Below are positions 1-64,000 of a stretch of 64,000 bases of DNA, one piece after another. The stretch comes from Malonomonas rubra DSM 5091 (GTDB lineage Bacteria; Desulfobacterota; Desulfuromonadia; Desulfuromonadales; Geopsychrobacteraceae): the NCBI RefSeq assembly GCF_900142125.1, contig NZ_FQZT01000008.1, positions 1 through 64,000 of the forward strand. Reading direction: 5' to 3'. Made by a program: the position numbers and the translations under genes. Below the pieces are notes generated by a model. It did no database searches, was not told the origin of the DNA, and was given only the letters and a program-made list of their open reading frames with translations. Position 1 is the stretch's first letter, and each line of letters opens with the position of its first letter.

Positions 1-689
1 ACAGTACCACGACCGGAGATCGAGAAAACGTCCTCGACCGGCATCAGGAACGGCTTATCAATAGCACGCTCCGGCTCCGGGATGTACTCGTCAACCTGAG
101 CCATCAGTTCCATGATCTTGTCTTTACCGATCTCGTCATCGCGACCCTCAAGGGCAGCCAGAGCAGAACCGGCAATGATCGGAATATCGTCGCCCGGGAA
201 GTCGTAGCTGGAAAGCAGCTCGCGAATCTCCATGTCGACCAGCTCGAGCAGCTCTTCGTCGTCAACCATGTCTGCCTTGTTCAGGAAGACAACCATGGCC
301 GGAACACCAACCTGACGAGCGAGCAGGATGTGCTCACGGGTCTGCGGCATCGGGCCATCGGCAGCGGAGACAACCAGGATAGCGCCGTCCATCTGCGCAG
401 CACCGGTAATCATGTTCTTAACGTAGTCAGCGTGACCCGGGCAGTCAACGTGTGCATAGTGACGTGCTTCGGTCTCATACTCAACGTGAGCGGTGGCGAT
501 GGTGATACCGCGCTCGCGCTCTTCCGGAGCGTTGTCGATCTGATCGAAGGCCTTGACTTCACCAGAACCGGAAGCTTCTGCCAGTACCTTGGTGATTGCT
601 GCAGTCAGAGTGGTCTTGCCGTGGTCAACGTGACCAATGGTCCCGATGTTGACGTGCGGCTTTGTCCTCTCAAATTTCTCCTTGGACAT
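1..689 (-). CDS. tuf: Elongation factor Tu, N-terminal part (gene runs off the window)
   Basis: This is the GTPase that delivers aminoacyl-tRNA to the ribosome. About 229 N-terminal residues are present. They carry the P-loop GHVDHGKT near residues 19-26, the switch/G3 motif DCPGHADY and the G4 motif NKAD, so the G domain is essentially complete, and the rest lies beyond position 1. The ATG at 687-689 is preceded by a strong GGAGG-type ribosome binding site. It is the last gene of a minus-strand unit behind four tRNA genes (Thr, Tyr, Gly, Thr), the same order as E. coli thrU-tyrU-glyT-thrT-tufB. Identification is secure; only the 3' part is unseen. Confidence 0.98.
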
Positions 690-799
690 GATGATCCTCC
701 CTTTGGATTTTTGTCTTTGTAGCGACAGCTGTTATTTTGTTTCTTTTTTTCGTGACCCAAGCCACTAAGTATAAACGCAAAAACCCCCGCAGAAAAGAC

Positions 800-875
<76 letters not shown>

Positions 876-907
876 TTAACTTGCCTCTTTACTGCGGAGC
901 AGATAAA

Positions 908-984
908 TGGAGCGGGAAACGGGATTCGAACCCGCGACCCTTAGCTTGGAAGGCTAATGCTCTAGCCAGCTGAGCTACTCCCGC
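908..984 (-). tRNA. tRNA-Gly (anticodon TCC)
   Basis: A 77-nt cloverleaf with encoded CCA. The acceptor GCGGGAG pairs with TTCCCGC (with G-T), the T-arm GCGGG-TTCGAAT-CCCGT is intact, and the anticodon loop CTTCCAA reads TCC. It lies between tRNA-Tyr and tRNA-Thr(GGT) in the tuf unit. Confidence 0.97.
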
Positions 985-1098
985 CCAAACTCTACTCTTT
1001 CATGTGCGGATAAGGAGTCCACGCGGCTCTGCCCCAGTACCTCCGACTTAACGTCTCCTGGCGCACAGCAACCGGGCTTCATCCGGCATGTTTTTAAA

Positions 1099-1183
1099 TG
1101 GTGGAGGGGGGAGGATTCGAACCTCCGAAGTCTCTGACGTCAGATTTACAGTCTGATCCCTTTGGCCGCTCGGGAACCCCTCC
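1099..1183 (-). tRNA. tRNA-Tyr (anticodon GTA)
   Basis: An 85-nt class II tRNA with a long variable arm and encoded CCA. The acceptor GGAGGGG pairs with CCCCTCC and the anticodon loop CTGTAAA reads GTA. It is the second tRNA of the unit. Confidence 0.97.
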
Positions 1184-1233
1184 AGGGGATTTCTCTATTT
1201 TCTTGTCAGGCTTTACAGCCGCTTGCTTTTCAG

Positions 1234-1309
1234 TGGAGCTGGCGAGAGGAATCGAACCCCCAACCTACTGATTACAAGTCAGTTGCTCTGCCTATTGAGC
1301 TACGCCAGC
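1234..1309 (-). tRNA. tRNA-Thr (anticodon TGT)
   Basis: A 76-nt cloverleaf with encoded CCA. The acceptor GCTGGCG pairs with CGCCAGC and the anticodon loop CTTGTAA reads TGT. It is the promoter-proximal gene of the tRNA-tuf unit. Confidence 0.97.
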
Positions 1310-1320
1310 ACAAGGCGGGA

Positions 1321-1349
1321 TTTATACCCTAGAGCCAAACCGATTGCAA
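1321..1349 (-). promoter_or_regulatory. Sigma-70 type promoter of the tRNA-tuf operon
   Basis: On the minus strand a TTGCAA -35 box (1344-1349) and a TATAAA -10 box (1321-1326) are separated by exactly 17 nt. They end 11 nt before the first tRNA-Thr gene. The position and near-consensus boxes fit a strong stable-RNA promoter; this is a sequence-based prediction. Confidence 0.7.
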
Positions 1350-1460
1350 GAAAAAAATCGATATTTTCTGGCTTGCCGCATGCGTGTTTCGCAGCGTGGG
1401 TTTTATAGTGCATCGATTCGGGGTTGTCAAGCATTACCGAAGGAAAAGTTTGCGGCAGGA

Positions 1461-1955
1461 TCAACCCTCGGAAAAGCGGTCATCATCACGCAACTCAGCA
1501 GCGATATCCGCATCAGGGAAAAATAGACCAAGATGCCTGTCGCAGATCACGACCCACAACAGCAGGGGAAGCAGCAGATCACGGAACAAGTTCCAGACCA
1601 AGCCGTACACAAATTGAACGAATGTCTCTTCACCGACAGGCTCCAGCGGTAAAGATGCCGGCCATAAGTAAATTCCAGCCAGGTCGATGGCAACAAAGAC
1701 ACTCAAGCCGATCACCAACATTAACGCGCGCCGGGCCCAATTGATCTTCGGGGTAACAATAACAAAAGACAGATAAACGATCAGCCGAAGGGAACACGCC
1801 TCTCCACAGGCAAAGTCTTCTATCTTTGCGACAGACAGCAAACTACCGATCACCTCAAGCAGCAATCGGTAGCCAGCCACCAGCACCTCCTGAAAGAGAG
1901 CCAGCAGCAATAAACAGAAGAGTAATTTCAGCAATAAAAAGAGTCTAGGCTTCAT
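1461..1955 (-). CDS. Exosortase H-associated membrane protein (probable)
   Basis: A 164-residue integral membrane protein with a hydrophobic N-terminus, a segment around residues 57-72, another around 78-98 and one near 118-138. I see no catalytic motif. Its start overlaps the end of the upstream exosortase-like gene by 11 bp, so the two are translationally coupled. A small membrane protein linked to XrtH-type exosortases is a known family, and this gene's place and size fit it; residue-level membership was not tested. It could also simply be an unassigned membrane protein of the same operon. Confidence 0.6.
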   Translation of the reverse strand: MKPRLFLLLKLLFCLLLLALFQEVLVAGYRLLLEVIGSLLSVAKIEDFACGEACSLRLIVYLSFVIVTPKINWARRALMLVIGLSVFVAIDLAGIYLWPASLPLEPVGEETFVQFVYGLVWNLFRDLLLPLLLWVVICDRHLGLFFPDADIAAELRDDDRFSEG

Positions 1956-2499
1956 GCTTTATGCTGCGTTCAATACCCACAAACCAGACCAATCCGACCA
2001 GCAGCACAAAGGTAACCAGCCCAACGTAGTCATAGAAAAAGTTGGTTTTCCACATCAGCAGATCACCTGCCCAGAGCAACCCCCACCAGCGAATCAGGTT
2101 AGCCACCAGCAACAGCGGCACGCCGAACAGCAGCGCATTACGCTTTGCTGTCGCAGTCGAAGGGAAAACAAGCACAAAGACGACAAACACCAGTCCAGCA
2201 GAGATCACCGCGCACTCAGGAGTAATCGGCCAACCGGACGAAGCCAGATAGAACTCGGCATGATCAATCACCATCTGCACTCCGCCAACGCTCAACATCC
2301 ACTGTGGCAACTTGTCGCTGAGAACCTTAAGTTGTCCCAGGATGGTTTCAGGCGGGACCAACCAAAGCAACAGGTTAAACAGCAGCGCCAAACCTGCCAG
2401 CACCAGTATTCCCTTGGTGAGAGTGATTGGCTTATGTTCTTTTGCAACCTCGATTTTGATTCGTTGTTTATTGCGCAGCAGTTTCTTATCGATCGCCAT
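1945..2499 (-). CDS. Exosortase/archaeosortase family protein, XrtH-like
   Basis: Exosortases are membrane transpeptidase-like enzymes that process C-terminally tagged surface proteins (PEP-CTERM or IPTLxxWG type). From the chosen ATG at 2497-2499, preceded by AAGGGGTG, the product has 184 residues. A longer reading frame upstream has no better start. Several membrane segments are visible. The family Cys is in TPECAVI (C96) and the family Arg is in NLIRW (R137). At the place of the usual third residue, in a HDxxG-like context, this protein has FYDYVG (Tyr156), so the expected His is missing. No substrate with a sorting tag is encoded in the window. The assignment to XrtH rather than another subtype is inferred from short length and partner gene. 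Confidence 0.7.
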   Translation of the reverse strand: MAIDKKLLRNKQRIKIEVAKEHKPITLTKGILVLAGLALLFNLLLWLVPPETILGQLKVLSDKLPQWMLSVGGVQMVIDHAEFYLASSGWPITPECAVISAGLVFVVFVLVFPSTATAKRNALLFGVPLLLVANLIRWWGLLWAGDLLMWKTNFFYDYVGLVTFVLLVGLVWFVGIERSIKHEA

Positions 2500-2830
2500 T
2501 GACTTCACCCCTTGCTCTTTGCAGTAACTTTTTATTGCTAACGAAAGCAAAGGTTTGCAAGCGACAAGCCAATATCTGAACAAAAGCCTGCACAATAAAA
2601 GACACACAGGGCTCCTCATTAAGCTGACCGGGAGAAACCCCTGAACTCACAGCTTTTTTTGGCTGACTGTTTAATCGGCAGGAAGGAATCGAAAAGTTTC
2701 CCGGGACACCGGGAAAAATCTCAAATAAGCGCAACGCCAAAAAACAAAAAGGGCATTTCCCCAAATCGGATGGAAAAATGCCCAGAAGTTCAACCATCAT
2801 TTTTTCGTATCGGCCCGATCGATAGTGTTC
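2500..2830. other. Intergenic stretch between exosortase gene and diheme kinase gene
   Basis: These 331 bases hold no convincing gene. They contain the terminator of the kinase gene (2738-2783). Close by is a second perfect 8-bp hairpin (arms 2697-2704 and 2709-2716, loop GACA) with a short minus-strand T run. The remaining ~195 nt form the leader of the exosortase gene. I checked it for c-di-GMP and other riboswitch cores and recognised none. Confidence 0.5.
2738..2783 (-). terminator. Rho-independent terminator of the diheme kinase gene
   Basis: Arms GGGCATTT (2751-2758) and AAATGCCC (2776-2783) form a hairpin. On the minus strand it is followed by TTTTTGTTTT. It lies 48 nt after the kinase stop codon. 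Confidence 0.8.
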
Positions 2831-4423
2831 CTAGCTTTCGCGTTCGTCCAGCTGTGATTTTAACGGCAGACGAATGCTGAAAGTTGTTCCTTCCCCGAGA
2901 ACACTGCGAACCTTGATACTACCTCCATGATTTTCAATGATACCGTAAGAAATCGACAGCCCCAAACCGGTCCCGTCACGTTCCTTGGTCGTAAAGAACG
3001 GATCAAAAATCTGTTTCAGTTGCTCTTCTTCAATACCGAAACCGGTGTCGCCAACCTCCACCAGCACATCATGCTCCTCCAACACACTCTGAATTGTCAG
3101 AGTGCCTCCGGACGGCATCGCCTGGCAGGCATTCATCACCAGGTTCATAAAAACTTGGCGGATCTGGCCACGATCGAGTGGAAGAGCAGGCAGTTCAGGG
3201 TGATAATTCCTGACGAAATCAACATTCTGTGCAATCGGCTGCTGGGAAATCAGGTTTATGCTTTCATCGATCACCTGATGCAACGAGCAGGACGTCTTCT
3301 CTGGAATCGACGAACGGGAGAACTCCAGCAAACCCTGAACAATCTGCGAGCACCTCTGCGTCTCTCGCTTGATCGTTTCCAGATTTTCCTTCAGGTCGGG
3401 GTCCACATTTTTATGATTGGCCGCCAGCGATGAAAACAGCAGAATCCCTGAGAGGGGGTTGTTGATTTCATGTGCAATGCCCGCGACCAGTTCGCCCAGC
3501 GATGCAAGCTTGGCGGACTGCAGCAACTGCGTCTGGGTTTTCTCAAGTTCTGCGGTGCGCTGGACAACTTTCGTCTCCAGCGTCTGACCCCAGTTTTTCA
3601 GCTGCCGCTGGGCCTCTTCGAGATTTTCCGCCATGGCATCAAAGGAGTTCGACAATTTACCCAGCTCATCGCTGCGGCGGCTGCGTATGCGCGCACTCAA
3701 GTCCCCACGGGAAAGGCGCCCGGTGTGTTCGAGCATATCCTCAACCGGCTGCCTCACCAGTTTCTGCGTCAGCAGCGACAAGCTGAGGCCAAGCACACAA
3801 AGCAGGAAAATTGTAAACGCGACGACACTTTTTTCATAATTCAACAGGGTCGCCTGCATACTGCTGAGCGACACCTGCACATCAAGAATGCCCAGAACCT
3901 GCTGCTCCGCAGCATGCACATGGCAGGCAGCAGTTGAGCAACTCGGCAGATTGACGATCTCCCGCGTCACCCCCAGCACCCTGTCGCCCTGCTCGTTCTC
4001 GAAGAAACGGCTACGGTTGACCAGCTCCACATGCACGCCATCTTCAGCCTGAACCTGAGAGATTTCAGCATCACAATGACAACCGTTACAGGCCTCAGCA
4101 CCACGATTGACAGTGCTTCCGACCTCGCGATCCTGGGTAGAAAAAGTAATCAAGCCAGCCTTGTTGAACAGGCGAACCTTCTCGATCCCTTCCTGCCCGG
4201 CAATCTCGTTGATCATCTTGTAGGCCTGCTGGCGGTGATCTTCGAGCATCTGATAATGAGTGATATTGATGATGGTTTCGCCGAGAGTATCGACTTCACG
4301 CAAGGTGTCCTGCAGCCAGATGCGCTCCAGCATATTGATGTTGTAGAGGCTGAAAGTCACCATGGTGATCAGGATGACCAGACCGGTGACCAGGCTGAAT
4401 TTTGTCGTCAGCTTTGTCTTCAC
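2831..4423 (-). CDS. Sensor histidine kinase with a periplasmic diheme domain
   Basis: A 530-residue membrane kinase starting at GTG. The layout is TM1 (about 9-28), a periplasmic sensor (29-195), TM2 (about 198-219), HAMP (220-275), coiled coil, HisKA with phosphoacceptor His318 in HEINNPLSG, and a C-terminal HATPase_c with GTGLGLS. The periplasmic part has two heme-attachment signatures: CNGCH (112-116) and CSTAACH (162-168), the latter of the rarer CX4CH form known from tetraheme cytochromes c3. The protein therefore probably senses redox state or a heme ligand in the periplasm. No response regulator is adjacent; both neighbours run the same way but are separated by terminators. The partner is unknown. 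Confidence 0.9.
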   Translation of the reverse strand: MKTKLTTKFSLVTGLVILITMVTFSLYNINMLERIWLQDTLREVDTLGETIINITHYQMLEDHRQQAYKMINEIAGQEGIEKVRLFNKAGLITFSTQDREVGSTVNRGAEACNGCHCDAEISQVQAEDGVHVELVNRSRFFENEQGDRVLGVTREIVNLPSCSTAACHVHAAEQQVLGILDVQVSLSSMQATLLNYEKSVVAFTIFLLCVLGLSLSLLTQKLVRQPVEDMLEHTGRLSRGDLSARIRSRRSDELGKLSNSFDAMAENLEEAQRQLKNWGQTLETKVVQRTAELEKTQTQLLQSAKLASLGELVAGIAHEINNPLSGILLFSSLAANHKNVDPDLKENLETIKRETQRCSQIVQGLLEFSRSSIPEKTSCSLHQVIDESINLISQQPIAQNVDFVRNYHPELPALPLDRGQIRQVFMNLVMNACQAMPSGGTLTIQSVLEEHDVLVEVGDTGFGIEEEQLKQIFDPFFTTKERDGTGLGLSISYGIIENHGGSIKVRSVLGEGTTFSIRLPLKSQLDERES

Positions 4424-4545
4424 AAACTACCTAAATCGAGTGGCACAAGCAGCGGGCGGCAAACCCGAAAAAAATTCCACGATTACATCTGTGAGAATCA
4501 ACCACTTTTCCTATCCCTGTCAAGGTAAATTATCATCGATTTGCC

Positions 4546-4580
4546 GCAAAAAACCGGGGCTGCAGAATGCGGCCCCGGTT
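4546..4580 (-). terminator. Terminator after rlmB
   Basis: Arms AACCGGGGC (4552-4560) and GCCCCGGTT (4572-4580) pair. On the minus strand the hairpin runs into TTTTTTGC. It ends the proS...rlmB minus-strand run. Confidence 0.75.
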
Positions 4581-4617
4581 CATATAAGCACATTTACCTG
4601 ACAGGTGTTGACAATGT

Positions 4618-5355
4618 TTAACCGTTCTGTCGAACCACCTCAAACAGTGAAACCGCTGCCGCAACAGAAGCATTAAGAGAATTAACCTGCCCCCGCATTG
4701 GAATTGCCAGCAGGCCATCACAATGCTTGCGGATGTTTTCACGCAAGCCCTTGCCCTCACTGCCAACCACCAGGGCGATATTGCCACGCAGATCCGATTC
4801 GTAAAGATTCTTTGACCCTTCTTCCCCAGCCAGTCCATAACACCAGACACCAGCCTGTTTCAGTTCATCAATGGTACGAGCAAGGTTGGTCACCTGGCAA
4901 AGAGGCAGATAAGAAAGGGCCCCAGCGGCAGTTTTTTCGACGACTGGGGTCACAGAACAGGAACGGTCTTTGGCAACGATCACTCCGTGGCAACCAGCGA
5001 CTTCGGCACTGCGTAAAATGGCACCGAGATTATGCGGATCAGTAATACCGTCGAGCAGGAGAAAAAATGCGCTGTCTCCACGACTCTGCCAACGCTCGAG
5101 CAGCACACCGAGATCGGCGTACTTAAAAGGTTCGAGTTTGAGCAACACCCCCTGATGGTGATTGTGCCCAGCGAGGCGATCAAGCTCGCGACGCTCCCGG
5201 AAAACGGTCTTCAACCGCAGCTTCTGCGCCAGCGCATGCAGATCTTCCAGCCGCGCCGAACGTTCGCCTTTGGCCAGCAACAACTCCAGCGGCTTGCGCC
5301 CGCTGCCGGTTAGCGCTTCCTTGACTGGATTTACACCGTAGAGATAGTCGGCCAT
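4618..5355 (-). CDS. rlmB: 23S rRNA 2'-O-methyltransferase RlmB (SpoU/TrmH family)
   Basis: Methylates the ribose of a conserved guanosine in the peptidyl-transferase region of 23S rRNA (G2251 in E. coli). The 245-residue protein has the N-terminal substrate-binding domain (YGVNPVKEAL) and the C-terminal SPOUT knot. SPOUT motifs visible are LDGITDPHNLGAILRSAE, the VVGSEGKGL stretch and the C-terminal IPMRGQVNSLNASVAAAV. Length is normal for the family. Its ATG shares one base with the TGA of pyrF (TGATG), so translation is probably coupled. Confidence 0.95.
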   Translation of the reverse strand: MADYLYGVNPVKEALTGSGRKPLELLLAKGERSARLEDLHALAQKLRLKTVFRERRELDRLAGHNHHQGVLLKLEPFKYADLGVLLERWQSRGDSAFFLLLDGITDPHNLGAILRSAEVAGCHGVIVAKDRSCSVTPVVEKTAAGALSYLPLCQVTNLARTIDELKQAGVWCYGLAGEEGSKNLYESDLRGNIALVVGSEGKGLRENIRKHCDGLLAIPMRGQVNSLNASVAAAVSLFEVVRQNG

Positions 5356-6083
5356 CAGCTCAGCGCGACCTCAATCTCTTCAAGGATTTTGCCAGCGGCG
5401 TCCAGCGGGTTTGCCGCGGCTGAAATGGGGCGACCGATGACCAGCGCAGTGGCGCCAGCAGCGACTGCGTCAGCCGGGGTGGTGACCCTCTTCTGATCAT
5501 CGAGGGCGGCAAAGCCGGGCCGCACACCGGGAGTTACGATCTGGAAATCCGGGCCACAAGCCTCACGAACCATCTGCGCTTCCCTCGGCGAGGCAACCAC
5601 ACCATCGAAACCAGCTTCTTTTGCCAGCTTCGCCAAGCGCGTCACCATCTCTTCAACAGGGCGATCGATACCGACACCCCGCAACGTCTCTTCTGTCGAT
5701 GAGGTAAGAATGGTCACGGCCAGCATAACCGGTCGTTTGTTACCGGTTTCAGCGCACCACGCATCCACCTCCTCGACGGTCTTCTGCATCATCTCCAGGC
5801 CACCGAGAGCATGGACATTAAACATCTCCACTCCCAGCTTACAGGCTTCGACCGCTGCCTTGGCAACAGTGTTGGGGATGTCGTGATACTTAAGATCGAG
5901 GAACACGCCACCTCCGCGCTCATGCACCATCTGCACAACCTGCGGCCCACACTTGGTAAACAGCTGCTTGCCGATCTTGAACAGACCGACATTTTCATGC
6001 AGCTCGCTGACCCATTTTTCAGCGGCAGCGAAGTCATCCACATCCATAGCAAAAATCAGCCGTTGCTTAGCGTCCTGTTTCAT
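5355..6083 (-). CDS. pyrF: Orotidine 5'-phosphate decarboxylase
   Basis: Converts OMP to UMP, the last step of pyrimidine synthesis, in the cytoplasm. The ATG at 6081-6083, behind GAGAGG, gives 242 residues, normal for the family; a longer in-frame start upstream would overlap the preceding gene. The catalytic stretch FLDLKYHDIPNTV holds the Asp-Lys-Asp charge network, and the end of the barrel has TPGVRP and ALVIGRPI, the phosphate-binding loops. It is four bases downstream of the DUF4388 gene and overlaps rlmB by one base. Confidence 0.97.
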   Translation of the reverse strand: MKQDAKQRLIFAMDVDDFAAAEKWVSELHENVGLFKIGKQLFTKCGPQVVQMVHERGGGVFLDLKYHDIPNTVAKAAVEACKLGVEMFNVHALGGLEMMQKTVEEVDAWCAETGNKRPVMLAVTILTSSTEETLRGVGIDRPVEEMVTRLAKLAKEAGFDGVVASPREAQMVREACGPDFQIVTPGVRPGFAALDDQKRVTTPADAVAAGATALVIGRPISAAANPLDAAGKILEEIEVALS

Positions 6084-6087
6084 AGTG

Positions 6088-7311
6088 TTACCTCTCAACC
6101 AGCGCCCTGACCCGCGTGGTAGTATCCTGTACCCGTGCAATCAGCGGCCGCGCCTGATCGGCGTCCAGCTCGCGGCGCACCAGCATGGTTTGCTGAAAAG
6201 CCAATTCACATAATGAATCGGCCAGTAGTTTTTTTCGATCTCCCTCTTCCAGGCCGGCCAGGTTATTGACCAGCTTATTGCCGTCGAAGGTGCCATCCTC
6301 CAACAACTCAACCTCACGCATTACGAATGAGTAGGGCTGTTGCAGCTCCCCAAGCAGTGCTTCCACCTGCTGGTGATAATCCTTCACTGGTTTGCGCATC
6401 CGCCGAGAGAGAATTTTGAAAAGGTTATTATAGATGGTCAGAATCTCGCCGAGCTCCCCCTCGACCTCATTGGCCGGCGACTCTTCCATCTGCAGCAGTT
6501 TCCGCTCGAGCAAACCGTAAAGAGTACGGATACCATCAAACTCGCGCAGTCCCGCTTTGCGAAACAGATCACGTGCAGGGAGCTTACCGGCTTCAGCGAA
6601 ATGAAGTAGCTTGTTCTCCGCTTGGTTCAGGTTCTCCTGCATATTCCCTGTCGGCACCGGAAAGTAATCGAGAGAGATGACTTTGCGCATGAACAGCGCC
6701 TCTTCATCCTGCCGGCGCAACCCTTCCATGATCAGGTTCTGGGTGCTCATCGACAGGCGCAGGATCTCTTCCTGATCAAGAGCCCTCGATTCAAAATGGA
6801 AACTGCCGCCTGCCTCGTTAAACAGGCTGTAGACAATCCCTTCAACCTGGCTTCGAGTTGCCTGCCAGAGTTGGCGCGGAGAGACCAAGCCGCGATCGAC
6901 CAGCAGTTTGCCAAGCGTGACTCGGCCTTTGACCTGCTGACGAATTTCCAGCAAGGCGTCCCGTTCGACCTGTCCCAGAGAAAAAAGGATTTCCCCCAAG
7001 TCTTCGTTGGCAAAAGTGCTCGAGGCAAAAACGATTTCACCCTGCTGGAAAAAGATCTGCTTGCTGCCGTTTGCGAGGGAAAAGTGAAGGATGCCGTTTT
7101 TGCGGAACATGTTGAAAAACGACAGCAGATCCGGGACAGAGATATCGCCCAGTAATCCGGCCAACAACACCGGGTTTTCCTTCTCCGGCCGCCCCAACAG
7201 CAGGTGGCCGGGTGAACTCGAAACCGGCTGCAGAGCCTCCTGTCCCAGTTGATGGCGAATCGCCAACGGCAGCTTGAGGTGGCCGTCGGCGTCGATCTTC
7301 AAATCACTCAT
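6088..7311 (-). CDS. DUF4388 (PATAN-type) protein with AbrB-like N-terminus
   Basis: A 407-residue cytoplasmic protein. The first ~45 residues (IDADGHLKLPLAIRHQLG) look like a SpoVT/AbrB swapped-hairpin element. Residues ~48-200 match the DUF4388 pattern, with LLSFFNMFRKNGILHFSLANGSKQIFFQQGEIVFASS and the KLLVDRGLVSPRQL helical repeat. The remainder is helical with no motif I know. DUF4388 proteins are common next to two-component and motility genes in Geobacter-like bacteria, but their activity is not established. It sits just upstream of pyrF and may be cotranscribed with proS. Function unknown. Confidence 0.75.
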   Translation of the reverse strand: MSDLKIDADGHLKLPLAIRHQLGQEALQPVSSSPGHLLLGRPEKENPVLLAGLLGDISVPDLLSFFNMFRKNGILHFSLANGSKQIFFQQGEIVFASSTFANEDLGEILFSLGQVERDALLEIRQQVKGRVTLGKLLVDRGLVSPRQLWQATRSQVEGIVYSLFNEAGGSFHFESRALDQEEILRLSMSTQNLIMEGLRRQDEEALFMRKVISLDYFPVPTGNMQENLNQAENKLLHFAEAGKLPARDLFRKAGLREFDGIRTLYGLLERKLLQMEESPANEVEGELGEILTIYNNLFKILSRRMRKPVKDYHQQVEALLGELQQPYSFVMREVELLEDGTFDGNKLVNNLAGLEEGDRKKLLADSLCELAFQQTMLVRRELDADQARPLIARVQDTTTRVRALVER

Positions 7312-7331
7312 CGCCGGTCACATCCCAAAAA

Positions 7332-9047
7332 TCAGGCCAGGGCTTCAGCAACCTGCTGCTGAACGGTTTTCGCTGCGGAGGTCAGCGGCATCAAGCTCAT
7401 TTCACCGGAGGCACGCTGCTTCAGTTCAACATTGCCCTCTTTCAGGTTGCGGGCTCCGACGGTGATACGCAGCGGAATGCCGATCAGATCAGCGTCCTTG
7501 AACTTGATGCCAGGGCGCTCGTCGCGATCGTCGAGCAATACCTCAACGCCCATATCGAGCAGCTCCTGATAAAGCTGCTCCGAAGCTTCACGGACAGCAT
7601 CATCCTTCGGGTTGACCATCGACACCAGCACCTGGAAGGGTGCCAGCGGCATCGGCAAACACATGCCGTGCTCATCGTGGTTCTGCTCGATGGCGGCAGC
7701 GACGGTGCGGCCAACGCCGATACCATAGCAACCCATCACCAGGGTGCGGGTTTTGCCCTGATCATCAAGGACAGTAGCGTCCATCGCCTCGGAATACTTG
7801 GTACCAAGCTTGAACACGTGGCCAACCTCAATCCCCCGCCAGCTTTCGAACTTGCCGCAATCACAGCGCGGGCAGGGATCGCCGGCCACCGCCTGGCGGA
7901 TGTCGGCAAACCGGGTCACTTCAAAATCGCGACCGAGGTTGGCGCCGGTGTAATGGACATCGACAGCGTTGCCACCGACGACGAAATCGGCCATGCCCTG
8001 AACTTCAGCATCGGCGATAACCCGAATCTTCAACCCGATCGGCCCGGCGAAACCGACTGGCGCACCGGTCGCTTCCTTCACTTGGGATTCTTCGGCAGGC
8101 AATGCCCAGTCGACACCGAGCATATTGGCCAGTTTGATCTCGTTCAGCTCGCGGTCACCGCGCAGCAGCACGGCAACGATTTCCTCATCCGCAGTCTGGA
8201 CAATCAATGTCTTGATGGTCTGGCTCGGTTCAACCTTGAGGAAATTAGCAACCTCTTCGATCGTCTTCTGTCCCGGGGTGTCGACCTTCTGCAGTTCGGC
8301 AGTTGCTGCCGGCGTTTTGATGTCGCGGTAGATCAACTCCGCCTTCTCAACGTTGGCAGCATATTCACAGGCATCGCAGGAAACGATACCGTCCTCGCCC
8401 GATTCGGCCAACACCATGAACTCGTGAGAGAAGTTGCCACCAATCGCACCACTGTCCGCCTCGACGGCACGAAACTTAAGGCCGCAGCGCTGGAAGATGG
8501 TGCGATAGGCCTGGTACATTTTGGCGTAGGCTGCATCCGCTCCTGCATCATCCAGATCGAAGGAATAGGCATCCTTCATGATGAATTCACGACCACGCAT
8601 CAAACCGAAGCGGGGGCGAATCTCGTCGCGGAACTTGGTCTGAATCTGGTAGAGATTGAGCGGCAGCTGCTTGTACGATTTAACCGTGTTGCGAACGATG
8701 TCGGTAATCACTTCTTCGTGGGTCGGCCCCATACAAAAGTCTGTGTCTTTACGATCCTTGAAACGCAGCAGCTCTTTGCCGTACTTCTCCCAGCGTCCCG
8801 ACTCCTGCCACAGCTCGGCCGGGTTGGCCATTGGCATCAGGCACTCGATGGCACCTGCCTTGTTCAGCTCTTCGCGGATGATCTGCTCCATCTTGCGAAT
8901 CGAACGCAGGCCAAAAGGCATGTAATTGTAAACGCCGGCGGCAACCTTGCGGATCATGCCGGCACGCATCATCAACTGATGGCTGACAACTTCGGCATCG
9001 GCCGGATTTTCTTTCAGGGTCGGCAGTAGGTACTGGGTATAACGCAT
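7332..9047 (-). CDS. proS: Prolyl-tRNA synthetase, bacterial type
   Basis: Charges tRNA-Pro with proline. The 571-residue protein is of normal length for the bacterial form, with the editing (INS) domain between motifs 2 and 3. Class II motif 1 lies around residues 60-80, motif 2 is RPRFGLMRGREFIMKDAYSF, and motif 3 is near GIGVGRTVAAAIEQ. The INS domain (about 225-395) carries the FLKVEPSQTIKTLIVQ and VGGNAVDVHYTGANLGRDF segments of the YbaK-like fold. The C-terminal anticodon-binding domain starts near 470. It appears to head the run proS-DUF4388-pyrF-rlmB. Confidence 0.97.
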   Translation of the reverse strand: MRYTQYLLPTLKENPADAEVVSHQLMMRAGMIRKVAAGVYNYMPFGLRSIRKMEQIIREELNKAGAIECLMPMANPAELWQESGRWEKYGKELLRFKDRKDTDFCMGPTHEEVITDIVRNTVKSYKQLPLNLYQIQTKFRDEIRPRFGLMRGREFIMKDAYSFDLDDAGADAAYAKMYQAYRTIFQRCGLKFRAVEADSGAIGGNFSHEFMVLAESGEDGIVSCDACEYAANVEKAELIYRDIKTPAATAELQKVDTPGQKTIEEVANFLKVEPSQTIKTLIVQTADEEIVAVLLRGDRELNEIKLANMLGVDWALPAEESQVKEATGAPVGFAGPIGLKIRVIADAEVQGMADFVVGGNAVDVHYTGANLGRDFEVTRFADIRQAVAGDPCPRCDCGKFESWRGIEVGHVFKLGTKYSEAMDATVLDDQGKTRTLVMGCYGIGVGRTVAAAIEQNHDEHGMCLPMPLAPFQVLVSMVNPKDDAVREASEQLYQELLDMGVEVLLDDRDERPGIKFKDADLIGIPLRITVGARNLKEGNVELKQRASGEMSLMPLTSAAKTVQQQVAEALA

Positions 9048-9264
9048 AAATATCGATCCTGTGGGTTTGAAGTTTGCTGATATATCGAGAAATTAAGTGG
9101 TTTCGTAAAAGAAATGAAAACTACCCCGTTTCTTCCTGAAAAGCAAGCCGCTTGACACTAAAGCACCTCCCAGAAAAGATCGCCGAAGCGGGCATCAGCA
9201 TGCTGTTTATGACGCCGTTGAATTATTCCGGACGGACAGAAGTCCTAAACCGGCACCTCAACGT

Positions 9265-10374
9265 TTAACGTGTCATTTCGCTGAACAGGTTATCGTAATC
9301 GCTCACGATTTGCGACCAGTCGTACCTCTGCACGCAAGACGACAGCTGGCTCGTATCCTTACCGGCAGCAGCCAGCAGCTGACGTAAACGTGCGAAAAAG
9401 CTGTCAAAGCCACTGTATAAACACTCTTTATGAAATTCCGGCGGCAGGTGCTCCGGGTAAGCCAGGCGTTTCGGCAGCAAAGGCCGGCAACCGCAGTAAA
9501 TCGCCTCAACCACGCTGATGCCGAAAAAATCATGGATCGAGGTCACCGGCAGAATATCGGCCTGCCAGAGCCAGCGAGCGTAATCAGCAATACTTTCGGC
9601 ATAGCCCCAGTGAACAATCTGCCTCTCCAGTCTCTGCTGTGCTTCAGCAAAGATCGCCGGTTGTTTCTGATAGGATTCGCCCAATACAACCAGCTCGAAA
9701 TCGACGCCCTGCTCCTGTAACAGAAAAAGAGCGCGGAAAAACTCGTCCGGATTTTTGTCGTACTCCCAGCGATGATTCCAGAGGATCAGTGGTGGCTTGC
9801 CACACCGCTCATCACCAGCCGGTTTGTAAACATCAAATTTGCGCAAATCAAGGCCCAGATGCAGGGTACTGCTTTTTTCTGCAATCAACCCAATCGAATC
9901 GATTTCGTTGTTGTCGGGGAAGGTCTGCAGAAAAGATGGCAATTGCCCAAGGAAAGCTTCGCGATGATAATCGGAGTTGAACAACACCGCATCTGCTGCC
10001 AGCGCAGAGCTGTAATTGATGAAGCAGTAGTGGGCATCCCTTTTCAGATCGGGGTCTGCATCACTCGGCGACCAGGGATAGCTGAGCTGGTTTTCGTGCA
10101 TATAGAGAGCAACCGGGATGTCGGCTGTCACTTCCCGTGTCAGGGCGAGAAAAGTGGTCAGGTCGAGCATATCTGTCGCCAAAAGGAGGGCGGGCCGTAA
10201 GCCCAGCGCATGAAACTGCTTCGCCAGCGACACCGCCCCGCCATGCATCCGCCATTTCCAATATTTACCCTCTAGGCCGAGAATTGTGACCTTGTGACGG
10301 CTGTGTGCGGCATATCCGTTCGCCCAAGCCGCATGTGAACCAACCAGAAAGGGTTCAAGCAGTACGATTTCCAT
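9265..10374 (-). CDS. DUF3524 glycosyltransferase, tRNA-queuosine mannosyltransferase-like
   Basis: The start at 10372-10374 gives 369 residues (MEIVLLEPFLVGSH...). The N-terminal domain matches the DUF3524 pattern of human GTDC1/QTMAN: xxEPFxxGSH near the start, KYWKWRMHGGA, the LALT stretch and YMHENQLSYPW. The C-terminal half is a GT4-type GT-B domain with LWNHRWEYDKNPDEF and HDFFGISVVEAIYCGCRPLLP, the nucleotide-sugar site. In vertebrates the homolog adds mannose to queuosine in tRNA-Asp. A tRNA-modifying role here is inference, and a different acceptor is possible. It follows ispG by 13 bp. The longer in-frame extension upstream would overlap ispG and is rejected. Confidence 0.75.
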   Translation of the reverse strand: MEIVLLEPFLVGSHAAWANGYAAHSRHKVTILGLEGKYWKWRMHGGAVSLAKQFHALGLRPALLLATDMLDLTTFLALTREVTADIPVALYMHENQLSYPWSPSDADPDLKRDAHYCFINYSSALAADAVLFNSDYHREAFLGQLPSFLQTFPDNNEIDSIGLIAEKSSTLHLGLDLRKFDVYKPAGDERCGKPPLILWNHRWEYDKNPDEFFRALFLLQEQGVDFELVVLGESYQKQPAIFAEAQQRLERQIVHWGYAESIADYARWLWQADILPVTSIHDFFGISVVEAIYCGCRPLLPKRLAYPEHLPPEFHKECLYSGFDSFFARLRQLLAAAGKDTSQLSSCVQRYDWSQIVSDYDNLFSEMTR

Positions 10375-10387
10375 CGACGTGATCAGC

Positions 10388-11443
10388 CTATCCCTCAACC
10401 ATCTTCCAGGCTTCAGCCACCAGCGCATCGGCCAGTTCGTTCTGCGGCACTTTGCGTAGCACCTCGCCCTTGCAGAACAGCAACCCCTGGCCTTTGCCGC
10501 CGGCGATACCGAGATCGGCTTCGCGGGCCTCACCGGGGCCGTTGACCACACAGCCCATAACGGCAATGGTCAGCGGTTTTGGCAAGTCCTGCAAGCGTTG
10601 CTCAACCTCTTCAGCGATCTCGATCAGGTCGATTTCACAGCGACCGCAGGTTGGACAGCTGACAAACACCGGGCCGTGTTCACGCAACTCCAATGATTTG
10701 AGAATTTCGAAACCGACGCGCACTTCTTCCACCGGATCACCGGTCAGGGAAACTCGCAAAGTATCGCCGATCCCTTCGTACAGCAAACTGCCGAGACCGA
10801 CAGCACTTTTGATGGTACCGCTCCAGGTAGTCCCGGCTTCAGTGATTCCGATATGCAGCGGATAATCGACCTGAGTCGCCAGCCGCCAATAAGCTTCAAC
10901 TGTACGGCGGACATCAGAGGCTTTGAGGCTGACCTTGATCTCCTGGTAGTTCAGGTCCTCCAAAATACGGATATGACCAAGGGCACTTTCGGCCATCGCT
11001 TCAGGGGTCGGGTGACCGTATTTTTCCAGCAGCTCCTTTTCCAGCGAACCACCATTGACTCCGATACGAATCGGCACCTGGCGCTCGCGGCAGGCCGCGA
11101 CCACCTCTTCTACCTTCCAGCGTTCGCCAATATTGCCAGGATTCAGTCGCAGACAATCAACCCCCTGCTCAACAGCAGTCAGTGCCAGCTTGTAGTCGAA
11201 GTGGATATCGGCAACCAGCGGGATATTGCAGCCCTGCCTGATCTCTCCCAGGCAGTCCGCCGCCTGCTGGTCCGGCACCGCGCAGCGGACAATCTCGCAA
11301 CCAGCCTTTTCCAGATCGGCGATCTGTGCCAGCGTCGCCGGCACATTGCGGGTATCGGTGTTGCACATCGACTGCACCGAAATCGGCGCATCACCCCCGA
11401 TCGCGAGACCACCAAGTTTTATCTGTCGGGATTTACGTCGCAT
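10388..11443 (-). CDS. ispG: 4-hydroxy-3-methylbut-2-enyl diphosphate synthase (flavodoxin/ferredoxin)
   Basis: IspG (GcpE) catalyses the penultimate step of the MEP isoprenoid pathway with a [4Fe-4S] cluster. The 351-residue protein has the N-terminal TIM barrel (SVQSMCNTDTRNVPATLAQI, LVADIHFDYKLA, LRLNPGNIG). The C-terminal Fe-S domain carries the SCPTCGRCEIDL cysteines plus the third cluster Cys in MGCVVNGPGEA and the glutamate ligand in the same loop. This is the short bacterial form without the inserted middle domain. It is followed closely by the DUF3524 glycosyltransferase gene. Confidence 0.97.
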   Translation of the reverse strand: MRRKSRQIKLGGLAIGGDAPISVQSMCNTDTRNVPATLAQIADLEKAGCEIVRCAVPDQQAADCLGEIRQGCNIPLVADIHFDYKLALTAVEQGVDCLRLNPGNIGERWKVEEVVAACRERQVPIRIGVNGGSLEKELLEKYGHPTPEAMAESALGHIRILEDLNYQEIKVSLKASDVRRTVEAYWRLATQVDYPLHIGITEAGTTWSGTIKSAVGLGSLLYEGIGDTLRVSLTGDPVEEVRVGFEILKSLELREHGPVFVSCPTCGRCEIDLIEIAEEVEQRLQDLPKPLTIAVMGCVVNGPGEAREADLGIAGGKGQGLLFCKGEVLRKVPQNELADALVAEAWKMVEG

Positions 11444-11464
11444 CTCGTTTCCTGCCTTGTCCGT

Positions 11465-12097
11465 TTAGCGAATGAAATGGGTAAAGACTTTCTGCGCCTG
11501 TGGAGCCATTTCGACTTTACCGGCGCCGTTTTCAACCAGTTTCAGGGTGTAAGCCATGTTCTGCCCCAGCACCTGCATGATCTGCACACCCTCTTGATCC
11601 TGCAGCACTTCCCCCGGCGTCAAACCATGGATAACGTTCCAGTAGTTGGATGTGGGCACAAGCATTTCTGCGTAATTGATAAAATGATTCAATTGGTCGA
11701 AAGTTGGAATACCACCGGAACGCCGCACCGCGGCAACCGCCGCGCCAACCTTGCCGCGCAGCAAACCACCATTGACCCCGGCGACAAAGAAGGAACGATC
11801 GAGGAAACATTTCATCGTCCCGGCGATGCCTGAATAGTAGACCGGTGAACCGATCAGGATACCATCCGCGACTTTCATTTTTTGAATCCAGTCGTTGACC
11901 TCATCCTTGATGACGCACTGTTCGTTCTGTTGCTTAACGCACTGACCGCAAGCGAGGCAACCACGAATGTTCTTGTTGCCGACATGGATAATTTCACAAT
12001 CGATTCCCGCTTTTTCCAGCTCAGCAGTCACCAACTGCAGAGCATGGAAAGTGTTCCCCTCGGCTTTGGGGCTACCGTTAAAAGCAACAACTTTCAT
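11465..12097 (-). CDS. Iron-sulfur flavoprotein, NAD(P)H-dependent FMN reductase family
   Basis: A 210-residue flavodoxin-fold protein. The FMN phosphate loop is FNGSPKAEGNT (about 5-15), and a compact cysteine motif CLACGQCVKQQNEQC lies near residues 47-61, as in iron-sulfur flavoproteins of anaerobes that carry a [4Fe-4S] cluster. GSPVYYSGIAGTMKCFLDR is the FMN isoalloxazine loop. Such proteins pass electrons between ferredoxin, flavin and reducible substrates; the substrate is unknown. The start ATG follows GGGAG. It lies upstream of ispG with 21 bp between them and could supply electrons to Fe-S enzymes, but nothing in the sequence proves that. Confidence 0.85.
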   Translation of the reverse strand: MKVVAFNGSPKAEGNTFHALQLVTAELEKAGIDCEIIHVGNKNIRGCLACGQCVKQQNEQCVIKDEVNDWIQKMKVADGILIGSPVYYSGIAGTMKCFLDRSFFVAGVNGGLLRGKVGAAVAAVRRSGGIPTFDQLNHFINYAEMLVPTSNYWNVIHGLTPGEVLQDQEGVQIMQVLGQNMAYTLKLVENGAGKVEMAPQAQKVFTHFIR

Positions 12098-12171
12098 AGC
12101 TAAAATCTCCCTGATTTTGGTGCTGTATTCACAAGAGTGTCAGTTTTGGCATATTTTCCCATCGGTTTCCA

Positions 12172-13659
12172 GTGAGAACTCGATCAGCAGCAGAGATAAT
12201 GATAGACAGCAATTGCCTTCAGGAAGTACCCTGCCTCACCAAGCAAACGACAGGACAGAAATTCGTGAAAAAGAAACCAACAAAAAAACCGCAGCTGCGT
12301 CCGACCTTGAAGCTGAACATCGACACCCTCGATAGCGAAGGTATTGGCCAGGCCAGGCACGAAAACAAAATTGCACTGGTGCAGGGAGCCTTTCCAGGCG
12401 AGACCGTCATCGCCGAGGTCGAACATGAAGGGCGCACCCACGTTTACACCAAGCTGCGCCGTGTGCTGCGCAACGCACCGCAACGCACTGCTAACAATCC
12501 CTGCAAAAAAGAACTGGAGTGCCTGGGCTGCCCCCTGATCGGCATGAAGTATCAGAACCAGCTCGACTACAAACAGCAGCGGGTGGAAAAAGCGCTGGCC
12601 GATCAGAGCTTGCTGCGTGAACAACTGGTGCTGCCCACCCTCGCCTCTGAGCCGGCAATCGCCTATCGCGCCAGCGCCAAGCTGGTCTTCGGCCGCAAAC
12701 GGGAGAAGGTGCTGATCGGCCTCTATAAACGCGGCAGCCACGAGGTGATCGACACTGGTGATTGCCCGGTCCATCACCCCCTGATCAACAAAATCATCAA
12801 GGTGGTCAAAGAGGAAGTAGAGCACCAGTCGATCTCGGTTTACAGCAGCCGGCACAAGAACGGCCTGCTACGCTACCTGTTGGTTCGCGTCAGCCCGGAA
12901 AACGACAAGGCAATGGTCACCTTCGTTAGCAACTTCCGAGATCTGCAGCAGTTGCCGAAGCTGGGCAAGTGGCTGATGCGCAAAGTTCCGGAGGTGATCG
13001 CCGTTCACCAGAACGTCAACAGTTCGACCGGCAACGTCATTTTGGGTCAGGAAACGATCAAGTTACACGGCCTTCCCGACCTGATCGACCAGGTCGGCGA
13101 CATCAAACTGCGCATCGGACCGGAAGCTTTTTTTCAGGTCAACACCTTGCAGGCAGCCCGGATCTACGCACTGGTTCGGCAATGGGCCAAGTTGACGAAA
13201 AGAGACAGCACGATAGACGTCTATTGCGGCATCGGTGGCATCGGCCTGCACCTGGCCAAAGATGCGGGAGACCTGATCGGTATCGAATATGTTGAGCAGG
13301 CGGTCCGAAATGCGGCCGACAATGCCAAGCTGAACAGACTGGAAAATTGCCGCTTTGTTGCCGGCGATGCAGCAGAACAGTTATCGAGACAGGCTGCGCA
13401 ACTCAAAAACCTGCGGCTGGTCACCCTCAATCCACCGCGCAAAGGCTGCGCCGAAGAGTTGTTGCAGGCGCTGTGCGCAATCGCCCCACCACAGATCATT
13501 TATGTGTCCTGTGATCCGGCGAGTCTGGCCCGCGACCTGCGAATTCTGGTTAATGCGGGCTATTTAATCGAGCAGGTCCAGCCGGTTGACATGTTTCCGC
13601 AGACAGCGCACGTGGAAACGGTGGTTGAGTTGAAATTCAAAGGGGAAGATGCTGAATAA
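12172..13659 (+). CDS. rlmD: 23S rRNA (uracil-5-)-methyltransferase, RlmD/RumA-like
   Basis: A SAM-dependent enzyme making 5-methyluridine in 23S rRNA. The order is: N-terminal TRAM domain (KLNIDTLDSEGIGQARHENKIALVQGAFPGE), a [4Fe-4S] motif CKKELECLGC, then the Rossmann methyltransferase domain with DVYCGIGGIGLHLA and the catalytic Cys in VSCDPASLARDL. The full open frame has 495 residues. A GTG at 12265 preceded by AGGACAG (464 residues, starting VKKKPTKK) is a better start than the first ATG. RlmD, RlmC and TrmA are hard to separate by motif; the TRAM and Fe-S layout favours the RlmD/RumA group. It overlaps the next gene by 11 bp. Confidence 0.9.
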   Translation: MRTRSAAEIMIDSNCLQEVPCLTKQTTGQKFVKKKPTKKPQLRPTLKLNIDTLDSEGIGQARHENKIALVQGAFPGETVIAEVEHEGRTHVYTKLRRVLRNAPQRTANNPCKKELECLGCPLIGMKYQNQLDYKQQRVEKALADQSLLREQLVLPTLASEPAIAYRASAKLVFGRKREKVLIGLYKRGSHEVIDTGDCPVHHPLINKIIKVVKEEVEHQSISVYSSRHKNGLLRYLLVRVSPENDKAMVTFVSNFRDLQQLPKLGKWLMRKVPEVIAVHQNVNSSTGNVILGQETIKLHGLPDLIDQVGDIKLRIGPEAFFQVNTLQAARIYALVRQWAKLTKRDSTIDVYCGIGGIGLHLAKDAGDLIGIEYVEQAVRNAADNAKLNRLENCRFVAGDAAEQLSRQAAQLKNLRLVTLNPPRKGCAEELLQALCAIAPPQIIYVSCDPASLARDLRILVNAGYLIEQVQPVDMFPQTAHVETVVELKFKGEDAE

Positions 13660-13966
13660 AGCGACGCTGGCGGCACTGTTGCTAATTGTCGCCGGGATTA
13701 TTCACAATTACAGTTTTATGTGCCGAAAGCTTGCTCCGGGAGAGTTGAAAGCTGTCTACCCGACAACAGCGGTCGGCAAGCTGATTTTAGATCTGAGTTG
13801 GGTTGGCTTTGCCGCAGTCGGCCTGTTCCTGACATTCGCACTATCGCTACCGCTCGGCGTACTAGCTACGGTTATGTACTTTCTGCTGCAGCCGCCACTG
13901 GCCCGACTGCTCGGGTTCAAGGGGCTGACCGACTACGTTAAGCATATCGACAGGAAAAAACCCTGA
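13649..13966 (+). CDS. Small membrane protein, unknown
   Basis: A 105-residue protein with an N-terminal hydrophobic segment (about 5-24) and two more between ~46 and 88. I recognise no family. Its start overlaps the end of rlmD by 11 bp, which suggests coupled translation and supports it being real. Confidence 0.65.
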   Translation: MLNKATLAALLLIVAGIIHNYSFMCRKLAPGELKAVYPTTAVGKLILDLSWVGFAAVGLFLTFALSLPLGVLATVMYFLLQPPLARLLGFKGLTDYVKHIDRKKP

Positions 13967-13970
13967 TCCG

Positions 13971-14882
13971 TCATGCAAATGGAAGCGGACGCCCCATAAC
14001 ACTGAAGATACAGTTGACAAAGCTCTGCACCAACTGGTCTTCTCCCCGCTCTGCACTGAAAATGACCGTACGGTTACGCCGATGCGTGAAGCCCTTCACC
14101 TCATGCGCGAGCATCTGACCGTTTTCGAGATACTCCTTAACCATATCCTTCGACATGAAAGAGACCCCGCCACCAGCCAGAACCGTCTGGCAGGTCAAAT
14201 GCAGATCGTCAGAGGTGACCACACCGTTAAAATCTTCCAGCTGCTTGCCATAGCTTTCCAACCCGGCTCGGACTAGCTTTTTAGAGCTACAGCCATCTTT
14301 TCGCGACAAAAGCCGCATTGTCAGCAACGTATCCAGATCGAGCTTTGGAGATGGCAGATTCAGGCTCGGAGAGCTGACAAATGCCAGTTCGTCATCCGGC
14401 AGATCGCAGGTATTGAACTCGCTGATATCGGTTTCGCAGCAATGCTCGACCACAGCCAGATCAAACTCGTGATTACGTACCCCTTCAATCGCTGCATCCG
14501 GGCTGTTGAATATAAACTTCAGATCGGTCGACCGGCTGGTCCCCATCATAAATGAATTTAATACTCGTGGTAGAAAAACCGTGCCGAATGTCGGTGTGCA
14601 GCAGAGGGATATTCGCTGTTTGTTATGCAGGCGCTGCAGGTCGCGAATCAGGGTATCCTGAATCGCCAGAACGCGCTGTGCGCTCTCCATCACCAGTTCA
14701 CCAGCCGATGTCAGTGCCAGTTTGGAGCCGGCCCGATCGATTAATTTATGGCCGAAACGCTCTTCGAGAAATTTGACCCTTTGCGACACAGCAGACTGGG
14801 TCAGGTGAAGCTTTTCAGCCGCCTTGGAAAAACTGCCACATTTAACGGTTGCGACAAGTGTTTTCAGGTAACGCGTATCCAT
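13971..14882 (-). CDS. LysR family transcriptional regulator
   Basis: A 303-residue regulator with start ATG at 14880-14882. The N-terminal winged helix-turn-helix (MDTRYLKTLVATVKCGSFSKAAEKLHLTQ then SAVSQRVKFLEE) is clear. The rest is a periplasmic-binding-protein-like effector domain. It is divergent from the octaheme cytochrome gene at 15163, and LysR proteins commonly control the divergent neighbour, so it may regulate that cytochrome. The effector is not predictable. The effector domain has several Cys residues (CCETD, CDLPD, DGCSSK), which could be redox-active; that is speculation. Confidence 0.9.
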   Translation of the reverse strand: MDTRYLKTLVATVKCGSFSKAAEKLHLTQSAVSQRVKFLEERFGHKLIDRAGSKLALTSAGELVMESAQRVLAIQDTLIRDLQRLHNKQRISLCCTPTFGTVFLPRVLNSFMMGTSRSTDLKFIFNSPDAAIEGVRNHEFDLAVVEHCCETDISEFNTCDLPDDELAFVSSPSLNLPSPKLDLDTLLTMRLLSRKDGCSSKKLVRAGLESYGKQLEDFNGVVTSDDLHLTCQTVLAGGGVSFMSKDMVKEYLENGQMLAHEVKGFTHRRNRTVIFSAERGEDQLVQSFVNCIFSVMGRPLPFA

Positions 14883-15025
14883 CAAAAACTCCGAATATTT
14901 ATATGTAAAACTATAAGCTACACTAATATACACTTGAAAATGTTTGGCTTCAACTCTATTCAAAAACATTATAGCCTGCAGATGAAAACACGGCCACTTA
15001 TGGTAAAATTTTCGCTTCTAAAAGG

Positions 15026-15043
15026 GTCGTCCTTTAGGCGACT
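15026..15043 (+). promoter_or_regulatory. Small hairpin in the leader of the octaheme cytochrome gene
   Basis: A stem GTCG-CC / GG-CGAC with one bulged T and a TTTA loop lies in the 280-bp divergent region between the LysR gene and the cytochrome gene. Direct CTAAAAG repeats flank it on both sides (around 15017 and 15041). It could be an operator or leader structure; evidence is only the local symmetry. Confidence 0.3.
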
Positions 15044-15162
15044 AAAAGTGGTGTTTAACTTTGACCGCTTACCGACAGAATTTATCGGGGCTCACGAACG
15101 TTAGCAGCGCCGCCGGCGCACCCCGAAAACTCCAACAGATCAATCCAAAACGGAGGAAAAGG

Positions 15163-16542
15163 ATGAAAGCAAGGAGGCAGATCGCGAAAGCGAAGTTCCT
15201 GATTGCCGTTCTTGTCGTCATGCTGGCCGGCTTTACAGGCTCAGCACTGGCTGCAACGGACCACTCGGGATTCTTCGAAGGAACCCTGGATACCGGGCCT
15301 GACGTCACCAAGGCCTGCCTTGAGTGCCATGAGGATGCGGCGGAGCAAGTGATGGGAACCACCCATTGGACCTGGTCGAGCAAGCAGAAAATCGACGGCA
15401 AGACGGTTCACCGCGGCAAAGTCAACGCACTCAACAATTTCTGAGTGTCCATAGAGGCTAACTGGCCGCGTTGTACGAGCTGCCATGTTGGCTATGGCTG
15501 GCAGTCTGCCAGCTTCGATTTCAAAGACCAAAGCAAAGTTGATTGCCTGGTGTGCCACGACACCACCGGCGAATACAAAAAAACCCCGACCGGTGCCGGC
15601 ATGCCCGACCCGGTTGTCGATCTTCTCTACGTTGCCCGCAATGTCGGCAAGAGCTCCCGCCAGACCTGTGGTAACTGCCACTTCTTCGGCGGCGGCGGCG
15701 ATGCCGTCAAGCACGGCGATCTGGACAGCAGCATCGCCAACCCGACCCGTGATATCGACGTTCACATGGCGACCGATGGTGGCAATTTCACCTGTGAAGG
15801 CTGCCACGTCACAAAGAATCACGACATCACCGGGAATGCGATGGTCGTCTCCCCGAGCAACCAGAAGCATATCGGCTGCGAAGGCTGCCACCAGGGAACC
15901 CCGCATTACGAGTCGATTCTCAACAAACACATGAAGAAGGTCGCTTGTCAGACCTGCCACATTCCGACGTTCGCCAAGAAAGTGCCGACCAAAACCTCTT
16001 GGGACTGGTCAACAGCCGGCAGCGATATGAAAGGCGGCAAAGACAAGTACGGCAAACCGACCTTCGCCAAAAAGAAGGGCAGCTTTACCTGGGGCAAGAA
16101 TATCGTTCCGACCTACGCCTGGTACAACGGTCAGAGTCATGTCTACCAACTGGGCGACAAAATGGACCCGACCAAGGTAACCAAGCTGAACGAGCCGATT
16201 GGTAGCAAGGATGACCCCAAATCGAAGCTCTATCCGTTCAAAAACCACAAGGGCAAGCAGCCGTACGACAAGAAGAACAACTACTTCACCACCGTTCACC
16301 TGTTCGGCAAAGGCGGCTACTGGAAGACCTTCGATTGGGAAAAATCGATTGCTGCCGGCATGAAGTCAAGTGGTGTTCCCTTCAGCGGTGAGTACGATTT
16401 TGCAGAAACCATCATGTTCTGGCCGATCAACCACATGGTCTCCCCGGCAGAACAGGCCCTCGATTGTCTCGACTGCCACGGAGACAAGGGACGGCTTGAC
16501 TGGAAAGCTCTCGGCTACAAGTCCGATCCGATGAAGAAGTAA
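15163..16542 (+). CDS. Octaheme c-type cytochrome, OTR family, with in-frame UGA (probable selenocysteine 94)
   Basis: The start ATG follows GGAGG. A signal peptide ends near ALA-ATD (residue 30). Eight CXXCH motifs are present: CLECH, CTSCH, CLVCH, CGNCH, CEGCH, CEGCH, CQTCH and CLDCH. The layout matches octaheme tetrathionate-reductase-family cytochromes. The frame is interrupted once, by TGA at 15442-15444 (codon 94), in the context NNF-[TGA]-VSIEANWPRCTSCH. Two paralogs in this window have NNYC followed by the same 14-residue spacing to the CXXCH, so the TGA replaces a conserved Cys. In OTR structures a Cys in this region lies near the catalytic heme. With Sec the product has 459 residues, matching the paralogs (460 and 464). 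A nonsense mutation or sequencing error is the alternative, but codons after the TGA remain fully conserved. Substrate is unknown; selenite, tetrathionate, sulfite or nitrogen oxyanions are possible. Confidence 0.85.
15464..15484 (+). promoter_or_regulatory. Candidate bacterial SECIS element downstream of the UGA
   Basis: Arms GGC-GC (15464-15466, 15468-15469) and GC-GCC (15479-15480, 15482-15484) form a stem with one C/T mismatch. The 9-nt loop is GTTGTACGA. The loop begins 25 nt after the UGA, within the usual bacterial window of about 16-37 nt, and starts with G, as in known bSECIS elements. The stem is short. The same bases encode the next heme motif, so the structure is constrained by coding. 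No folding energy was computed. Confidence 0.5.
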
Positions 16543-16568
16543 TTCGCTTCTTTGTTTTGATTTTATTG

Positions 16569-16602
16569 CCCCCAGCGCAGCAGCGCTGGGGGTTTCTTTT
16601 TT
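16569..16602 (+). terminator. Terminator after the octaheme cytochrome gene
   Basis: A perfect 10-bp stem CCCCCAGCGC / GCGCTGGGGG with loop AGCA is followed by TTTCTTTTTT. It separates the cytochrome gene from yedF, so the two may be separate transcripts unless there is read-through. Confidence 0.9.
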
Positions 16603-16676
16603 CCCCTGCGCTGCTGGACATTTGCCGACACATGCCTTAGTCTTTCAGCTGAAAATCAATAAGGAGAACTGAATAT

Positions 16677-17273
16677 ATGATTAATCTTGATTACAGTGAA
16701 TTTCAGTGTCCCTACCCGGTCGTGGAAACCCGCAAGCAAATGCTGGCGAACCCGGGAGAGACTATTTCTGTCCTTGTCGGTGACCAGACAGCGAAAGAAA
16801 ACGTCAGCCGATTGGCTGAAAAAATGGGCTACCAGGTCAACTGGCAATCAAAGCAGTTGAAGTACGAGTTGACTCTCACCCCAGCGGGTGAAGAAGCCGC
16901 CCCACAACCACAACCCGTGACAACATCCAGCAACGATGGAGACACCGTCATCTACTGCGGAAGCGACACCATGGGCCAGGGCGACCCGGAGCTGGGGCGT
17001 ATTCTATTGAAAAACTTCCTCGCAACGCTGTTGGAAATGGACCCGCTTCCCGACACCATTTTCTTCGTCAACTCCGGTGTCAACATGGTCTGCAGCGGGT
17101 CGGAAGCGCTCGAAGCACTGAACACGTTGGCATGCAAAGGTGTTGATATCGCCTCCTGCGGGCTCTGTCTTGATTTTTACAATCTGCAGGCTGAAGTCCA
17201 GGTCGGCCGGGTCACCAACATGTTCGATACGGTCGAAACACAGATGCGTGCCGCACGTGTTATCTGCCCGTAG
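16677..17273 (+). CDS. yedF: Sulfurtransferase-like selenium metabolism protein YedF
   Basis: A 198-residue cytoplasmic protein. The N-terminal TusA-like domain has the CPYP motif (C11) used in persulfide chemistry. A Pro/Gln-rich linker (about 78-88) follows. The C-terminal DsrE/F-like domain ends with ASCGLCLDFYNLQAEVQVGRVTNMFDTVE, the hallmark of the YedF family found in genomes that use selenium. Its exact reaction is not established; a role in selenium delivery is presumed from co-occurrence with selD. AAGGAG precedes the ATG. Lying directly after the UGA-containing cytochrome gene supports a selenium interpretation of that gene. Confidence 0.9.
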   Translation: MINLDYSEFQCPYPVVETRKQMLANPGETISVLVGDQTAKENVSRLAEKMGYQVNWQSKQLKYELTLTPAGEEAAPQPQPVTTSSNDGDTVIYCGSDTMGQGDPELGRILLKNFLATLLEMDPLPDTIFFVNSGVNMVCSGSEALEALNTLACKGVDIASCGLCLDFYNLQAEVQVGRVTNMFDTVETQMRAARVICP

Positions 17274-17398
17274 GCAAAATGTCTGGACGGTCAATAAAAT
17301 CAGCAGCCCAGTGCTTGTATAACAGAACATCATGAGTTAATATCAATGTTCTTGCAGCAACAGGATTAACATAGCCTCCAGGGGGGGAAGGATTTCTT

Positions 17399-17767
17399 TT
17401 GAAAAAGAAGATTTTAGTTGTAGATGACAGCGAGCCGATCCTTGAGCTTGCGTCGACCATGTTGAAATTGCTCGGCTATGAACCAATCAAAGCAAGTACC
17501 GGGGTGGAAGCGCTGAAAGCATTGAAAATGGAAAAACCAGCCATGGCTCTGCTCGATGTTATTCTCCCAGACATGGATGGATTCAAAATTTGCCAGCATA
17601 TTCGCAGCAACACAGAGTTGGCAGAGATGCCTGTTTTTATGGTCTCTGCAAAAAAAACGACGGAAGATATGGAACGCGGCCAGAAAGCCGGCGCCAATGA
17701 ATATGTCACCAAACCGTTCAAGTCTGCAGAAATGGCTCAACTGATAAAAAAATATATCGGCGATTGA
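17399..17767 (+). CDS. Stand-alone receiver domain response regulator
   Basis: A 122-residue receiver domain with no output domain. Acidic pair DD (9-10), phosphoacceptor D53 in LLDVILPDMDG, and K105 in TKPFK are present. The start is TTG at 17399 behind GGGAAGGA. It stands alone between yedF and malQ and ends in its own terminator; the cognate kinase is not evident. Confidence 0.9.
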   Translation: MKKKILVVDDSEPILELASTMLKLLGYEPIKASTGVEALKALKMEKPAMALLDVILPDMDGFKICQHIRSNTELAEMPVFMVSAKKTTEDMERGQKAGANEYVTKPFKSAEMAQLIKKYIGD

Positions 17768-17796
17768 TTTAAGTCGGCAACATCAACAGAAACAGA

Positions 17797-17827
17797 AAAG
17801 CTTTCCGCACTCCGGAAAGCTTTTTTT
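17797..17827 (+). terminator. Terminator after the receiver gene
   Basis: A 9-bp stem AGCTTTCCG / CGGAAAGCT with loop CACTC is followed by a T7 run. Confidence 0.9.
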
Positions 17828-17885
17828 ATCCCTGAAAATCCATAGAAAACTGCTAAACTCCTTAAGTTGATCACGCGGAGGAGTC

Positions 17886-19394
17886 ATGTTCAGTACACGT
17901 AAAAGCGGCATTCTGCTTCACCCTACATCTTTGCCAGGCCAGCAACCGATCGGTACTCTGGGCAAGGAAGCTTACGATTTTATCGACTGGCTGGTTGAGG
18001 CCAATCAGTCTGTTTGGCAAATCCTGCCGCTTGGACCTATCGGCCATGGAAACTGCCCTTACAGCTGCTATTCTGCATTTGCCGGCAACCCTCTCCTGAT
18101 CAACTTTGCCAAGCTGGTCGAGGCCGGGGATCTGCTCGACCACGAGGTTCCCAAACCGGCAGCTGCCAGTAATCAAGTCAACTTTACCTCCGCCGTCAAC
18201 CAGACCAGCCTGTTGCGCATCGCAGCGGAACGTTTCAATAAGACGGCAACGCCACTGCGGCGCCAGCAGTTCGAGCAGTTCTGTCGTGAACAAGCTTTCT
18301 GGCTGAACGATTATTGTTTCTTCGAAGCGATGCGGCAACTGCAACAGAACCGCAGCTGGCAGCAGTGGCCAGAAGAGATCCGGCAACGCCAGGAGCATGC
18401 CCTGCACAAGTGGGGCATACAACTGCAGGATGAAATTGCCTGGCACAAGTACCTGCAGTTCATCTTTTTCGAGCAGTGGTTTGAACTGAAAAACTACGCC
18501 AACAGCAAAGGCATTGAAATTTTCGGCGACCTGCCGATTTTTGTCGCAGAGAATTCTGCCGATGTCTGGACCAACCGCCACCTATTCCATCTGGATGAAA
18601 AAGATCAGCCCACCATGGTTGCCGGGGTGCCGCCTGACTATTTCAGCAAAACGGGTCAACGCTGGGGGAATCCACTCTACAATTGGCAACGCATGGCAGA
18701 AGACAACTACTCCTGGTGGCTTGCTCGCTTCCGCTGGAATCTGCAGCTGTTTGACCTGATCCGCGTCGATCACTTCCGCGGTTTTGCTGCCTGTTGGGCA
18801 ATACCAGCCGAAGAAGAAACGGCGGTCAATGGCAACTGGCAAAAGGTGCCCGGTGAACAACTCTTCAGCCTGTTGCGCGAAGAATTCAACCCTCTGCCGA
18901 TTGTCGCCGAAGACCTTGGCGTCATCACTCCGGATGTCGAAAAGCTACGCGATAATTACGAATTGCCCGGGATGAAGATATTGCAGTTCGCCTTCGACTC
19001 GGGACCGAAAAACCCGTATCTGCCCCACAATCATCTGCCGAATTCCGTGATCTACACAGGGACCCACGACAACGACACCAGTGCGGGCTGGTGGAGTTCG
19101 CTCGACAGTCAAAGCAAGCAGCAGGTGCGCAACTATTTAAAGCGACCCTGTGACGACATGCCCTGGGCACTGATCGAAGCGGCTCTTGTCAGCGTGGCCA
19201 AACTAGCCATCATTCCCCTGCAGGACATCCTTGAACTGGACTCCTCCGCACGCATGAATCGCCCCGGGATTGCCCACGACAACTGGCTGTGGCGCAACCT
19301 GCCACAGCAGCCTGACGCAAGAATAACCAAGCGATTACAAGAGGTTTCTCTTTTATACGGAAGGGCACTGTGCAATCCCACAGAAACGCAGTAA
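17886..19394 (+). CDS. malQ: 4-alpha-glucanotransferase (amylomaltase)
   Basis: Transfers segments between alpha-1,4-glucans (GH77). The 502-residue protein has the normal bacterial length. Features are GILLHPTSLPG at the start, GPIGHGNCPYSCYSAFAGNP, the nucleophile region IRVDHFRGFAACW, the acid/base region IVAEDLGVITPDV and the third carboxylate in YTGTHDNDTSAGW. The ATG follows GGAGGAG. It probably works with the alpha-glucan genes at 48.5-56.4 kb, although it is not in that cluster. Confidence 0.97.
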   Translation: MFSTRKSGILLHPTSLPGQQPIGTLGKEAYDFIDWLVEANQSVWQILPLGPIGHGNCPYSCYSAFAGNPLLINFAKLVEAGDLLDHEVPKPAAASNQVNFTSAVNQTSLLRIAAERFNKTATPLRRQQFEQFCREQAFWLNDYCFFEAMRQLQQNRSWQQWPEEIRQRQEHALHKWGIQLQDEIAWHKYLQFIFFEQWFELKNYANSKGIEIFGDLPIFVAENSADVWTNRHLFHLDEKDQPTMVAGVPPDYFSKTGQRWGNPLYNWQRMAEDNYSWWLARFRWNLQLFDLIRVDHFRGFAACWAIPAEEETAVNGNWQKVPGEQLFSLLREEFNPLPIVAEDLGVITPDVEKLRDNYELPGMKILQFAFDSGPKNPYLPHNHLPNSVIYTGTHDNDTSAGWWSSLDSQSKQQVRNYLKRPCDDMPWALIEAALVSVAKLAIIPLQDILELDSSARMNRPGIAHDNWLWRNLPQQPDARITKRLQEVSLLYGRALCNPTETQ

Positions 19395-19496
19395 TCCCCC
19401 GCTAAGCGCTTGAACAAGCTTTCCCTGCTATGCTATCTTTTGCCGACCTGATAAACGTAGAGCCGCAAACGGCTATCTATTCTGGAGGATACTGTC

Positions 19497-20288
19497 GTGA
19501 AAAAAACACTGAATCTGATCGCAATCTCTCTCGCTGCCCTTGTCCTTGTCGCTTGCAGCCAAGACAAGCCAGCCCAAACAGCCAGCCAAACCCCTGGCTC
19601 GGCAACGCCTCCGGCAATGAGCGCCCCAGCCGAACAAGCCCCCAAAGCGGGTGGCACCAGCGGCACCGTCGTAGAAACAATGAACGCAGCTGGATATACT
19701 TACGTGCAAGTTGATAGCGGCACCGAAAAGATCTGGGCCGCGGCACCGGCTTTCGAAGTGAAGGTTGGCGACTCTGTCGTTGTGCCTGACGGCATGGCGA
19801 TGAACAACTATCACAGCAAAACCCTGAACCGTGATTTCCCGGTCGTTTACTTCGTCGACTCAGTTCTCAACGCCAGCGCACCGGCAGCCCCCACTGTTGC
19901 AAGTACCGACATGCCTGCTGGTCACCCTGCCACCAACACTGCAGCCCCGGCACCGGATGTTGACCTGAGCAACATCAGCAAAGCAGACGGCGGTCTGACC
20001 GTCGGTGAAGTCTACGGCGACAAAGCCAACCTCTCCGGCAAGGACATCGTTCTGCGCGGCAAAGTCGTCAAGTACAGCCCGCAGATCATGGGCAAGAATT
20101 GGCTGCACGTTCAGGACGGCAGCGGCGATCAAGCCGCCGGCACCCACGACCTGACTGTCACCACCAACATCACGGCCCAAATCGGTGACACAGTGCTGGT
20201 GCAGGGCCCCCTGACAGTCGACAAGGACTTCGGCTACGGCTACCAGTATGATGTCATCATCGAAGACGCTAAGGTCACGGTCGAGTAA
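19497..20288 (+). CDS. Lipoprotein with OB-fold domain
   Basis: A 263-residue secreted lipoprotein starting at GTG behind TGGAGG. The lipobox LVAC puts the lipidated Cys near residue 20. A Ala/Pro/Thr-rich linker follows, then a short domain (GTVVETMNAAGYTYVQVDSGTEKIWAAAP...), a second linker and a C-terminal OB-fold-like domain (LSGKDIVLRGKVVKYSPQIMGKNWLHVQDGSGD...). This GxVVExxxAGxYTYVxV pattern is typical of NrfJ-type and related small periplasmic proteins seen near cytochromes. Function is unknown. It has its own terminator. Confidence 0.75.
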   Translation: MKKTLNLIAISLAALVLVACSQDKPAQTASQTPGSATPPAMSAPAEQAPKAGGTSGTVVETMNAAGYTYVQVDSGTEKIWAAAPAFEVKVGDSVVVPDGMAMNNYHSKTLNRDFPVVYFVDSVLNASAPAAPTVASTDMPAGHPATNTAAPAPDVDLSNISKADGGLTVGEVYGDKANLSGKDIVLRGKVVKYSPQIMGKNWLHVQDGSGDQAAGTHDLTVTTNITAQIGDTVLVQGPLTVDKDFGYGYQYDVIIEDAKVTVE

Positions 20289-20317
20289 AAACTATCCTGT
20301 TTAAACAGATGAACTGC

Positions 20318-20350
20318 AAAAGCCCCAGAATTTTTCTGGGGCTTTTTTTT
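20318..20350 (+). terminator. Terminator after the OB-fold lipoprotein gene
   Basis: Stem AAAGCCCCAGAA / TTCTGGGGCTTT with a minimal T loop, followed by eight T. Confidence 0.9.
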
Positions 20351-20530
20351 GAGAAGTGAAATTAAAAAACACACATTACATCTTGACAACTTGCAGACCT
20401 AGCATTAACATCTTCTATATATATTTTAATCTCTTTTTCACAGCCCCCTTTAACCACTTTCCACCCCGCAAACACAACAAACAACATGCTTCAGATACGG
20501 GGATTTAGAGTTTCTAGAAAAGGAAAAACC

Positions 20531-22345
20531 ATGCAGCTATTCAAAAATCTAAGTATCGGGAAAAAGATATTTGCAGTCACTTCAATCATCATCCTGATTT
20601 TTCTGTGCAGCCTGGTTTGGCTCTATACCGGCTATCGTGGACAGATCTACCAGGTCGCGGAAAAAAAACTCACCACGGCAACAGAAACGGCTTGGGGTGT
20701 TATCGACCACTACAGCAAGCTCGCTGGCAATGAACTGACGCTCGAAGAAGCCCAGACACAAGCCAAAAACACCATCCGCAGACTCCGCTTCGAAGGGGAT
20801 AAAATCTATTTCTGGATCAACGACACCCAGCCCAAAATGATCATGCACCCGATCAAACCGGCACTGGACGGCCAGGATCTCTCCAATTCCAAAGACCCGG
20901 ATGGTCTGCGTCTGTTTGTAGAAATGGTCAAAGTAACCGACAAATCCGGCGCTGGTTTTGTCGAATACCAGTGGCCGAAGCCGGGTGCTGACAAACCCCA
21001 ACCGAAACTCTCCTTCGTCAAAAAACACCCGCAATGGAACTGGATTATCGGTAGCGGCGTCTACATTGATGATCTCAATGCAAAAGTCAGCCAGGTTTTC
21101 TATACCATTATAGCGGCATGTCTCGTGAGCTTGGTGATCTCGATTCTACTTGTTTTCTGGCTCGCTAGATCCATAGCCAGCCCGATGAAACAAACTGTCG
21201 ACATGATCAACGAGCTGGAGAAAGGCCATTTAACCAGTCGTCTGGGAATGGACCAGACGGATGAAATCGGTCAAATGGCTCAGACAATGGATCGCTTTGC
21301 AAACAGCTTGCAACACGAAATAGTTGATAGCCTGCAGAAACTGGCAGCAGGAAACCTGCAATTCGATATTAATGTCCACGACAGCAAAGATGAAATTCGT
21401 GGCGCTTTGAAAAAGCTCGAAGTCGACCTGAACAACATCATGGGAATGATTCAATCAGCTGGTCATCAGATTGCCGCTGGCAGTACGAACGTCGCCGACT
21501 TTTCACAAGCGCTCTCGCAAGGAGCTACTGAATCTGCAGCATCGCTGGAAGAGATTTCCAGCTCGCTCAACCAGATGTCAGGCCAAACCAATCTGAACGC
21601 CGACAACGCCAATCAGGTCAATCAACTTTCCAGCGAAGCGCAAAAAGCTGCTGAAGACGGTAATCAGCGGATGGGTCAGATGGTTGCGGCGATGGAAGAT
21701 ATCAGTGAAGCCGGACAAAACATTAACAAGATCATCAAAGTCATCGACGAGATCGCGTTCCAGACCAATCTGCTAGCACTCAATGCTGCGGTTGAAGCCG
21801 CGCGTGCCGGTCAACACGGTAAAGGGTTTGCCGTTGTTGCAGAAGAGGTTCGCAACCTCGCAGCCCGTAGCGCCAAAGCTGCCCAGGAGACTGCCGACCT
21901 GATCGCCGGCTCTGTGGAAAAAACCAACCGCGGCGCTGAAATTGCGCAACACACTGCAGGGGCTCTGGAGTCGATCAACGAACATATTTCGAAGGTCTCT
22001 GACTTGGCCGAAGAGATTGCAGCTGCGTCGAAAGAGCAGGCCGAAGGCATCTCCCAGATCAACGAGGGACTTGGTCAAATTGACCAGGTGATCCAGCAAA
22101 ACACGGCAACTGCCGAGGAAAGCGCTTCGGCAGCAGAAGAGCTCTCCAGCCAGGCGGATGAGCTTCTGAATATGTTGACACGCTTCAAGCTGAAGGGACA
22201 AGCAGTCAGCCAGTCTTTACCGGCAGCAGCCAGTGCCCCGCCCCCTCGATCTTCAGCGACACCACCAGCTGTCGGCTGGGGCGGAACACCAAGCTCCTCC
22301 GGCCCAAAGATTTCGCTGGACGATGATGAGTTCGGCAAATTCTAG
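20531..22345 (+). CDS. Methyl-accepting chemotaxis protein with periplasmic Cache domain
   Basis: A 604-residue chemoreceptor; ATG at 20531 behind AGGAAAA is chosen over an upstream in-frame ATG. TM1 is at about 14-32. A periplasmic single Cache (Cache_2) domain with [24 protein letters not shown] and [13 protein letters not shown] is followed by TM2 (about 190-213), HAMP and a long coiled coil. The cytoplasmic tip is [21 protein letters not shown]. Cache_2 receptors often bind small organic acids; the ligand here is unknown. No che genes are adjacent. Confidence 0.95.
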
Positions 22346-22364
22346 CTTTCTTCAGCGATCAAAG

Positions 22365-22401
22365 TCAGCCCGGTTCCACAAGGAACCGGGCTTTCTTTTT
22401 T
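22365..22401 (+). terminator. Terminator after the chemoreceptor gene
   Basis: An 11-bp stem AGCCCGGTTCC / GGAACCGGGCT with loop ACAA is followed by TTCTTTTTT. Confidence 0.9.
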
Positions 22402-22599
22402 CATGTGGCCTTGAAGCCGAATTTTTAGCAAAGACAATGGCCATACAAAGTCAGTTCGCTCAAGCTATTAAACTGTAGCATCAGCCAGTCGCAATCCTCT
22501 GGAGTGATGCCAAGTGCAGCAAAAGGCAGGATCTGCCAGTAGCAGAGATAATCTTGATTGTTTCGCTGGAGGAACAAGCATCAGTCTTGGCGAGCAATA

Positions 22600-22915
22600 G
22601 ACCAACATCCCAAGAAGAGTTGACTGCCTCTGTCGTTTTCTTTGCGATCCGGGCCAGTTATCGGCTATCGGCGTACTGGCCAATTACGGCTACCCCGGCT
22701 ATCAGAACGCCATCTTCCCCTTCGCTACCGGTTGTCAGGCGATAGTTCTCTACGTGTAGCAACAATGCGATTCGCCAAAAGCGTTCGCCGGTCCAATGGA
22801 GCTTTCAGCACATCTTTACCTACGTGAGCAGTACGGTGAAAACAACATGGGCATGCCGTTTCCCTGGAAGATGTTTATGACGATGGAAGCAAAGGTTGCG
22901 AGTTCATTTCTGTAG
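22600..22915 (+). pseudogene. Decayed DUF169 family gene
   Basis: From 22646 the frame reads DPGQLSAIGVLANYGYPGYQNAIFPFATGCQAIVLYV, then TAG at 22757. In the same frame it continues to LYLREQYGENNMGMPFPWKMFMTMEAKVASSFL and a stop at 22913. Both segments match the DUF169 C-terminal pattern (LANYxxPG...PFxxGCQxI...P.K.F..MEANVxxSFL). The stretch between is shortened, and upstream frames are broken, with a possible SRDNLDCFAGGT fragment near 22543. The remnant lacks a start and has an internal stop. Left boundary is approximate. It fills most of the 676-bp gap between the chemoreceptor and the second octaheme cytochrome. Confidence 0.6.
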
Positions 22916-22968
22916 TACGCACCTAGAATAAGTTGGCCAAAACTAAACACTAGCAATGAACACAAACG

Positions 22969-23003
22969 AAAAAAGGGCTGCCCTGACAGGCAGCCCTTTT
23001 TTT
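22969..23003 (-). terminator. Terminator after the second octaheme cytochrome gene (possibly bidirectional)
   Basis: The stem GGGCTGCC / GGCAGCCC is flanked by A and T runs on both sides, so it can work on either strand. It ends the minus-strand gene at 23022. Confidence 0.85.
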
Positions 23004-23021
23004 CGTTCAGATCAGCTCGAA

Positions 23022-24404
23022 TTACTTCTTGCGAGCCCATTTCGGATTTTTCATCGGATCGCCCTGGTAACCAAGAGCTTTCCAATCCATACGACCTTCA
23101 TCACCATGACAGTCAAGGCAGTTGAGTGACTCGCCAGCCTCGGATACCATGTGATTGATGCGCCAGAACATCTGGGTTTCAACGAAGTCAACTTTGCCGC
23201 TAAACGGCAGTCCGGCTGCCTTCATACCCATCTCGGCCGACTTCTTCCAGTCGAAAGTATGCCAGTACCCGTCATCATCGATCTGATGAACAACCAGCAG
23301 GGTTTTGTATTCCGGGTCGTAGGCCTGCTTACCACGCATAACTTTGAACGGATAGATACGTGCACCTTTATCTTTGAGCGAGGAAGTCGGACCGGCAATC
23401 GTCAGCACTTTCTTCGGATCTTCAATTTTCTGGCCACGCACATAGTTGACAGCTTTACCGGTTTCGAACCAAGCATACTCAGGCGGAACCATCTTGCCGT
23501 ACTTCATGTCGCCCTTCTTCTTTACGTAAAGAGGCTTGCCATGCTTGTCCTTGGTCACATTGCGCTCCGAGTCACCGGAAGTGGACCAATCCCACCAGGT
23601 TTTGGTCGGAATTTCCTTGGAGTAATAAGGAATGTGGCAGGTCTGGCAAGCAATAGAGGCAACGTGCTCGTTCAAACGGGACTCTTCATGCGGAGCTGCC
23701 GTGTGGCAATCTTCACAGCTGAGCTGGCTTTCTGCGCCCGGCGAAACGCCGAGGGAGTTACCAGGAATAACATGCTCTTTGGTCACGTGGCAGGCCTGGC
23801 AGGCAAAGTCCTGGCCGTCGAGGCCCATGTGGACATCAGTCTTTTTCTCCGGGTAGGACATGGAGGAGTCGAGGTCACCGTGCTTGACGGCGTCGCCACC
23901 ACCGCCATAGAAGTGGCAGGTACCACAGTTATCGCGTACCGGCTGACCAACGTTCTGAGCAATCCGCAGCAGGTTGAGGCCATTGAAAACCCGGCCGCCA
24001 CGAGCTTTTAGATAGGTACCTGTCGTATCGTGACACACCAGGCAATCGACCTTGGTCTTGTCACTGAAATCGAAACTGTCATCTTCCCAGCCATAACCAG
24101 CGTGGCAGCGGTTACAGGATGGCTCATTGGTTCTGATCTGCGTACAATAGTTGTTGAAAGTGTTCTTCTTGCCGGCTTTCACTTTTTTGCCATCGATCAC
24201 CTGCTCCAGGTTCCAGGTCCAGTGACTCGTCAACATGAAAGCATCGGCCTGCTCCTCATGGCATTCAAGGCAGACTTTTGTGACATCGGGACCGGTTTTG
24301 AAGTCGCCCTGAACATATTCTTTGTGCGGGTTAGCAGCCACCGCCGGCACTGCCAGCATGGCCACTGCGAAAAGGGCTAGAAGTACATTCTTGGTCTGTT
24401 GCAT
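23022..24404 (-). CDS. Octaheme c-type cytochrome, OTR family (Cys form, copy 2)
   Basis: A 460-residue exported cytochrome; the ATG at 24402-24404 follows GGAGG with 7-nt spacing. The signal peptide ends near AVA-ANP. Eight heme motifs are present: CLECH, CNRCH, CLVCH, CGTCH, CQACH, CEDCH, CQTCH and CLDCH. Cys87 in NNYC (TGT codon) is the residue replaced by UGA in the copy at 15163. Family members include octaheme tetrathionate reductase and related periplasmic multiheme oxidoreductases; the substrate here is not known. It has its own terminator and lies in tandem with copy 3, separated by another terminator, so each is probably its own transcript. Confidence 0.92.
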   Translation of the reverse strand: MQQTKNVLLALFAVAMLAVPAVAANPHKEYVQGDFKTGPDVTKVCLECHEEQADAFMLTSHWTWNLEQVIDGKKVKAGKKNTFNNYCTQIRTNEPSCNRCHAGYGWEDDSFDFSDKTKVDCLVCHDTTGTYLKARGGRVFNGLNLLRIAQNVGQPVRDNCGTCHFYGGGGDAVKHGDLDSSMSYPEKKTDVHMGLDGQDFACQACHVTKEHVIPGNSLGVSPGAESQLSCEDCHTAAPHEESRLNEHVASIACQTCHIPYYSKEIPTKTWWDWSTSGDSERNVTKDKHGKPLYVKKKGDMKYGKMVPPEYAWFETGKAVNYVRGQKIEDPKKVLTIAGPTSSLKDKGARIYPFKVMRGKQAYDPEYKTLLVVHQIDDDGYWHTFDWKKSAEMGMKAAGLPFSGKVDFVETQMFWRINHMVSEAGESLNCLDCHGDEGRMDWKALGYQGDPMKNPKWARKK

Positions 24405-24562
24405 GCTTTTGCCTCCGTATGCAAACAAAGCTGTTCACCGCAGGATTCCCCTGCAGTTTTGGTTCAGTGTCGCGTTGCGATCACCTTGTGAATTTAAAAC
24501 CTTACCATTAATTCCGACAAACGATATCACAAGAGGAAAAAATATACATTAATTTTTTACAA

Positions 24563-24594
24563 CAAAAAAAGGGCCCCCGAATCGGGAGCCCTTC
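24563..24594 (-). terminator. Terminator after the third octaheme cytochrome gene
   Basis: On the minus strand GGGCTCCCG pairs with CGGGGGCCC (one G-T) across an ATT loop and is followed by TTTTTTTG. It lies between the tandem cytochrome genes. Confidence 0.85.
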
Positions 24595-24622
24595 AACAAG
24601 ACAACTAAAATCTTACTTGATA

Positions 24623-26017
24623 TTACTTGGTACGCGCTGCTGACTTATCTTTCATCGGATCAGCGCTGTAACCGAGTGCAGCCCAGTCAAGGCGGCCATT
24701 ATCACCGTGGCAGTCGAGGCAGGAAAGCGCCTGCTCAGCCGGTGAAACCATGTGGTTCTGGCGCCAGTACATTTCAGTGGCGACGAAATCGTACTTACCG
24801 CTGTACTTCACTCCGCCAGCTTCGCTACCGAGGCGGGCAGCCTTGTCCCAGTCAAAATCGTTCCAGTAGCCACCCTCGTTGGCAACCTTTGCAGTCAGCA
24901 GATAGTTGTACTCGGTATCGTAAATCTGCTTGCCGCGCATAATCTTGAACGGCGCAATCTTAGCGGTCATATCGTTACGATCACCCAGAGGGTAGGCAAT
25001 TTTAACCACTTTGTTCGGATCGATTTTCTGACCTGGCAGATAGGGCTTACCTTGACCATTGGACCAGAAGTACTCTGGAACCAGTTTCTTGACGTACTCC
25101 ATCTTGCCCTTCTTTTTGACATAAGTCGTGTGACCATGCTCTTTCTCAGGGCCACGATTCGGATCGCCAGCTTGCGACCAATCCCAGCTTGTCTTTGTCG
25201 CAATGTCCTTTGCAACAACAGGGATGTGACATGTCTGGCAGGCAACCGTATCGATGTGAGCATTCAGGATGCTCTCCGAGTGAACCTCTTCACCGTGACA
25301 CTGAGTACAGGTGGTGTGATTCTTGCCGCTCGGACCAACATACAGGGAGTGCCCTGAAATCTGGTGGTCCTCAGTCGTGTGACACTCGATACAGGCAAAG
25401 TCATTCCCCTCGACATCCATGTGAACATCGATTTCTTTTGTCGGGTAAGACATGCTGCTGTCGAGGTCGCCGTGCTTAACGGCATCACCGCCACCACCGA
25501 AGAAGTGACAGGAACCACATTGATCACGTCCTGGTTTACCAACGTTCTGAGCAACGTCAAGCAACGGAACAACTTTACTCGGCATGCCGGCACCATTACC
25601 CATTTTCCCGTAGCGACCGGTGGTATCGTGGCAGACCAGGCAGTCGATATTTTCCGGGTTGTCAAAATCGAAAGTGTCAACATCAGTCATACCGTAACCG
25701 GCGTGACACTTGGCGCAGAACTGCTCGTTACCACCATTGACGGCAGTACAGTAATTGTTAATCAGGTTCTTTTTACCGATGAAAACTTTTTTGCCGTCAA
25801 CTTCCTGCTCTTGTGCCCACTGCCAGTGGACGGTCTTCATGAAATCTTTTGCCGCGCCCTTGTGGCATTTCAGGCATTGACGGGTGACATCCTGCGGCTC
25901 GTTGATCGGCCCCTTGATCCGGTTTTTGTGGCTGCCAGCAATCGCGGGTACAGCAATCAAGCCGATCAGCAACAGCATCAGACCAATCTGAGACATACGG
26001 GTAATCATTTTCTGCAT
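24623..26017 (-). CDS. Octaheme c-type cytochrome, OTR family (Cys form, copy 3)
   Basis: A 464-residue exported cytochrome. The signal peptide ends near AIA-GSH. Eight heme motifs are present: CLKCH, CAKCH, CLVCH, CGSCH, CIECH, CTQCH, CQTCH and CLDCH. Cys90 in NNYC (TGT codon) matches Cys87 of copy 2 and the UGA of copy 1. The region CGSCHFFGGGGDAVKHGDLDSSMSYP is nearly identical in all three copies. GGAAAGGA lies upstream of the ATG with somewhat long spacing. The ~200 bp upstream is A+T-rich and holds no gene. Sequence identity to copy 2 suggests old duplication rather than a recent one. Confidence 0.92.
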   Translation of the reverse strand: MQKMITRMSQIGLMLLLIGLIAVPAIAGSHKNRIKGPINEPQDVTRQCLKCHKGAAKDFMKTVHWQWAQEQEVDGKKVFIGKKNLINNYCTAVNGGNEQFCAKCHAGYGMTDVDTFDFDNPENIDCLVCHDTTGRYGKMGNGAGMPSKVVPLLDVAQNVGKPGRDQCGSCHFFGGGGDAVKHGDLDSSMSYPTKEIDVHMDVEGNDFACIECHTTEDHQISGHSLYVGPSGKNHTTCTQCHGEEVHSESILNAHIDTVACQTCHIPVVAKDIATKTSWDWSQAGDPNRGPEKEHGHTTYVKKKGKMEYVKKLVPEYFWSNGQGKPYLPGQKIDPNKVVKIAYPLGDRNDMTAKIAPFKIMRGKQIYDTEYNYLLTAKVANEGGYWNDFDWDKAARLGSEAGGVKYSGKYDFVATEMYWRQNHMVSPAEQALSCLDCHGDNGRLDWAALGYSADPMKDKSAARTK

Positions 26018-26219
26018 TGATTCACTATCCTTTCCTGTTTGATATCCACATACTGCTATATTAGATAAATCAGATATAGTGTTTTATGGTAATTTCCCGA
26101 CAGAGTCAATTGGAAAATTATGCGATTTACCTGAGCATTTTAATAAGCTGTGAGTTCTCAGATAGTTATGCAAAGCTCATGAAAAAAAATAATTGTATAC
26201 AGACGTTCTCTAGGTTTTT

Positions 26220-28052
26220 TCAGGAATGAAGGGTACGATAGATTTTTTCCGCCAGCGCCACCGGCAAGCCAGGCATCTCTTGCAGTTCTTGCAATGACGC
26301 AGCCTTGATCTGTTTCAGGCTGCCGAAATATTTCAACATAGCCTTGCGTCGCGCCGGCCCGACACCGGGGATATCTTCCAGCGATGACCGCAAATTCGCC
26401 TTGCTGCGCAGTTGCCGATGGTAGGTAATAGCGAAACGATGGGCTTCATCACGCAAACGCTCCAGCAGAAAAAGGGTCGGTGAACCGCTACGGAAACTGA
26501 CCGGATTTTTCCGCCCCGGAAGAAAGAAACGCTCTTCACTGCGCTCTACCGCCTTGCCCCGCACGTTGGCAACAACCCTGCTTTTGGCAATACCAACAGC
26601 CCCGATTTTGCCATTCAGTTTAAATTCAGCCAGCACTTCGTTCAACACGCCAAGTTGTCCTTTGCCGCCGTCAATCAGAATCATCTGCGGCAGCTTTTCT
26701 TCCTCAACCCCGCGCGTCAAACGTCGCCGCAACACTTCCGCGAGCGAGGCATAATCGTCCGCACCTTCCACGGTCTTTATTTTAAAACGTCTATATTCAG
26801 CGTTTGCCGCTTCACCATCGAGCAACACCACCATGCTGCCAACGGCGTTGGTTCCCTGCACGTTAGAAATATCGTAACACTCGATCCGGCGCGGCAAAGC
26901 CGGCAGATGAAACTTCGCCTGCAGCTCCTCCAGCAAACGTTCACGGGCATCGCGCTGGCTGCCTCGCTGCTTGAAAGACTCTTCAGCGTTTCGCTGTGCC
27001 AGTTGGCAAAGCCGCTTTTTTTCTCCCCGCTGGGGTGCCAGCAGCATTACTTTCCGCCCCCGCTTTTCACTCAGCCAATCAGCAAGCAGGTCGCTGTCCT
27101 CCAAGGCAAACGGCAGCAGCAACTGATCCGGCAGGATGACATCGCGGGAATAATACTCCCGCAGGAAGGCAGAGAGCAGTTCCGGCAGATCGAGAATCCA
27201 CTGCAGTGGATAACTGCGCCGTCCGAGCAGTTTGCCCTGGCGGATAAACAGCAAGGTTAATTCCACCTCACCCCCGTCACGATGCAGTCCGATGACATCC
27301 TGGTTGCCGCCACCATAATCGGCGACCTTCTGTTTCTCCACACTCTTCTCGATCGAGCTAATCTGATCGCGCACGCGCGCTGCTTCCTCAAACTTCATTT
27401 CAGCAGAAGCAGCCAACATCTGTTCACGCAGGCGTTCGACCACCAGCGATTCACGTCCTTCCAGCAGGTCGATAACCCCATCAACCAGTTTGCGGTATTC
27501 AGCTTTGCTGATTTTCCCGTGACAGGGCGCGCTGCATTGGCCAATCTGGTGAAACAGGCAGGGGCGACCTCGGCTTTCACAGCGTTTGATCGACGAATGT
27601 CGCAGCGGGAAAATACGGTAGATTTCCTTCAGTGTCTGCCTGATCGCTCCAGCGGACGAATAGGGGCCGAAGTAGAGAGCGCCATCCGCTTTGACCTGCC
27701 GCACAATCTGCAGAGCCGGGAAATCCTCGCGCAGATCGATACGCACCGAAACGTACGTCTTATCGTCGCGCAGGTCGATGTTGTAGCGCGGCCGATGTTT
27801 TTTGATCAGGGTATTTTCCAGCAGCAGAGCTTCTTTTTCCGTGTCAGTAACGATCACCTCAACCCGCTGAACTTTCTGCAGTAACAGCGGGATATGCGCC
27901 CGGCCATCGCCACCGGCGACAAAATAGCTGCGCAGCCGATTGCGTAAATGCTTGGCTTTACCGACATAGAGGATTTCATCGTCGGCGCCAATCATCTGGT
28001 AAACACCACATGAGGTCGGATATTTCGACAAGTCGATTTCGATCATAGTCAT
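26220..28052 (-). CDS. uvrC: Excinuclease ABC subunit C
   Basis: Makes the two incisions in nucleotide excision repair. The 610-residue protein has the N-terminal GIY-YIG nuclease (SCGVYQMIGADDEILYVGKAKHLRNRLRSYF), a central UvrB-binding UVR motif (MLAASAEMKFEEAARVRDQI), the RNase H-like nuclease domain starting near RRIECYDISNVQGTNAVGSMVV, and a C-terminal helix-hairpin-helix pair (LEDIPGVGPARRKAMLKYFGSL). Length and domains are normal. It is transcribed alone, divergent from the gene at 28194. Confidence 0.97.
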   Translation of the reverse strand: MTMIEIDLSKYPTSCGVYQMIGADDEILYVGKAKHLRNRLRSYFVAGGDGRAHIPLLLQKVQRVEVIVTDTEKEALLLENTLIKKHRPRYNIDLRDDKTYVSVRIDLREDFPALQIVRQVKADGALYFGPYSSAGAIRQTLKEIYRIFPLRHSSIKRCESRGRPCLFHQIGQCSAPCHGKISKAEYRKLVDGVIDLLEGRESLVVERLREQMLAASAEMKFEEAARVRDQISSIEKSVEKQKVADYGGGNQDVIGLHRDGGEVELTLLFIRQGKLLGRRSYPLQWILDLPELLSAFLREYYSRDVILPDQLLLPFALEDSDLLADWLSEKRGRKVMLLAPQRGEKKRLCQLAQRNAEESFKQRGSQRDARERLLEELQAKFHLPALPRRIECYDISNVQGTNAVGSMVVLLDGEAANAEYRRFKIKTVEGADDYASLAEVLRRRLTRGVEEEKLPQMILIDGGKGQLGVLNEVLAEFKLNGKIGAVGIAKSRVVANVRGKAVERSEERFFLPGRKNPVSFRSGSPTLFLLERLRDEAHRFAITYHRQLRSKANLRSSLEDIPGVGPARRKAMLKYFGSLKQIKAASLQELQEMPGLPVALAEKIYRTLHS

Positions 28053-28193
28053 CGCAGGATAAAGGAAAAATCTCGCAGGATAAAGGTCAGCGCGACAACC
28101 TTTTTACTTCTTCTTGAGCAACATATTGGTATAATAATGTTTTTCCGCAACGGAATTGAAATTATCTTCCTTTATGAATAAAGAGGGTTTTCT

Positions 28194-28703
28194 GTGAATC
28201 CATTCTGGAGCAACATCTTCCGCGGCAGCAGCGATCAGGATTCGCTCGCTTATTTTCTTGGTACCGTGGCCATTTTCAGCAAGCTGAAAAGACGTGAGCT
28301 GAATTTCCTGGAAAATATTGTTCACGTTCGCAACTACAAAGCCGATGAAATCGTTTTTGAAGAAGGCGATATCGGCTCCGGTATGTACGCTATCCGCTCC
28401 GGACAAGTCAAAATTTACACCCGCGATGAGAATGGCAATGAAATTGAAGAGGCCATGCTGGAAGCGGGAGACTTTTTCGGTGAGGCCGCGCTGACGGCAT
28501 CACGCCCCCGGATTGCATCAGCCCGTACGACAGAATCCTGCGTTTTAGTCGGGCTGTTCCGCTCCGATCTGCTCGACACAGTAAAAAAATATCCGGCCAT
28601 ATCATCGAGAATCCTGCTCGGTCTGGCTCGGGTTATCAGCGATCGGCTGCACCAGAACACCCTGATGCTGAACGATTTAAAGCGTCAGGTGGATAGATCA
28701 TGA
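28194..28703 (+). CDS. Cyclic nucleotide-binding (CRP-type sensor) domain protein without HTH
   Basis: A 169-residue cytoplasmic protein starting at GTG behind GAGGG. Residues ~20-140 form a cNMP-binding domain: FEEGDIGSGMYAIRSGQVKIY, then the phosphate-binding-cassette-like GDFFGEAALTASRPRIASARTTE. No DNA-binding helix-turn-helix follows; the chain ends in a helix (LARVISDRLHQNTLMLNDLKRQ). It overlaps the AI-2E family transporter gene by 4 bp (ATGA), so it may be a regulatory partner of that membrane protein. Confidence 0.85.
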   Translation: MNPFWSNIFRGSSDQDSLAYFLGTVAIFSKLKRRELNFLENIVHVRNYKADEIVFEEGDIGSGMYAIRSGQVKIYTRDENGNEIEEAMLEAGDFFGEAALTASRPRIASARTTESCVLVGLFRSDLLDTVKKYPAISSRILLGLARVISDRLHQNTLMLNDLKRQVDRS

Positions 28704-29830
28704 CAGAGCAGAGCGGCCTGAGCCGCGCACAGGTAATCCTGCTCTATTTCGTCCTGACAGCATCGATCGCTTCAGGCATTGCGATCTTCTCTTCGGCCTC
28801 AACCATCACCAACATGTTTCGAACAGCCACCGACGGGCTGTTCCTGCCAATCCTGCTGTCGTTAATCGCGGCTTTTCTGCTCGACCCCCTGGTGCAATTT
28901 TTCGAACGCGAAAGAATCGGCCGCACAGCGAGTATTTTCATCGTCTATTTCCTTGTTTCGATTACCATCCTCACCCTGCTGATGCTGATCGGACCACCGA
29001 ACTGGAAAGGGATGATGCAAGCGCTTAAAGCTGATTTTCCGCGCTATTTCGGTAGTGCTGTAGACTACTTCAATATTAAATTGAGCTCGGTACAGACCCA
29101 TTTCCCCTTTGTCAAAAGTTACGATCTTGTCGACAAGCTGCGCAGTTCGACGGAAGAATTGCTGGCGCTGATACTGGCGCAGACGCCGAAATCAGCGATG
29201 CGTATCGGCAGCCTGTTCCTGCTGGTCCCGCTATTTTCTTTCTTCTTCCTGCGCGACAGCCGCCGCATCATGCGCGGTTTTATTTCGCTGACACCGAACC
29301 GCTACTTCGAGATGGTGCTCGATATCTACGACCACGTCAGCTGGCAGCTGGCTCACTTTATCCGCGGTCGCATCCTCGAAGCGCTGATTATCGGCATTGT
29401 TGTCTGGATGGGCTTATCACTTACCGACATCCGTTACGCACCTATCCTCGGCATCATCGCCGGGGTGACCAACCTGGTTCCTTACATCGGCCCGATCGTC
29501 GGCATGATCCCGGGGCTGGTGATTGCCCTGGTCGACCTCGGCATGGGCGGCCAGTTCTGGTGGATTCTCTGTGTTTACCTGCTGATAGCCCAGATCATCC
29601 TCGACAATTTCATTCTCATCCCTATCCTGATTTCACGGGTCTCCAACCTCCACCCGCTGCTGGTGATCCTAGCCATCATCATGGGGGGCAAAATCTACGG
29701 GGTGCTTGGCATGATCATCGGTGTGCCGATCGCCAGTATTATCAATATTATCATTATCGAGATCCGTCAGTACCATACGACCTACGCCCCACACTCCCAG
29801 ATCGTCAGCCAAAGGGACATGTACGATTAG
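28700..29830 (+). CDS. AI-2E family transporter (TqsA/PerM family)
   Basis: A 376-residue inner-membrane protein with about eight membrane segments: an N-terminal pair (residues 9-60), one at 72-94, a soluble insert of ~55 residues and a C-terminal bundle. The family signatures PILGIIAGVTNLVPYIGPIVGMIPG and NLHPLLVILAIIMGGKIYGVLGMIIGVPIAS are clear. Substrates in the family are varied (autoinducer-2 export in E. coli TqsA), so none is assigned. It sits between the cNMP-binding protein and a phosphatase in a tight three-gene run. Confidence 0.9.
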   Translation: MTEQSGLSRAQVILLYFVLTASIASGIAIFSSASTITNMFRTATDGLFLPILLSLIAAFLLDPLVQFFERERIGRTASIFIVYFLVSITILTLLMLIGPPNWKGMMQALKADFPRYFGSAVDYFNIKLSSVQTHFPFVKSYDLVDKLRSSTEELLALILAQTPKSAMRIGSLFLLVPLFSFFFLRDSRRIMRGFISLTPNRYFEMVLDIYDHVSWQLAHFIRGRILEALIIGIVVWMGLSLTDIRYAPILGIIAGVTNLVPYIGPIVGMIPGLVIALVDLGMGGQFWWILCVYLLIAQIILDNFILIPILISRVSNLHPLLVILAIIMGGKIYGVLGMIIGVPIASIINIIIIEIRQYHTTYAPHSQIVSQRDMYD

Positions 29831-30628
29831 ATGATCGATACGCAGTTGCTCAAGCATGTCCGCAAGCTGGTTACAGAGGTCGGGGCTTACCAACTCAGTA
29901 GATTCCGCTCCCTGCCGCCGGGTGGCGGCGAGGAGAAAAGTGCACGCGAATTCGTCTCTGAAGTCGATCGTCATTCCGAAGATCTGTTGCTTAAAGGGCT
30001 CGGCAACCTGCTCCCGGAAGCAGGATTTTACGGGGAAGAAACCGGCATCAGCGGAAGCAGCAAGCTACGCTGGGTCATCGACCCTCTCGACGGAACCAGC
30101 AATTTCCTCAGCGGTCTTGACCAGTTCTGTATTTCCGTCGCGCTTGAAGTTGAAGGTCAAACTGAGCTCGGTGTCGTCCTGCGTCCGGCATCCAAGGAAT
30201 GTTTCACTGCTTTGCGCGGCCAGGGACTTTTCCGCAACGATCATCGCTGTCCCCAGGTCACCGACCTGCCTCTGCAACAGGCACTTATCGGGACCGGGTT
30301 TCCTTTTCGCTCCAGAGACCTGTCTGCAGAGTTCTTCGCCTGCGCAGAAGAGGTCCTCTACGCCAGCCGCGGATTACGTCGCTTTGGTGCCGCGGCCCTT
30401 GATCTGTCGTATGTTGCTGCCGGATTCCTGCAAGGGTTCTGGGAATCCGACCTGGAACCTTACGATGTCGCCGCGGCCCTGATCTTTCTGCGCGAAAGCG
30501 GATGCATTGTTACAAACCGGTCCGGCAAAGAATATTCCCCCTACCGCGACCGCCTTCTGGTCTGCGGGCCTCCGCAAATCCATGCCTCGCTAGTGGCCCT
30601 GGTGAAAGACCATTACAGCGTCGATTGA
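29831..30628 (+). CDS. Inositol monophosphatase family protein
   Basis: A 265-residue Mg2+-dependent phosphatase. The metal-binding motifs are GEE (68-70), DPLDGTSNF (84-92) and WESDLEPYDVAAA near residue 203. The ATG follows the TAG of the transporter gene directly. The family acts on inositol monophosphate, PAP/bisphosphates or fructose-1,6-bisphosphate. Motifs alone do not separate SuhB from CysQ types, so the substrate is open. Confidence 0.9.
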   Translation: MIDTQLLKHVRKLVTEVGAYQLSRFRSLPPGGGEEKSAREFVSEVDRHSEDLLLKGLGNLLPEAGFYGEETGISGSSKLRWVIDPLDGTSNFLSGLDQFCISVALEVEGQTELGVVLRPASKECFTALRGQGLFRNDHRCPQVTDLPLQQALIGTGFPFRSRDLSAEFFACAEEVLYASRGLRRFGAAALDLSYVAAGFLQGFWESDLEPYDVAAALIFLRESGCIVTNRSGKEYSPYRDRLLVCGPPQIHASLVALVKDHYSVD

Positions 30629-30747
30629 TTTACCGACCAACATTTTAGCTCCCCATTCCACTTACATAAAACGCAGAAAGTACGGCATATGCCACATCCT
30701 CTGCGTTATATGACGAAATTTTTTTTAAAATTTACTCACATAAATTC

Positions 30748-30775
30748 TTGAAAAAAAATTAAATTTCTTTATAAT
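30748..30775 (+). promoter_or_regulatory. Sigma-70 type promoter of the heme-sensor operon
   Basis: TTGAAA (30748-30753) and a consensus TATAAT (30770-30775) are spaced by 16 nt inside a very A+T-rich stretch, 112 nt before the receiver gene start. The rest of the 259-bp intergenic region holds no gene. Confidence 0.65.
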
Positions 30776-30887
30776 CTCGTCATTAACGTATTCTTAGGTA
30801 ATTGCGCGCTGCGAATATTTTTAAGGCACGGAACCTGCTTAAACCTAAACGCAGCTTAATGTTTGGATAGGAAGGAGCAAAGAAACC

Positions 30888-31256
30888 ATGGCGAAAATTC
30901 TTGTTGCAGAAGACAGCGAAACTGAATTGGCTTTATTGAAGGAAGTTCTCGGATCGACCTCGCACGAAGTTGTCACCACCGTCGACGGTTTGGCTGCGGA
31001 AGCGGAGGCACGCAAAGGCGGTTACGACCTGATCATTCTCGACGTCATCATGCCGGGCAAAAATGGCTTCCAGGTCTGTCGCGCTCTGAAAACTGATCCA
31101 AATCTCAAAAGCACGCCGATCATACTGCTCACTTCCAAGTCGGAAGCCAGCGATAAATTCTGGGGCAAGAAGCAGGGTGCAGACGCCTACATCACCAAGC
31201 CTTATGAGCCGATGGAGCTTTTGCTCGAGATTAAAAAGCAGTTGGGAGGTGCCTAA
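30888..31256 (+). CDS. Stand-alone receiver domain (PilG/PilH-like)
   Basis: A 122-residue receiver domain with acidic residues E8-D9, phosphoacceptor D52 in ILDVIMPGKNG and K104 in ITKPYEP. The FWGKKQGADAYI segment resembles the type IV pilus regulators PilG/PilH (which have FWGxRQGA). GGAAGGAG precedes the ATG. It opens a five-gene run with a heme sensor and two small cytochromes, and its TAA overlaps the next ATG (TAATG). It probably relays a signal within that run. Confidence 0.92.
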   Translation: MAKILVAEDSETELALLKEVLGSTSHEVVTTVDGLAAEAEARKGGYDLIILDVIMPGKNGFQVCRALKTDPNLKSTPIILLTSKSEASDKFWGKKQGADAYITKPYEPMELLLEIKKQLGGA

Positions 31257-31837
31257 TGACTTTGGCTCAAGCCTTTAGTGAGCACCTGGTTGCAGGGCAG
31301 CAAGGGCAACTTGTCGTCAAATTCGTGGGTGACGTTCATCTGTGCAAGATTCTCGTTGAAGACGGCCGCGCCGTACACATTTCTCATGGCCGCGTCTCTC
31401 CTGAAGAAATTCTCGGGACGCTGGCAAGCAAAACCGTTGAGTGGGTCAACTTTATCGCCGGCTACCCCGTGCGCAAAAAGCTTGACTTCCCACTACATGA
31501 GAACCTGATTGCAACCGTCTCCGGAGCAGCCGCACCAGCGGCTCCTGCTGCACCAGCAGCTCCTACTCCGGCAGCGGAAGAAGCAGCTCCACAACCGGCC
31601 GCACCAGCAGCGGAGGGACCGCAAGTCGCAGCCGACAAAGTTGCTGCAGCTGTCGATGGCTTCGTTGATCGCGTTGGCCCCCTGGGAACCATCCTGGCGG
31701 AGAACGCTGCAGGCGCTCTCGGCTATGTTTCCGGCAACCCGATGCCGATGTCACATTACACAAACTTTATCGACGCGCTGAGTCAGGAAGTTCCGGAAGA
31801 CGAGCGTGGCGACTTTATTGAGCAGTTCAAGCTCTAG
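31256..31837 (+). CDS. Ala/Pro-linker protein of the heme-sensor operon, DUF4388-like start
   Basis: A 193-residue protein with three parts. The N-terminal ~80 residues (GQQGQLVVKFVGDVHLCKILVEDGRAVHISHGRVSPEEILGTL) resemble DUF4388/PATAN domains. A low-complexity AAPAAPAAP linker spans about 85-120. The C-terminal helical segment (VDGFVDRVGPLGTILAENAAGALGYVSGNPMPMSHYTNFIDALSQEVPEDE) matches nothing I recognise. Its start overlaps the receiver stop. Likely a cytoplasmic partner of the receiver and sensor; function unknown. Confidence 0.7.
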   Translation: MTLAQAFSEHLVAGQQGQLVVKFVGDVHLCKILVEDGRAVHISHGRVSPEEILGTLASKTVEWVNFIAGYPVRKKLDFPLHENLIATVSGAAAPAAPAAPAAPTPAAEEAAPQPAAPAAEGPQVAADKVAAAVDGFVDRVGPLGTILAENAAGALGYVSGNPMPMSHYTNFIDALSQEVPEDERGDFIEQFKL

Positions 31838-31870
31838 TCTCGATACGAGAGACCTTCAGGGGAGTAAAAC

Positions 31871-32749
31871 ATGTTTAAAAGTATGAGTATCCGTAAGCGG
31901 GTTTTCACCATTCTGGCACTGGTCTACATCTTCTCCATGGCAGTGGTTGTCGGTACCGGCTACTACTTCCTCACCGAAGATACCCGCCGGGAGGCCGCAG
32001 AGAAAACCGAACTGTTCCTGCGCTCGATGAACGCGAACCAGAAATACATGCGCGCCTTCGTACGGCCGAAACTGAAAGAAATCACAGGCGGCGCATATTT
32101 CCCGGAAGCATCGGTTGGTGCCGTTATGCTGGCAAAATCCGCGAAAATTTTGGCCAGTGCTTACCCGGAATACGTCTTAAAAATCAGCTCACCCAACCCA
32201 CTGAACCAGGAAAACCTCTCCACGCCTTTTGAGGAGAAACTGATCGCCGGCTTCGACAATGGCGATTTCGAAGAGTGGGAAGGCTTCACCGAGCGGAACG
32301 GCGAGCAGCATTATGCCTCCGCAGTTCCGATTGAGGCACGTAAAGGCTGCATCTGGTGTCACGACACCCCGGAAGTCGCCCATCCTGACATGGTTGCCGA
32401 ATACGGTAGCACCTCAGGCTATGGTTACAAAGAAGGTGACATCGTCGGCACCCGGATCGTTTATGTTTCGACCGAGGAGATCAAGCAACTGACCTGGAAA
32501 AAGCTGGCATTCCTGAGCGCGGCAGTTTCCATCCTGTTCCTCGTTGCCCTGATCGTCATCGACCTGATTATCAACCGTAGCGTCGTCAAACCGATCGAGA
32601 ACATTGTTGACGTGGCGGGCGATATCAGCCGCGGCAAGATGGACCGCTCCTTCGATGTCGACACCAAGGACGAAATCAAGTCGCTGGCGGACGCCTTCAA
32701 CCGGATGAAGGTTTCGCTCGAAAAAGCGATGGACATTCTCAGGAAATAA
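31871..32749 (+). CDS. Tll0287-like heme sensor with HAMP and no output domain
   Basis: A 292-residue membrane protein: TM1 at about 11-32, a periplasmic DUF3365/Tll0287-type domain (33-205) with heme motif CIWCH (160-164), TM2 at about 212-232 and a HAMP domain (VVKPIENIVDVAGDISRGKMDRSFDVDTKDEIKSLADAFNRMKVSLEKA). The chain stops right after HAMP, where related proteins continue into a kinase or chemoreceptor module. It may act through separate partners such as the receiver encoded two genes upstream, or as a regulatory subunit. The preceding gene ends 33 bp upstream. Confidence 0.88.
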   Translation: MFKSMSIRKRVFTILALVYIFSMAVVVGTGYYFLTEDTRREAAEKTELFLRSMNANQKYMRAFVRPKLKEITGGAYFPEASVGAVMLAKSAKILASAYPEYVLKISSPNPLNQENLSTPFEEKLIAGFDNGDFEEWEGFTERNGEQHYASAVPIEARKGCIWCHDTPEVAHPDMVAEYGSTSGYGYKEGDIVGTRIVYVSTEEIKQLTWKKLAFLSAAVSILFLVALIVIDLIINRSVVKPIENIVDVAGDISRGKMDRSFDVDTKDEIKSLADAFNRMKVSLEKAMDILRK

Positions 32750-32771
32750 TCCCTAGACCTAAGGAGTCTGT

Positions 32772-33074
32772 ATGAAGAAACGTCTTCTCCTTCTCCTTCT
32801 CGTTACCGCGGTGCTGGCCCAGGTGGCCAGCGCCGCAAACGCGAATCCTCGAGTCGGCAAGAAGCTGTTTGACCGTGTTTGCAGGATCTGCCATATGCCT
32901 GGATCAGAAGCCGGCGAACTTAAGCCGTCGAGTAAAACCCAGGAAGAGTGGCAGCAGCTTATCGGTAAGAACAAGCACCGCTGTGACCCGAAAGTTTTAC
33001 ATAACTTAACCCCAGAGGACAAAAGCTCTCTGGTCGCATTTTTGAAAGCTTACGCTGCAGATTCCGTTGAATAG
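32772..33074 (+). CDS. Small monoheme c-type cytochrome (first of a pair)
   Basis: A 100-residue periplasmic protein with a signal peptide ending near ANA-NPR and one heme site CRICH (37-41). The core resembles class I cytochrome c, but the only Met is directly beside the heme motif. His69 in NKH is shared with the second copy and may be the distal ligand. It lies 22 bp after the heme sensor gene and probably donates electrons or acts as redox input for it. Confidence 0.88.
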   Translation: MKKRLLLLLLVTAVLAQVASAANANPRVGKKLFDRVCRICHMPGSEAGELKPSSKTQEEWQQLIGKNKHRCDPKVLHNLTPEDKSSLVAFLKAYAADSVE

Positions 33075-33158
33075 GAATCGACCAAGTATGTCACGGCGAT
33101 ATTCGATCCGTTCCAGCGTCTGGAATGATTTGGGATCGCCCACGCCAAGGAGTTTAGT

Positions 33159-33476
33159 ATGAAGCGTTTCATCGTATTGTTGATCATCTTTTCCATGGTC
33201 CTTGCATTAACCAGTGTTGCCTACGCTGCCAGTTCACGCCGTGGCAAAAAAGTCTTCGCCAAGGTTTGCGAAACCTGCCATATCAAAGGGAGTGACGCTG
33301 GCAAGCTGAAACCATCGAAGAAGACCATGTCCCAGTGGAAGCGCTTCGTTGAAAAAAACAAGCACGATGCCGACCCGAATGTTCTGAAGAACCTCTCCAG
33401 TAAGGACCGTAAAAACCTGCTGAAGTTCCTGCAGGAATATGCCCTTGATGCCGATACCATCGAGACCTGCGGTTAA
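33159..33476 (+). CDS. Small monoheme c-type cytochrome (second of a pair)
   Basis: A 105-residue paralog of the preceding gene. The signal peptide ends near AYA-ASS and the heme site is CETCH (37-41). It shares K(V/L)F(A/D)(K/R)VC, GS(D/E)AG(K/E)LKPS.KT and the NKH His69 with its neighbour. An extra C-terminal tail ends in ETCG. Transcription ends at the terminator just downstream, which closes the run begun at 30888. Confidence 0.88.
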   Translation: MKRFIVLLIIFSMVLALTSVAYAASSRRGKKVFAKVCETCHIKGSDAGKLKPSKKTMSQWKRFVEKNKHDADPNVLKNLSSKDRKNLLKFLQEYALDADTIETCG

Positions 33477-33500
33477 ACCAGAACCAGAACCAATTTTAAA

Positions 33501-33536
33501 ACAGGGGTCGCTGAAGTCAGCGGCCCCTGTTTTTTT
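33501..33536 (+). terminator. Terminator of the heme-sensor/cytochrome operon
   Basis: Arms ACAGGGG...CGCTG and CAGCG...CCCCTGT with loop AAGT are followed by TTTTTT. Confidence 0.9.
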
Positions 33537-33607
33537 GAGTACTCCCGGATTGATCCATTGGCAGCAAAACTGCTAGGCTATGGCGATCAATCAGCCAGGG
33601 AACCCTG

Positions 33608-34411
33608 ATGACTCAAAACTGCCGAAGCTGCCAATTCACAAGCTTTACCGAAAGCCTGCCACCACTACTCGACAGCATAAATGCGGCTGAAATCTTCTCA
33701 CAGCAGACACAAATCCTGTTGAAGCCGAACCTGGTCAACACGTCATCGCCACCGATCACGTTACCGGTGGAGGCGATGCGGGTACTGGTTGAATATATCC
33801 GCCGATGCAGCAAAGCTAGTTTGATTATCGCTGAAGGGACAGGAGAACCGCACATCAATACGTTCGATGTCTTCACTGCTCTGCGATACGACGAATTGGC
33901 GGTGGAGTATGATCTGAAACTGCTCGACCTGAACGAAGCGGAGAACATCAAGCTAAGCGATAAGCGGTGTAAAGTATTCCCGGAAATGTATCTGCCGAAA
34001 ATCGCTTTCGACAGCTTCATCGTTTCCTTTCCGGTGCTTAAAGCCCACAGCCTTGCCGATGTCACCCTGGCAATGAAAAACATGATGGGCTTCCCCTCGC
34101 ATCACCATTATCAAAGTGGGGGGTACTGGCGCAAAGCGGCCTTCCACGCCAGCATGCATCGTTCAATCTTTGAACTCAATTGTTATCGCAAACCTGATCT
34201 TTCGATCATCGATGCCAGCATCGGCATGGCTGAATATCATCTCGGCGGGCCAACCTGCAATCCACCGGTCGGCAAACTTGTCGCAGGACTCGATCCGGTC
34301 GCAGTCGATGCGGTTGGAGCGGAATTACTCGGTTTCGCCTGGCAGAATGTCGAGCACATTCGGCTGGCAAATGGGGTGCTGGGGTGCGCAGAAGCTTTGT
34401 CAGGCAGCTAA
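33608..34411 (+). CDS. DUF362 domain-containing protein
   Basis: A 267-residue protein with the DUF362 pattern: ILLKPNLVN near residue 36, IAEGTGEP, SFPVLKAHSLADVTLAMKNMMG, SIIDASIGMAEYHLGGP and LVAGLDPVAVDAVGAELLG. No ferredoxin-type cysteine cluster is fused, unlike longer members. The N-terminus has a CRSC pair. The family occurs widely in anaerobes; its reaction is not established. Confidence 0.88.
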   Translation: MTQNCRSCQFTSFTESLPPLLDSINAAEIFSQQTQILLKPNLVNTSSPPITLPVEAMRVLVEYIRRCSKASLIIAEGTGEPHINTFDVFTALRYDELAVEYDLKLLDLNEAENIKLSDKRCKVFPEMYLPKIAFDSFIVSFPVLKAHSLADVTLAMKNMMGFPSHHHYQSGGYWRKAAFHASMHRSIFELNCYRKPDLSIIDASIGMAEYHLGGPTCNPPVGKLVAGLDPVAVDAVGAELLGFAWQNVEHIRLANGVLGCAEALSGS

Positions 34412-34412
34412 T

Positions 34413-35030
34413 TCAGCGGTCGAAGGCGAGCTTGAATCCGAATAACAGCATGATGCTGCCAGTCAAACCGTCGAGTGTGCGCCGAACAGCTGGAGCGCGC
34501 AACCAGCGGCCAGCCTTTCCCACCAGGGTCGCCAGCAGCGACTGATAAATCATCGCGATTACGAAATGCAGGCCAGCAATCAGGAGCGATTGCTGCAGCG
34601 CAGACGCTGCCGGATCAATAAATTGTGGCAGAAAGGCCATGTAGAAGACGATAGTCTTCGGGTTAAGCACATTCGAGAGCAGGCCCTCACGGAAAGAACG
34701 AGAAAAACGGAAACCGGAAGCAGCGGTTTTCGCCGCTGACATGTCCCCATGTTGATGACAAGCTGAACGCAAACTGGTTGCGCCGAGCCATATCAGGTAA
34801 CCGGCACCTATAAGCTTCAACGTATTAAATGCAAGGGCAGATTGCAGCAGGATCAGGGATATCCCGACAGCAGAAACGAATGCGTGCACGAACAACCCAC
34901 TGCAAATGCCGAAGCTGCTGACAACCCCATCGCGCCAACCACCACGATGACTGTTGCGGATCACCAGCAGGGTGTCGACGCCAGGCGTGATGGTGAGCAG
35001 GGTAAGCGGGATGAGGCTGGTCAGTAACAT
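34413..35030 (-). CDS. LysE/RhtB family amino-acid exporter
   Basis: A 205-residue inner-membrane protein with about six hydrophobic segments. The family signature TPGVDTLLVIRNSHRGGWRDGVVSSFGICSG is at residues 15-45, with KLIGAGYLIWLG near 73 and SNVLNPKTIVFYMAFLPQF in the middle. Members export amino acids such as homoserine, threonine or lysine; the substrate is not predictable. It is convergent with the DUF362 gene, leaving one base between the stops, and lies downstream of proC. Confidence 0.92.
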   Translation of the reverse strand: MLLTSLIPLTLLTITPGVDTLLVIRNSHRGGWRDGVVSSFGICSGLFVHAFVSAVGISLILLQSALAFNTLKLIGAGYLIWLGATSLRSACHQHGDMSAAKTAASGFRFSRSFREGLLSNVLNPKTIVFYMAFLPQFIDPAASALQQSLLIAGLHFVIAMIYQSLLATLVGKAGRWLRAPAVRRTLDGLTGSIMLLFGFKLAFDR

Positions 35031-35089
35031 AGTTGTCCGTTTCTTTGTCCCTGCAGAAAAGTCAAAAACAAGAGCAAGGAAGAAAAAAT

Positions 35090-35899
35090 CTATTCGCCCA
35101 ACTCCCGTGACCGGTTCGCCGCAGCAGAAACGGCCTCCATCAGCGTTGTTCTCAAGCCCTTCTTCTCCAGCGTACTGACGCCGGTAATTGCCGTTCCCCC
35201 TGGCGAGCAGACCCGATCGCGAAGAATTGCCGGATGTTCTCCCGTTTCGCGCACCATCAACGCGGCACCAACAACCGTCTGCACTGCCAGCGCATGGGCG
35301 ACATCACGGCGCAGACCTTCGCGCACACCACCATCAGCCAAGGCTTCAACCACGGTATAAATGTATGCCGGTCCGGAACCGGAAAGACCGGTCGCAGCAT
35401 CCATCTGCCGCTCGTCGATCACCTGCACCTTACCGACCGATTCAAACAACTGCTTGACCATATCCAAGTCTTCCTTGGTCGAGTTGTGCCCGCGGCAGAT
35501 TGCACTGGCTCCCTCGCTGACCAACGCCGGCGTATTCGGCATAACACGAACGACCCGCGGCTTGCCAACCAGGTGTTTTTCGATCTGCTTGCAGGAAACA
35601 CCGGCCAAAATCGAGACCAGAAGTTTTTCGTTAGTATAAGCAGAACTGATCTCCTGCAGGACTTCGTCTGCGATCTGCGGCTTGATCGAGAGAACAACAA
35701 TCTCGCATTTTTCCAGCAGCTCGACATTATCTGCAGTCAGTTCGATTCCATATTCCTCGCTTAAATGGTCACGGCGATACTCGCTCGGCTCCGATGCCAT
35801 AATTCGATCGACAGGAAAACCACCAGCAATCAACCCCTTGATCAAGGCTTCTGCCATATTTCCACCACCAATAAAACCGATTTTATGCACGTTGGTCAT
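35090..35899 (-). CDS. proC: Pyrroline-5-carboxylate reductase
   Basis: Last step of proline synthesis, using NAD(P)H. The 269-residue protein has the dinucleotide loop IGFIGGGNMAEALIKGLI at the N-terminus, the central RVMPNTPALVSEGASAI and the C-terminal signature SSPGGTAITG-like VCSPGGTAITGVSTLEKKGLR. Length is normal. It is divergent from speE. Confidence 0.97.
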   Translation of the reverse strand: MTNVHKIGFIGGGNMAEALIKGLIAGGFPVDRIMASEPSEYRRDHLSEEYGIELTADNVELLEKCEIVVLSIKPQIADEVLQEISSAYTNEKLLVSILAGVSCKQIEKHLVGKPRVVRVMPNTPALVSEGASAICRGHNSTKEDLDMVKQLFESVGKVQVIDERQMDAATGLSGSGPAYIYTVVEALADGGVREGLRRDVAHALAVQTVVGAALMVRETGEHPAILRDRVCSPGGTAITGVSTLEKKGLRTTLMEAVSAAANRSRELGE

Positions 35900-35996
35900 C
35901 TTTTATGCGTCCTTTCGCAAAAGCCTCGTTGCAAAACTTCCGCATCTGTTTATCACAGCAACAGAAAAAAAACACCATTTGTGACAAAAAAACGGC

Positions 35997-36025
35997 TTGA
36001 TTCAGTGCGTTAACAGGTATATTTA
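35997..36025 (+). promoter_or_regulatory. Probable promoter of speE-speA
   Basis: TTGATT (35997-36002) and TATTTA (36020-36025) are separated by 17 nt and lie 42 nt before the speE start in the divergent proC-speE region. Confidence 0.45.
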
Positions 36026-36066
36026 CGGCTGGTTCAATTTAAACCTGAAGCTCGAAGGATGACATT

Positions 36067-36912
36067 ATGGATCTCTGGTACACGGAAAAACACAGCGACA
36101 ACGTCGGCATCACCATGAAAACGACCGGGACACTATTTTCCGGCAAAAGCGAATTTCAACAACTCGACATCATCGACACCCTCGAGTACGGCAAAATGAT
36201 GCTGCTTGACGGCCTGGTGATGGTGACCGAGCGGGACGAATTTGTTTACCATGACATGATCGCTCACCCGGCGCTGTTCGTTCACCCCGAGCCGAAACAA
36301 GTCCTGGTTATCGGCGGTGGAGATGGTGGAAGCATCCGTGAAATCATGAAGCACAAAGGGGTCGAGCTTGCAACATTATGTGAAATTGACGGCCTTGTGA
36401 TCGAAAAATCTATCGAGCTTCTCCCGAGCATGGCTTGCGAGATCGATGGCAGCAATCCCCGTGTAAAGCTGCATGTCGATGACGGACTGGCTTACATCCG
36501 TGAACACCAGAACGAGTTTGATATCATCCTGGTGGATTCCACCGACCCGATCGGCCCGGCGGTCGGCCTGTTCGAAGAGGATTTCTATCGCCTGGTGTTC
36601 GGTGCACTGAAAGAAGACGGAATCATGGTCGCGCAGAGCGAGTCCCCCTTCTATCATGCGGAAATCCAAAAAAACATGTACAAAAATCTCCGTGCGGTCT
36701 TCCCGATCGTTGAGATGTACCAGGCATTTATCCCAACCTACCCGAGCGGATTCTGGAGCTTCGCCTTTGCCAGCAAGAAATATCATCCGGTCAAAGATTT
36801 TGATCGCGAACGTGCTGCTTCGCGGGACTTTTATACCAAGTACTATAACGAAGACCTCCACCTCGGTGCCTTCATGCTGCCGACCTTCGCGAAAGAAAAC
36901 ATTGCCGATTAA
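36067..36912 (+). CDS. speE: Spermidine synthase
   Basis: Transfers aminopropyl from decarboxylated SAM to putrescine. The 281-residue protein has LMLDGLVM-like MMLLDGLVMVTERDEFVYHDM, the nucleotide loop VLVIGGGDGGSIRE, the acidic pair DDG and the catalytic VDSTDPIGPA. The ATG follows GAAGGAT. It is 15 bp upstream of speA, so arginine decarboxylation and aminopropyl transfer are encoded together. Agmatine-to-putrescine enzymes are not in the window. Confidence 0.96.
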   Translation: MDLWYTEKHSDNVGITMKTTGTLFSGKSEFQQLDIIDTLEYGKMMLLDGLVMVTERDEFVYHDMIAHPALFVHPEPKQVLVIGGGDGGSIREIMKHKGVELATLCEIDGLVIEKSIELLPSMACEIDGSNPRVKLHVDDGLAYIREHQNEFDIILVDSTDPIGPAVGLFEEDFYRLVFGALKEDGIMVAQSESPFYHAEIQKNMYKNLRAVFPIVEMYQAFIPTYPSGFWSFAFASKKYHPVKDFDRERAASRDFYTKYYNEDLHLGAFMLPTFAKENIAD

Positions 36913-36927
36913 GTGCAGGATAAGTGA

Positions 36928-38856
36928 ATGAAGCAAGGCAACAAAACAAACTGGACAGTCGCAGATTCAGCTGAGCTTTACGGAATCAAACATTGGGGTG
37001 CAGACAGTTTCACCCTTTCTGATGACGGTCGCGTAACGATTCAGGCAGAATTTCCCCAAGGGCCGGTCGCTGTTTCGTTAAGTGAGATCGTTGCTGGAGC
37101 GAAAGCGCGTGGCCATGATTGTCCTCTGCTACTGCGGATTGAAAACCTGCTAGCGGCTCGAGTCAGATTGCTCAACGACAGCTTTGCTACGGCAATCAAA
37201 CATACTGGTTACAAAAACCGCTACAAAGGCGTGTTTCCAGTTAAAGTCAATCAGCAGGCAGAGGTCATCCACGAAATTTGTCGCTTTGGCAAAGAGTACA
37301 ACCACGGACTTGAAGCGGGCAGCAAAGCCGAGTTGCTGCTGGCATTAGCCAACCTGAACAAAGACAGCCTGCTGATCTGCAACGGCTACAAAGACCGTGA
37401 GTTCATCGATCTCGGCCTGCTCAGCCGCAAGCTCGGAATTGATTGTATTTTCGTCATTGAATCTCCATCTGAGCTTCCAATAATTATCGAGAGGAGTCGG
37501 GCTTTTAATATAAAGCCCTTGATCGGTCTTCGGATCAAGGTTTCGGCTAAGGTGGGCGGACTCTGGACCGAAACCAGCGGCGACCGTAGCAGTTTCGGCC
37601 TGAGTACGGCACAACTGGTCGAAGTTGTCGACCAGTTACGGAAAGAGCAGATGCTTGATTGCCTGCAGTTACTGCACTGCCATCTCGGTTCCCAGATCCC
37701 AGATATTGAGGAAATCGGCGCCGGAGTCCGCGAAGCGGCCCGCTTTTACACAGATCTAAGCCGTGAAGGAGTGCCGCTGCGCTACCTTGACCTGGGCGGC
37801 GGCCTGGCGGTCGACTACATCGGCAACCAGACAAAGCACAGTCACTCACGCAATTACAACCTGAACGACTACTGCCGCACCATCGTTGAAACGGTTGCGG
37901 AAGTGACTGACGCAAAGCAGGTCGCGCATCCGATCATCGTCACTGAATCAGGCCGCGCCACTGTCGCCCACACAACCCTGTTGCTGTTCAACATCCTCGA
38001 CGTGCTGCAGTTCGAACCCCTGTCCCTACCGCAGCAATGCCCGGACAACATGCCTGAACTTGTCGCCGAACAATTCGACCTCTACCTGCAATCAGAACAG
38101 CCCTCTGTAGCAACCTACCAACAGGCGCTGCGTAACCGGGATACAATCCGTAACCTTTTCCGCAGAGGGGATATCGACCTGCGGCAGCGCTCTTTATCTG
38201 AAAATCTTTTTCTTGCCATTGCCCGCCGCACTTTAGACTGGCTTGACAGCAATCCGACTGAAGAAAGTAAGCTGCCGCAACTTCGCCATCTGATGGCCGA
38301 TATTTATTACGGCAATTTCAGTGTTTTCCAGTCGCTGCCCGACACCTGGGCTATCGGTCAAGTCTATCCGGTCATGCCGATCGAGCGGCTGGACGAAGTC
38401 CCCTGCCGTGACGCCATCATCTCGGATCTGACCTGCGATTGCGATGGCCGCCTGGCCGGATTCATTATCGGCAATGGTGAAAGCCCGACCCTTCCGCTTC
38501 ACAATTTAAAGGACGGTGAAGAGTACATCCTTGGTGTTTTCCTAATCGGTGCTTACCAGGAAACTCTTGGCGATCTGCATAATCTGTTCGGTGACACCAA
38601 CGTTTTAAGTGTTAAGATTAATCAGAATGGCAGCTTTGATGTGGTGCGCGAAGTTCCTGCAGACTCAATCGCTGATGTCCTGCAAATAACTGAGCACAGC
38701 CCACAACAGTTGTTTGAAAAGTTGCGCGTCCGCGCGGAAGCTGCTGTGCGCAGGGGTGATATCGACCTGACTGAACGGCAACAACTGCTCGGCGAGTTTT
38801 CCGCCCGGCTGCAAGGTTCAACCTATTTCAATCGTGATGCAGGAGGAGAAAAATGA
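36928..38856 (+). CDS. speA: Biosynthetic arginine decarboxylase
   Basis: PLP- and Mg2+-dependent conversion of arginine to agmatine. The 642-residue length fits SpeA. The PLP lysine lies in YKGVFPVKVNQQ (about residue 104). The barrel has GLEAGSKAELLLAL, LHCHLGSQIPD, YLDLGGGLAVDY and the C-terminal beta domain with CDCDGRL, LHNLKDGEEYILGVFLIGAYQETLGDLHNLFGDT. The last 4 bp overlap the start of a small cytochrome b5-like gene. Confidence 0.97.
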   Translation: MKQGNKTNWTVADSAELYGIKHWGADSFTLSDDGRVTIQAEFPQGPVAVSLSEIVAGAKARGHDCPLLLRIENLLAARVRLLNDSFATAIKHTGYKNRYKGVFPVKVNQQAEVIHEICRFGKEYNHGLEAGSKAELLLALANLNKDSLLICNGYKDREFIDLGLLSRKLGIDCIFVIESPSELPIIIERSRAFNIKPLIGLRIKVSAKVGGLWTETSGDRSSFGLSTAQLVEVVDQLRKEQMLDCLQLLHCHLGSQIPDIEEIGAGVREAARFYTDLSREGVPLRYLDLGGGLAVDYIGNQTKHSHSRNYNLNDYCRTIVETVAEVTDAKQVAHPIIVTESGRATVAHTTLLLFNILDVLQFEPLSLPQQCPDNMPELVAEQFDLYLQSEQPSVATYQQALRNRDTIRNLFRRGDIDLRQRSLSENLFLAIARRTLDWLDSNPTEESKLPQLRHLMADIYYGNFSVFQSLPDTWAIGQVYPVMPIERLDEVPCRDAIISDLTCDCDGRLAGFIIGNGESPTLPLHNLKDGEEYILGVFLIGAYQETLGDLHNLFGDTNVLSVKINQNGSFDVVREVPADSIADVLQITEHSPQQLFEKLRVRAEAAVRRGDIDLTERQQLLGEFSARLQGSTYFNRDAGGEK

Positions 38857-39113
38857 CCAAAGAAGAGTTGGCAACATTCAACGGCCAGAACGGGCAACCG
38901 ACCTACGTGGCCGTCAGCGGCACCATTTACGATGTCAGCGAGAGCAAGATGTGGGTTGATGGAAACCACGTCAATGCGCACAGCGCAGGACAGGATTTGA
39001 CAGACGAACTGAAAAGTGCCCCCCATGTCCGCACCGTGGTTGAGCGCTTCCCGGTCGTCGGCAAACTGGAAAATGAACCTGAAAAGAAAAAAAAGCGTTT
39101 CGGACTGTTCTGA
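38853..39113 (+). CDS. Cytochrome b5-like heme-binding domain protein
   Basis: An 86-residue cytoplasmic protein. It has the cytochrome b5-like/MAPR pattern: ELATFNGQNGQPTYVAVSGTIYDVSESKMWVDGNHVNAHSAGQDLTDELKSAPH. NGQPTYVAVxGxIYDVS is the core strand motif; the axial ligands are not certain. The tail is Lys-rich (KKKKRFGLF). It overlaps speA by ATGA, and GGAGGA lies within the end of speA. Linkage to polyamine genes is unexplained. Family members bind heme or small hydrophobic ligands. Confidence 0.82.
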   Translation: MTKEELATFNGQNGQPTYVAVSGTIYDVSESKMWVDGNHVNAHSAGQDLTDELKSAPHVRTVVERFPVVGKLENEPEKKKKRFGLF

Positions 39114-39137
39114 TCCCGCATTTATCCGAGAAACAAA

Positions 39138-39170
39138 AAAGCCGCTTCCCTGTACAAGAAGCGGCTTTTA
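39138..39170. terminator. Bidirectional terminator between the b5-like gene and a receiver gene
   Basis: Stem AAGCCGCTTC (39139-39148) / GAAGCGGCTT (39158-39167) has an A run before and TTTATTATTTT after. It serves the two convergent genes. Confidence 0.85.
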
Positions 39171-39191
39171 TTATTTTCTGTTCGGGTGTAC

Positions 39192-39563
39192 CTAAAGGTG
39201 CTTTTCCAAAAGGTCGGGAAGTTTGGCACAGACATCGGTCTTCAACAGCACTTCGACGATGTTGGTCTTATCCATCCCCTCTTCCTCGTTGGAAAGCAGA
39301 TGGCCGGAACAGATAAAGACCGGTACCTGCGGGGCAACTTCATAAATTTTCTGCGCCAACTCAATCCCGCTAATCCCGGGCATCGACTCGTCGGTGACGA
39401 TCAGATCGAAGGGAGGATCAGCTTGCCCGAAAGCAGCGAATGCCTCCTCTCCACCAAAGGCGGCTGTCACCTGGTATCCCAAATCACCGAGAAACTCTTC
39501 GCCCAGCAATGCCAGGCCCTGTTCGTCATCAACGTAAAGAATTTTTTTACCGTCTTCAGCCAT
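39192..39563 (-). CDS. Stand-alone receiver domain response regulator
   Basis: A 123-residue receiver domain counted from the ATG at 39561-39563; an in-frame GTG 12 nt upstream is an alternative start. Acidic pair DD (12-13) and phosphoacceptor D58 in LIVTDESMPGISG are present. The usual Lys is probably in VLLKTDV. No output domain and no kinase neighbour. Confidence 0.88.
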   Translation of the reverse strand: MAEDGKKILYVDDEQGLALLGEEFLGDLGYQVTAAFGGEEAFAAFGQADPPFDLIVTDESMPGISGIELAQKIYEVAPQVPVFICSGHLLSNEEEGMDKTNIVEVLLKTDVCAKLPDLLEKHL

Positions 39564-39762
39564 AATCGATTCCACAAACCCCTGTCTGCCAAGGTCTGAT
39601 ACCAGACCTGAGATCTCCTTATCGCGTTTCTAATCTCTTCTTTTCTAGGGAAAGTAGCTTTAAGATTCTAGCATACTTATTAGGAATTACTATAACTACT
39701 TATCGATGATTGTCAGTTTTCATTGTTTGCTCTAAACTCGGCCACACGGAAAGGACTTCAAA

Positions 39763-40287
39763 ATGTCGAAAACAAACGAGGAAATCATCTACCGGGGACG
39801 CATCCTCGACCTTGCGCGTGAAACCCACCGCATGCCGGATGATCGGGAAGCATGCTTCGAAATTGTCCAGCATCCGGGTGGCTCTGCAGCTCTACCTGTT
39901 CTGGCAGACGGTCGCGTTATCCTGATCCGACAATTTCGTCCTGCGGCAGCCAGCTATGTTCTGGAAATTCCGGCCGGTCGCCTGGAAACGGGAGAGAATG
40001 CCGACGAATGCATCAAGCGCGAACTGCAGGAAGAGATCGGTTATAGTGCTGAAAAGGTCGAAGATCTCGGTTACGTTTACAGCAGCATGGGTTTCTGTAC
40101 TGAAAAGATTCATCTTTTCATCGCCACAGGGTTACACAAAACAGAAACCGCTCTTGAACCGGACGAGTTCATCGAACCAATCGTCATGACTATCGAAAAA
40201 GCACTGGAGAAGATCGAAGACGGCAGCATCGTCGATGCGAAAACTCAGCTTGCACTGATGCGCTACGCGCTGAAATCAAAAGGCTAA
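39763..40287 (+). CDS. ADP-ribose pyrophosphatase-type NUDIX hydrolase
   Basis: A 174-residue enzyme with the NUDIX box GRLETGENADECIKRELQEEIGY (residues ~66-88) and the NudF-like features VLIRQFRPA and LEIPAGRLE ahead of it. AAGGA precedes the ATG. Most likely splits ADP-ribose to AMP and ribose-5-phosphate. It is followed within 6 bp by nudC, so two NAD-metabolite hydrolases are co-expressed. Confidence 0.92.
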   Translation: MSKTNEEIIYRGRILDLARETHRMPDDREACFEIVQHPGGSAALPVLADGRVILIRQFRPAAASYVLEIPAGRLETGENADECIKRELQEEIGYSAEKVEDLGYVYSSMGFCTEKIHLFIATGLHKTETALEPDEFIEPIVMTIEKALEKIEDGSIVDAKTQLALMRYALKSKG

Positions 40288-40292
40288 CCCTG

Positions 40293-41162
40293 ATGACACT
40301 TGGCTACCCCGACAGTTTCCCCTCCACCGACGCCCTGCCTTTTAACAGTGAGGCGATGGACGCTGAATTTGAACTCGCCACGCCAGGCCAAGACCCGGGA
40401 GGCGAAGGCTTCTGGCTCCCCCTGCAAGGAGCAAAAGTTTTCACCTGCGGAGACGCCATCGACCCACAATTGCCCTTCGGCAAGCAGCCGGGCGACCTCG
40501 CTTTGCCTTCTCTTTATATCGGCCAGTGGCTGGGAAAACCCTGTCGAATGATAATTCTGGACGAACCGCTGCCAGAAGATAAATTTGCCGCCCATTCGTT
40601 GCATGCAGCCAACCCGCAAGCACCAATTTCACTGCTCAGCTTGGCCGGCCTCGGACTGATGATCCAGCACTGGGAAGAGAGCAGCCGCCACTGCGGGTAC
40701 TGCGGAACCGAACTGCAACGAATCCACCAGGAATGGGGCAAGCGCTGCCCGAACTGCAACAAGCAACACTATCCACGCATCCACCCTTGCGTCATCGGCC
40801 TGGTCGTCAAAGAGGATGAAATTCTGCTGGTACGGAAACCGGAGTGGGTTCCACAACGTTTCGGCCTGGTCGCCGGTTTTGTCGAGTTCGGTGAATCACT
40901 CGAACAAGCAATGGCACGCGAGATTCTGGAGGAGACCGGCATCATTGTCGACAATTTACGCTACGTCGGCAGCCAGAGTTGGCCCTTTCCCAGCCAGATC
41001 ATGAACGGCTTCGTCGCTGATTACGTCAGCGGTGAAATCAAACTGCAGGAAACCGAACTGGAAGAAGGCGGCTGGTACAAGCTCGACCAGCTTCCCACCC
41101 TGCCCCCCCGTCGCAGCATTGCCCGTTACCTGATCGACATGGCAGAAAATTACATCGCCTAA
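40293..41162 (+). CDS. nudC: NAD+ diphosphatase NudC
   Basis: Cleaves NAD(H), and in E. coli removes NAD caps from RNA. The 289-residue protein has a family-specific N-terminal domain, the four-Cys zinc ribbon CGYCG...CPNCN, then PRIHPCVIGLV and the NUDIX box GFVEFGESLEQAMAREILEETGI. The NudC-specific SQSWPFPSQIM follows (SQPWPFPxS in E. coli). It sits directly after the ADP-ribose NUDIX gene. Confidence 0.95.
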   Translation: MTLGYPDSFPSTDALPFNSEAMDAEFELATPGQDPGGEGFWLPLQGAKVFTCGDAIDPQLPFGKQPGDLALPSLYIGQWLGKPCRMIILDEPLPEDKFAAHSLHAANPQAPISLLSLAGLGLMIQHWEESSRHCGYCGTELQRIHQEWGKRCPNCNKQHYPRIHPCVIGLVVKEDEILLVRKPEWVPQRFGLVAGFVEFGESLEQAMAREILEETGIIVDNLRYVGSQSWPFPSQIMNGFVADYVSGEIKLQETELEEGGWYKLDQLPTLPPRRSIARYLIDMAENYIA

Positions 41163-41289
41163 ACCTTTCCCCGTCTCGTTTTTCCGCGACGGGGAAAAAG
41201 TTTGTCAACCGATTCTCAACCTCTGCGTTCTAAGTATTGATCAGCATATTCATGCCCTTAGGCACAATTGATTAGAAAATCGGCGACAG

Positions 41290-41632
41290 GTGCGACCCCG
41301 AATTTTCGGGTTTGATAAATAAATGAAAATGAATCGAAAGGAAAAGAAAATGAAAAGAATTGCTTATTTTTTGATGATTGCAGCTTTGATGTTCAGTTTT
41401 ACCAATTATGCCGCTGCCGGCGAAGAAAAACAGGCCAGCAAACAGCTTCAGGAGCAAACCTCGCCAGCACCGAACGCAGATAAACAAATGGCCGAGGGCA
41501 GCGGTTCAGGCAAAGACGCAAGCGAGCAGGCAAAAAAAATTGCCGCCAACGCTGACGTTGCTGCCTCTAAAGGGAGCGGAAATTAACTAGAATCGATATA
41601 AATGAAAAGTTGCCTGACGATCGGGGTCGCAC
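41290..41632. repeat. Perfect 12-bp inverted repeat flanking a small gene
   Basis: GTGCGACCCCGA at 41290-41301 and its exact complement TCGGGGTCGCAC at 41621-41632 bracket the small secreted-protein gene. The left arm runs into a second palindrome, CCCGAATTTTCGGG (41297-41310). No target-site duplication is evident. Confidence 0.45.
41350..41586 (+). CDS. Small secreted protein, unknown
   Basis: Starting at the ATG at 41350 (AAAGGAAAAG upstream) the product has 78 residues. The signal peptide (MKRIAYFLMIAALMFSFTNYAAA) is followed by a hydrophilic, Lys/Gln/Ala/Ser-rich mature part of ~55 residues with GSGSGKDAS and KGSGN, and no Cys. I recognise no family. Clean start, signal peptide and flanking terminator argue it is real. 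Confidence 0.65.
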   Translation: MKRIAYFLMIAALMFSFTNYAAAGEEKQASKQLQEQTSPAPNADKQMAEGSGSGKDASEQAKKIAANADVAASKGSGN

Positions 41633-41650
41633 TTTGGTCGTCCAGCTAAC

Positions 41651-41692
41651 ACAAAAGGGCCCACCGGACATTTGTCGGGTGGGCCCTTTTGT
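41651..41692. terminator. Bidirectional terminator between the small secreted protein and OsmC genes
   Basis: A 15-bp perfect stem ACAAAAGGGCCCACC / GGTGGGCCCTTTTGT lies between convergent genes, with T- and A-rich arms serving both strands. Confidence 0.9.
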
Positions 41693-41713
41693 GTTCAATA
41701 AAGGCGAAAAGGT

Positions 41714-42103
41714 TTAGCTGACCGTCGTCTCGAATTCCGGCGGGTAAGTCAGTGCTTTTTTCACCGAGCAAAGTTCCGCCGCTTTTTGCACCGCTTTGTG
41801 ATATTTGCTCGGGAAGCCTTCCGGCATTTTGATATCGAGGATCACTTTAAGCAGTTTGCGGGTTTCCATATCACGCTCGATATCGAGGCTCATCTCCAGA
41901 CCTTCTGTCGGCAGATCACGTTCCTGGCAAAAGCGCATAACATAAAACCCGGCGCAGGTTCCAATCGAAGCGAGGAAAAGATCGTAGGGCGCCGGTGCGC
42001 TGCCTTCGCCACCATCTTCTGCTGGCTGGTCGGTCACAATTTCGAAACCATCAACCTGGGCGGCCACCTTGACGCCACCTGGAAAACTTATACTGACTGG
42101 CAT
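41714..42103 (-). CDS. OsmC family protein
   Basis: A 129-residue member of the OsmC/Ohr superfamily with the first reactive Cys in ASIGTCAGFYVMRF and the second near KAAELCSVKKAL. AAGGAG precedes the ATG. The C-x-x-C/S layout and short length fit the generic OsmC/YhfA-type group rather than classical Ohr. Probably a thiol-dependent peroxidase or redox protein. Confidence 0.88.
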   Translation of the reverse strand: MPVSISFPGGVKVAAQVDGFEIVTDQPAEDGGEGSAPAPYDLFLASIGTCAGFYVMRFCQERDLPTEGLEMSLDIERDMETRKLLKVILDIKMPEGFPSKYHKAVQKAAELCSVKKALTYPPEFETTVS

Positions 42104-42136
42104 AACATCTCCTTTTAAATCATAAAATGCATTGTT

Positions 42137-44179
42137 TTAGTCGCCAAGCAACTGACTGATACCGCTAAAAAAGTTACTGGCGTTCTGCTTCTTGTCTTCT
42201 TCACTGGTAGCAACCATCTTATTCCCATCGCTGCGGCGAAGCAACGTCTGCGGGATTTCAACCAGAAAGCGACTCGGTTCGCGCTGCTCAAGTTGACCAT
42301 ACTTCCGCCGCCGCTGCGCGCCGAGCAGAACCAACTGCTTTTCCGCCCGGGTGATGCCAACGTAGCAAAGGCGCCTTTCCTCATCGATATCGAAAGTTTC
42401 GTAGATCGATTTCTTGTGTGGCAATACGCCCTCTTCCATACCGACCAGAAAAACGACCGGGAACTCAAGCCCTTTGCTCGAATGTAGACTCATCAGCGTG
42501 ACGGCATTCTGGGCCAGTTTGCTCTCCTTGTCATTTTTCCCCGGGCCTTCGTCATCGAGCAGCGAGACTTTTTCCAGAAAACCTGCCAGCGAGGGAACCG
42601 CGTCCCTCTCCAGATACGTCGCCATGGCGTTTACCACCTCTTCCTGGTTTTCCACCCGTCGACGCGCTTTCTGCGCATCATTCTCCTGTCGATAAATCTC
42701 TTCCGCCAGTTTCAAGTCAGCCAGCAGTTCGCGCAAGGTCTCGACCAATCGCAGCGACTGCTGAAAACGGTGCCGAAAGGTCTCTAACAGGCCAACGAAT
42801 TCGCTGATGGCGTCGAGGGTCCGCTGATTGAGGTCCTCAACCTGCTCAGGCTGCTTCAGCACGTTCCAGAGCGGTTCCTCGGCTTCGGCGGAAAAACGGA
42901 TCAGCTTGTCGGCACTGCCGGTACCGATGCCCCGTTTGGGATAGTTCAGGATGCGCAGAAGGTTGACCTCATCGAAAGGATTCAACAGCACTTTGAGATA
43001 GGCGATAACGTCCTTGACCTCTTTGCGGTCGAAAAACTGCTGCCCACCGATCAGCACGTAAGGGATGTTGGCATAACGCAGCTGTTCCTCAAATGAACGA
43101 GACTGGGTGTTGGTGCGATAGAGAATGGCGAAATCTTCATAGTCGAAATCCTGCCGGGTCATCTCGGCAAAAATCCGCTCGACCACCTGGCAGGCTTCAT
43201 CCTCATCATCGGCGCAGAGCAGGTAATCGATGGCTTTGCCGTCGCCGTCCGCGGTCCAGAGGGCTTTCTCTTTGCGCTTGTCGTTGTTCTTGATTACCGC
43301 GTTGGCGGCAGCGAGGATATTACCGGTGGAGCGGTAATTCTGTTCCAGCTTGATGACGCGGGTGCCGGAAAAATCGCTTTCGAAATTGAGGATGGTCTCG
43401 ACATCGGCGCCGCGAAAACCATAGATCGACTGGTCATCGTCGCCGACCACGCAAAGGTTGCCATGCCCTGCGGCCAACAGGCGCAACAAGCGGTACTGAA
43501 CCGGGTTGGTATCCTGGTATTCGTCGACCATCTGATAGCGGAACTGTTGCTGGTAGCGCTCCAACAGGTCGGGATTCTGCTCCAGCAACTTCACCGTGAG
43601 CACCAGCAGATCGTCGAAATCAACAGCGTTGTAAGCTTTCAGCTCTTTCTGGTATTTCGGATAAATCAGCGAAGTCAAGCAGGAGACCGGATCGCGGCTA
43701 TCGGAAGCGAACTGCTCCGGGTCGATCATGCGGTTTTTTGCATCGGAGATCTGCCAGAGCACCTGGTCGGCGTCTTTGCCGGTTGCGTCCGCCACTTCGT
43801 CACGCAGCAGGCGGCGTACCAGCTGTTGCTGGTCAGAAGCTGCATAGATGGAAAAATTCTTCTTGTAGCCAAGGCGCTCGATATGTGCCTTGAGAATGCG
43901 CACGCAGAGGGAGTGAAAAGTGGCGATCACCATCCCCTTGCAGGCCTTTTTGCCAGCCATTTCCTCGACCCGCTCGCGCATCTCCTTGGCAGCCTTGTTA
44001 GTGAAAGTCACCGCCAGAATCTGCTCGGGCGCGACCGCGCACTGCTGCAGCAGGTAAACGATGCGACAGGTGATCACCCGGGTCTTGCCGGAGCCTGCCC
44101 CGGCGAGCAACAGCAAAGGCCCATCGAGGTGTTCGACCGCAGCTCGCTGCTGAGGATTTAAACTATTTAAATCAAACAC
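42137..44179 (-). CDS. UvrD/Rep-type ATP-dependent DNA helicase
   Basis: A 680-residue superfamily 1A 3'-5' helicase. Motifs are: Q/I (LNPQQRAAVEHLDGPLLLLAGAGSGKTRV), Ia (AVTFTNKAAKEMRERV), II (DEYQDTNPVQY), III (VVGDDDQSIYGFRGA), IV (KLEQNYRSTGNIL), V (VTLMSLHSSKGLEFPVVFLVGMEEG) and VI (EERRLCYVGITRAEKQL). The length and the absence of a long C-terminal tail are closer to Rep/PcrA than to E. coli UvrD. It acts in repair or replication restart. It lies 33 bp upstream of the OsmC gene. Confidence 0.93.
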   Translation of the reverse strand: MFDLNSLNPQQRAAVEHLDGPLLLLAGAGSGKTRVITCRIVYLLQQCAVAPEQILAVTFTNKAAKEMRERVEEMAGKKACKGMVIATFHSLCVRILKAHIERLGYKKNFSIYAASDQQQLVRRLLRDEVADATGKDADQVLWQISDAKNRMIDPEQFASDSRDPVSCLTSLIYPKYQKELKAYNAVDFDDLLVLTVKLLEQNPDLLERYQQQFRYQMVDEYQDTNPVQYRLLRLLAAGHGNLCVVGDDDQSIYGFRGADVETILNFESDFSGTRVIKLEQNYRSTGNILAAANAVIKNNDKRKEKALWTADGDGKAIDYLLCADDEDEACQVVERIFAEMTRQDFDYEDFAILYRTNTQSRSFEEQLRYANIPYVLIGGQQFFDRKEVKDVIAYLKVLLNPFDEVNLLRILNYPKRGIGTGSADKLIRFSAEAEEPLWNVLKQPEQVEDLNQRTLDAISEFVGLLETFRHRFQQSLRLVETLRELLADLKLAEEIYRQENDAQKARRRVENQEEVVNAMATYLERDAVPSLAGFLEKVSLLDDEGPGKNDKESKLAQNAVTLMSLHSSKGLEFPVVFLVGMEEGVLPHKKSIYETFDIDEERRLCYVGITRAEKQLVLLGAQRRRKYGQLEQREPSRFLVEIPQTLLRRSDGNKMVATSEEDKKQNASNFFSGISQLLGD

Positions 44180-44535
44180 TTAAACTACCAAACTGTTCTT
44201 TTAGTGCGTTTGCAGAAAAGGCGAAAAACGGACAATATCACGACTGCGAAAGCGGCGACAAGGGGGCTGGAATAATGAAAATTCCAAAACGAAAATAGGC
44301 TATTGATTCTACCAATTTACTCTGTTAGATTACGCGCCATGTTCAGAATTGCTATTATCTTTATCAGCTTGGTCTGGGCGTCTTTGCTGCTGATTTCCTG
44401 GGGAGGGAACATCCCCACCGAGGTCAACGCGCAGCAAGTCGTCATCTCCGACCAACAGTAGTTTCCCCGCCTTTGCTGCCGGGGCATCCTCTTCTCAGAG
44501 GCGTACGGGGAGATTGTCTCCATCGCCGCCCCTTT
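44180..44535. other. Intergenic stretch with one weak small frame
   Basis: These 356 bases separate the helicase and radical SAM genes, both on the minus strand. Apart from the 40-codon plus-strand frame at 44339, I see only a weak CCCCG/CGGGG hairpin near 44464-44483 and no clear T-tract terminator. Confidence 0.5.
44339..44461 (+). CDS. Possible 40-residue membrane peptide
   Basis: Reads MFRIAIIFISLVWASLLLIS followed by a short polar tail ending VISDQQ. One hydrophobic segment starts at residue 3. No good ribosome binding site is seen and no family is recognised. The hydrophobic-then-polar layout looks like a small membrane protein, but chance is not excluded. Confidence 0.3.
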   Translation: MFRIAIIFISLVWASLLLISWGGNIPTEVNAQQVVISDQQ

Positions 44536-45453
44536 TTATCCCCGATATTTTTCCCCTTGTACCGTTCCGCGGCGCGCCAGCTCATCATCGATGGCGTTGA
44601 GGACTTCCCACTTGTTCATCGACCAGAGTGGTGCCAGCAGAATATGACGTGGACCATCGCCTGTCAGCCTCTGAATCAAAGTATCGGGCGATAACCGCTC
44701 AATCACATCGACCGCCAGTTCGACATACTCCTGCATCTCGAACATCTCGATCTGCCCCTGTTTGTAGAGATCGCCCAGCGGCGTTCCTTCCAATACATGC
44801 AACAGATGCAATTTTACGCCGTCGATCTTCAGCCGCGCCATTTCCTCCGCGGTCGCCAGCATGTCTTCGCGTGATTCGCCCGGTAGCCCGAGAATCAGGT
44901 GAACGCAGACCTTTATCCCACGCTCTTTCGCCTGCTGGTAAGCCTCGAGGAAACACTGGTAATCGTGACCACGGTTGAGAAAATCGAGGCTTTTGTTGTG
45001 GATCGACTGCAGACCCAGCTCCAGCCAGAAATAGGTTTTGCGATGATATTCGGCCAGCAGGTCGAGGACATCGACCGGCAAACAATCGGGCCGGGTACCA
45101 ACGGCCAACCCGACCACATCCTCCACAGCCAGCGCCTGATCGTAACAATCGCGAAGCACATCGACCGGCGCAAAGGTGTTGGAAAAAGGCTGAAAATAGG
45201 CAATGAAATATTTCGCCCGATACTTCCGCCGCATGATCTCTTTTGCCTGTTCGACCTGAACGGAAATTGGCTTGCTCCGTTCAATGCCGACAGCACCGGA
45301 ACCACCGGGATCGCAAAACAGGCAACCGTGGGAATCTCGCCCGCCATCACGATTGGGACAACCGAAGCCGGCATCGATGGAAATCTTATGGACCCGTCCG
45401 CCAAACTGCTGTTTCAGGTAGGTCGAATAAAGTCGAAAAGCTTTTTTGCGCAT
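44536..45453 (-). CDS. TIGR01212-type radical SAM protein (YhcC-like)
   Basis: From the ATG at 45451-45453 the product has 305 residues (MRKKAFRLYSTYLKQQFGGRVHKISIDAGFGCPNRDG). The radical SAM cysteines are in GFGCPNRDGGRDSHGCLFCDPGGSGA (an expanded CX12CX2C-type arrangement typical of this family, not the usual CX3CX2C). GLQSIHNKSLDFLNRGHD and HLILGLPGESREDM are barrel elements. A TTG 36 nt upstream is an alternative start. The reaction is not established. Confidence 0.88.
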   Translation of the reverse strand: MRKKAFRLYSTYLKQQFGGRVHKISIDAGFGCPNRDGGRDSHGCLFCDPGGSGAVGIERSKPISVQVEQAKEIMRRKYRAKYFIAYFQPFSNTFAPVDVLRDCYDQALAVEDVVGLAVGTRPDCLPVDVLDLLAEYHRKTYFWLELGLQSIHNKSLDFLNRGHDYQCFLEAYQQAKERGIKVCVHLILGLPGESREDMLATAEEMARLKIDGVKLHLLHVLEGTPLGDLYKQGQIEMFEMQEYVELAVDVIERLSPDTLIQRLTGDGPRHILLAPLWSMNKWEVLNAIDDELARRGTVQGEKYRG

Positions 45454-45602
45454 GGCGGCGATAATGCCAGCTTGCCCTGTTTCGAGCAAGTCCTTAAATT
45501 CTCACCCTTTATATGTATACAGCGTTGCCAAGCAACATGCGGCTGCTATACTTTTCTAATCTTTGATTTTAACCATGAATTGTCACGAGAGAGGAATCAA
45601 GA

Positions 45603-45956
45603 ATGGCAAAAATTCTGGTGGTTGACGACGAGCCCGGGCTGCGTTTGCTCTACTCCGCCGAGTTGGAAGATGAAGGCTACCAGGTGATCAGCGCCGCCGA
45701 TTGCACTGAAGCTTCCAACGCCCTGAAAAAGGAGCAGATCGACCTGGTTGTTCTCGATATCCAGATAAAACAGGAAAGCGGCCTGGAAATGCTGCAGAAG
45801 ATCGTCAAAGAGCACAAGGGGCTGCCGGTCATCCTCTGCAGTGCTTACAACTGCTACAAAGACGAGTTCGCATCTTGGCTGGCTGACTCCTATGTCGTCA
45901 AAAGCTCCAACCTTGACGAACTGAAAACAGAGATAAAGCGCCTGCTGAAAAAATAA
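45603..45956 (+). CDS. Stand-alone receiver domain response regulator
   Basis: A 117-residue receiver domain with D8-D9, phosphoacceptor D52 in VVLDIQIKQESGLEM, and Lys in YVVKSSN. GAGAGGAATCAAG precedes the ATG. It lies 115 bp upstream of the sugar-nucleotide/alpha-glucan run and may or may not belong to it. Confidence 0.9.
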   Translation: MAKILVVDDEPGLRLLYSAELEDEGYQVISAADCTEASNALKKEQIDLVVLDIQIKQESGLEMLQKIVKEHKGLPVILCSAYNCYKDEFASWLADSYVVKSSNLDELKTEIKRLLKK

Positions 45957-46071
45957 AGGGATCTAGCTAACAAACCACCTGACAAAAGACTAACAATATT
46001 AGTTTATTTCTCTCCCTGACATGACATTGAATCAGCAATCAACCCATCAAGGCAACTTATCAGGAGTCCCA

Positions 46072-48588
46072 ATGAAAGCTGTTATCATGGCTGGTGGTTT
46101 CGGCACCCGCCTGCATCCTCTCTCCATCAACCTGCCCAAGCCGATGGTGCCGCTGTGTAATCGCCCGATCATGCTGCACATCGTCGACCTGTTGAAAAAA
46201 CACGGCATCACCGAACTGGTGATGCTGCTCTATTTTCAGCCGGACACAGTGAAAAAATTCTTCGGCGATGGCAGTGAATATGGTGTCAATATTACCTATG
46301 TGACCCCACTGGAAGATCTTGGTACAGCGGGCGCCGTCAAAGCGGCAGCTCGCCATCTGGACGAGCGTTTTCTCATTATCAGCGGTGACCTGCTGACCGA
46401 TTTCGACCTGACTGCTGCGATCAAGTTCCACGAAGCCAAAAACGCCAAGGCGACCCTCACCCTGACGTCAGTCCCAGACCCGCTGCAGTTCGGTGTCGTC
46501 ATCACCAACCAGAAAGGCGAGATCACAAAGTTCCTGGAAAAGCCCGACTGGGGCGAGGTCTTTTCCGACACCATCAATACCGGAATCTATATCCTCGAAC
46601 CGGAAGTGCTCGACCTGATCCCGGAAGGAGAGAACCGCGACTGGTCAAAGGATATCTTTCCGCAGTTGCTGCAGCAAAAAGATCGCCTCTACGGCTGTAC
46701 GCTCAAAGGGTACTGGCAGGATATCGGCAACACCGACGCCTACCTCGAAACCTGCAAAGACATCATGGCTGGCAAGGTTGAGATTGAAATCGACGAAACC
46801 CTGACAGAAAAGAAAAAAGTCTTTTTCGGCGCTGAAACCAGCGTCAGCGAGGATACCCAGAAGGCTTTGCGCGGAATGGTCGTGCTCGGCGACAACACCC
46901 GCCTGGTCGGCAAACCGAAGCTGAAAAACTGCCTGATCGGCCGCAACTGCACCATCGAAGACGGTGCAGAGCTGGAAGACTGCATCCTCTGGGACAATGT
47001 TTACGTCAAGGCGAACAGCAAGATCAAAGGGACCGTCCTCGGACAGAATGTCCGGGTTGGCGTCAGCGCCATCATCAATCAAGGTGTTGTCGTCGGCGAC
47101 AATTCCAAGGTCGGCAAGGAATCGACCATCAACGCCGATGTCAAAATCTGGCCGAGCAAGAACATTGAAAACAGCGCGATTGTCACCCACAACCTGATCT
47201 GGGGAGAAATCTGGCGCAAGAGCCTGTTTGAAGGAGCGCTGGTAAAAGGCTTGACCAACATTGAACTGACGCCCGAATTTGCCGCAAAACTGGGCGCCGC
47301 TTATGGTTCAACCCTGCCGAAAGACTCCTTCGTTCTGACCGGCCGGGACTCGATCCGCTCCTCGCGGATGCTCAAGCGCGCCTTTGTCGGCGGATTGCTT
47401 TCAGCCGGCGTCAACGTGCGTGACGTCAAACGGCTGTCGCTCCCGGTGCTGCGCTACAAGCTGACCACTTTCGGCGAAGTCGGTGGCGTCCACTTCCGCC
47501 AGTCACCACGAGATGCCGCAGTGACGGAAATCATTTTCTTCGATGAGCACGGCCTCGAACTTTCCTCGGCAGCGGCCAAGTCGATCGAACGGATCTACTA
47601 CAAGGAAAATTTCCGCCGCGTTCACTACAGCGAGCCAGGCAGCATCTCCGAGCTGCCGAACCTCTACAGCTATTATCGCGATGGTTTCTTGCGTACCCTC
47701 GACCGGGATGCTATCAGCAAAGCCAAACCGCGGGTCGTCGTCGACCTCAACCACTCCCCGGCGGCCGAAGTACTGCCGGCACTGCTGACCGAGCTCGGCT
47801 GTGATGTTATCGAGCTGAACTCACATATCGATGAAAGCTACATGGCTTCGGCGCTGGAGGATCAGATCGAATCTTTCGAGCGGGTCGGCCAGATCGTTAC
47901 CGCTCTCGGTGCGACCGCCGGTTTCTGGCTCGGCCCCTCGGGCGAAAAAGCGGTCTACATCGACGGCAGAGGAAAGATTTTCAGCCAGACCGACACCCTG
48001 GCACTGGCGGCAGCACTGATCACCAAAAGCATGAAGGATGGCTCTATCGCCGTACCTATCGCCGCCCCGCACACCATCGAAGAGATTACCCGCGAGCAGC
48101 GGGTTCAGGTCATCCGCACCAAAGGGGACGGCCGTTCCCTCGGCACGGCAGCCCAGGACAAAGAGGTCCACCTTTGCGGCGACATCGAGGGCCGATTGGC
48201 CTATACTGGTTTCCAACCGCATTTCGATGCCCTTTACGCCGTCGCCAAGACCATCGAACTGTTGACCAAAACCGGAGAAACTCTCGACGGCCTGCACCAG
48301 CGCATCCCCAAGCGACCTTACCGGCAGATTCAATTGCCTTGCAGCTGGGAATACAAGGGTGGCATCATGCGCCTGATGAACGAGGCCACGATCGAATTGC
48401 AGACCACCTTTGTCGACGGCGTCAAGGTTCATTTCGGCGATGACTGGGTGCTGGTGATTCCTGATCCGTACCGGCCACTGGTGCATATCCTGGCGGAAGC
48501 CAATACAAAAAAGAAGGCTGACAGCCTGATCAAAGAGTACCGGGAGAAAGTAGAAGAATGGCTCCAACTGCTGCAAAATCCGGCCTAG
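46072..48588 (+). CDS. Mannose-1-phosphate guanylyltransferase fused to a phosphohexomutase-like domain
   Basis: The ATG at 46072 follows CAGGAG; the product has 838 residues. Domain 1 (1-230) is a nucleotidyltransferase with MAGGFGTRLHPLSINLPKPMVPLCNRPIM and GDLLTDFDL. Domain 2 (about 250-370) is a left-handed beta-helix of hexapeptide repeats (LIGRNCTIEDGAELEDCILWDNVYV). Domain 3 (about 400-838) has the phosphoglucomutase/phosphomannomutase fold start GRDSIRSSRMLKRAFVGGLLSAGVNV. Its active loops look degenerate: the TASHNP serine loop reads FRQSPRD, and the DGDxDR metal loop reads LGPSGEK. The transferase probably makes GDP-mannose or a related sugar nucleotide; the third domain may be regulatory. 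Its end overlaps the GH57 gene by 31 bp. Confidence 0.85.
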   Translation: MKAVIMAGGFGTRLHPLSINLPKPMVPLCNRPIMLHIVDLLKKHGITELVMLLYFQPDTVKKFFGDGSEYGVNITYVTPLEDLGTAGAVKAAARHLDERFLIISGDLLTDFDLTAAIKFHEAKNAKATLTLTSVPDPLQFGVVITNQKGEITKFLEKPDWGEVFSDTINTGIYILEPEVLDLIPEGENRDWSKDIFPQLLQQKDRLYGCTLKGYWQDIGNTDAYLETCKDIMAGKVEIEIDETLTEKKKVFFGAETSVSEDTQKALRGMVVLGDNTRLVGKPKLKNCLIGRNCTIEDGAELEDCILWDNVYVKANSKIKGTVLGQNVRVGVSAIINQGVVVGDNSKVGKESTINADVKIWPSKNIENSAIVTHNLIWGEIWRKSLFEGALVKGLTNIELTPEFAAKLGAAYGSTLPKDSFVLTGRDSIRSSRMLKRAFVGGLLSAGVNVRDVKRLSLPVLRYKLTTFGEVGGVHFRQSPRDAAVTEIIFFDEHGLELSSAAAKSIERIYYKENFRRVHYSEPGSISELPNLYSYYRDGFLRTLDRDAISKAKPRVVVDLNHSPAAEVLPALLTELGCDVIELNSHIDESYMASALEDQIESFERVGQIVTALGATAGFWLGPSGEKAVYIDGRGKIFSQTDTLALAAALITKSMKDGSIAVPIAAPHTIEEITREQRVQVIRTKGDGRSLGTAAQDKEVHLCGDIEGRLAYTGFQPHFDALYAVAKTIELLTKTGETLDGLHQRIPKRPYRQIQLPCSWEYKGGIMRLMNEATIELQTTFVDGVKVHFGDDWVLVIPDPYRPLVHILAEANTKKKADSLIKEYREKVEEWLQLLQNPA

Positions 48589-50699
48589 CGAAACCGCTGA
48601 AGGTCTGTATCCTCTGGCACATGCATCAGCCCGATTACCGGGATCCTATCAGCGGCCAGACCCTGCTGCCCTGGACCTGGCTGCACGGGCTCAAGGATTA
48701 CGGCGAGATGCTGGAGACCATTGCCGAAACCGGCGCACGTGTCACGGTCAACCTGGTCCCGACCCTGCTGGAGCAGCTTGAACGTTACGCCGATGGCAGC
48801 GACCGGGATAGCTGGCTGGAACTGGCAACCCGCCAGCCCAACCAACTCAGCGAAAACGAACGACAATTTATCGTTCAACATTTTTTCTCCGTCAACCAGG
48901 AGACCCAGGTCCTGCCGAACCGTCGCTACCACCAGCTTTTCCGGCTGCGCGGAACCGGTAGCATAACGTCAGCAGTAGAGTTCGACGAGCAGGATCTGCG
49001 TGACTTGCAGGTCTGGTTCCTGCTCGCCTGGACCGGTTCACACCTGCGCCGCAAACAAGCGGTTGTCAAAGACCTGCTGCAGCAGGGCGAAAACTTCTCC
49101 GAAGAGCAGAAACAACGTCTGCTGGAGGTCTGCCACGCTGAAGTCGGCCGCACCATCGAACTGCACCGGCAACTTGAAGAGCAAGGGCTGATTGAAATTT
49201 CGGTCACCCCTTACGCCCATCCGATCCTGCCGTTGCTCTGCGACCTGCACATGGCGCAGGCCCCCAGCCCTGGACTGCCTTTACCCGGCGTCGATTTCCG
49301 TCACCCGGAAGATAGCAGGCTGCAGGTGCGCGAAGGGCTGGCAACGGCCAACCGCATCCTCGGAGCTCGACCACGCGGGATGTGGCCGGCGGAAGGCTCG
49401 GTCAGCGAAGACGCTGCCAAACTGCTGAAAGAAGAAGGGGCGCTCTGGGCCGCCACCGATGAGGATATCCTCGCCCGCAGTCTCGACGGCGGAATGCAGG
49501 ACCGCAATAGACTTTACCGCATCTACCAGTATGGCGACCTGCCACTGATTTTCCGCGACCGGGAACTCTCCGATCGCATCGGTTTCCTCTACGCAGGCTG
49601 GGATACGGGCGAAGCGGTCGGTGATGTGCTTAATAAGCTACGCAAAATTGCGACACAGAACCCAGGCGAAACCGTGCCGATCATCCTCGACGGTGAGAAC
49701 TGCTGGGAACGCTACCCCGACAACGGCTACCCCTTCCTGCGTGAGCTCTACACTTCGATCCAGCAGGATCCGCAACTACAGCTCTGCACGGTGAAAGAAG
49801 CGATCGCCGCGAGCAAACCGATCCCGCTGAAGAAACTTGCCGCTGGTTCCTGGATCCGCTCCGACTTCACCACCTGGATCGGCCACCCGGAAGAAAACCT
49901 GGCCTGGGAACTGCTGGCGAAAACCCGTGAAGAGATCATCAGCGATGAAATCGAGCAGGCACTGGCCAATCCCGAGCAGCCATTATCCGAGCTGGTACGC
50001 GAGCTGCTGCGCGCCGAAGGCAGTGACTGGTTCTGGTGGTTCGGTGACGAGCATGTCACCGCCCAGGCCGATATTTTCGACCGGCTTTTTCGCCTGCACC
50101 TTGAGTCGCTCTATCACCTGAAAGGACTGCCGGTTCCAGCCCGCTTGCATCAATGGATCAAGCCGCCATCAACCCAACTCGAAGGGGTTGAACCGAGCGC
50201 CTGCTTCACCCCGCAGATCGACGGCCGCATCGGTGATTATTTCGAATGGCTGGCCGCAGGGAAAATCGACCTCGCAGCCGGTGGCGCCATGTACGCCAGC
50301 CGAGAAAGCCTGCAAGAGATTCATTACGGCTACAACAGCGACCAGCTGTTTTTCCGCATCGACGAGCCCGAGCTGCTGCGCAAGCTCTGTGGCGACCAAG
50401 GGTGCTTTGAGCTGCGCCTCACGGGCAAGCAGCAGTTTCACATCTACTTCTCTTTGGCAGATTCTTCCCTGCAGGTTGCCGTGGAGGGCAAAACCCTTGG
50501 CAGTGGAAGCGCCGCATGCGAGCAGGTATTGGAAATTGCGGTCCCGATCAAGCTGCTGGCACTGGCAAACGGTGACAAGTTTGGTTTAAGCTGTCATGCT
50601 CACCAGGACGGGCGTGAGAATGGCCGCTGGCCAACTGAGGGGAGTGCGAGTTTCTGTTACCTCGGCAGTGACCTTGACGATGAGAACTGGTCTGTCTGA
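48558..50699 (+). CDS. Glycoside hydrolase family 57 protein
   Basis: A 713-residue protein. The GH57 start VCILWHMHQPDYRDP is at ~16-30. The catalytic nucleophile is probably Glu in RGMWPAEGSVS, and the acid/base Asp is in ILDGENCWERY. The C-terminal ~250 residues form helical and beta domains with SWIRSDFTTWIGHPEENLAWELLAKTR. GH57 includes amylases, amylopullulanases and branching enzymes; this long form with the C-terminal domain is common beside glycogen genes. It overlaps the upstream gene and is 15 bp before galT. The precise bond acted on is not predictable. Confidence 0.9.
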   Translation: MAPTAAKSGLAKPLKVCILWHMHQPDYRDPISGQTLLPWTWLHGLKDYGEMLETIAETGARVTVNLVPTLLEQLERYADGSDRDSWLELATRQPNQLSENERQFIVQHFFSVNQETQVLPNRRYHQLFRLRGTGSITSAVEFDEQDLRDLQVWFLLAWTGSHLRRKQAVVKDLLQQGENFSEEQKQRLLEVCHAEVGRTIELHRQLEEQGLIEISVTPYAHPILPLLCDLHMAQAPSPGLPLPGVDFRHPEDSRLQVREGLATANRILGARPRGMWPAEGSVSEDAAKLLKEEGALWAATDEDILARSLDGGMQDRNRLYRIYQYGDLPLIFRDRELSDRIGFLYAGWDTGEAVGDVLNKLRKIATQNPGETVPIILDGENCWERYPDNGYPFLRELYTSIQQDPQLQLCTVKEAIAASKPIPLKKLAAGSWIRSDFTTWIGHPEENLAWELLAKTREEIISDEIEQALANPEQPLSELVRELLRAEGSDWFWWFGDEHVTAQADIFDRLFRLHLESLYHLKGLPVPARLHQWIKPPSTQLEGVEPSACFTPQIDGRIGDYFEWLAAGKIDLAAGGAMYASRESLQEIHYGYNSDQLFFRIDEPELLRKLCGDQGCFELRLTGKQQFHIYFSLADSSLQVAVEGKTLGSGSAACEQVLEIAVPIKLLALANGDKFGLSCHAHQDGRENGRWPTEGSASFCYLGSDLDDENWSV

Positions 50700-50714
50700 A
50701 AGAAAGGAATACCC

Positions 50715-51761
50715 GTGTCTGAATTACGCTGGGATCCATTGAAAAATAACTGGACTATCATGACCAAGGGGCGCGGTCGACGCCCGCAGGATTTCCTGCA
50801 GAAACGTGAGCAGGTGAAGATGGCCGCCTGCCCTTTTTGCAACGGCAACGAAACGAAAACACCCCCGGAGATCTACGCCTATCGCCCCGATGGCAGCAGA
50901 GCGAATCAGCCCGGCTGGCAGGTGCGGGTGATCCCCAACAAGTTTCCGGCGCTGGGCATTGAAGGCGAACTGGATAACCGTGCCGAAGGCCTGTATGACC
51001 GCATGAACGGCATCGGTGCCCATGAAGTGATCATAGAGCACCCGGATCACGACAAGTCAATGGCCGACTTGACGACCGATGAGCTGGCTGAAGTTCTCAA
51101 AGCCTACCGGGCGCGGATGCTCGATTTGCATCGCGATGGCCGCTTCCGCTACATTTTTGTCTTTAAAAACTTCGGCATCGAAGCTGCGGCCAATGTGCCT
51201 CATTCACATTCTCAGTTGATCGCTGTACCGCTGGTACCGCCTTTGATTGCCACCGAACTCGAGAGTTGCCGCGAACACTTCGCTCGCAAAGAGCGGTGCC
51301 TGATCTGCGACCTGATACGGCAGGAGCGGGAAACGAAAACACGGGTGGTGAGGGATGACGGCAACTTTATTTCCTACGCACCCTATGCCTCAAAGTTCCC
51401 CTTCGAGCTGATGATCGCACCGCTGCAACACAGTCACGACTTCACCCTTTGCACGGACCAACAGTTGCTGCTGCTGGCTGACACTCTGGGTGACAGTCTG
51501 CGGAGACTTCGCTCGATTCTGCGCGATCCTCCCTACTCTTTCATTTTGCACAACGCGCCGCCACTGCACCTTCGCCGCGGCCGCCCCGATTACTGGGGCT
51601 CATTGCCGGTCGATTACCACTGGCACATCGAAATCGCCCCCAAACTTACAAATGTCGCCGGCTTCGAGTGGGGATCCGGCTTCCAGATGAACCCGACACC
51701 GCCGGAGGAGGCTGCAGAGTTCCTGCGCCAGGCCGACCCGACAGTCCGTTACCAAGATTGA
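50715..51761 (+). CDS. galT: Galactose-1-phosphate uridylyltransferase-type protein
   Basis: A 348-residue HIT-superfamily nucleotidyltransferase starting at GTG after GAAAGGA. The Zn site has CPFC (39-42). The catalytic nucleophile motif is NVPHSHSQLIAVPLVPP, and the end has DYHWHIEIAPKL. It swaps UMP (or AMP) between hexose-1-phosphates. In this cluster with glycogen enzymes it may act as an ADP/UDP-glucose phosphorylase rather than in galactose use; substrate is inferred. Confidence 0.9.
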   Translation: MSELRWDPLKNNWTIMTKGRGRRPQDFLQKREQVKMAACPFCNGNETKTPPEIYAYRPDGSRANQPGWQVRVIPNKFPALGIEGELDNRAEGLYDRMNGIGAHEVIIEHPDHDKSMADLTTDELAEVLKAYRARMLDLHRDGRFRYIFVFKNFGIEAAANVPHSHSQLIAVPLVPPLIATELESCREHFARKERCLICDLIRQERETKTRVVRDDGNFISYAPYASKFPFELMIAPLQHSHDFTLCTDQQLLLLADTLGDSLRRLRSILRDPPYSFILHNAPPLHLRRGRPDYWGSLPVDYHWHIEIAPKLTNVAGFEWGSGFQMNPTPPEEAAEFLRQADPTVRYQD

Positions 51762-51768
51762 GAAACAG

Positions 51769-54700
51769 ATGCCTTCACTGATACGTGAAAAACTTTATCC
51801 GCTGGGGGTCCACTGTGGCCACAGCTTCTGGCACCATATTCGACTGACCGACCAGTTTCGGCAAGTTCCGCCACCACCACGCACTTTTTTCCGTCAACTT
51901 ATCGCTGAAGAGCTGCGCCGCAGCCAGTCTGACAGCCTGAGCGCGGCGGAACTGGAATTGCTGGCGACCATCAATCAGGTTCTGCTGGAGATTGGTCGTC
52001 ACTTTCTCCGCGGCCGCAACTGCAAAGTGACCCGGCACCAGATTCTGGTAGACAAGGCCGTTACACCGCTTCCCCAGTTCGAAAAAATCCTGCTCAGCTT
52101 CCTGCAGTTGTTTCCCAACCTGCCGGTCGAATTGAACCAAAAAACGCTAACCAAGCTGCTGCAAGACTGTGAAGAAAAACAGCAACTGGACGAACTGTTG
52201 CTGGAACTGTTTCTGCTCTATACCCAGAGCCATAACCGGGCAATCCGTTCAGCCGATCGCCTGTTTCTGAACGAAGAAAGGCAATTGCAGCAGCAGAGCA
52301 GATATCAGCAACAGCTGCAGCAGATCGACAGCGCTCTACCGGAGTTGGATGATGGTTTCGCCCGGCGACCACAATCGCTGCTGGAACGCCTGCGCGAACC
52401 GCTGCAGCAGGGCGGCACACTAGAATCCCAGTTGCAGTGGCTGCAACAGCAGTGGAGCGAAATTCTCCCTGAGGAACTGCGTTTTCGTATCGACAGTGCA
52501 ATCACCATCTTTCAGCGCGAAGGGATCACCCCCGATTTTCCCGGGGAACCACAGCTGGATGCCCTCAATCCGGCAAGCCAACTCGACCAGGAATACGCCA
52601 ACTTCACCGCTGACCTGGACTGGATGCCACGGACCGTGTTGCTGGCCAAATCGACCTATGTCTGGTTGCAACAACTGTCACGTAAATATCACTGGCACAT
52701 CCACCGTCTTGACCAGATCCCGGATCAGGAGCTGGATGAGCTGGCAAGCTTTGGCTTTACCAGCCTCTGGCTGATCGGTATCTGGCACCGTTCCAAAGCA
52801 TCACTGAAGATCAAAAACCTCACGGGTCAGCAACAGGTCGCCGCATCGGCCTATGCTATCGATGATTACCGGGTTGCGGACGACCTCGGCGGTGACGGGG
52901 CGTTGGACAACCTGCGCCACCGCTGCCAGCAGCGCGGTATTGATCTGGCCTGCGACGTCGTCACCAATCACACAGGGATCGAGTCGGCCTGGCTGCAGCA
53001 ACATCCCGACTGGTTCATTCAGGCGCAGCATCCACCATACCCCGGCTATCAATTCAGCGGCATCGACCTGAGCGAAAATCCGGACTATTCGATGCAGATC
53101 GAAGACGGCTATTACGATCACAGCGAGGCAGCCGTGGTCTGCCGTTATCAACATCGTCATACCGGAGAAGTGCGCTACATTTACCACGGCAATGATGGCA
53201 CCCATCTGCCCTGGAACGACACAGTGCAGCTCAACTACCTGCTGCCTCAGGTCCGTGAAGCAATGATCGCGTTGATCATCCGGGTAGCAAAACAGTTCCG
53301 CGTCATCCGCTTCGACGCTGCCATGACCTTGGCCAAGCGCCACTTCCAGCGGCTCTGGTTTCCACTGCCGGGAGGGGGCGAAGGCGTTCCTTCACGTAGT
53401 GATTACGCCATGAGCAAGCAAGAGTTCGACAGCCTGTTCCCGGTCGAGTTCTGGCGCGAACTGGTCGACCGGGTTAACCAGGAAGTCCCGGACACCCTGC
53501 TGGTCGCAGAAGCCTTCTGGCTGATGGAAGGTTATTTCGTCCGTACACTCGGTATGCATCGGGTCTACAACAGCGCTTTTATGAACATGCTGAAAAGGGA
53601 GGAAAACGAAAAGTACCGGCAGACGGTCAAAAACATTCTCGCCTTTGATCCTGCCATCCTGCAGCGCTTCGTCAACTTCATGAGTAACCCGGATGAAGAA
53701 CCGGCGATTGAGCAGTTCGGTCGTGACGACAAGTACTTCTGCATTGCGACCATGCTGGCGACCATGCCTGGCCTGCCGATGTTTGGCCACGGCCAGATTG
53801 AAGGCTATACCGAAAAGTACGGCATGGAATACATCTCACCACGCTGGCAGGAAGAACCGGACCAGCATCTGATCGAGCGCCATCGCCGGCAGATTTTCCC
53901 CCTGCTGCGGCAACGGGCGCTGTTCAGCGGTGCTGAAGACTTCCAGCTCTACGATTTCGCATCAGAATATGGCGTAGAAGAGCATGTATATGTATACAGC
54001 AATCGATTAGGCGACCAGAACACATTGGTGATCTGCAACAATTCACCTCACCAGATCAAAGGTCGAATCGGCAATCAGGCACATCGAGCCGACAATCGAC
54101 AGACAAATCTGACCAGCGCCTGTCACATCGATCTGACTGCCGATTTCATCATCTTTACCGATATCGCTCTGCAGCAACAGTACCTGCTCCCAACTGGGCA
54201 TATGACCAGCGGCGGCGAATTTGAACTACAGCCTTATGCCGCGCGCGTGCTCAGCCACTTCACCGCGGTTCACGATCATGACGGCCGCTGGCAGCAGATA
54301 TGGCAGAGATATGGCCTCAGTCCTCGTGCCGACCTGTACACCGATTATGAAGCAATTCTGCTAGAGTCTGTGCTTGAGGTTAATGCGAAAATATTTGCCC
54401 TGGAAAATGTCGAGCACATACAGGCCGAAGTTGTCGAGCTTATAACTCAACTGCTCGCGGAACTCAGCAAACCGGAGCTACAGCAACGTTCCAGTGAAGA
54501 CATGCTGCAGCTGTTGATACGGGTTCTCTTCCGCTCGCCTCAAACGTTAAATGAAAAACTCATTAACGAGTTCGTTGCCTTTGTTGACGACCAGCTGAAT
54601 CTGCAAGAAAAAACTCATTATAATTGGCTTGATCGGTTATTTAACCAAGCGGAATGGCGAAAACTCCTGAAGTGTAACTATTATAATGAAGAAGACTACT

Positions 54701-56412
54701 GTAATCAGGAGGCCTTCGAGACCCTGCTGACAACTTTTTTCCTTTGTTCAATCCACCACTCACGAGAATCTACATCCAATAATATTAATGGCTTAGACAA
54801 AACCGCATTCCCTTTATTAATTAACATCTTAAAGCTTCGGAGCAAAGCCGAAATCTCCGGTTATCAGGTGGACAACTTCTTGCAAAGCCTCGACAGTGGG
54901 CCGGAACCTTCACCGGTTCTACCAGCTGCCACAGGAGGCAAGTACAGCATGAAGATTTTATTTGTTGCATCTGAAGCCACACCATTCGCCAAAACCGGGG
55001 GACTTGCCGATGTTGTCGGTTCATTGCCACGCGCCTTACGCCAACTCGGGCACGATGTGCGCGTTGTCCTGCCCTGCTACCGCTCAGCCGAACGCTGCGG
55101 CGTGACCCTGCGCAAAGGACGCAAAAGCGTCGAAATTGCTCTCGACGGCAAAAATTACCGCGGCAGCCTGAAACAGACGTCGCACGACGGCGTTCCCTTC
55201 TGGTTCATCGACTGCCCGCAGCTGTTTGACCGTCCGGAACTTTACGGCAACGTTGACGGTGACTACCCCGACAACAGTCTGCGTTTTGGCTTTTTCAGCC
55301 GCGCTGTCCTCGAAATGATCAGGCGACTCGATTTCCGCCCTGACGTCATCCACCTGCACGACTGGCAGACCAGCTTTATTCCGGCGCTGCTGCGCACCGA
55401 GTATCGCCACAACCCGTTCTACGGAAATATCGCCACCCTGCTGACTATTCATAATCTCGGCTACCAGGGACGCTTCTCACCGAGCATAATTCAACAGCTC
55501 GGATTGCACGAATCTGTCGGCACACCGAAAGGGATGGAATATTTCGGTGAGATGTCGGTTCTCAAGGGTGGCATCAATTACTCCGATGTCATCAACACTG
55601 TCTCACCGACCTACTGCGAGGAAATCAAGGGGCAAGAGCAGGGCCACGGTTTTGACGGCATCCTGCGAGAACGTGAGGAAGATCTGCACGGCATCATCAA
55701 CGGTCTTGATCGCCGTTCCTGGGACCCCGCTCTCGATCCGGCATTGCCAACGCCGTTCAACGCCGAAAACCTGAACGGTAAACGTGCCTGCAAACGTCTG
55801 GTGCAAAAGCAGCTGGGGCTGGAGATCCGCCACGACGTCCCGATCGTCGCCCTGATCAGTCGCCTTGATCGGCAAAAAGGAATCAACCTGGTCGAACAGG
55901 CCTGGCCGCAGTTGATGGAGAAAGACATCCAGTTCGTTCTGCTCGGTTCCGGTGACCGCAACGCCATGGCTTTCTGGCGCGAACAGCAGAAACAGCGCCC
56001 GGGCAAGGTTTCAATCAATCTGACCTTTGATGAAGGCCTGTCACGCCGCATTTTCGCCGCCAGCGACCTATTACTGGTACCGAGCCTTTATGAGCCCTGT
56101 GGCCTGACCCAGATGATCGCCCTGCACTACGGCGCCCTGCCAGTCGTCCGCCGCACCGGCGGCCTGGCTGATACCGTCATTGACGCAACCGAACATTCCC
56201 GCAGCGGCTACGGTTTCGTTTTCGACAATTTCGACAGCAATGAAATGCTGGCCGCCATCGACCGTGCGCTTGAAATCTACCCGCAACGCAGTCGCTGGCT
56301 GACTCTGGTGAAGCGTGGCATGACCCGCGATTTCAGCTGGAACAAATCGGCCATCGAGTACCACGAGCTTTACACCAAGGCGCGCGACTACCGGCAGATG
56401 CCTGCAGCCTGA
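51769..56412 (+). CDS. Alpha-amylase (GH13)-glycogen synthase (GlgA) fusion
   Basis: One uninterrupted frame of 1547 residues. Residues 1-~270 are helical, Gln/Leu-rich. Residues ~280-~870 are a GH13 domain with GIDLACDVVTNHTG, nucleophile D in IRFDAAMTLAKRH, acid/base E in LLVAEAFWLMEGYF and NPDEE. A helical linker of about 190 residues follows, A+T-richer than its neighbours. From residue 1061 the chain is a full-length GT5 glycogen synthase, beginning MKILFVASEATPFAKTGGLADVVGSLPRAL, with KGGI, EPCGL and RTGGLADTV motifs. The GH13 part may trim or transfer glucan to the synthase. The fusion is unusual; the internal start (see next entry) may also yield GlgA alone. Confidence 0.9.
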   Translation: MPSLIREKLYPLGVHCGHSFWHHIRLTDQFRQVPPPPRTFFRQLIAEELRRSQSDSLSAAELELLATINQVLLEIGRHFLRGRNCKVTRHQILVDKAVTPLPQFEKILLSFLQLFPNLPVELNQKTLTKLLQDCEEKQQLDELLLELFLLYTQSHNRAIRSADRLFLNEERQLQQQSRYQQQLQQIDSALPELDDGFARRPQSLLERLREPLQQGGTLESQLQWLQQQWSEILPEELRFRIDSAITIFQREGITPDFPGEPQLDALNPASQLDQEYANFTADLDWMPRTVLLAKSTYVWLQQLSRKYHWHIHRLDQIPDQELDELASFGFTSLWLIGIWHRSKASLKIKNLTGQQQVAASAYAIDDYRVADDLGGDGALDNLRHRCQQRGIDLACDVVTNHTGIESAWLQQHPDWFIQAQHPPYPGYQFSGIDLSENPDYSMQIEDGYYDHSEAAVVCRYQHRHTGEVRYIYHGNDGTHLPWNDTVQLNYLLPQVREAMIALIIRVAKQFRVIRFDAAMTLAKRHFQRLWFPLPGGGEGVPSRSDYAMSKQEFDSLFPVEFWRELVDRVNQEVPDTLLVAEAFWLMEGYFVRTLGMHRVYNSAFMNMLKREENEKYRQTVKNILAFDPAILQRFVNFMSNPDEEPAIEQFGRDDKYFCIATMLATMPGLPMFGHGQIEGYTEKYGMEYISPRWQEEPDQHLIERHRRQIFPLLRQRALFSGAEDFQLYDFASEYGVEEHVYVYSNRLGDQNTLVICNNSPHQIKGRIGNQAHRADNRQTNLTSACHIDLTADFIIFTDIALQQQYLLPTGHMTSGGEFELQPYAARVLSHFTAVHDHDGRWQQIWQRYGLSPRADLYTDYEAILLESVLEVNAKIFALENVEHIQAEVVELITQLLAELSKPELQQRSSEDMLQLLIRVLFRSPQTLNEKLINEFVAFVDDQLNLQEKTHYNWLDRLFNQAEWRKLLKCNYYNEEDYCNQEAFETLLTTFFLCSIHHSRESTSNNINGLDKTAFPLLINILKLRSKAEISGYQVDNFLQSLDSGPEPSPVLPAATGGKYSMKILFVASEATPFAKTGGLADVVGSLPRALRQLGHDVRVVLPCYRSAERCGVTLRKGRKSVEIALDGKNYRGSLKQTSHDGVPFWFIDCPQLFDRPELYGNVDGDYPDNSLRFGFFSRAVLEMIRRLDFRPDVIHLHDWQTSFIPALLRTEYRHNPFYGNIATLLTIHNLGYQGRFSPSIIQQLGLHESVGTPKGMEYFGEMSVLKGGINYSDVINTVSPTYCEEIKGQEQGHGFDGILREREEDLHGIINGLDRRSWDPALDPALPTPFNAENLNGKRACKRLVQKQLGLEIRHDVPIVALISRLDRQKGINLVEQAWPQLMEKDIQFVLLGSGDRNAMAFWREQQKQRPGKVSINLTFDEGLSRRIFAASDLLLVPSLYEPCGLTQMIALHYGALPVVRRTGGLADTVIDATEHSRSGYGFVFDNFDSNEMLAAIDRALEIYPQRSRWLTLVKRGMTRDFSWNKSAIEYHELYTKARDYRQMPAA
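54949..56412 (+). CDS. glgA: Possible independently translated GlgA (internal start within the fusion)
   Basis: An in-frame ATG at 54949 is preceded by AGGAGG with a 10-nt gap. From there the product has 487 residues, the normal length of bacterial ADP-glucose-type glycogen synthase, starting exactly at the family N-terminus (MKILFVASEATPFAKTGG, with the KxGG nucleotide-sugar motif). This could be the ancestral start kept after loss of an upstream stop. Whether it is used is unknown. Confidence 0.5.
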   Translation: MKILFVASEATPFAKTGGLADVVGSLPRALRQLGHDVRVVLPCYRSAERCGVTLRKGRKSVEIALDGKNYRGSLKQTSHDGVPFWFIDCPQLFDRPELYGNVDGDYPDNSLRFGFFSRAVLEMIRRLDFRPDVIHLHDWQTSFIPALLRTEYRHNPFYGNIATLLTIHNLGYQGRFSPSIIQQLGLHESVGTPKGMEYFGEMSVLKGGINYSDVINTVSPTYCEEIKGQEQGHGFDGILREREEDLHGIINGLDRRSWDPALDPALPTPFNAENLNGKRACKRLVQKQLGLEIRHDVPIVALISRLDRQKGINLVEQAWPQLMEKDIQFVLLGSGDRNAMAFWREQQKQRPGKVSINLTFDEGLSRRIFAASDLLLVPSLYEPCGLTQMIALHYGALPVVRRTGGLADTVIDATEHSRSGYGFVFDNFDSNEMLAAIDRALEIYPQRSRWLTLVKRGMTRDFSWNKSAIEYHELYTKARDYRQMPAA

Positions 56413-56434
56413 AGGTGATCCGCAGCAAGAAGCT

Positions 56435-56474
56435 AAAAAAAGGCTGTCATCCATATCGGATGACAGCCTTTTTT
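56435..56474. terminator. Bidirectional terminator between the glycogen synthase and HNH genes
   Basis: AGGCTGTCATCC and GGATGACAGCCT form a perfect stem (ATATC loop context) with A and T runs on either side. Confidence 0.9.
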
Positions 56475-56494
56475 AGTTTGAAGGAAATAGACGC

Positions 56495-56794
56495 CTACTG
56501 CTTCTGCAGCCGCTTCAGATGTTCTTCCCACTCCAGCGGTAGCAGGTTCTTCTTTTTATTGTTGCAATCCTTACAGGCCGGTACACAATTTCCTTTGGTG
56601 CTCTTTCCACCGCGTGCCAGTGGCACCAGGTGGTCAAGTGTCAACTCTTTCGGCGGCACCTGCTGGCCGCAGTAGTGGCAGATCCCCTTGGAAATTTTCG
56701 CCTGCCACCAGTTCTGCTTCCGCAGGGCGCGGGCCTTTTCCCGCTCTCGGCGGATCGTCGCGTCATCGACCGGCAAATCAAAATCGATCATCAT
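56495..56794 (-). CDS. HNH endonuclease domain protein
   Basis: A 99-residue protein from the ATG at 56792-56794; the next codon is also ATG and is better spaced from AAGGGG, and a longer N-terminus is possible. The HNH core has two zinc pairs, CHYC and CKDC, with LTLDHLVPLARGG and NCVPACKDCNNKKKN. This stand-alone McrA-like form is common in bacteria; cellular role unknown. The N-terminus is Arg/Lys-rich. Confidence 0.88.
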   Translation of the reverse strand: MMIDFDLPVDDATIRREREKARALRKQNWWQAKISKGICHYCGQQVPPKELTLDHLVPLARGGKSTKGNCVPACKDCNNKKKNLLPLEWEEHLKRLQKQ

Positions 56795-56902
56795 TTCCCC
56801 TTCTATCATTTCAAGCTGCTGATTATTGCACAATTTGTCATTTTATGCGATCTTGCTAAATTGTTTCTAACCACAAAAAAGTGATATTCAGAAGTCAACT
56901 AT

Positions 56903-58255
56903 ATGAAAATACTTATCATCGGTGCCGGCCAAGTCGGTTATTTCCTCTGCGACCGTCTCTCCCGCGAAGGACATGCCGTCACCCTGGTCGATCAGGATGA
57001 AGAGACCATCGAACGGGCACAGGACCGGCTTAACGTCCTCGGTGTTTGTGGCAACGGCGCCAGTGCCGAAATACTGGAACAAGCAGGGATAAAAGATACC
57101 GATATCTTCATTGCCGTAACCAATATGGATGAGGTCAACATCCTCGCCTGCCTGCTGGCCCGAGAATACAAGGTCAAAACCCGCGTTGCCCGCACGAAAA
57201 GCATCGAGTACACGGGCCAGAAAGCAGTTCTCTCCAAGGAAAAGCTCGGCATCGACCTGCTGATCAACCCGGAAGATGCCGTTGCCGAAGAATTGTTCAA
57301 GCTGGCCTGCACTTCGCGCGCCTTCGACGTTGCTGAGTTTGTTGAGGGGCAGATCCACTTCCAGGGTTTCCGCATCACCGAAGACAGTCCGATCTGTAAC
57401 CTCACCCTGGCCGATCTCGGTGAGCTGCGCGGCATCTACCGTTTTGTTGTCGTCGCCATCCACCGCGGCAAAAACACTATCATCCCGCGCGGGGAAGATT
57501 CGATCCAGGCCGGTGACCGCATCTATATATTTGCCCACCAGGACGAATTACCGGCGATCAACTACATGCTGCATGCGCAGAATAAAGAAAAAAAAGGCAG
57601 CATGCGCGCCTTCATCCTCGGCGGCAGCAGTATCGGCCTGCAGATTGCTCAGAACATGGAACGGCACGGGATTATCTCCAAGCTGATCGAAAAGAATGAA
57701 GAACGCTGCTACAAGCTGGCAGAGGAGTTGAGCAAAGCGGTCGTCATCAACGCCGAAGGGCTGGACCTGCAAACCCTGCTTGATGAGGGGATAGAAGATG
57801 CCGACGTTTTCGTTGCCGTCACCGAGAACGATCAGACCAACATCCTCACCTGCTTGCTGGCCAAGCAGCATTCTGTCAAGCGGACACTGGCCCTGGTCAG
57901 CCAACCGGAACTGATCGACCTGGCGTCCGAACTGGGGATTGATGCCTGTGTCTCGCCGCGAATGGCGGCAGCGAGCACGATTCTCAAATTTGTCCGTCGC
58001 GGCGAAATCATATCCATTACCGCGGTCGAGGACAGTGACTCAGAGGTTCTCGAATTCGAAATCAAGGCGGATAGCGGCCTGGTTGGTGTCCCGCTGAGTG
58101 AGCTTCACTTCCCTCGCGGTGCTATTATCGGTGCTATTGTCCGCGGAAATGGCTACGAAATCCCGACTGGCGAGAGTCGCCTGGAAGATGGTGACCGGGT
58201 TGTCATCTTCGCCCTGCCGGACGCGCTGCAAAAGGTCGAGAGGTTTTTTTCCTAA
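56903..58255 (+). CDS. trkA: Trk potassium uptake regulatory subunit TrkA
   Basis: A 450-residue cytoplasmic NAD-binding gating protein. Two RCK repeats are present, each with TrkA-N (KILIIGAGQVGYFLCDRLSREGHAVTLVDQD at the start; AFILGGSSIGLQIAQNMERHG near 233) and TrkA-C domains. The first nucleotide loop is intact (GAGQVG); the second is GGSSIG. The stop TAA directly precedes the trkH ATG, so the two are coupled. Confidence 0.96.
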   Translation: MKILIIGAGQVGYFLCDRLSREGHAVTLVDQDEETIERAQDRLNVLGVCGNGASAEILEQAGIKDTDIFIAVTNMDEVNILACLLAREYKVKTRVARTKSIEYTGQKAVLSKEKLGIDLLINPEDAVAEELFKLACTSRAFDVAEFVEGQIHFQGFRITEDSPICNLTLADLGELRGIYRFVVVAIHRGKNTIIPRGEDSIQAGDRIYIFAHQDELPAINYMLHAQNKEKKGSMRAFILGGSSIGLQIAQNMERHGIISKLIEKNEERCYKLAEELSKAVVINAEGLDLQTLLDEGIEDADVFVAVTENDQTNILTCLLAKQHSVKRTLALVSQPELIDLASELGIDACVSPRMAAASTILKFVRRGEIISITAVEDSDSEVLEFEIKADSGLVGVPLSELHFPRGAIIGAIVRGNGYEIPTGESRLEDGDRVVIFALPDALQKVERFFS

Positions 58256-59701
58256 ATGAACCTGATCCTCACCATGCGGATCCTCGGCGCGCTGCTGCTT
58301 TATCTCGGCGGCACCCTGCTGGTCCCGATCCCCTTTTCCCTTTACTATCACGACGGTGCCTGGGTGGCCTTCCTCTACTCGGCGCTGATCTGTTTCAGCA
58401 GCGGCGGCATGCTGTTCACCTGTTGCCGCAGCAATAAAGACCTGTCGGTCCGCGAAGGCTTCGCCGTGGTCACCTTCGGCTGGACGTTCTTCGCCCTGTT
58501 CGGCGCGCTGCCCTATATCTTCTCCGGCGCTATCCCTTCTCCGCTCGATGCGTTCTTTGAGACCATGAGCGGCTTCACCACCACCGGGTCGACCATCCTC
58601 ACTGAGATCGAATCACTGCCGAAAAGCCTGTTGTTCTGGCGTTCGCTGACCCACTGGCTGGGCGGTATGGGGATTATCGTGCTGTCGCTGGCGATCCTGC
58701 CGATGCTTGGTGTCGGCGGCATGCAGCTGTTCAAAGCGGAAGTGCCGGGTCCGACAGCGGACCGGCTGCGGCCGCGGATTCAGGATACCGCCAAGCTGCT
58801 CTGGGGCGTTTACCTGATGCTGACGGCGATGGAAGCGATGCTGTTGATGTTCGGCGGCATGGGCTTTTTCGATGCCGTCTGTCATTCCTTCGCAACGCTG
58901 GCAACCGGCGGTTTCTCCACCCGGAACGCTTCAGTTGCCGCTTACGACAGCAGCTACATCGATGGCGTTATCACTCTATTCATGATCTTGGCAGGAATCA
59001 ACTTCACCCTGCACTTCCAGCTGCTGCGCGGCCGTTTGAGCGAGTTCCACCGCAACGAGGAGTTCCGTTGTTACCTCGGCCTGATCGTCGCTGCGACGGC
59101 AATAATCGTCGGCTTCAACTGGTACCACGGCACTTACGGTGAACTGGGAGAAAACTTCCGTTACTCGGTCTTTCAGGTTGCTTCGATTATCACCACCACA
59201 GGCTTCGGCACGGCCGACTACGAAACCTGGTCGGTATTGCCACAATACATTCTGGTGATGCTGATGTTCGTCGGTGGCTGCGCCGGCTCAACCGGCGGCG
59301 GCATGAAAGTCGCACGTATCCTGCTGCTCTTCAAGCACGCCCAGGTACAGGTTTTCCGCCTGATTCACCCCCGTGCTGTCCGGTTGGTGAAACTTGGCAA
59401 CCGGCCGGTCGACAAAGAAGTACTGCAATCGATTCTCGGTTTCTTCGCGCTTTTTATCGGGATTTTCGTCTTCGCTTCGCTACTGATGGCGAGCTGCGGT
59501 ATGGACCTGGTTTCCGGCGGAGCTGCGGTCATCGCTTGCCTCGCCAACATCGGCCCTGGCCTGGGAAGCGTCGGCCCGGTCGACAATTTCGCTCATATCC
59601 CCGCATTCGGCAAATCGGTCCTGATTATCTGTATGCTGATGGGGCGCCTCGAACTTTTCACCGTCATGGTGCTGTTCTTCCCATCCTTCTGGCGTAAATA
59701 G
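58256..59701 (+). CDS. trkH: Trk/Ktr potassium transporter membrane subunit TrkH
   Basis: A 481-residue channel-like membrane protein with four pseudo-repeats. Filter-region segments visible include ETMSGFTTTGSTIL, HSFATLATGGFST, STIITTTGFGTADY-like VASIITTTGFGTADYETW and ACLANIGPGLGSVGP, the four glycine-containing selectivity loops. Gating partner TrkA is encoded just upstream. Length is normal. Confidence 0.96.
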   Translation: MNLILTMRILGALLLYLGGTLLVPIPFSLYYHDGAWVAFLYSALICFSSGGMLFTCCRSNKDLSVREGFAVVTFGWTFFALFGALPYIFSGAIPSPLDAFFETMSGFTTTGSTILTEIESLPKSLLFWRSLTHWLGGMGIIVLSLAILPMLGVGGMQLFKAEVPGPTADRLRPRIQDTAKLLWGVYLMLTAMEAMLLMFGGMGFFDAVCHSFATLATGGFSTRNASVAAYDSSYIDGVITLFMILAGINFTLHFQLLRGRLSEFHRNEEFRCYLGLIVAATAIIVGFNWYHGTYGELGENFRYSVFQVASIITTTGFGTADYETWSVLPQYILVMLMFVGGCAGSTGGGMKVARILLLFKHAQVQVFRLIHPRAVRLVKLGNRPVDKEVLQSILGFFALFIGIFVFASLLMASCGMDLVSGGAAVIACLANIGPGLGSVGPVDNFAHIPAFGKSVLIICMLMGRLELFTVMVLFFPSFWRK

Positions 59702-59726
59702 AGACATTTCCCGCAGAGACATCGGA

Positions 59727-59765
59727 AAGGCCCGATCAGCTGTTCGCCGATCGGGCCTTCCCCCC
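59727..59765 (+). terminator. Terminator after trkH
   Basis: A stem AAGGCCCGATC / GATCGGGCCTT with an 11-nt loop is followed by a C/T-rich stretch rather than a pure T run; moderate support. Confidence 0.6.
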
Positions 59766-59957
59766 TCCGTAACTGGTGTGAGTCACGTTTATTTGTAAGC
59801 TTTTCTGAAGTATAGCTGCAGCCTCTGACAAAAACCTGATTTGGTAGAAAAAATTCAAAAATCGATATAAAAAAATCTCAGCATTAGAGATAGGAAAAAT
59901 CATTTATCAACAATACCGGACAGATAGGAAGAAAGGACAAACTCAGAAAATTCGTAT

Positions 59958-60413
59958 TTATTTCAGCAGAACCAGCTTCAACTGTTCTCCTCCCAGGGTG
60001 GTACGCAATAAACGCTGCGACTGGCGGCTGGAAAAGTGGACGAGATGACTCGGGCAGCGGCAATCGCTGGACCCGAAACCGGGAAGCGGATAACTGCCCC
60101 CCGGCAAATTATGCAGAGCTGCCGACCAGTGGTGCTCATTATTGACAGCTTGCACGTACCAGAGCATGCGCAGCTCAGCGCAGGAGCGCAGGTAATCGAT
60201 ATGCCAGTGGTAACGATTGACAGGCTTCAAGTGGTGAGAGAGGCGCGCCTTAAGGCCGCCCGGACCGAAGGCGGAGCCAGCATAAAAATACCAGCCGCGG
60301 GGAAAAGAGCATGAGCCAAGCTGCCCGACCTGGATCGTCGTACGCCGCCGCAGATAAAGAACCAGCAGATAACTGCCTGGCCCTGGGCAGATACGTTTGC
60401 TGAGACCAGGCAT
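59958..60413 (-). CDS. DUF123 GIY-YIG-like nuclease domain protein
   Basis: A 151-residue protein with GSYLLVLYLRR at the start and GWYFYAGSAFGPGGLKARLSHHL, which match the GIY-YIG-related DUF123 family; HWHIDYLRSCAEL and SDCRCPSHLVHF follow. The conserved cysteine pair near 118-120 is typical. It shares one base with the upstream kinase gene (stop/start overlap at 60413), so the two are coupled despite unrelated roles. The family is sometimes fused to endonuclease III; the exact activity is unknown. Confidence 0.82.
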   Translation of the reverse strand: MPGLSKRICPGPGSYLLVLYLRRRTTIQVGQLGSCSFPRGWYFYAGSAFGPGGLKARLSHHLKPVNRYHWHIDYLRSCAELRMLWYVQAVNNEHHWSAALHNLPGGSYPLPGFGSSDCRCPSHLVHFSSRQSQRLLRTTLGGEQLKLVLLK

Positions 60414-62803
60414 TATCGGGCAGTCTTTGTTGCAGGCTGCTCCAGCGGCAACCAGATATCAAACCGGCAACCTTTCCCGGGTTCGGAATCGACCTCAATG
60501 CTGCCACGATGGAAATCGTTGATGATAAAATAAACGACCGACATGCCCAGACCTGCCCCCAGCCCAACGTCTCTGGTACTGAAGAAAGGCTCGAAAATAC
60601 GTTGGCGAACCGCCTCCGCCATGCCCGGACCGTTATCGGCTATCGATAACTTAAGCTGACTGCCATCCTGCTGCAGATCAATGGCGATACAGGCATCCAC
60701 TTTAGGCGGATCCTCCTGGCCGAGCATCTGGGCACAATTTTTCAGAATATTGAAAAGCGCTTGCTGGATCAGTGCAGGGTCACAATAAATCTGCGGCAGA
60801 GGCGTGGCGAAGTTTCTCGTTATCGCGATCTTGCGGAAATCGTAGCCATGGCGAAGGTCGTAATCACTGCTCATCAGCGAAAGCGTATCTTCCAGCAACA
60901 CCGCGATATCGGCCCGCTCTAAACTCAATTCTGCTAAGCCGGAACTCCCCCGCCCGAACATCTGCAGTTTTTTGACAATCTGCGCAGTTTGATCAGCACC
61001 AGCAAGAATGCTGCCTAACACTTTTTGTATCCCACGTTCTTCAAGATAACTTTCCAGCGCCGAAAATTGAAAACCACATTCCTCAGCAACCTTCTGGTTA
61101 CGAGGCAGCGATGAGCTCAGGCGGTTCTTCAGCACCTGAGTGTTTTGCATGATTCCTGCCAGCGGGTTGTTGATTTCATGGGCGACACCAGCAGCCAGGC
61201 TCCCGACTGAAAGAATCTTCTCCGATTGCGCGATCGCTTTTTCAAGGCGCAGGCGCTCCGTAACCTCTTCAAGGCGCAGCACAGCTCCAGGCGAGAGAGT
61301 ATCGATCGATGGATTGCAGCTCAATTCGAAAACCTGCTGCTCCCCGTCGCGCTCAGCCTGAATGTTTTTCAGCAAAAGATGGTCGCCCTTGGCAACAGCC
61401 TGTTTCACTTGCTCCATTTCGATTGGCAACCAGTCTAGAGCCGCAATAGCAGCACAACCAAAACGCAATTTCTCCGCGTCAAACCATTGCTTCGCCCGCA
61501 GGTTCCACAACTGCAAGGTACAGTTCTGGTCAACGGCAAGAAGGGCGGAATCGAGCGAATCGATGACATTTCGCAGCAGCATATGCAGATGCTGCAACTC
61601 GCGGTCACGGTGGCCGATACGCTCGCTCATCCGCTCGAAAATCATCGATAATTCCTGGATTTCCTGCACCCCGGTTTGTGGCGGGATAACATCCTCTCTC
61701 CCCTGCTCAAAAGCCTGAACTGCTTCGGACAACATCACAAGAGGTCGCGCCATTCGTCGATGACCGAAATACCAGACAAACAGAGCAGCTATCGCCAGTG
61801 TCGAGAACACGACGACAACCATATCCCTTTTGCGTCCATCGATTTTTTCCAGTGCAACCTGACGGACCCGTTCGATCTGCTCCCCGGAGTCTTTGACGAT
61901 GACAGTTGTCAACAGCCTGAACTGGGCGCTCAGTTGCGAGCTGGCTGCAACCAGAGAGTCGACTTCGCCTCTGATCTCAAGCATTTCTGCCTGCAATGTC
62001 AAAAAGCTCCCTGGCTGCCAACCATATTCATGCAGGGCCTGCCGCAACGGGTTATTAAGAGAGAGAGCATCGATCTGGCTGAACAGGCGCTTCCTGGTGG
62101 TATTGATTTTCCTGGCTTCGCCCAGCAGAAGGTCAATCTCGCGCAGTGACTTGCCATACCCCGCCCTGCTCACCATTCTTTCTGCTTCGAGCATCAGCGC
62201 CATGAGGTTGTGCATCAACTGAAGTTTTTGCGGATCACCCTCTGCGGCCAACTGCAGGATCTCTTTTTCAACCCCTCCGGTGGCCGTTATCAGTGCCTGG
62301 CGAAACCCTTGCCTTTTCTTCTCCTGTTCTACCAGCAGATCGAGGTGCCGCTTCACGGCAAGACTGAGGCGCCCCAGTGCATCGGCAATCTGCCGGTTGA
62401 TCTGTGTAAGAATCTGAAATTGACCGGGGTCGAGAAAGCCGCTCGCCTCTTCCAACACTTGTTGCAAACGTTCCGATGCCAAAAGGCCAAACTGGGCCTG
62501 CCGTTCCAGTTCTTCCCTGCTCCGGGCCTGGGCCATTTTCCCAGCGAGTCCGGCAAGGCTGTTGCTGGCCATCGCCAGGTTACGTGATTTGGCAACACGG
62601 GGAATCAGCTCGGTCGACATCTGCTCCATGTCGGAACCCAGTTCATCGTACGAGAGCCAGGCCAGCAAGCAGATCAACAGGGTCAGGCCGAGCAAAACGC
62701 CGAAAGCAAGCGACAGGCCTCGGCGGATCGTCAGGTGCTCGACGGGCCGAGGGGCCTTATTGATTGCCGGAGAAGCTGTTTTTATGCCTTGAGTATCATT
62801 CAT
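60413..62803 (-). CDS. TorS-like sensor histidine kinase
   Basis: A 796-residue membrane kinase. TM1 is at ~29-50. A ~275-residue all-helical periplasmic domain (51-327) resembles the TorS-type sensor. TM2 is at ~328-346, followed by HAMP, a PAS-like domain (~405-525), HisKA with phosphoacceptor His542 in [14 protein letters not shown], and a HATPase_c domain ending LGLGMSV-like [13 protein letters not shown]. No receiver domain is attached, unlike E. coli TorS. The start overlaps the stop of a periplasmic binding protein gene, which points to a binding-protein-gated sensor, analogous to TorT-TorS. Confidence 0.88.
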
Positions 62804-64000
62804 CGTGGAGAGGCAGCATCCTTTTTCCGGGCACGTAGAACGGGGCCGACCAGAGAATCGGTATTGCGCAGCAACTGCTGATAATTTTGCGGATCAGCGA
62901 GAAAGTTAGAAAACAGCATCAGCCCCTGCTCAGCAGCTGGTGGGGTGGTTGCTAGGTCGTAATTGAAGACAAAAGATTCTGCATTTTCTACTTCCGCAGC
63001 CACCTTTCGCAAGACCGGATTATAGATTTCAGCAGAAACCTTTATGTTCGGAGAGAGTGCCCCTTGCGCCAGCGCCCATTGTTGCTGGCTTTCGAGGTCG
63101 GTCAACAGGAATTCAATCAACTGCGCCGCCTCTTCCCTGTGCGGCGCATTCGCCCCCATCACCAGGCCATCAACAGGGCCAACTACGGCTTTTGGCTGTT
63201 GTGGATCGATCACCGGAAAGGGGAAAAAATCGTAGTCAGCCTCCGCCGCCAGACCTTTATCGGCCCAGTAGCCGGAAACCCAGGTTCCCATCAAAACCAT
63301 TCCTGCCCGACCAGCAGCAACCCGGTCGGCGGAGTCCCCCCAATCGTCGACTTTGTAGCCAGATGCAAAGTAGCCCTTCTGCAACAATTCCGCCCATATC
63401 CGCATAACCTTTTCGACTTGCCCTGCAGTATAAAGCTCATCCCCGCTCATCAGCTTTTTTCGGAATTCCGGGCCCGCAGTTCGAAGCAGCAGGTAATCGA
63501 ACCAGAATTGAGCCGGCCAGCGGTTTCGGGCACCGAGGGCCAGAGGAGGGATTCCTGCCTGCTGCAAACGCTGACAGGTCTCGAGGAACTGATCCCAGGT
63601 CTCCGGGGGATGGTCGATTCCCGCTTTTTTAAAAACATGAGGGTTATAAAAGAAACCAGCGGCGTGATAGCCGAAAGGAATCAGGTATCGCTGCCCGTTA
63701 TAGAGGGTGGCCTCGTCTGCCAGAGAAGAATTCACGAGTGCGCTGAAATTGCCCCGCTGCCACAAATCGTCCAGCGGCTCAAGCACGCCGCTATCAACCA
63801 GAAACTGGGTCCGCGCGCCTCCCCAATAGCTGACCACACCGGGCAACTGCCCTTCCGCAGCCATCTGCAAAGAAACAGTCTTAAACTCTTCGTGGCCAAC
63901 AGGGTTATCGACAACTGCAATCTTCCGCTGTTCTGAAAAACGCTCAAAGATCGTCTTGATCCCTGCCCGCCCCATATCGTCGGCAAAGTAGTGTAAAACG
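62800..64000 (-). CDS. Sugar-type extracellular solute-binding protein (5' end beyond the window)
   Basis: At least 399 residues are present and the frame stays open to position 64000 (VLHYFADDMGRAGIKTIFERF...), so the N-terminus and signal peptide lie outside. It matches cluster B/family 1 sugar-binding proteins: LPGVVSYWGGARTQFLVDSGVLEPLDDL, YLIPFGYHAAGFFYNPHVFKKAGI-PPETWDQFL, AAGRAGMVLMGTWVSGYW and GPVDGLVMGANAPHREEAAQLIEFL. Overlap with the kinase gene (TGATG) suggests it feeds a signal to that kinase rather than, or besides, an ABC transporter. The ligand is unknown. Confidence 0.9.
   Translation of the reverse strand, partial: VLHYFADDMGRAGIKTIFERFSEQRKIAVVDNPVGHEEFKTVSLQMAAEGQLPGVVSYWGGARTQFLVDSGVLEPLDDLWQRGNFSALVNSSLADEATLYNGQRYLIPFGYHAAGFFYNPHVFKKAGIDHPPETWDQFLETCQRLQQAGIPPLALGARNRWPAQFWFDYLLLRTAGPEFRKKLMSGDELYTAGQVEKVMRIWAELLQKGYFASGYKVDDWGDSADRVAAGRAGMVLMGTWVSGYWADKGLAAEADYDFFPFPVIDPQQPKAVVGPVDGLVMGANAPHREEAAQLIEFLLTDLESQQQWALAQGALSPNIKVSAEIYNPVLRKVAAEVENAESFVFNYDLATTPPAAEQGLMLFSNFLADPQNYQQLLRNTDSLVGPVLRARKKDAASPR

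Follow-up and report, generated by a model that had tools for sequence, protein, structure and literature searches.

We report here an octaheme cytochrome gene of the OTR family in Malonomonas rubra in which, on the strength of sequence comparison, an in-frame UGA is very probably read as selenocysteine (Sec) in place of a conserved cysteine. The gene lies in the window, the 64,000-nucleotide stretch of contig NZ_FQZT01000008.1 that was analysed. The Sec reading is well supported because the UGA falls on a cysteine column and because relatives, in many other bacteria that reduce sulfur compounds or metals, carry UGA at the same codon. The initial annotation had proposed a Sec-containing octaheme cytochrome, and this overall reading is supported by the cysteine column, by the Sec machinery of the genome and by the UGA-type relatives. 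The evidence for Sec that is specific to this gene, namely its hairpin and its close sisters, is only moderate. The features of the locus are given in Table 1.

Table 1. Features of the OTR locus and of the neighbouring genes in the window.
Feature	Position	Strand	Basis
LysR regulator, divergent, multiheme-cytochrome-associated type	13971..14969	-	NF041036, 437.1 bits (cut-off 210)
GGAGG, likely ribosome-binding site, 6 bases 5′ of ATG	15152..15156	+	sequence
OTR-family octaheme c-type cytochrome gene, readthrough of TGA codon 94	15163..16542	+	TIGR04315, 604.7 bits (cut-off 375); 1SP3, E 4.9e-176
Likely signal peptide, about residues 1-30, KARRQIAKAKFLIAVLVVMLAG...ALA	15163..15252	+	read by eye
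Eight CxxCH heme sites, all intact, residues 52, 104, 128, 169, 211, 239, 262, 435	15316..16479	+	sequence
TGA codon 94, proposed Sec; Cys64 column of 1SP3	15442..15444	+	translation, alignment
Candidate bSECIS hairpin, 13 pairs, -17.1 kcal/mol	15456..15493	+	folding and rule-based score
Lys183, equivalent to Lys153 of 1SP3	15709..15711	+	alignment, Lys in 128/128 rows
Terminator-like hairpin between cytochrome gene and yedF, 11 pairs, TTCTTTTTTC tail	16568..16593	+	consensus scan only
YedF, sulfurtransferase-like selenium metabolism protein	16677..17273	+	TIGR03527, 195.5 bits (cut-off 110)
Cys-containing OTR paralog, NNYC	23022..24404	-	TIGR04315, 573.9 bits
Cys-containing OTR paralog, NNYC	24623..26017	-	TIGR04315, 565.5 bits

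With the TGA translated as Sec, the gene gives a protein of 459 residues with a single internal TGA, and the frame closes with TAA. Translation thus confirmed that the frame 15163-16542 is open save for codon 94, and the eight heme sites that had been described as intact were all found. Three PDB entries match the protein, and 1SP3, the octaheme tetrathionate reductase presumably from Shewanella, is the only one that spans the whole chain (58% identity, 246 of 421 aligned residues). The phmmer alignment is free of gaps before codon 94 and places the UGA on residue 64 of 1SP3. The Cys64 and Lys153 columns of 1SP3 match the window protein, the Cys64 column holding Cys in 1SP3 and the proposed Sec in the window protein. 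In the 1SP3 structure, Cys64 and Lys153 presumably lie at catalytic heme 2, where Lys153 would be the unusual heme ligand; the available passages of the OTR papers contain no statement on Cys64.

The Cys64 column is strictly conserved, as it holds Cys or UGA in 128/128 aligned rows (UGA being written as Cys) and in 185/185 rows of a larger alignment, where Trp never occurs. The genome contains four OTR genes, the window gene and three Cys paralogs. As the initial annotation had claimed, both paralogs of the window, 23022-24404 and 24623-26017, have the Cys of their NNYC motif where the window gene has the TGA; the window protein is 55% and 53% identical to them. The spacing between the UGA and the next CxxCH had also been described as equal in the three genes; this holds for paralog 23022-24404, but paralog 24623-26017 has one additional residue (NNYCTAVNGGNEQFCAKCH). 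Conservation on both sides of the TGA, also claimed from the letters, proved to be complete: the window protein keeps all 81 near-invariant columns, and 70 of these lie after the TGA. The window protein shares 70.4% identity with the best Cys row and 52.2% with the best Sec row.

To collect UGA-type relatives, 84,980 species genomes were searched for the DNA pattern NNxU followed by nine residues and CxxCHxGY. This returned at least 117 other OTR genes with UGA at the codon of the Cys64 column. The UGA/Cys exchange, which the initial annotation had suggested looking for in homologs, is abundant. An OTR-like frame flanks the TGA on both sides in all 117 listed loci, some stretches ending soon after the TGA. 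Eight CxxCH motifs are present in 45 of them, thirteen in 41 and another number in 31, of which 25 run into the end of the stretch. By record title, the listed loci belong mostly to Desulfobacterota groups, and two are from Desulfuromonas or Desulfuromonadaceae. Two UGA-type OTR genes (L152 and L167) were found outside Desulfobacterota, in records titled Anaerolineae, where transfer or binning error is possible. Two further UGA-type loci (L155 and L164) have frames of 1024 and 1110 residues between stops, together with variant hairpins.

A profile search of a 395-genome sample of the phylum gave 81 OTR matches over the cut-off. Exactly one TGA is present in 31 of them, the window gene included, and the other 50 are stop-free; the Cys/Sec swap thus appears to be common in OTR. 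Neither TAA nor TAG occurs in any of the 81 matches, and the unrelated, scattered stops that the initial annotation had named as refuting its reading are not seen among them. Among 28 new loci taken from this search, 12 have a TGA, and in all 12 it stands at the codon of the Cys64 column. Broken copies do occur among weaker matches; below the cut-off, two matches contain a TGA and one a TAG. The two with TGA are distant OTR-like sequences of ~188 bits, each with one internal TGA (G425:C98:15477-16670 and G534:C73:4426-5628). Closer to M. rubra, the 44 genomes of the family include one OTR fragment with both TGA and TAG (G040). Among the matches listed of 277 class genomes (down to 505.9 bits), no OTR besides the window gene has an in-frame stop, and neither these matches nor those of the 44 family genomes include a close relative that shares the UGA.

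The genome, of 42 contigs, encodes a full Sec system. Indeed, the search for selA, selB, selC and selD recovered all four over their cut-offs: selA at 587.9 bits, selB at 352.7 bits, the tRNA-Sec gene selC at 69.9 bits and selD, which itself has one internal TGA, at 358.1 bits. The genes selD, selB and selA are consecutive on contig C29 and selC lies elsewhere. The formate dehydrogenase gene fdhA (1324.1 bits) has one internal TGA as well, and a hairpin whose loop is GGUCU lies after its UGA. We also considered the presence of tRNA-Sec as a means of discriminating between the two OTR types, and found it uninformative, as it is over the cut-off in 28/29 genomes that have a TGA-type OTR and in 36/39 that have Cys-type OTRs only. 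Apart from these genes, a weak YedF-type match of 21.6 bits, restricted to the N-terminal part and with one internal TGA (G000:C29:448525-448779), may represent one more selenoprotein of the genome.

Of the 117 listed Sec loci, 113 have one of two near-fixed, SECIS-like hairpin types after the UGA. The first, GCAACGAGGCTCGTTGC, is present in 71 loci and the second, GGTGC-AG(G or T)T-GCACC, in 42, the remaining four being variants. The first type fixes the codons of SNEARC, which are therefore frozen, and the second accounts for the extra Cys in NWCRC. Each type, seen in the 60 bases that follow the TGA (e.g. in L091 and L078), was found in separate parts of the tree. The hairpin of the window gene matches neither of them. 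Its apical loop, GUUGUACGA at 15470-15478, consists of 9 bases with G first and is situated 25 nt after the UGA; a second fold extends the stem to 15447-15498.

Plain folding energy did not single out the window hairpin, with p values of 0.12 and 0.16 for stretches of 51 and 57 bases, 0.40 for the shortest and 0.31 for the longest stretch. A folding z as low as that of the window gene is reached by 11/55 Cys homologs, a separate folding run gave z -1.27, and on the short stretch the window z is -0.27 versus a mean of -1.48 for Sec rows. Against synonymous shuffles, p was 0.41-0.83 for fdhA and 0.11-0.22 for selD over four stretch lengths. Since plain energy failed to separate the known Sec genes of the genome from chance, we adopted a rule-based score of the bSECIS type, its rules being modelled on published criteria. 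These rules are passed by the window hairpin, by 70/71 Sec rows and by 13/55 Cys homologs, as well as by 27/122 Cys codons and 930/5702 codons of 13 hand-picked window ORFs; for selD, the hairpin accepted lies 33 nt after the UGA, the nearest one being rejected. The energy of -17.1 kcal/mol is reached at 44/5702 codons, 1/122 Cys codons, 0/55 Cys homologs and 1/71 Sec rows, and by 90/3000 synonymous shuffles, p values that are weakened by the choice of this score after plain energy had failed and by an earlier version having also been tried.

With four redundant OTR genes in the genome, the window gene might instead have undergone a recent nonsense mutation (TGC or TGT to TGA), or its TGA might be an artefact of assembly; the product would then be a short dead fragment. 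The nearest relatives indeed have Cys, one transversion away, and the three Cys paralogs would make loss of the window copy tolerable. This explanation also fits the lack of a sister with TGA among the matches listed of the 277 class genomes, the only moderate SECIS evidence for the window gene and the existence of broken OTR copies elsewhere (G040 and G319). We nevertheless consider it unlikely in view of where the TGA stands. A single substitution could create a stop at 134 of the 459 codons of the window gene, and at 115-125 codons in the cores (418-421 codons) of three related genes; for TGA specifically, these four genes offer 30-37 codons each. With ~115-134 possible one-step stops, the TGA is nonetheless at the one column where at least 117 other OTR genes have UGA, which is beyond chance. 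Moreover, the gene shows no further lesion. Compared with L018, dN is 0.236 and dS 1.42 before the TGA, and dN 0.277 and dS 1.67 after it, giving a dN/dS of ~0.17 on both sides, with dS near saturation and not computable for some pairs. The intact columns and these ratios indicate that the gene has not been decaying for long, a kind of test to which a very recent mutation, leaving the same intact picture, would be invisible.

We also weighed the synthesis of two polypeptides, the first ending at the TGA and the second restarting at the GTG that directly adjoins it, from which an ORF runs from 15445 to 16542. The codon after the UGA is likewise GTG in 35 and ATG in 10 of the 117 listed Sec loci, but it is neither in the other 72. 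In addition, hemes of c-type cytochromes are attached in the periplasm, and export by a signal peptide is needed. Lacking a signal peptide, the second part could not receive its seven hemes there, and we regard a restart as very improbable. Readthrough of the UGA by a near-cognate tRNA, inserting for instance Trp or Cys without selenium, is compatible with the sequence; we hold it to be scarcely credible in a genome with a full Sec system and at a column where every row of both alignments has Cys or UGA, and never Trp.

The history of Cys and Sec in OTR proteins was examined in quick trees, for which the Sec column was masked and the majority of truncated rows (under 330 residues) were left out; branch support is by SH-aLRT alone. 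The window gene groups with 42 Cys rows in a 128-row tree (SH-aLRT 99) and lies inside 38 Cys rows in a tree of 125 rows, obtained by thinning 185 (SH-aLRT 99). The 125-row tree needs seven Sec/Cys changes, at least four of which are forced by well supported branches, and the test on the 128-row quick tree rejected a topology in which all Sec rows share one origin (p-AU 2.3e-48). These phylogenies thus argue that several Sec/Cys exchanges took place in OTR history. The AU test did not reject a clade uniting the window gene with a 33-row Sec group (p-AU 0.43). The chances appear evenly balanced that the window gene underwent its own Cys-to-Sec conversion, with its own hairpin, apart from the conversion or conversions of the large Sec groups. 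If it did, a single genome with one Sec OTR and three Cys paralogs would offer a natural set of Sec/Cys pairs for a multiheme reductase.

The OTR family is already in print as a selenoprotein family, and the window gene is a further member. Indeed, one table row of a 2026 review lists TIGR04315, the family of the window gene, as a GenBank-annotated selenoprotein with one Sec per protein and no motif, and the available passages of the review give neither site nor distribution nor SECIS for OTR (PMC13188914). No fuller treatment of Sec in OTR was found in the literature searched, most subscription papers falling outside the search, and the main texts of the deep-Sep paper (PMC12013277) and of PMC1242214 mention neither cytochrome nor heme. 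Unlike most other UGA-type OTR genes collected in this analysis, the window gene lacks both common hairpins, and it stands among Cys forms.

The initial annotation had also mentioned that multiheme cytochromes split by UGA were suspected in Geobacter relatives. A precedent does exist in ExtKL (GSU2937-2936, NF040886) of Geobacter, which the available passages describe as a putative selenocytochrome with five hemes (PMC5877670, PMC1914089); like the window gene, it is a multiheme cytochrome gene split by UGA, but it belongs to a different family. NF040886 gave no match to the window protein at E 0.001, and its best match in the genome scored 32.9 bits (cut-off 250).

Ordinary annotation can split UGA-type OTR genes in two. 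In Thermosulfurimonas dismutans, whose genome holds a UGA-type OTR (L111), the available passages of two papers name the OTR as TDIS_1882 (PMC4911364) and as TDIS_1881 (PMC5276818), and we infer that these may be the two halves of one UGA-split gene. The second of these papers, in the passages available, suggested that OTR may be the nitrite reductase that had yet to be identified in this organism (PMC5276818), and a Sec enzyme may thus have been overlooked in nitrate ammonification. For M. rubra, a role of OTR as the sole nitrite reductase of the genome is unsupported, and three NrfA-like matches were found, all below the cut-off (best 529.2 versus 692.5 bits).

For the window gene, we infer the following mechanism. 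SelB and Sec-tRNA would read the UGA, aided by the hairpin just downstream. The cytochrome chain would be exported to the periplasm by means of the likely signal peptide recognised by eye, and the eight hemes would then be attached. The selenol may lie beside the Lys-ligated heme. There, it could tune or join the reduction of a compound of oxidised sulfur, nitrogen or selenium, a putative substrate range; typical activities of the OTR family are the reduction of tetrathionate, nitrite or hydroxylamine. Selenium beside a catalytic heme would be unusual chemistry, and the role of the conserved OTR cysteine is easiest to test where it has been naturally swapped.

YedF, whose gene follows the cytochrome gene, was considered as a Sec-specific context and rejected. 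By tblastn, YedF was found beside no other OTR in the 1.5-kb flanks of the G loci or in the stretches of up to 8 kb of the 117 listed Sec loci. Within the 44 family genomes, seven further ones (G003, G006, G007, G010, G014, G029 and G034) have it, by coordinates, at a distance of ~2.6-4.4 kb from an OTR of the Cys type. This proximity to Cys-type OTRs points to a shared synteny, which would link the OTR locus, and not the Sec form, to sulfur or selenium chemistry.

Finally, 41 of the 117 listed Sec loci represent a 13-heme Sec form of OTR (e.g. L122:1231-3378). Models of cytochrome c3 match the N-terminal region of L122, the one 13-heme relative that was scanned. A profile scan of the upstream genes of L122 and of L140, the latter from the sulfate reducer Desulfosarcina widdelii, placed the 13-heme gene downstream of genes for an HmcB/HybA-like FeS protein and an NrfD-type protein. 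By tblastn over 80 listed loci, this pair was found in none of the 22 other loci with at least 2.8 kb upstream, and both genes were present in 29 of the 30 loci that have at least 10 CxxCH motifs and at least 2.8 kb upstream. In this respect, the 13-heme Sec relatives resemble HybAB and Hmc-type membrane modules, unlike the window gene, whose two adjoining genes encode LysR and YedF.
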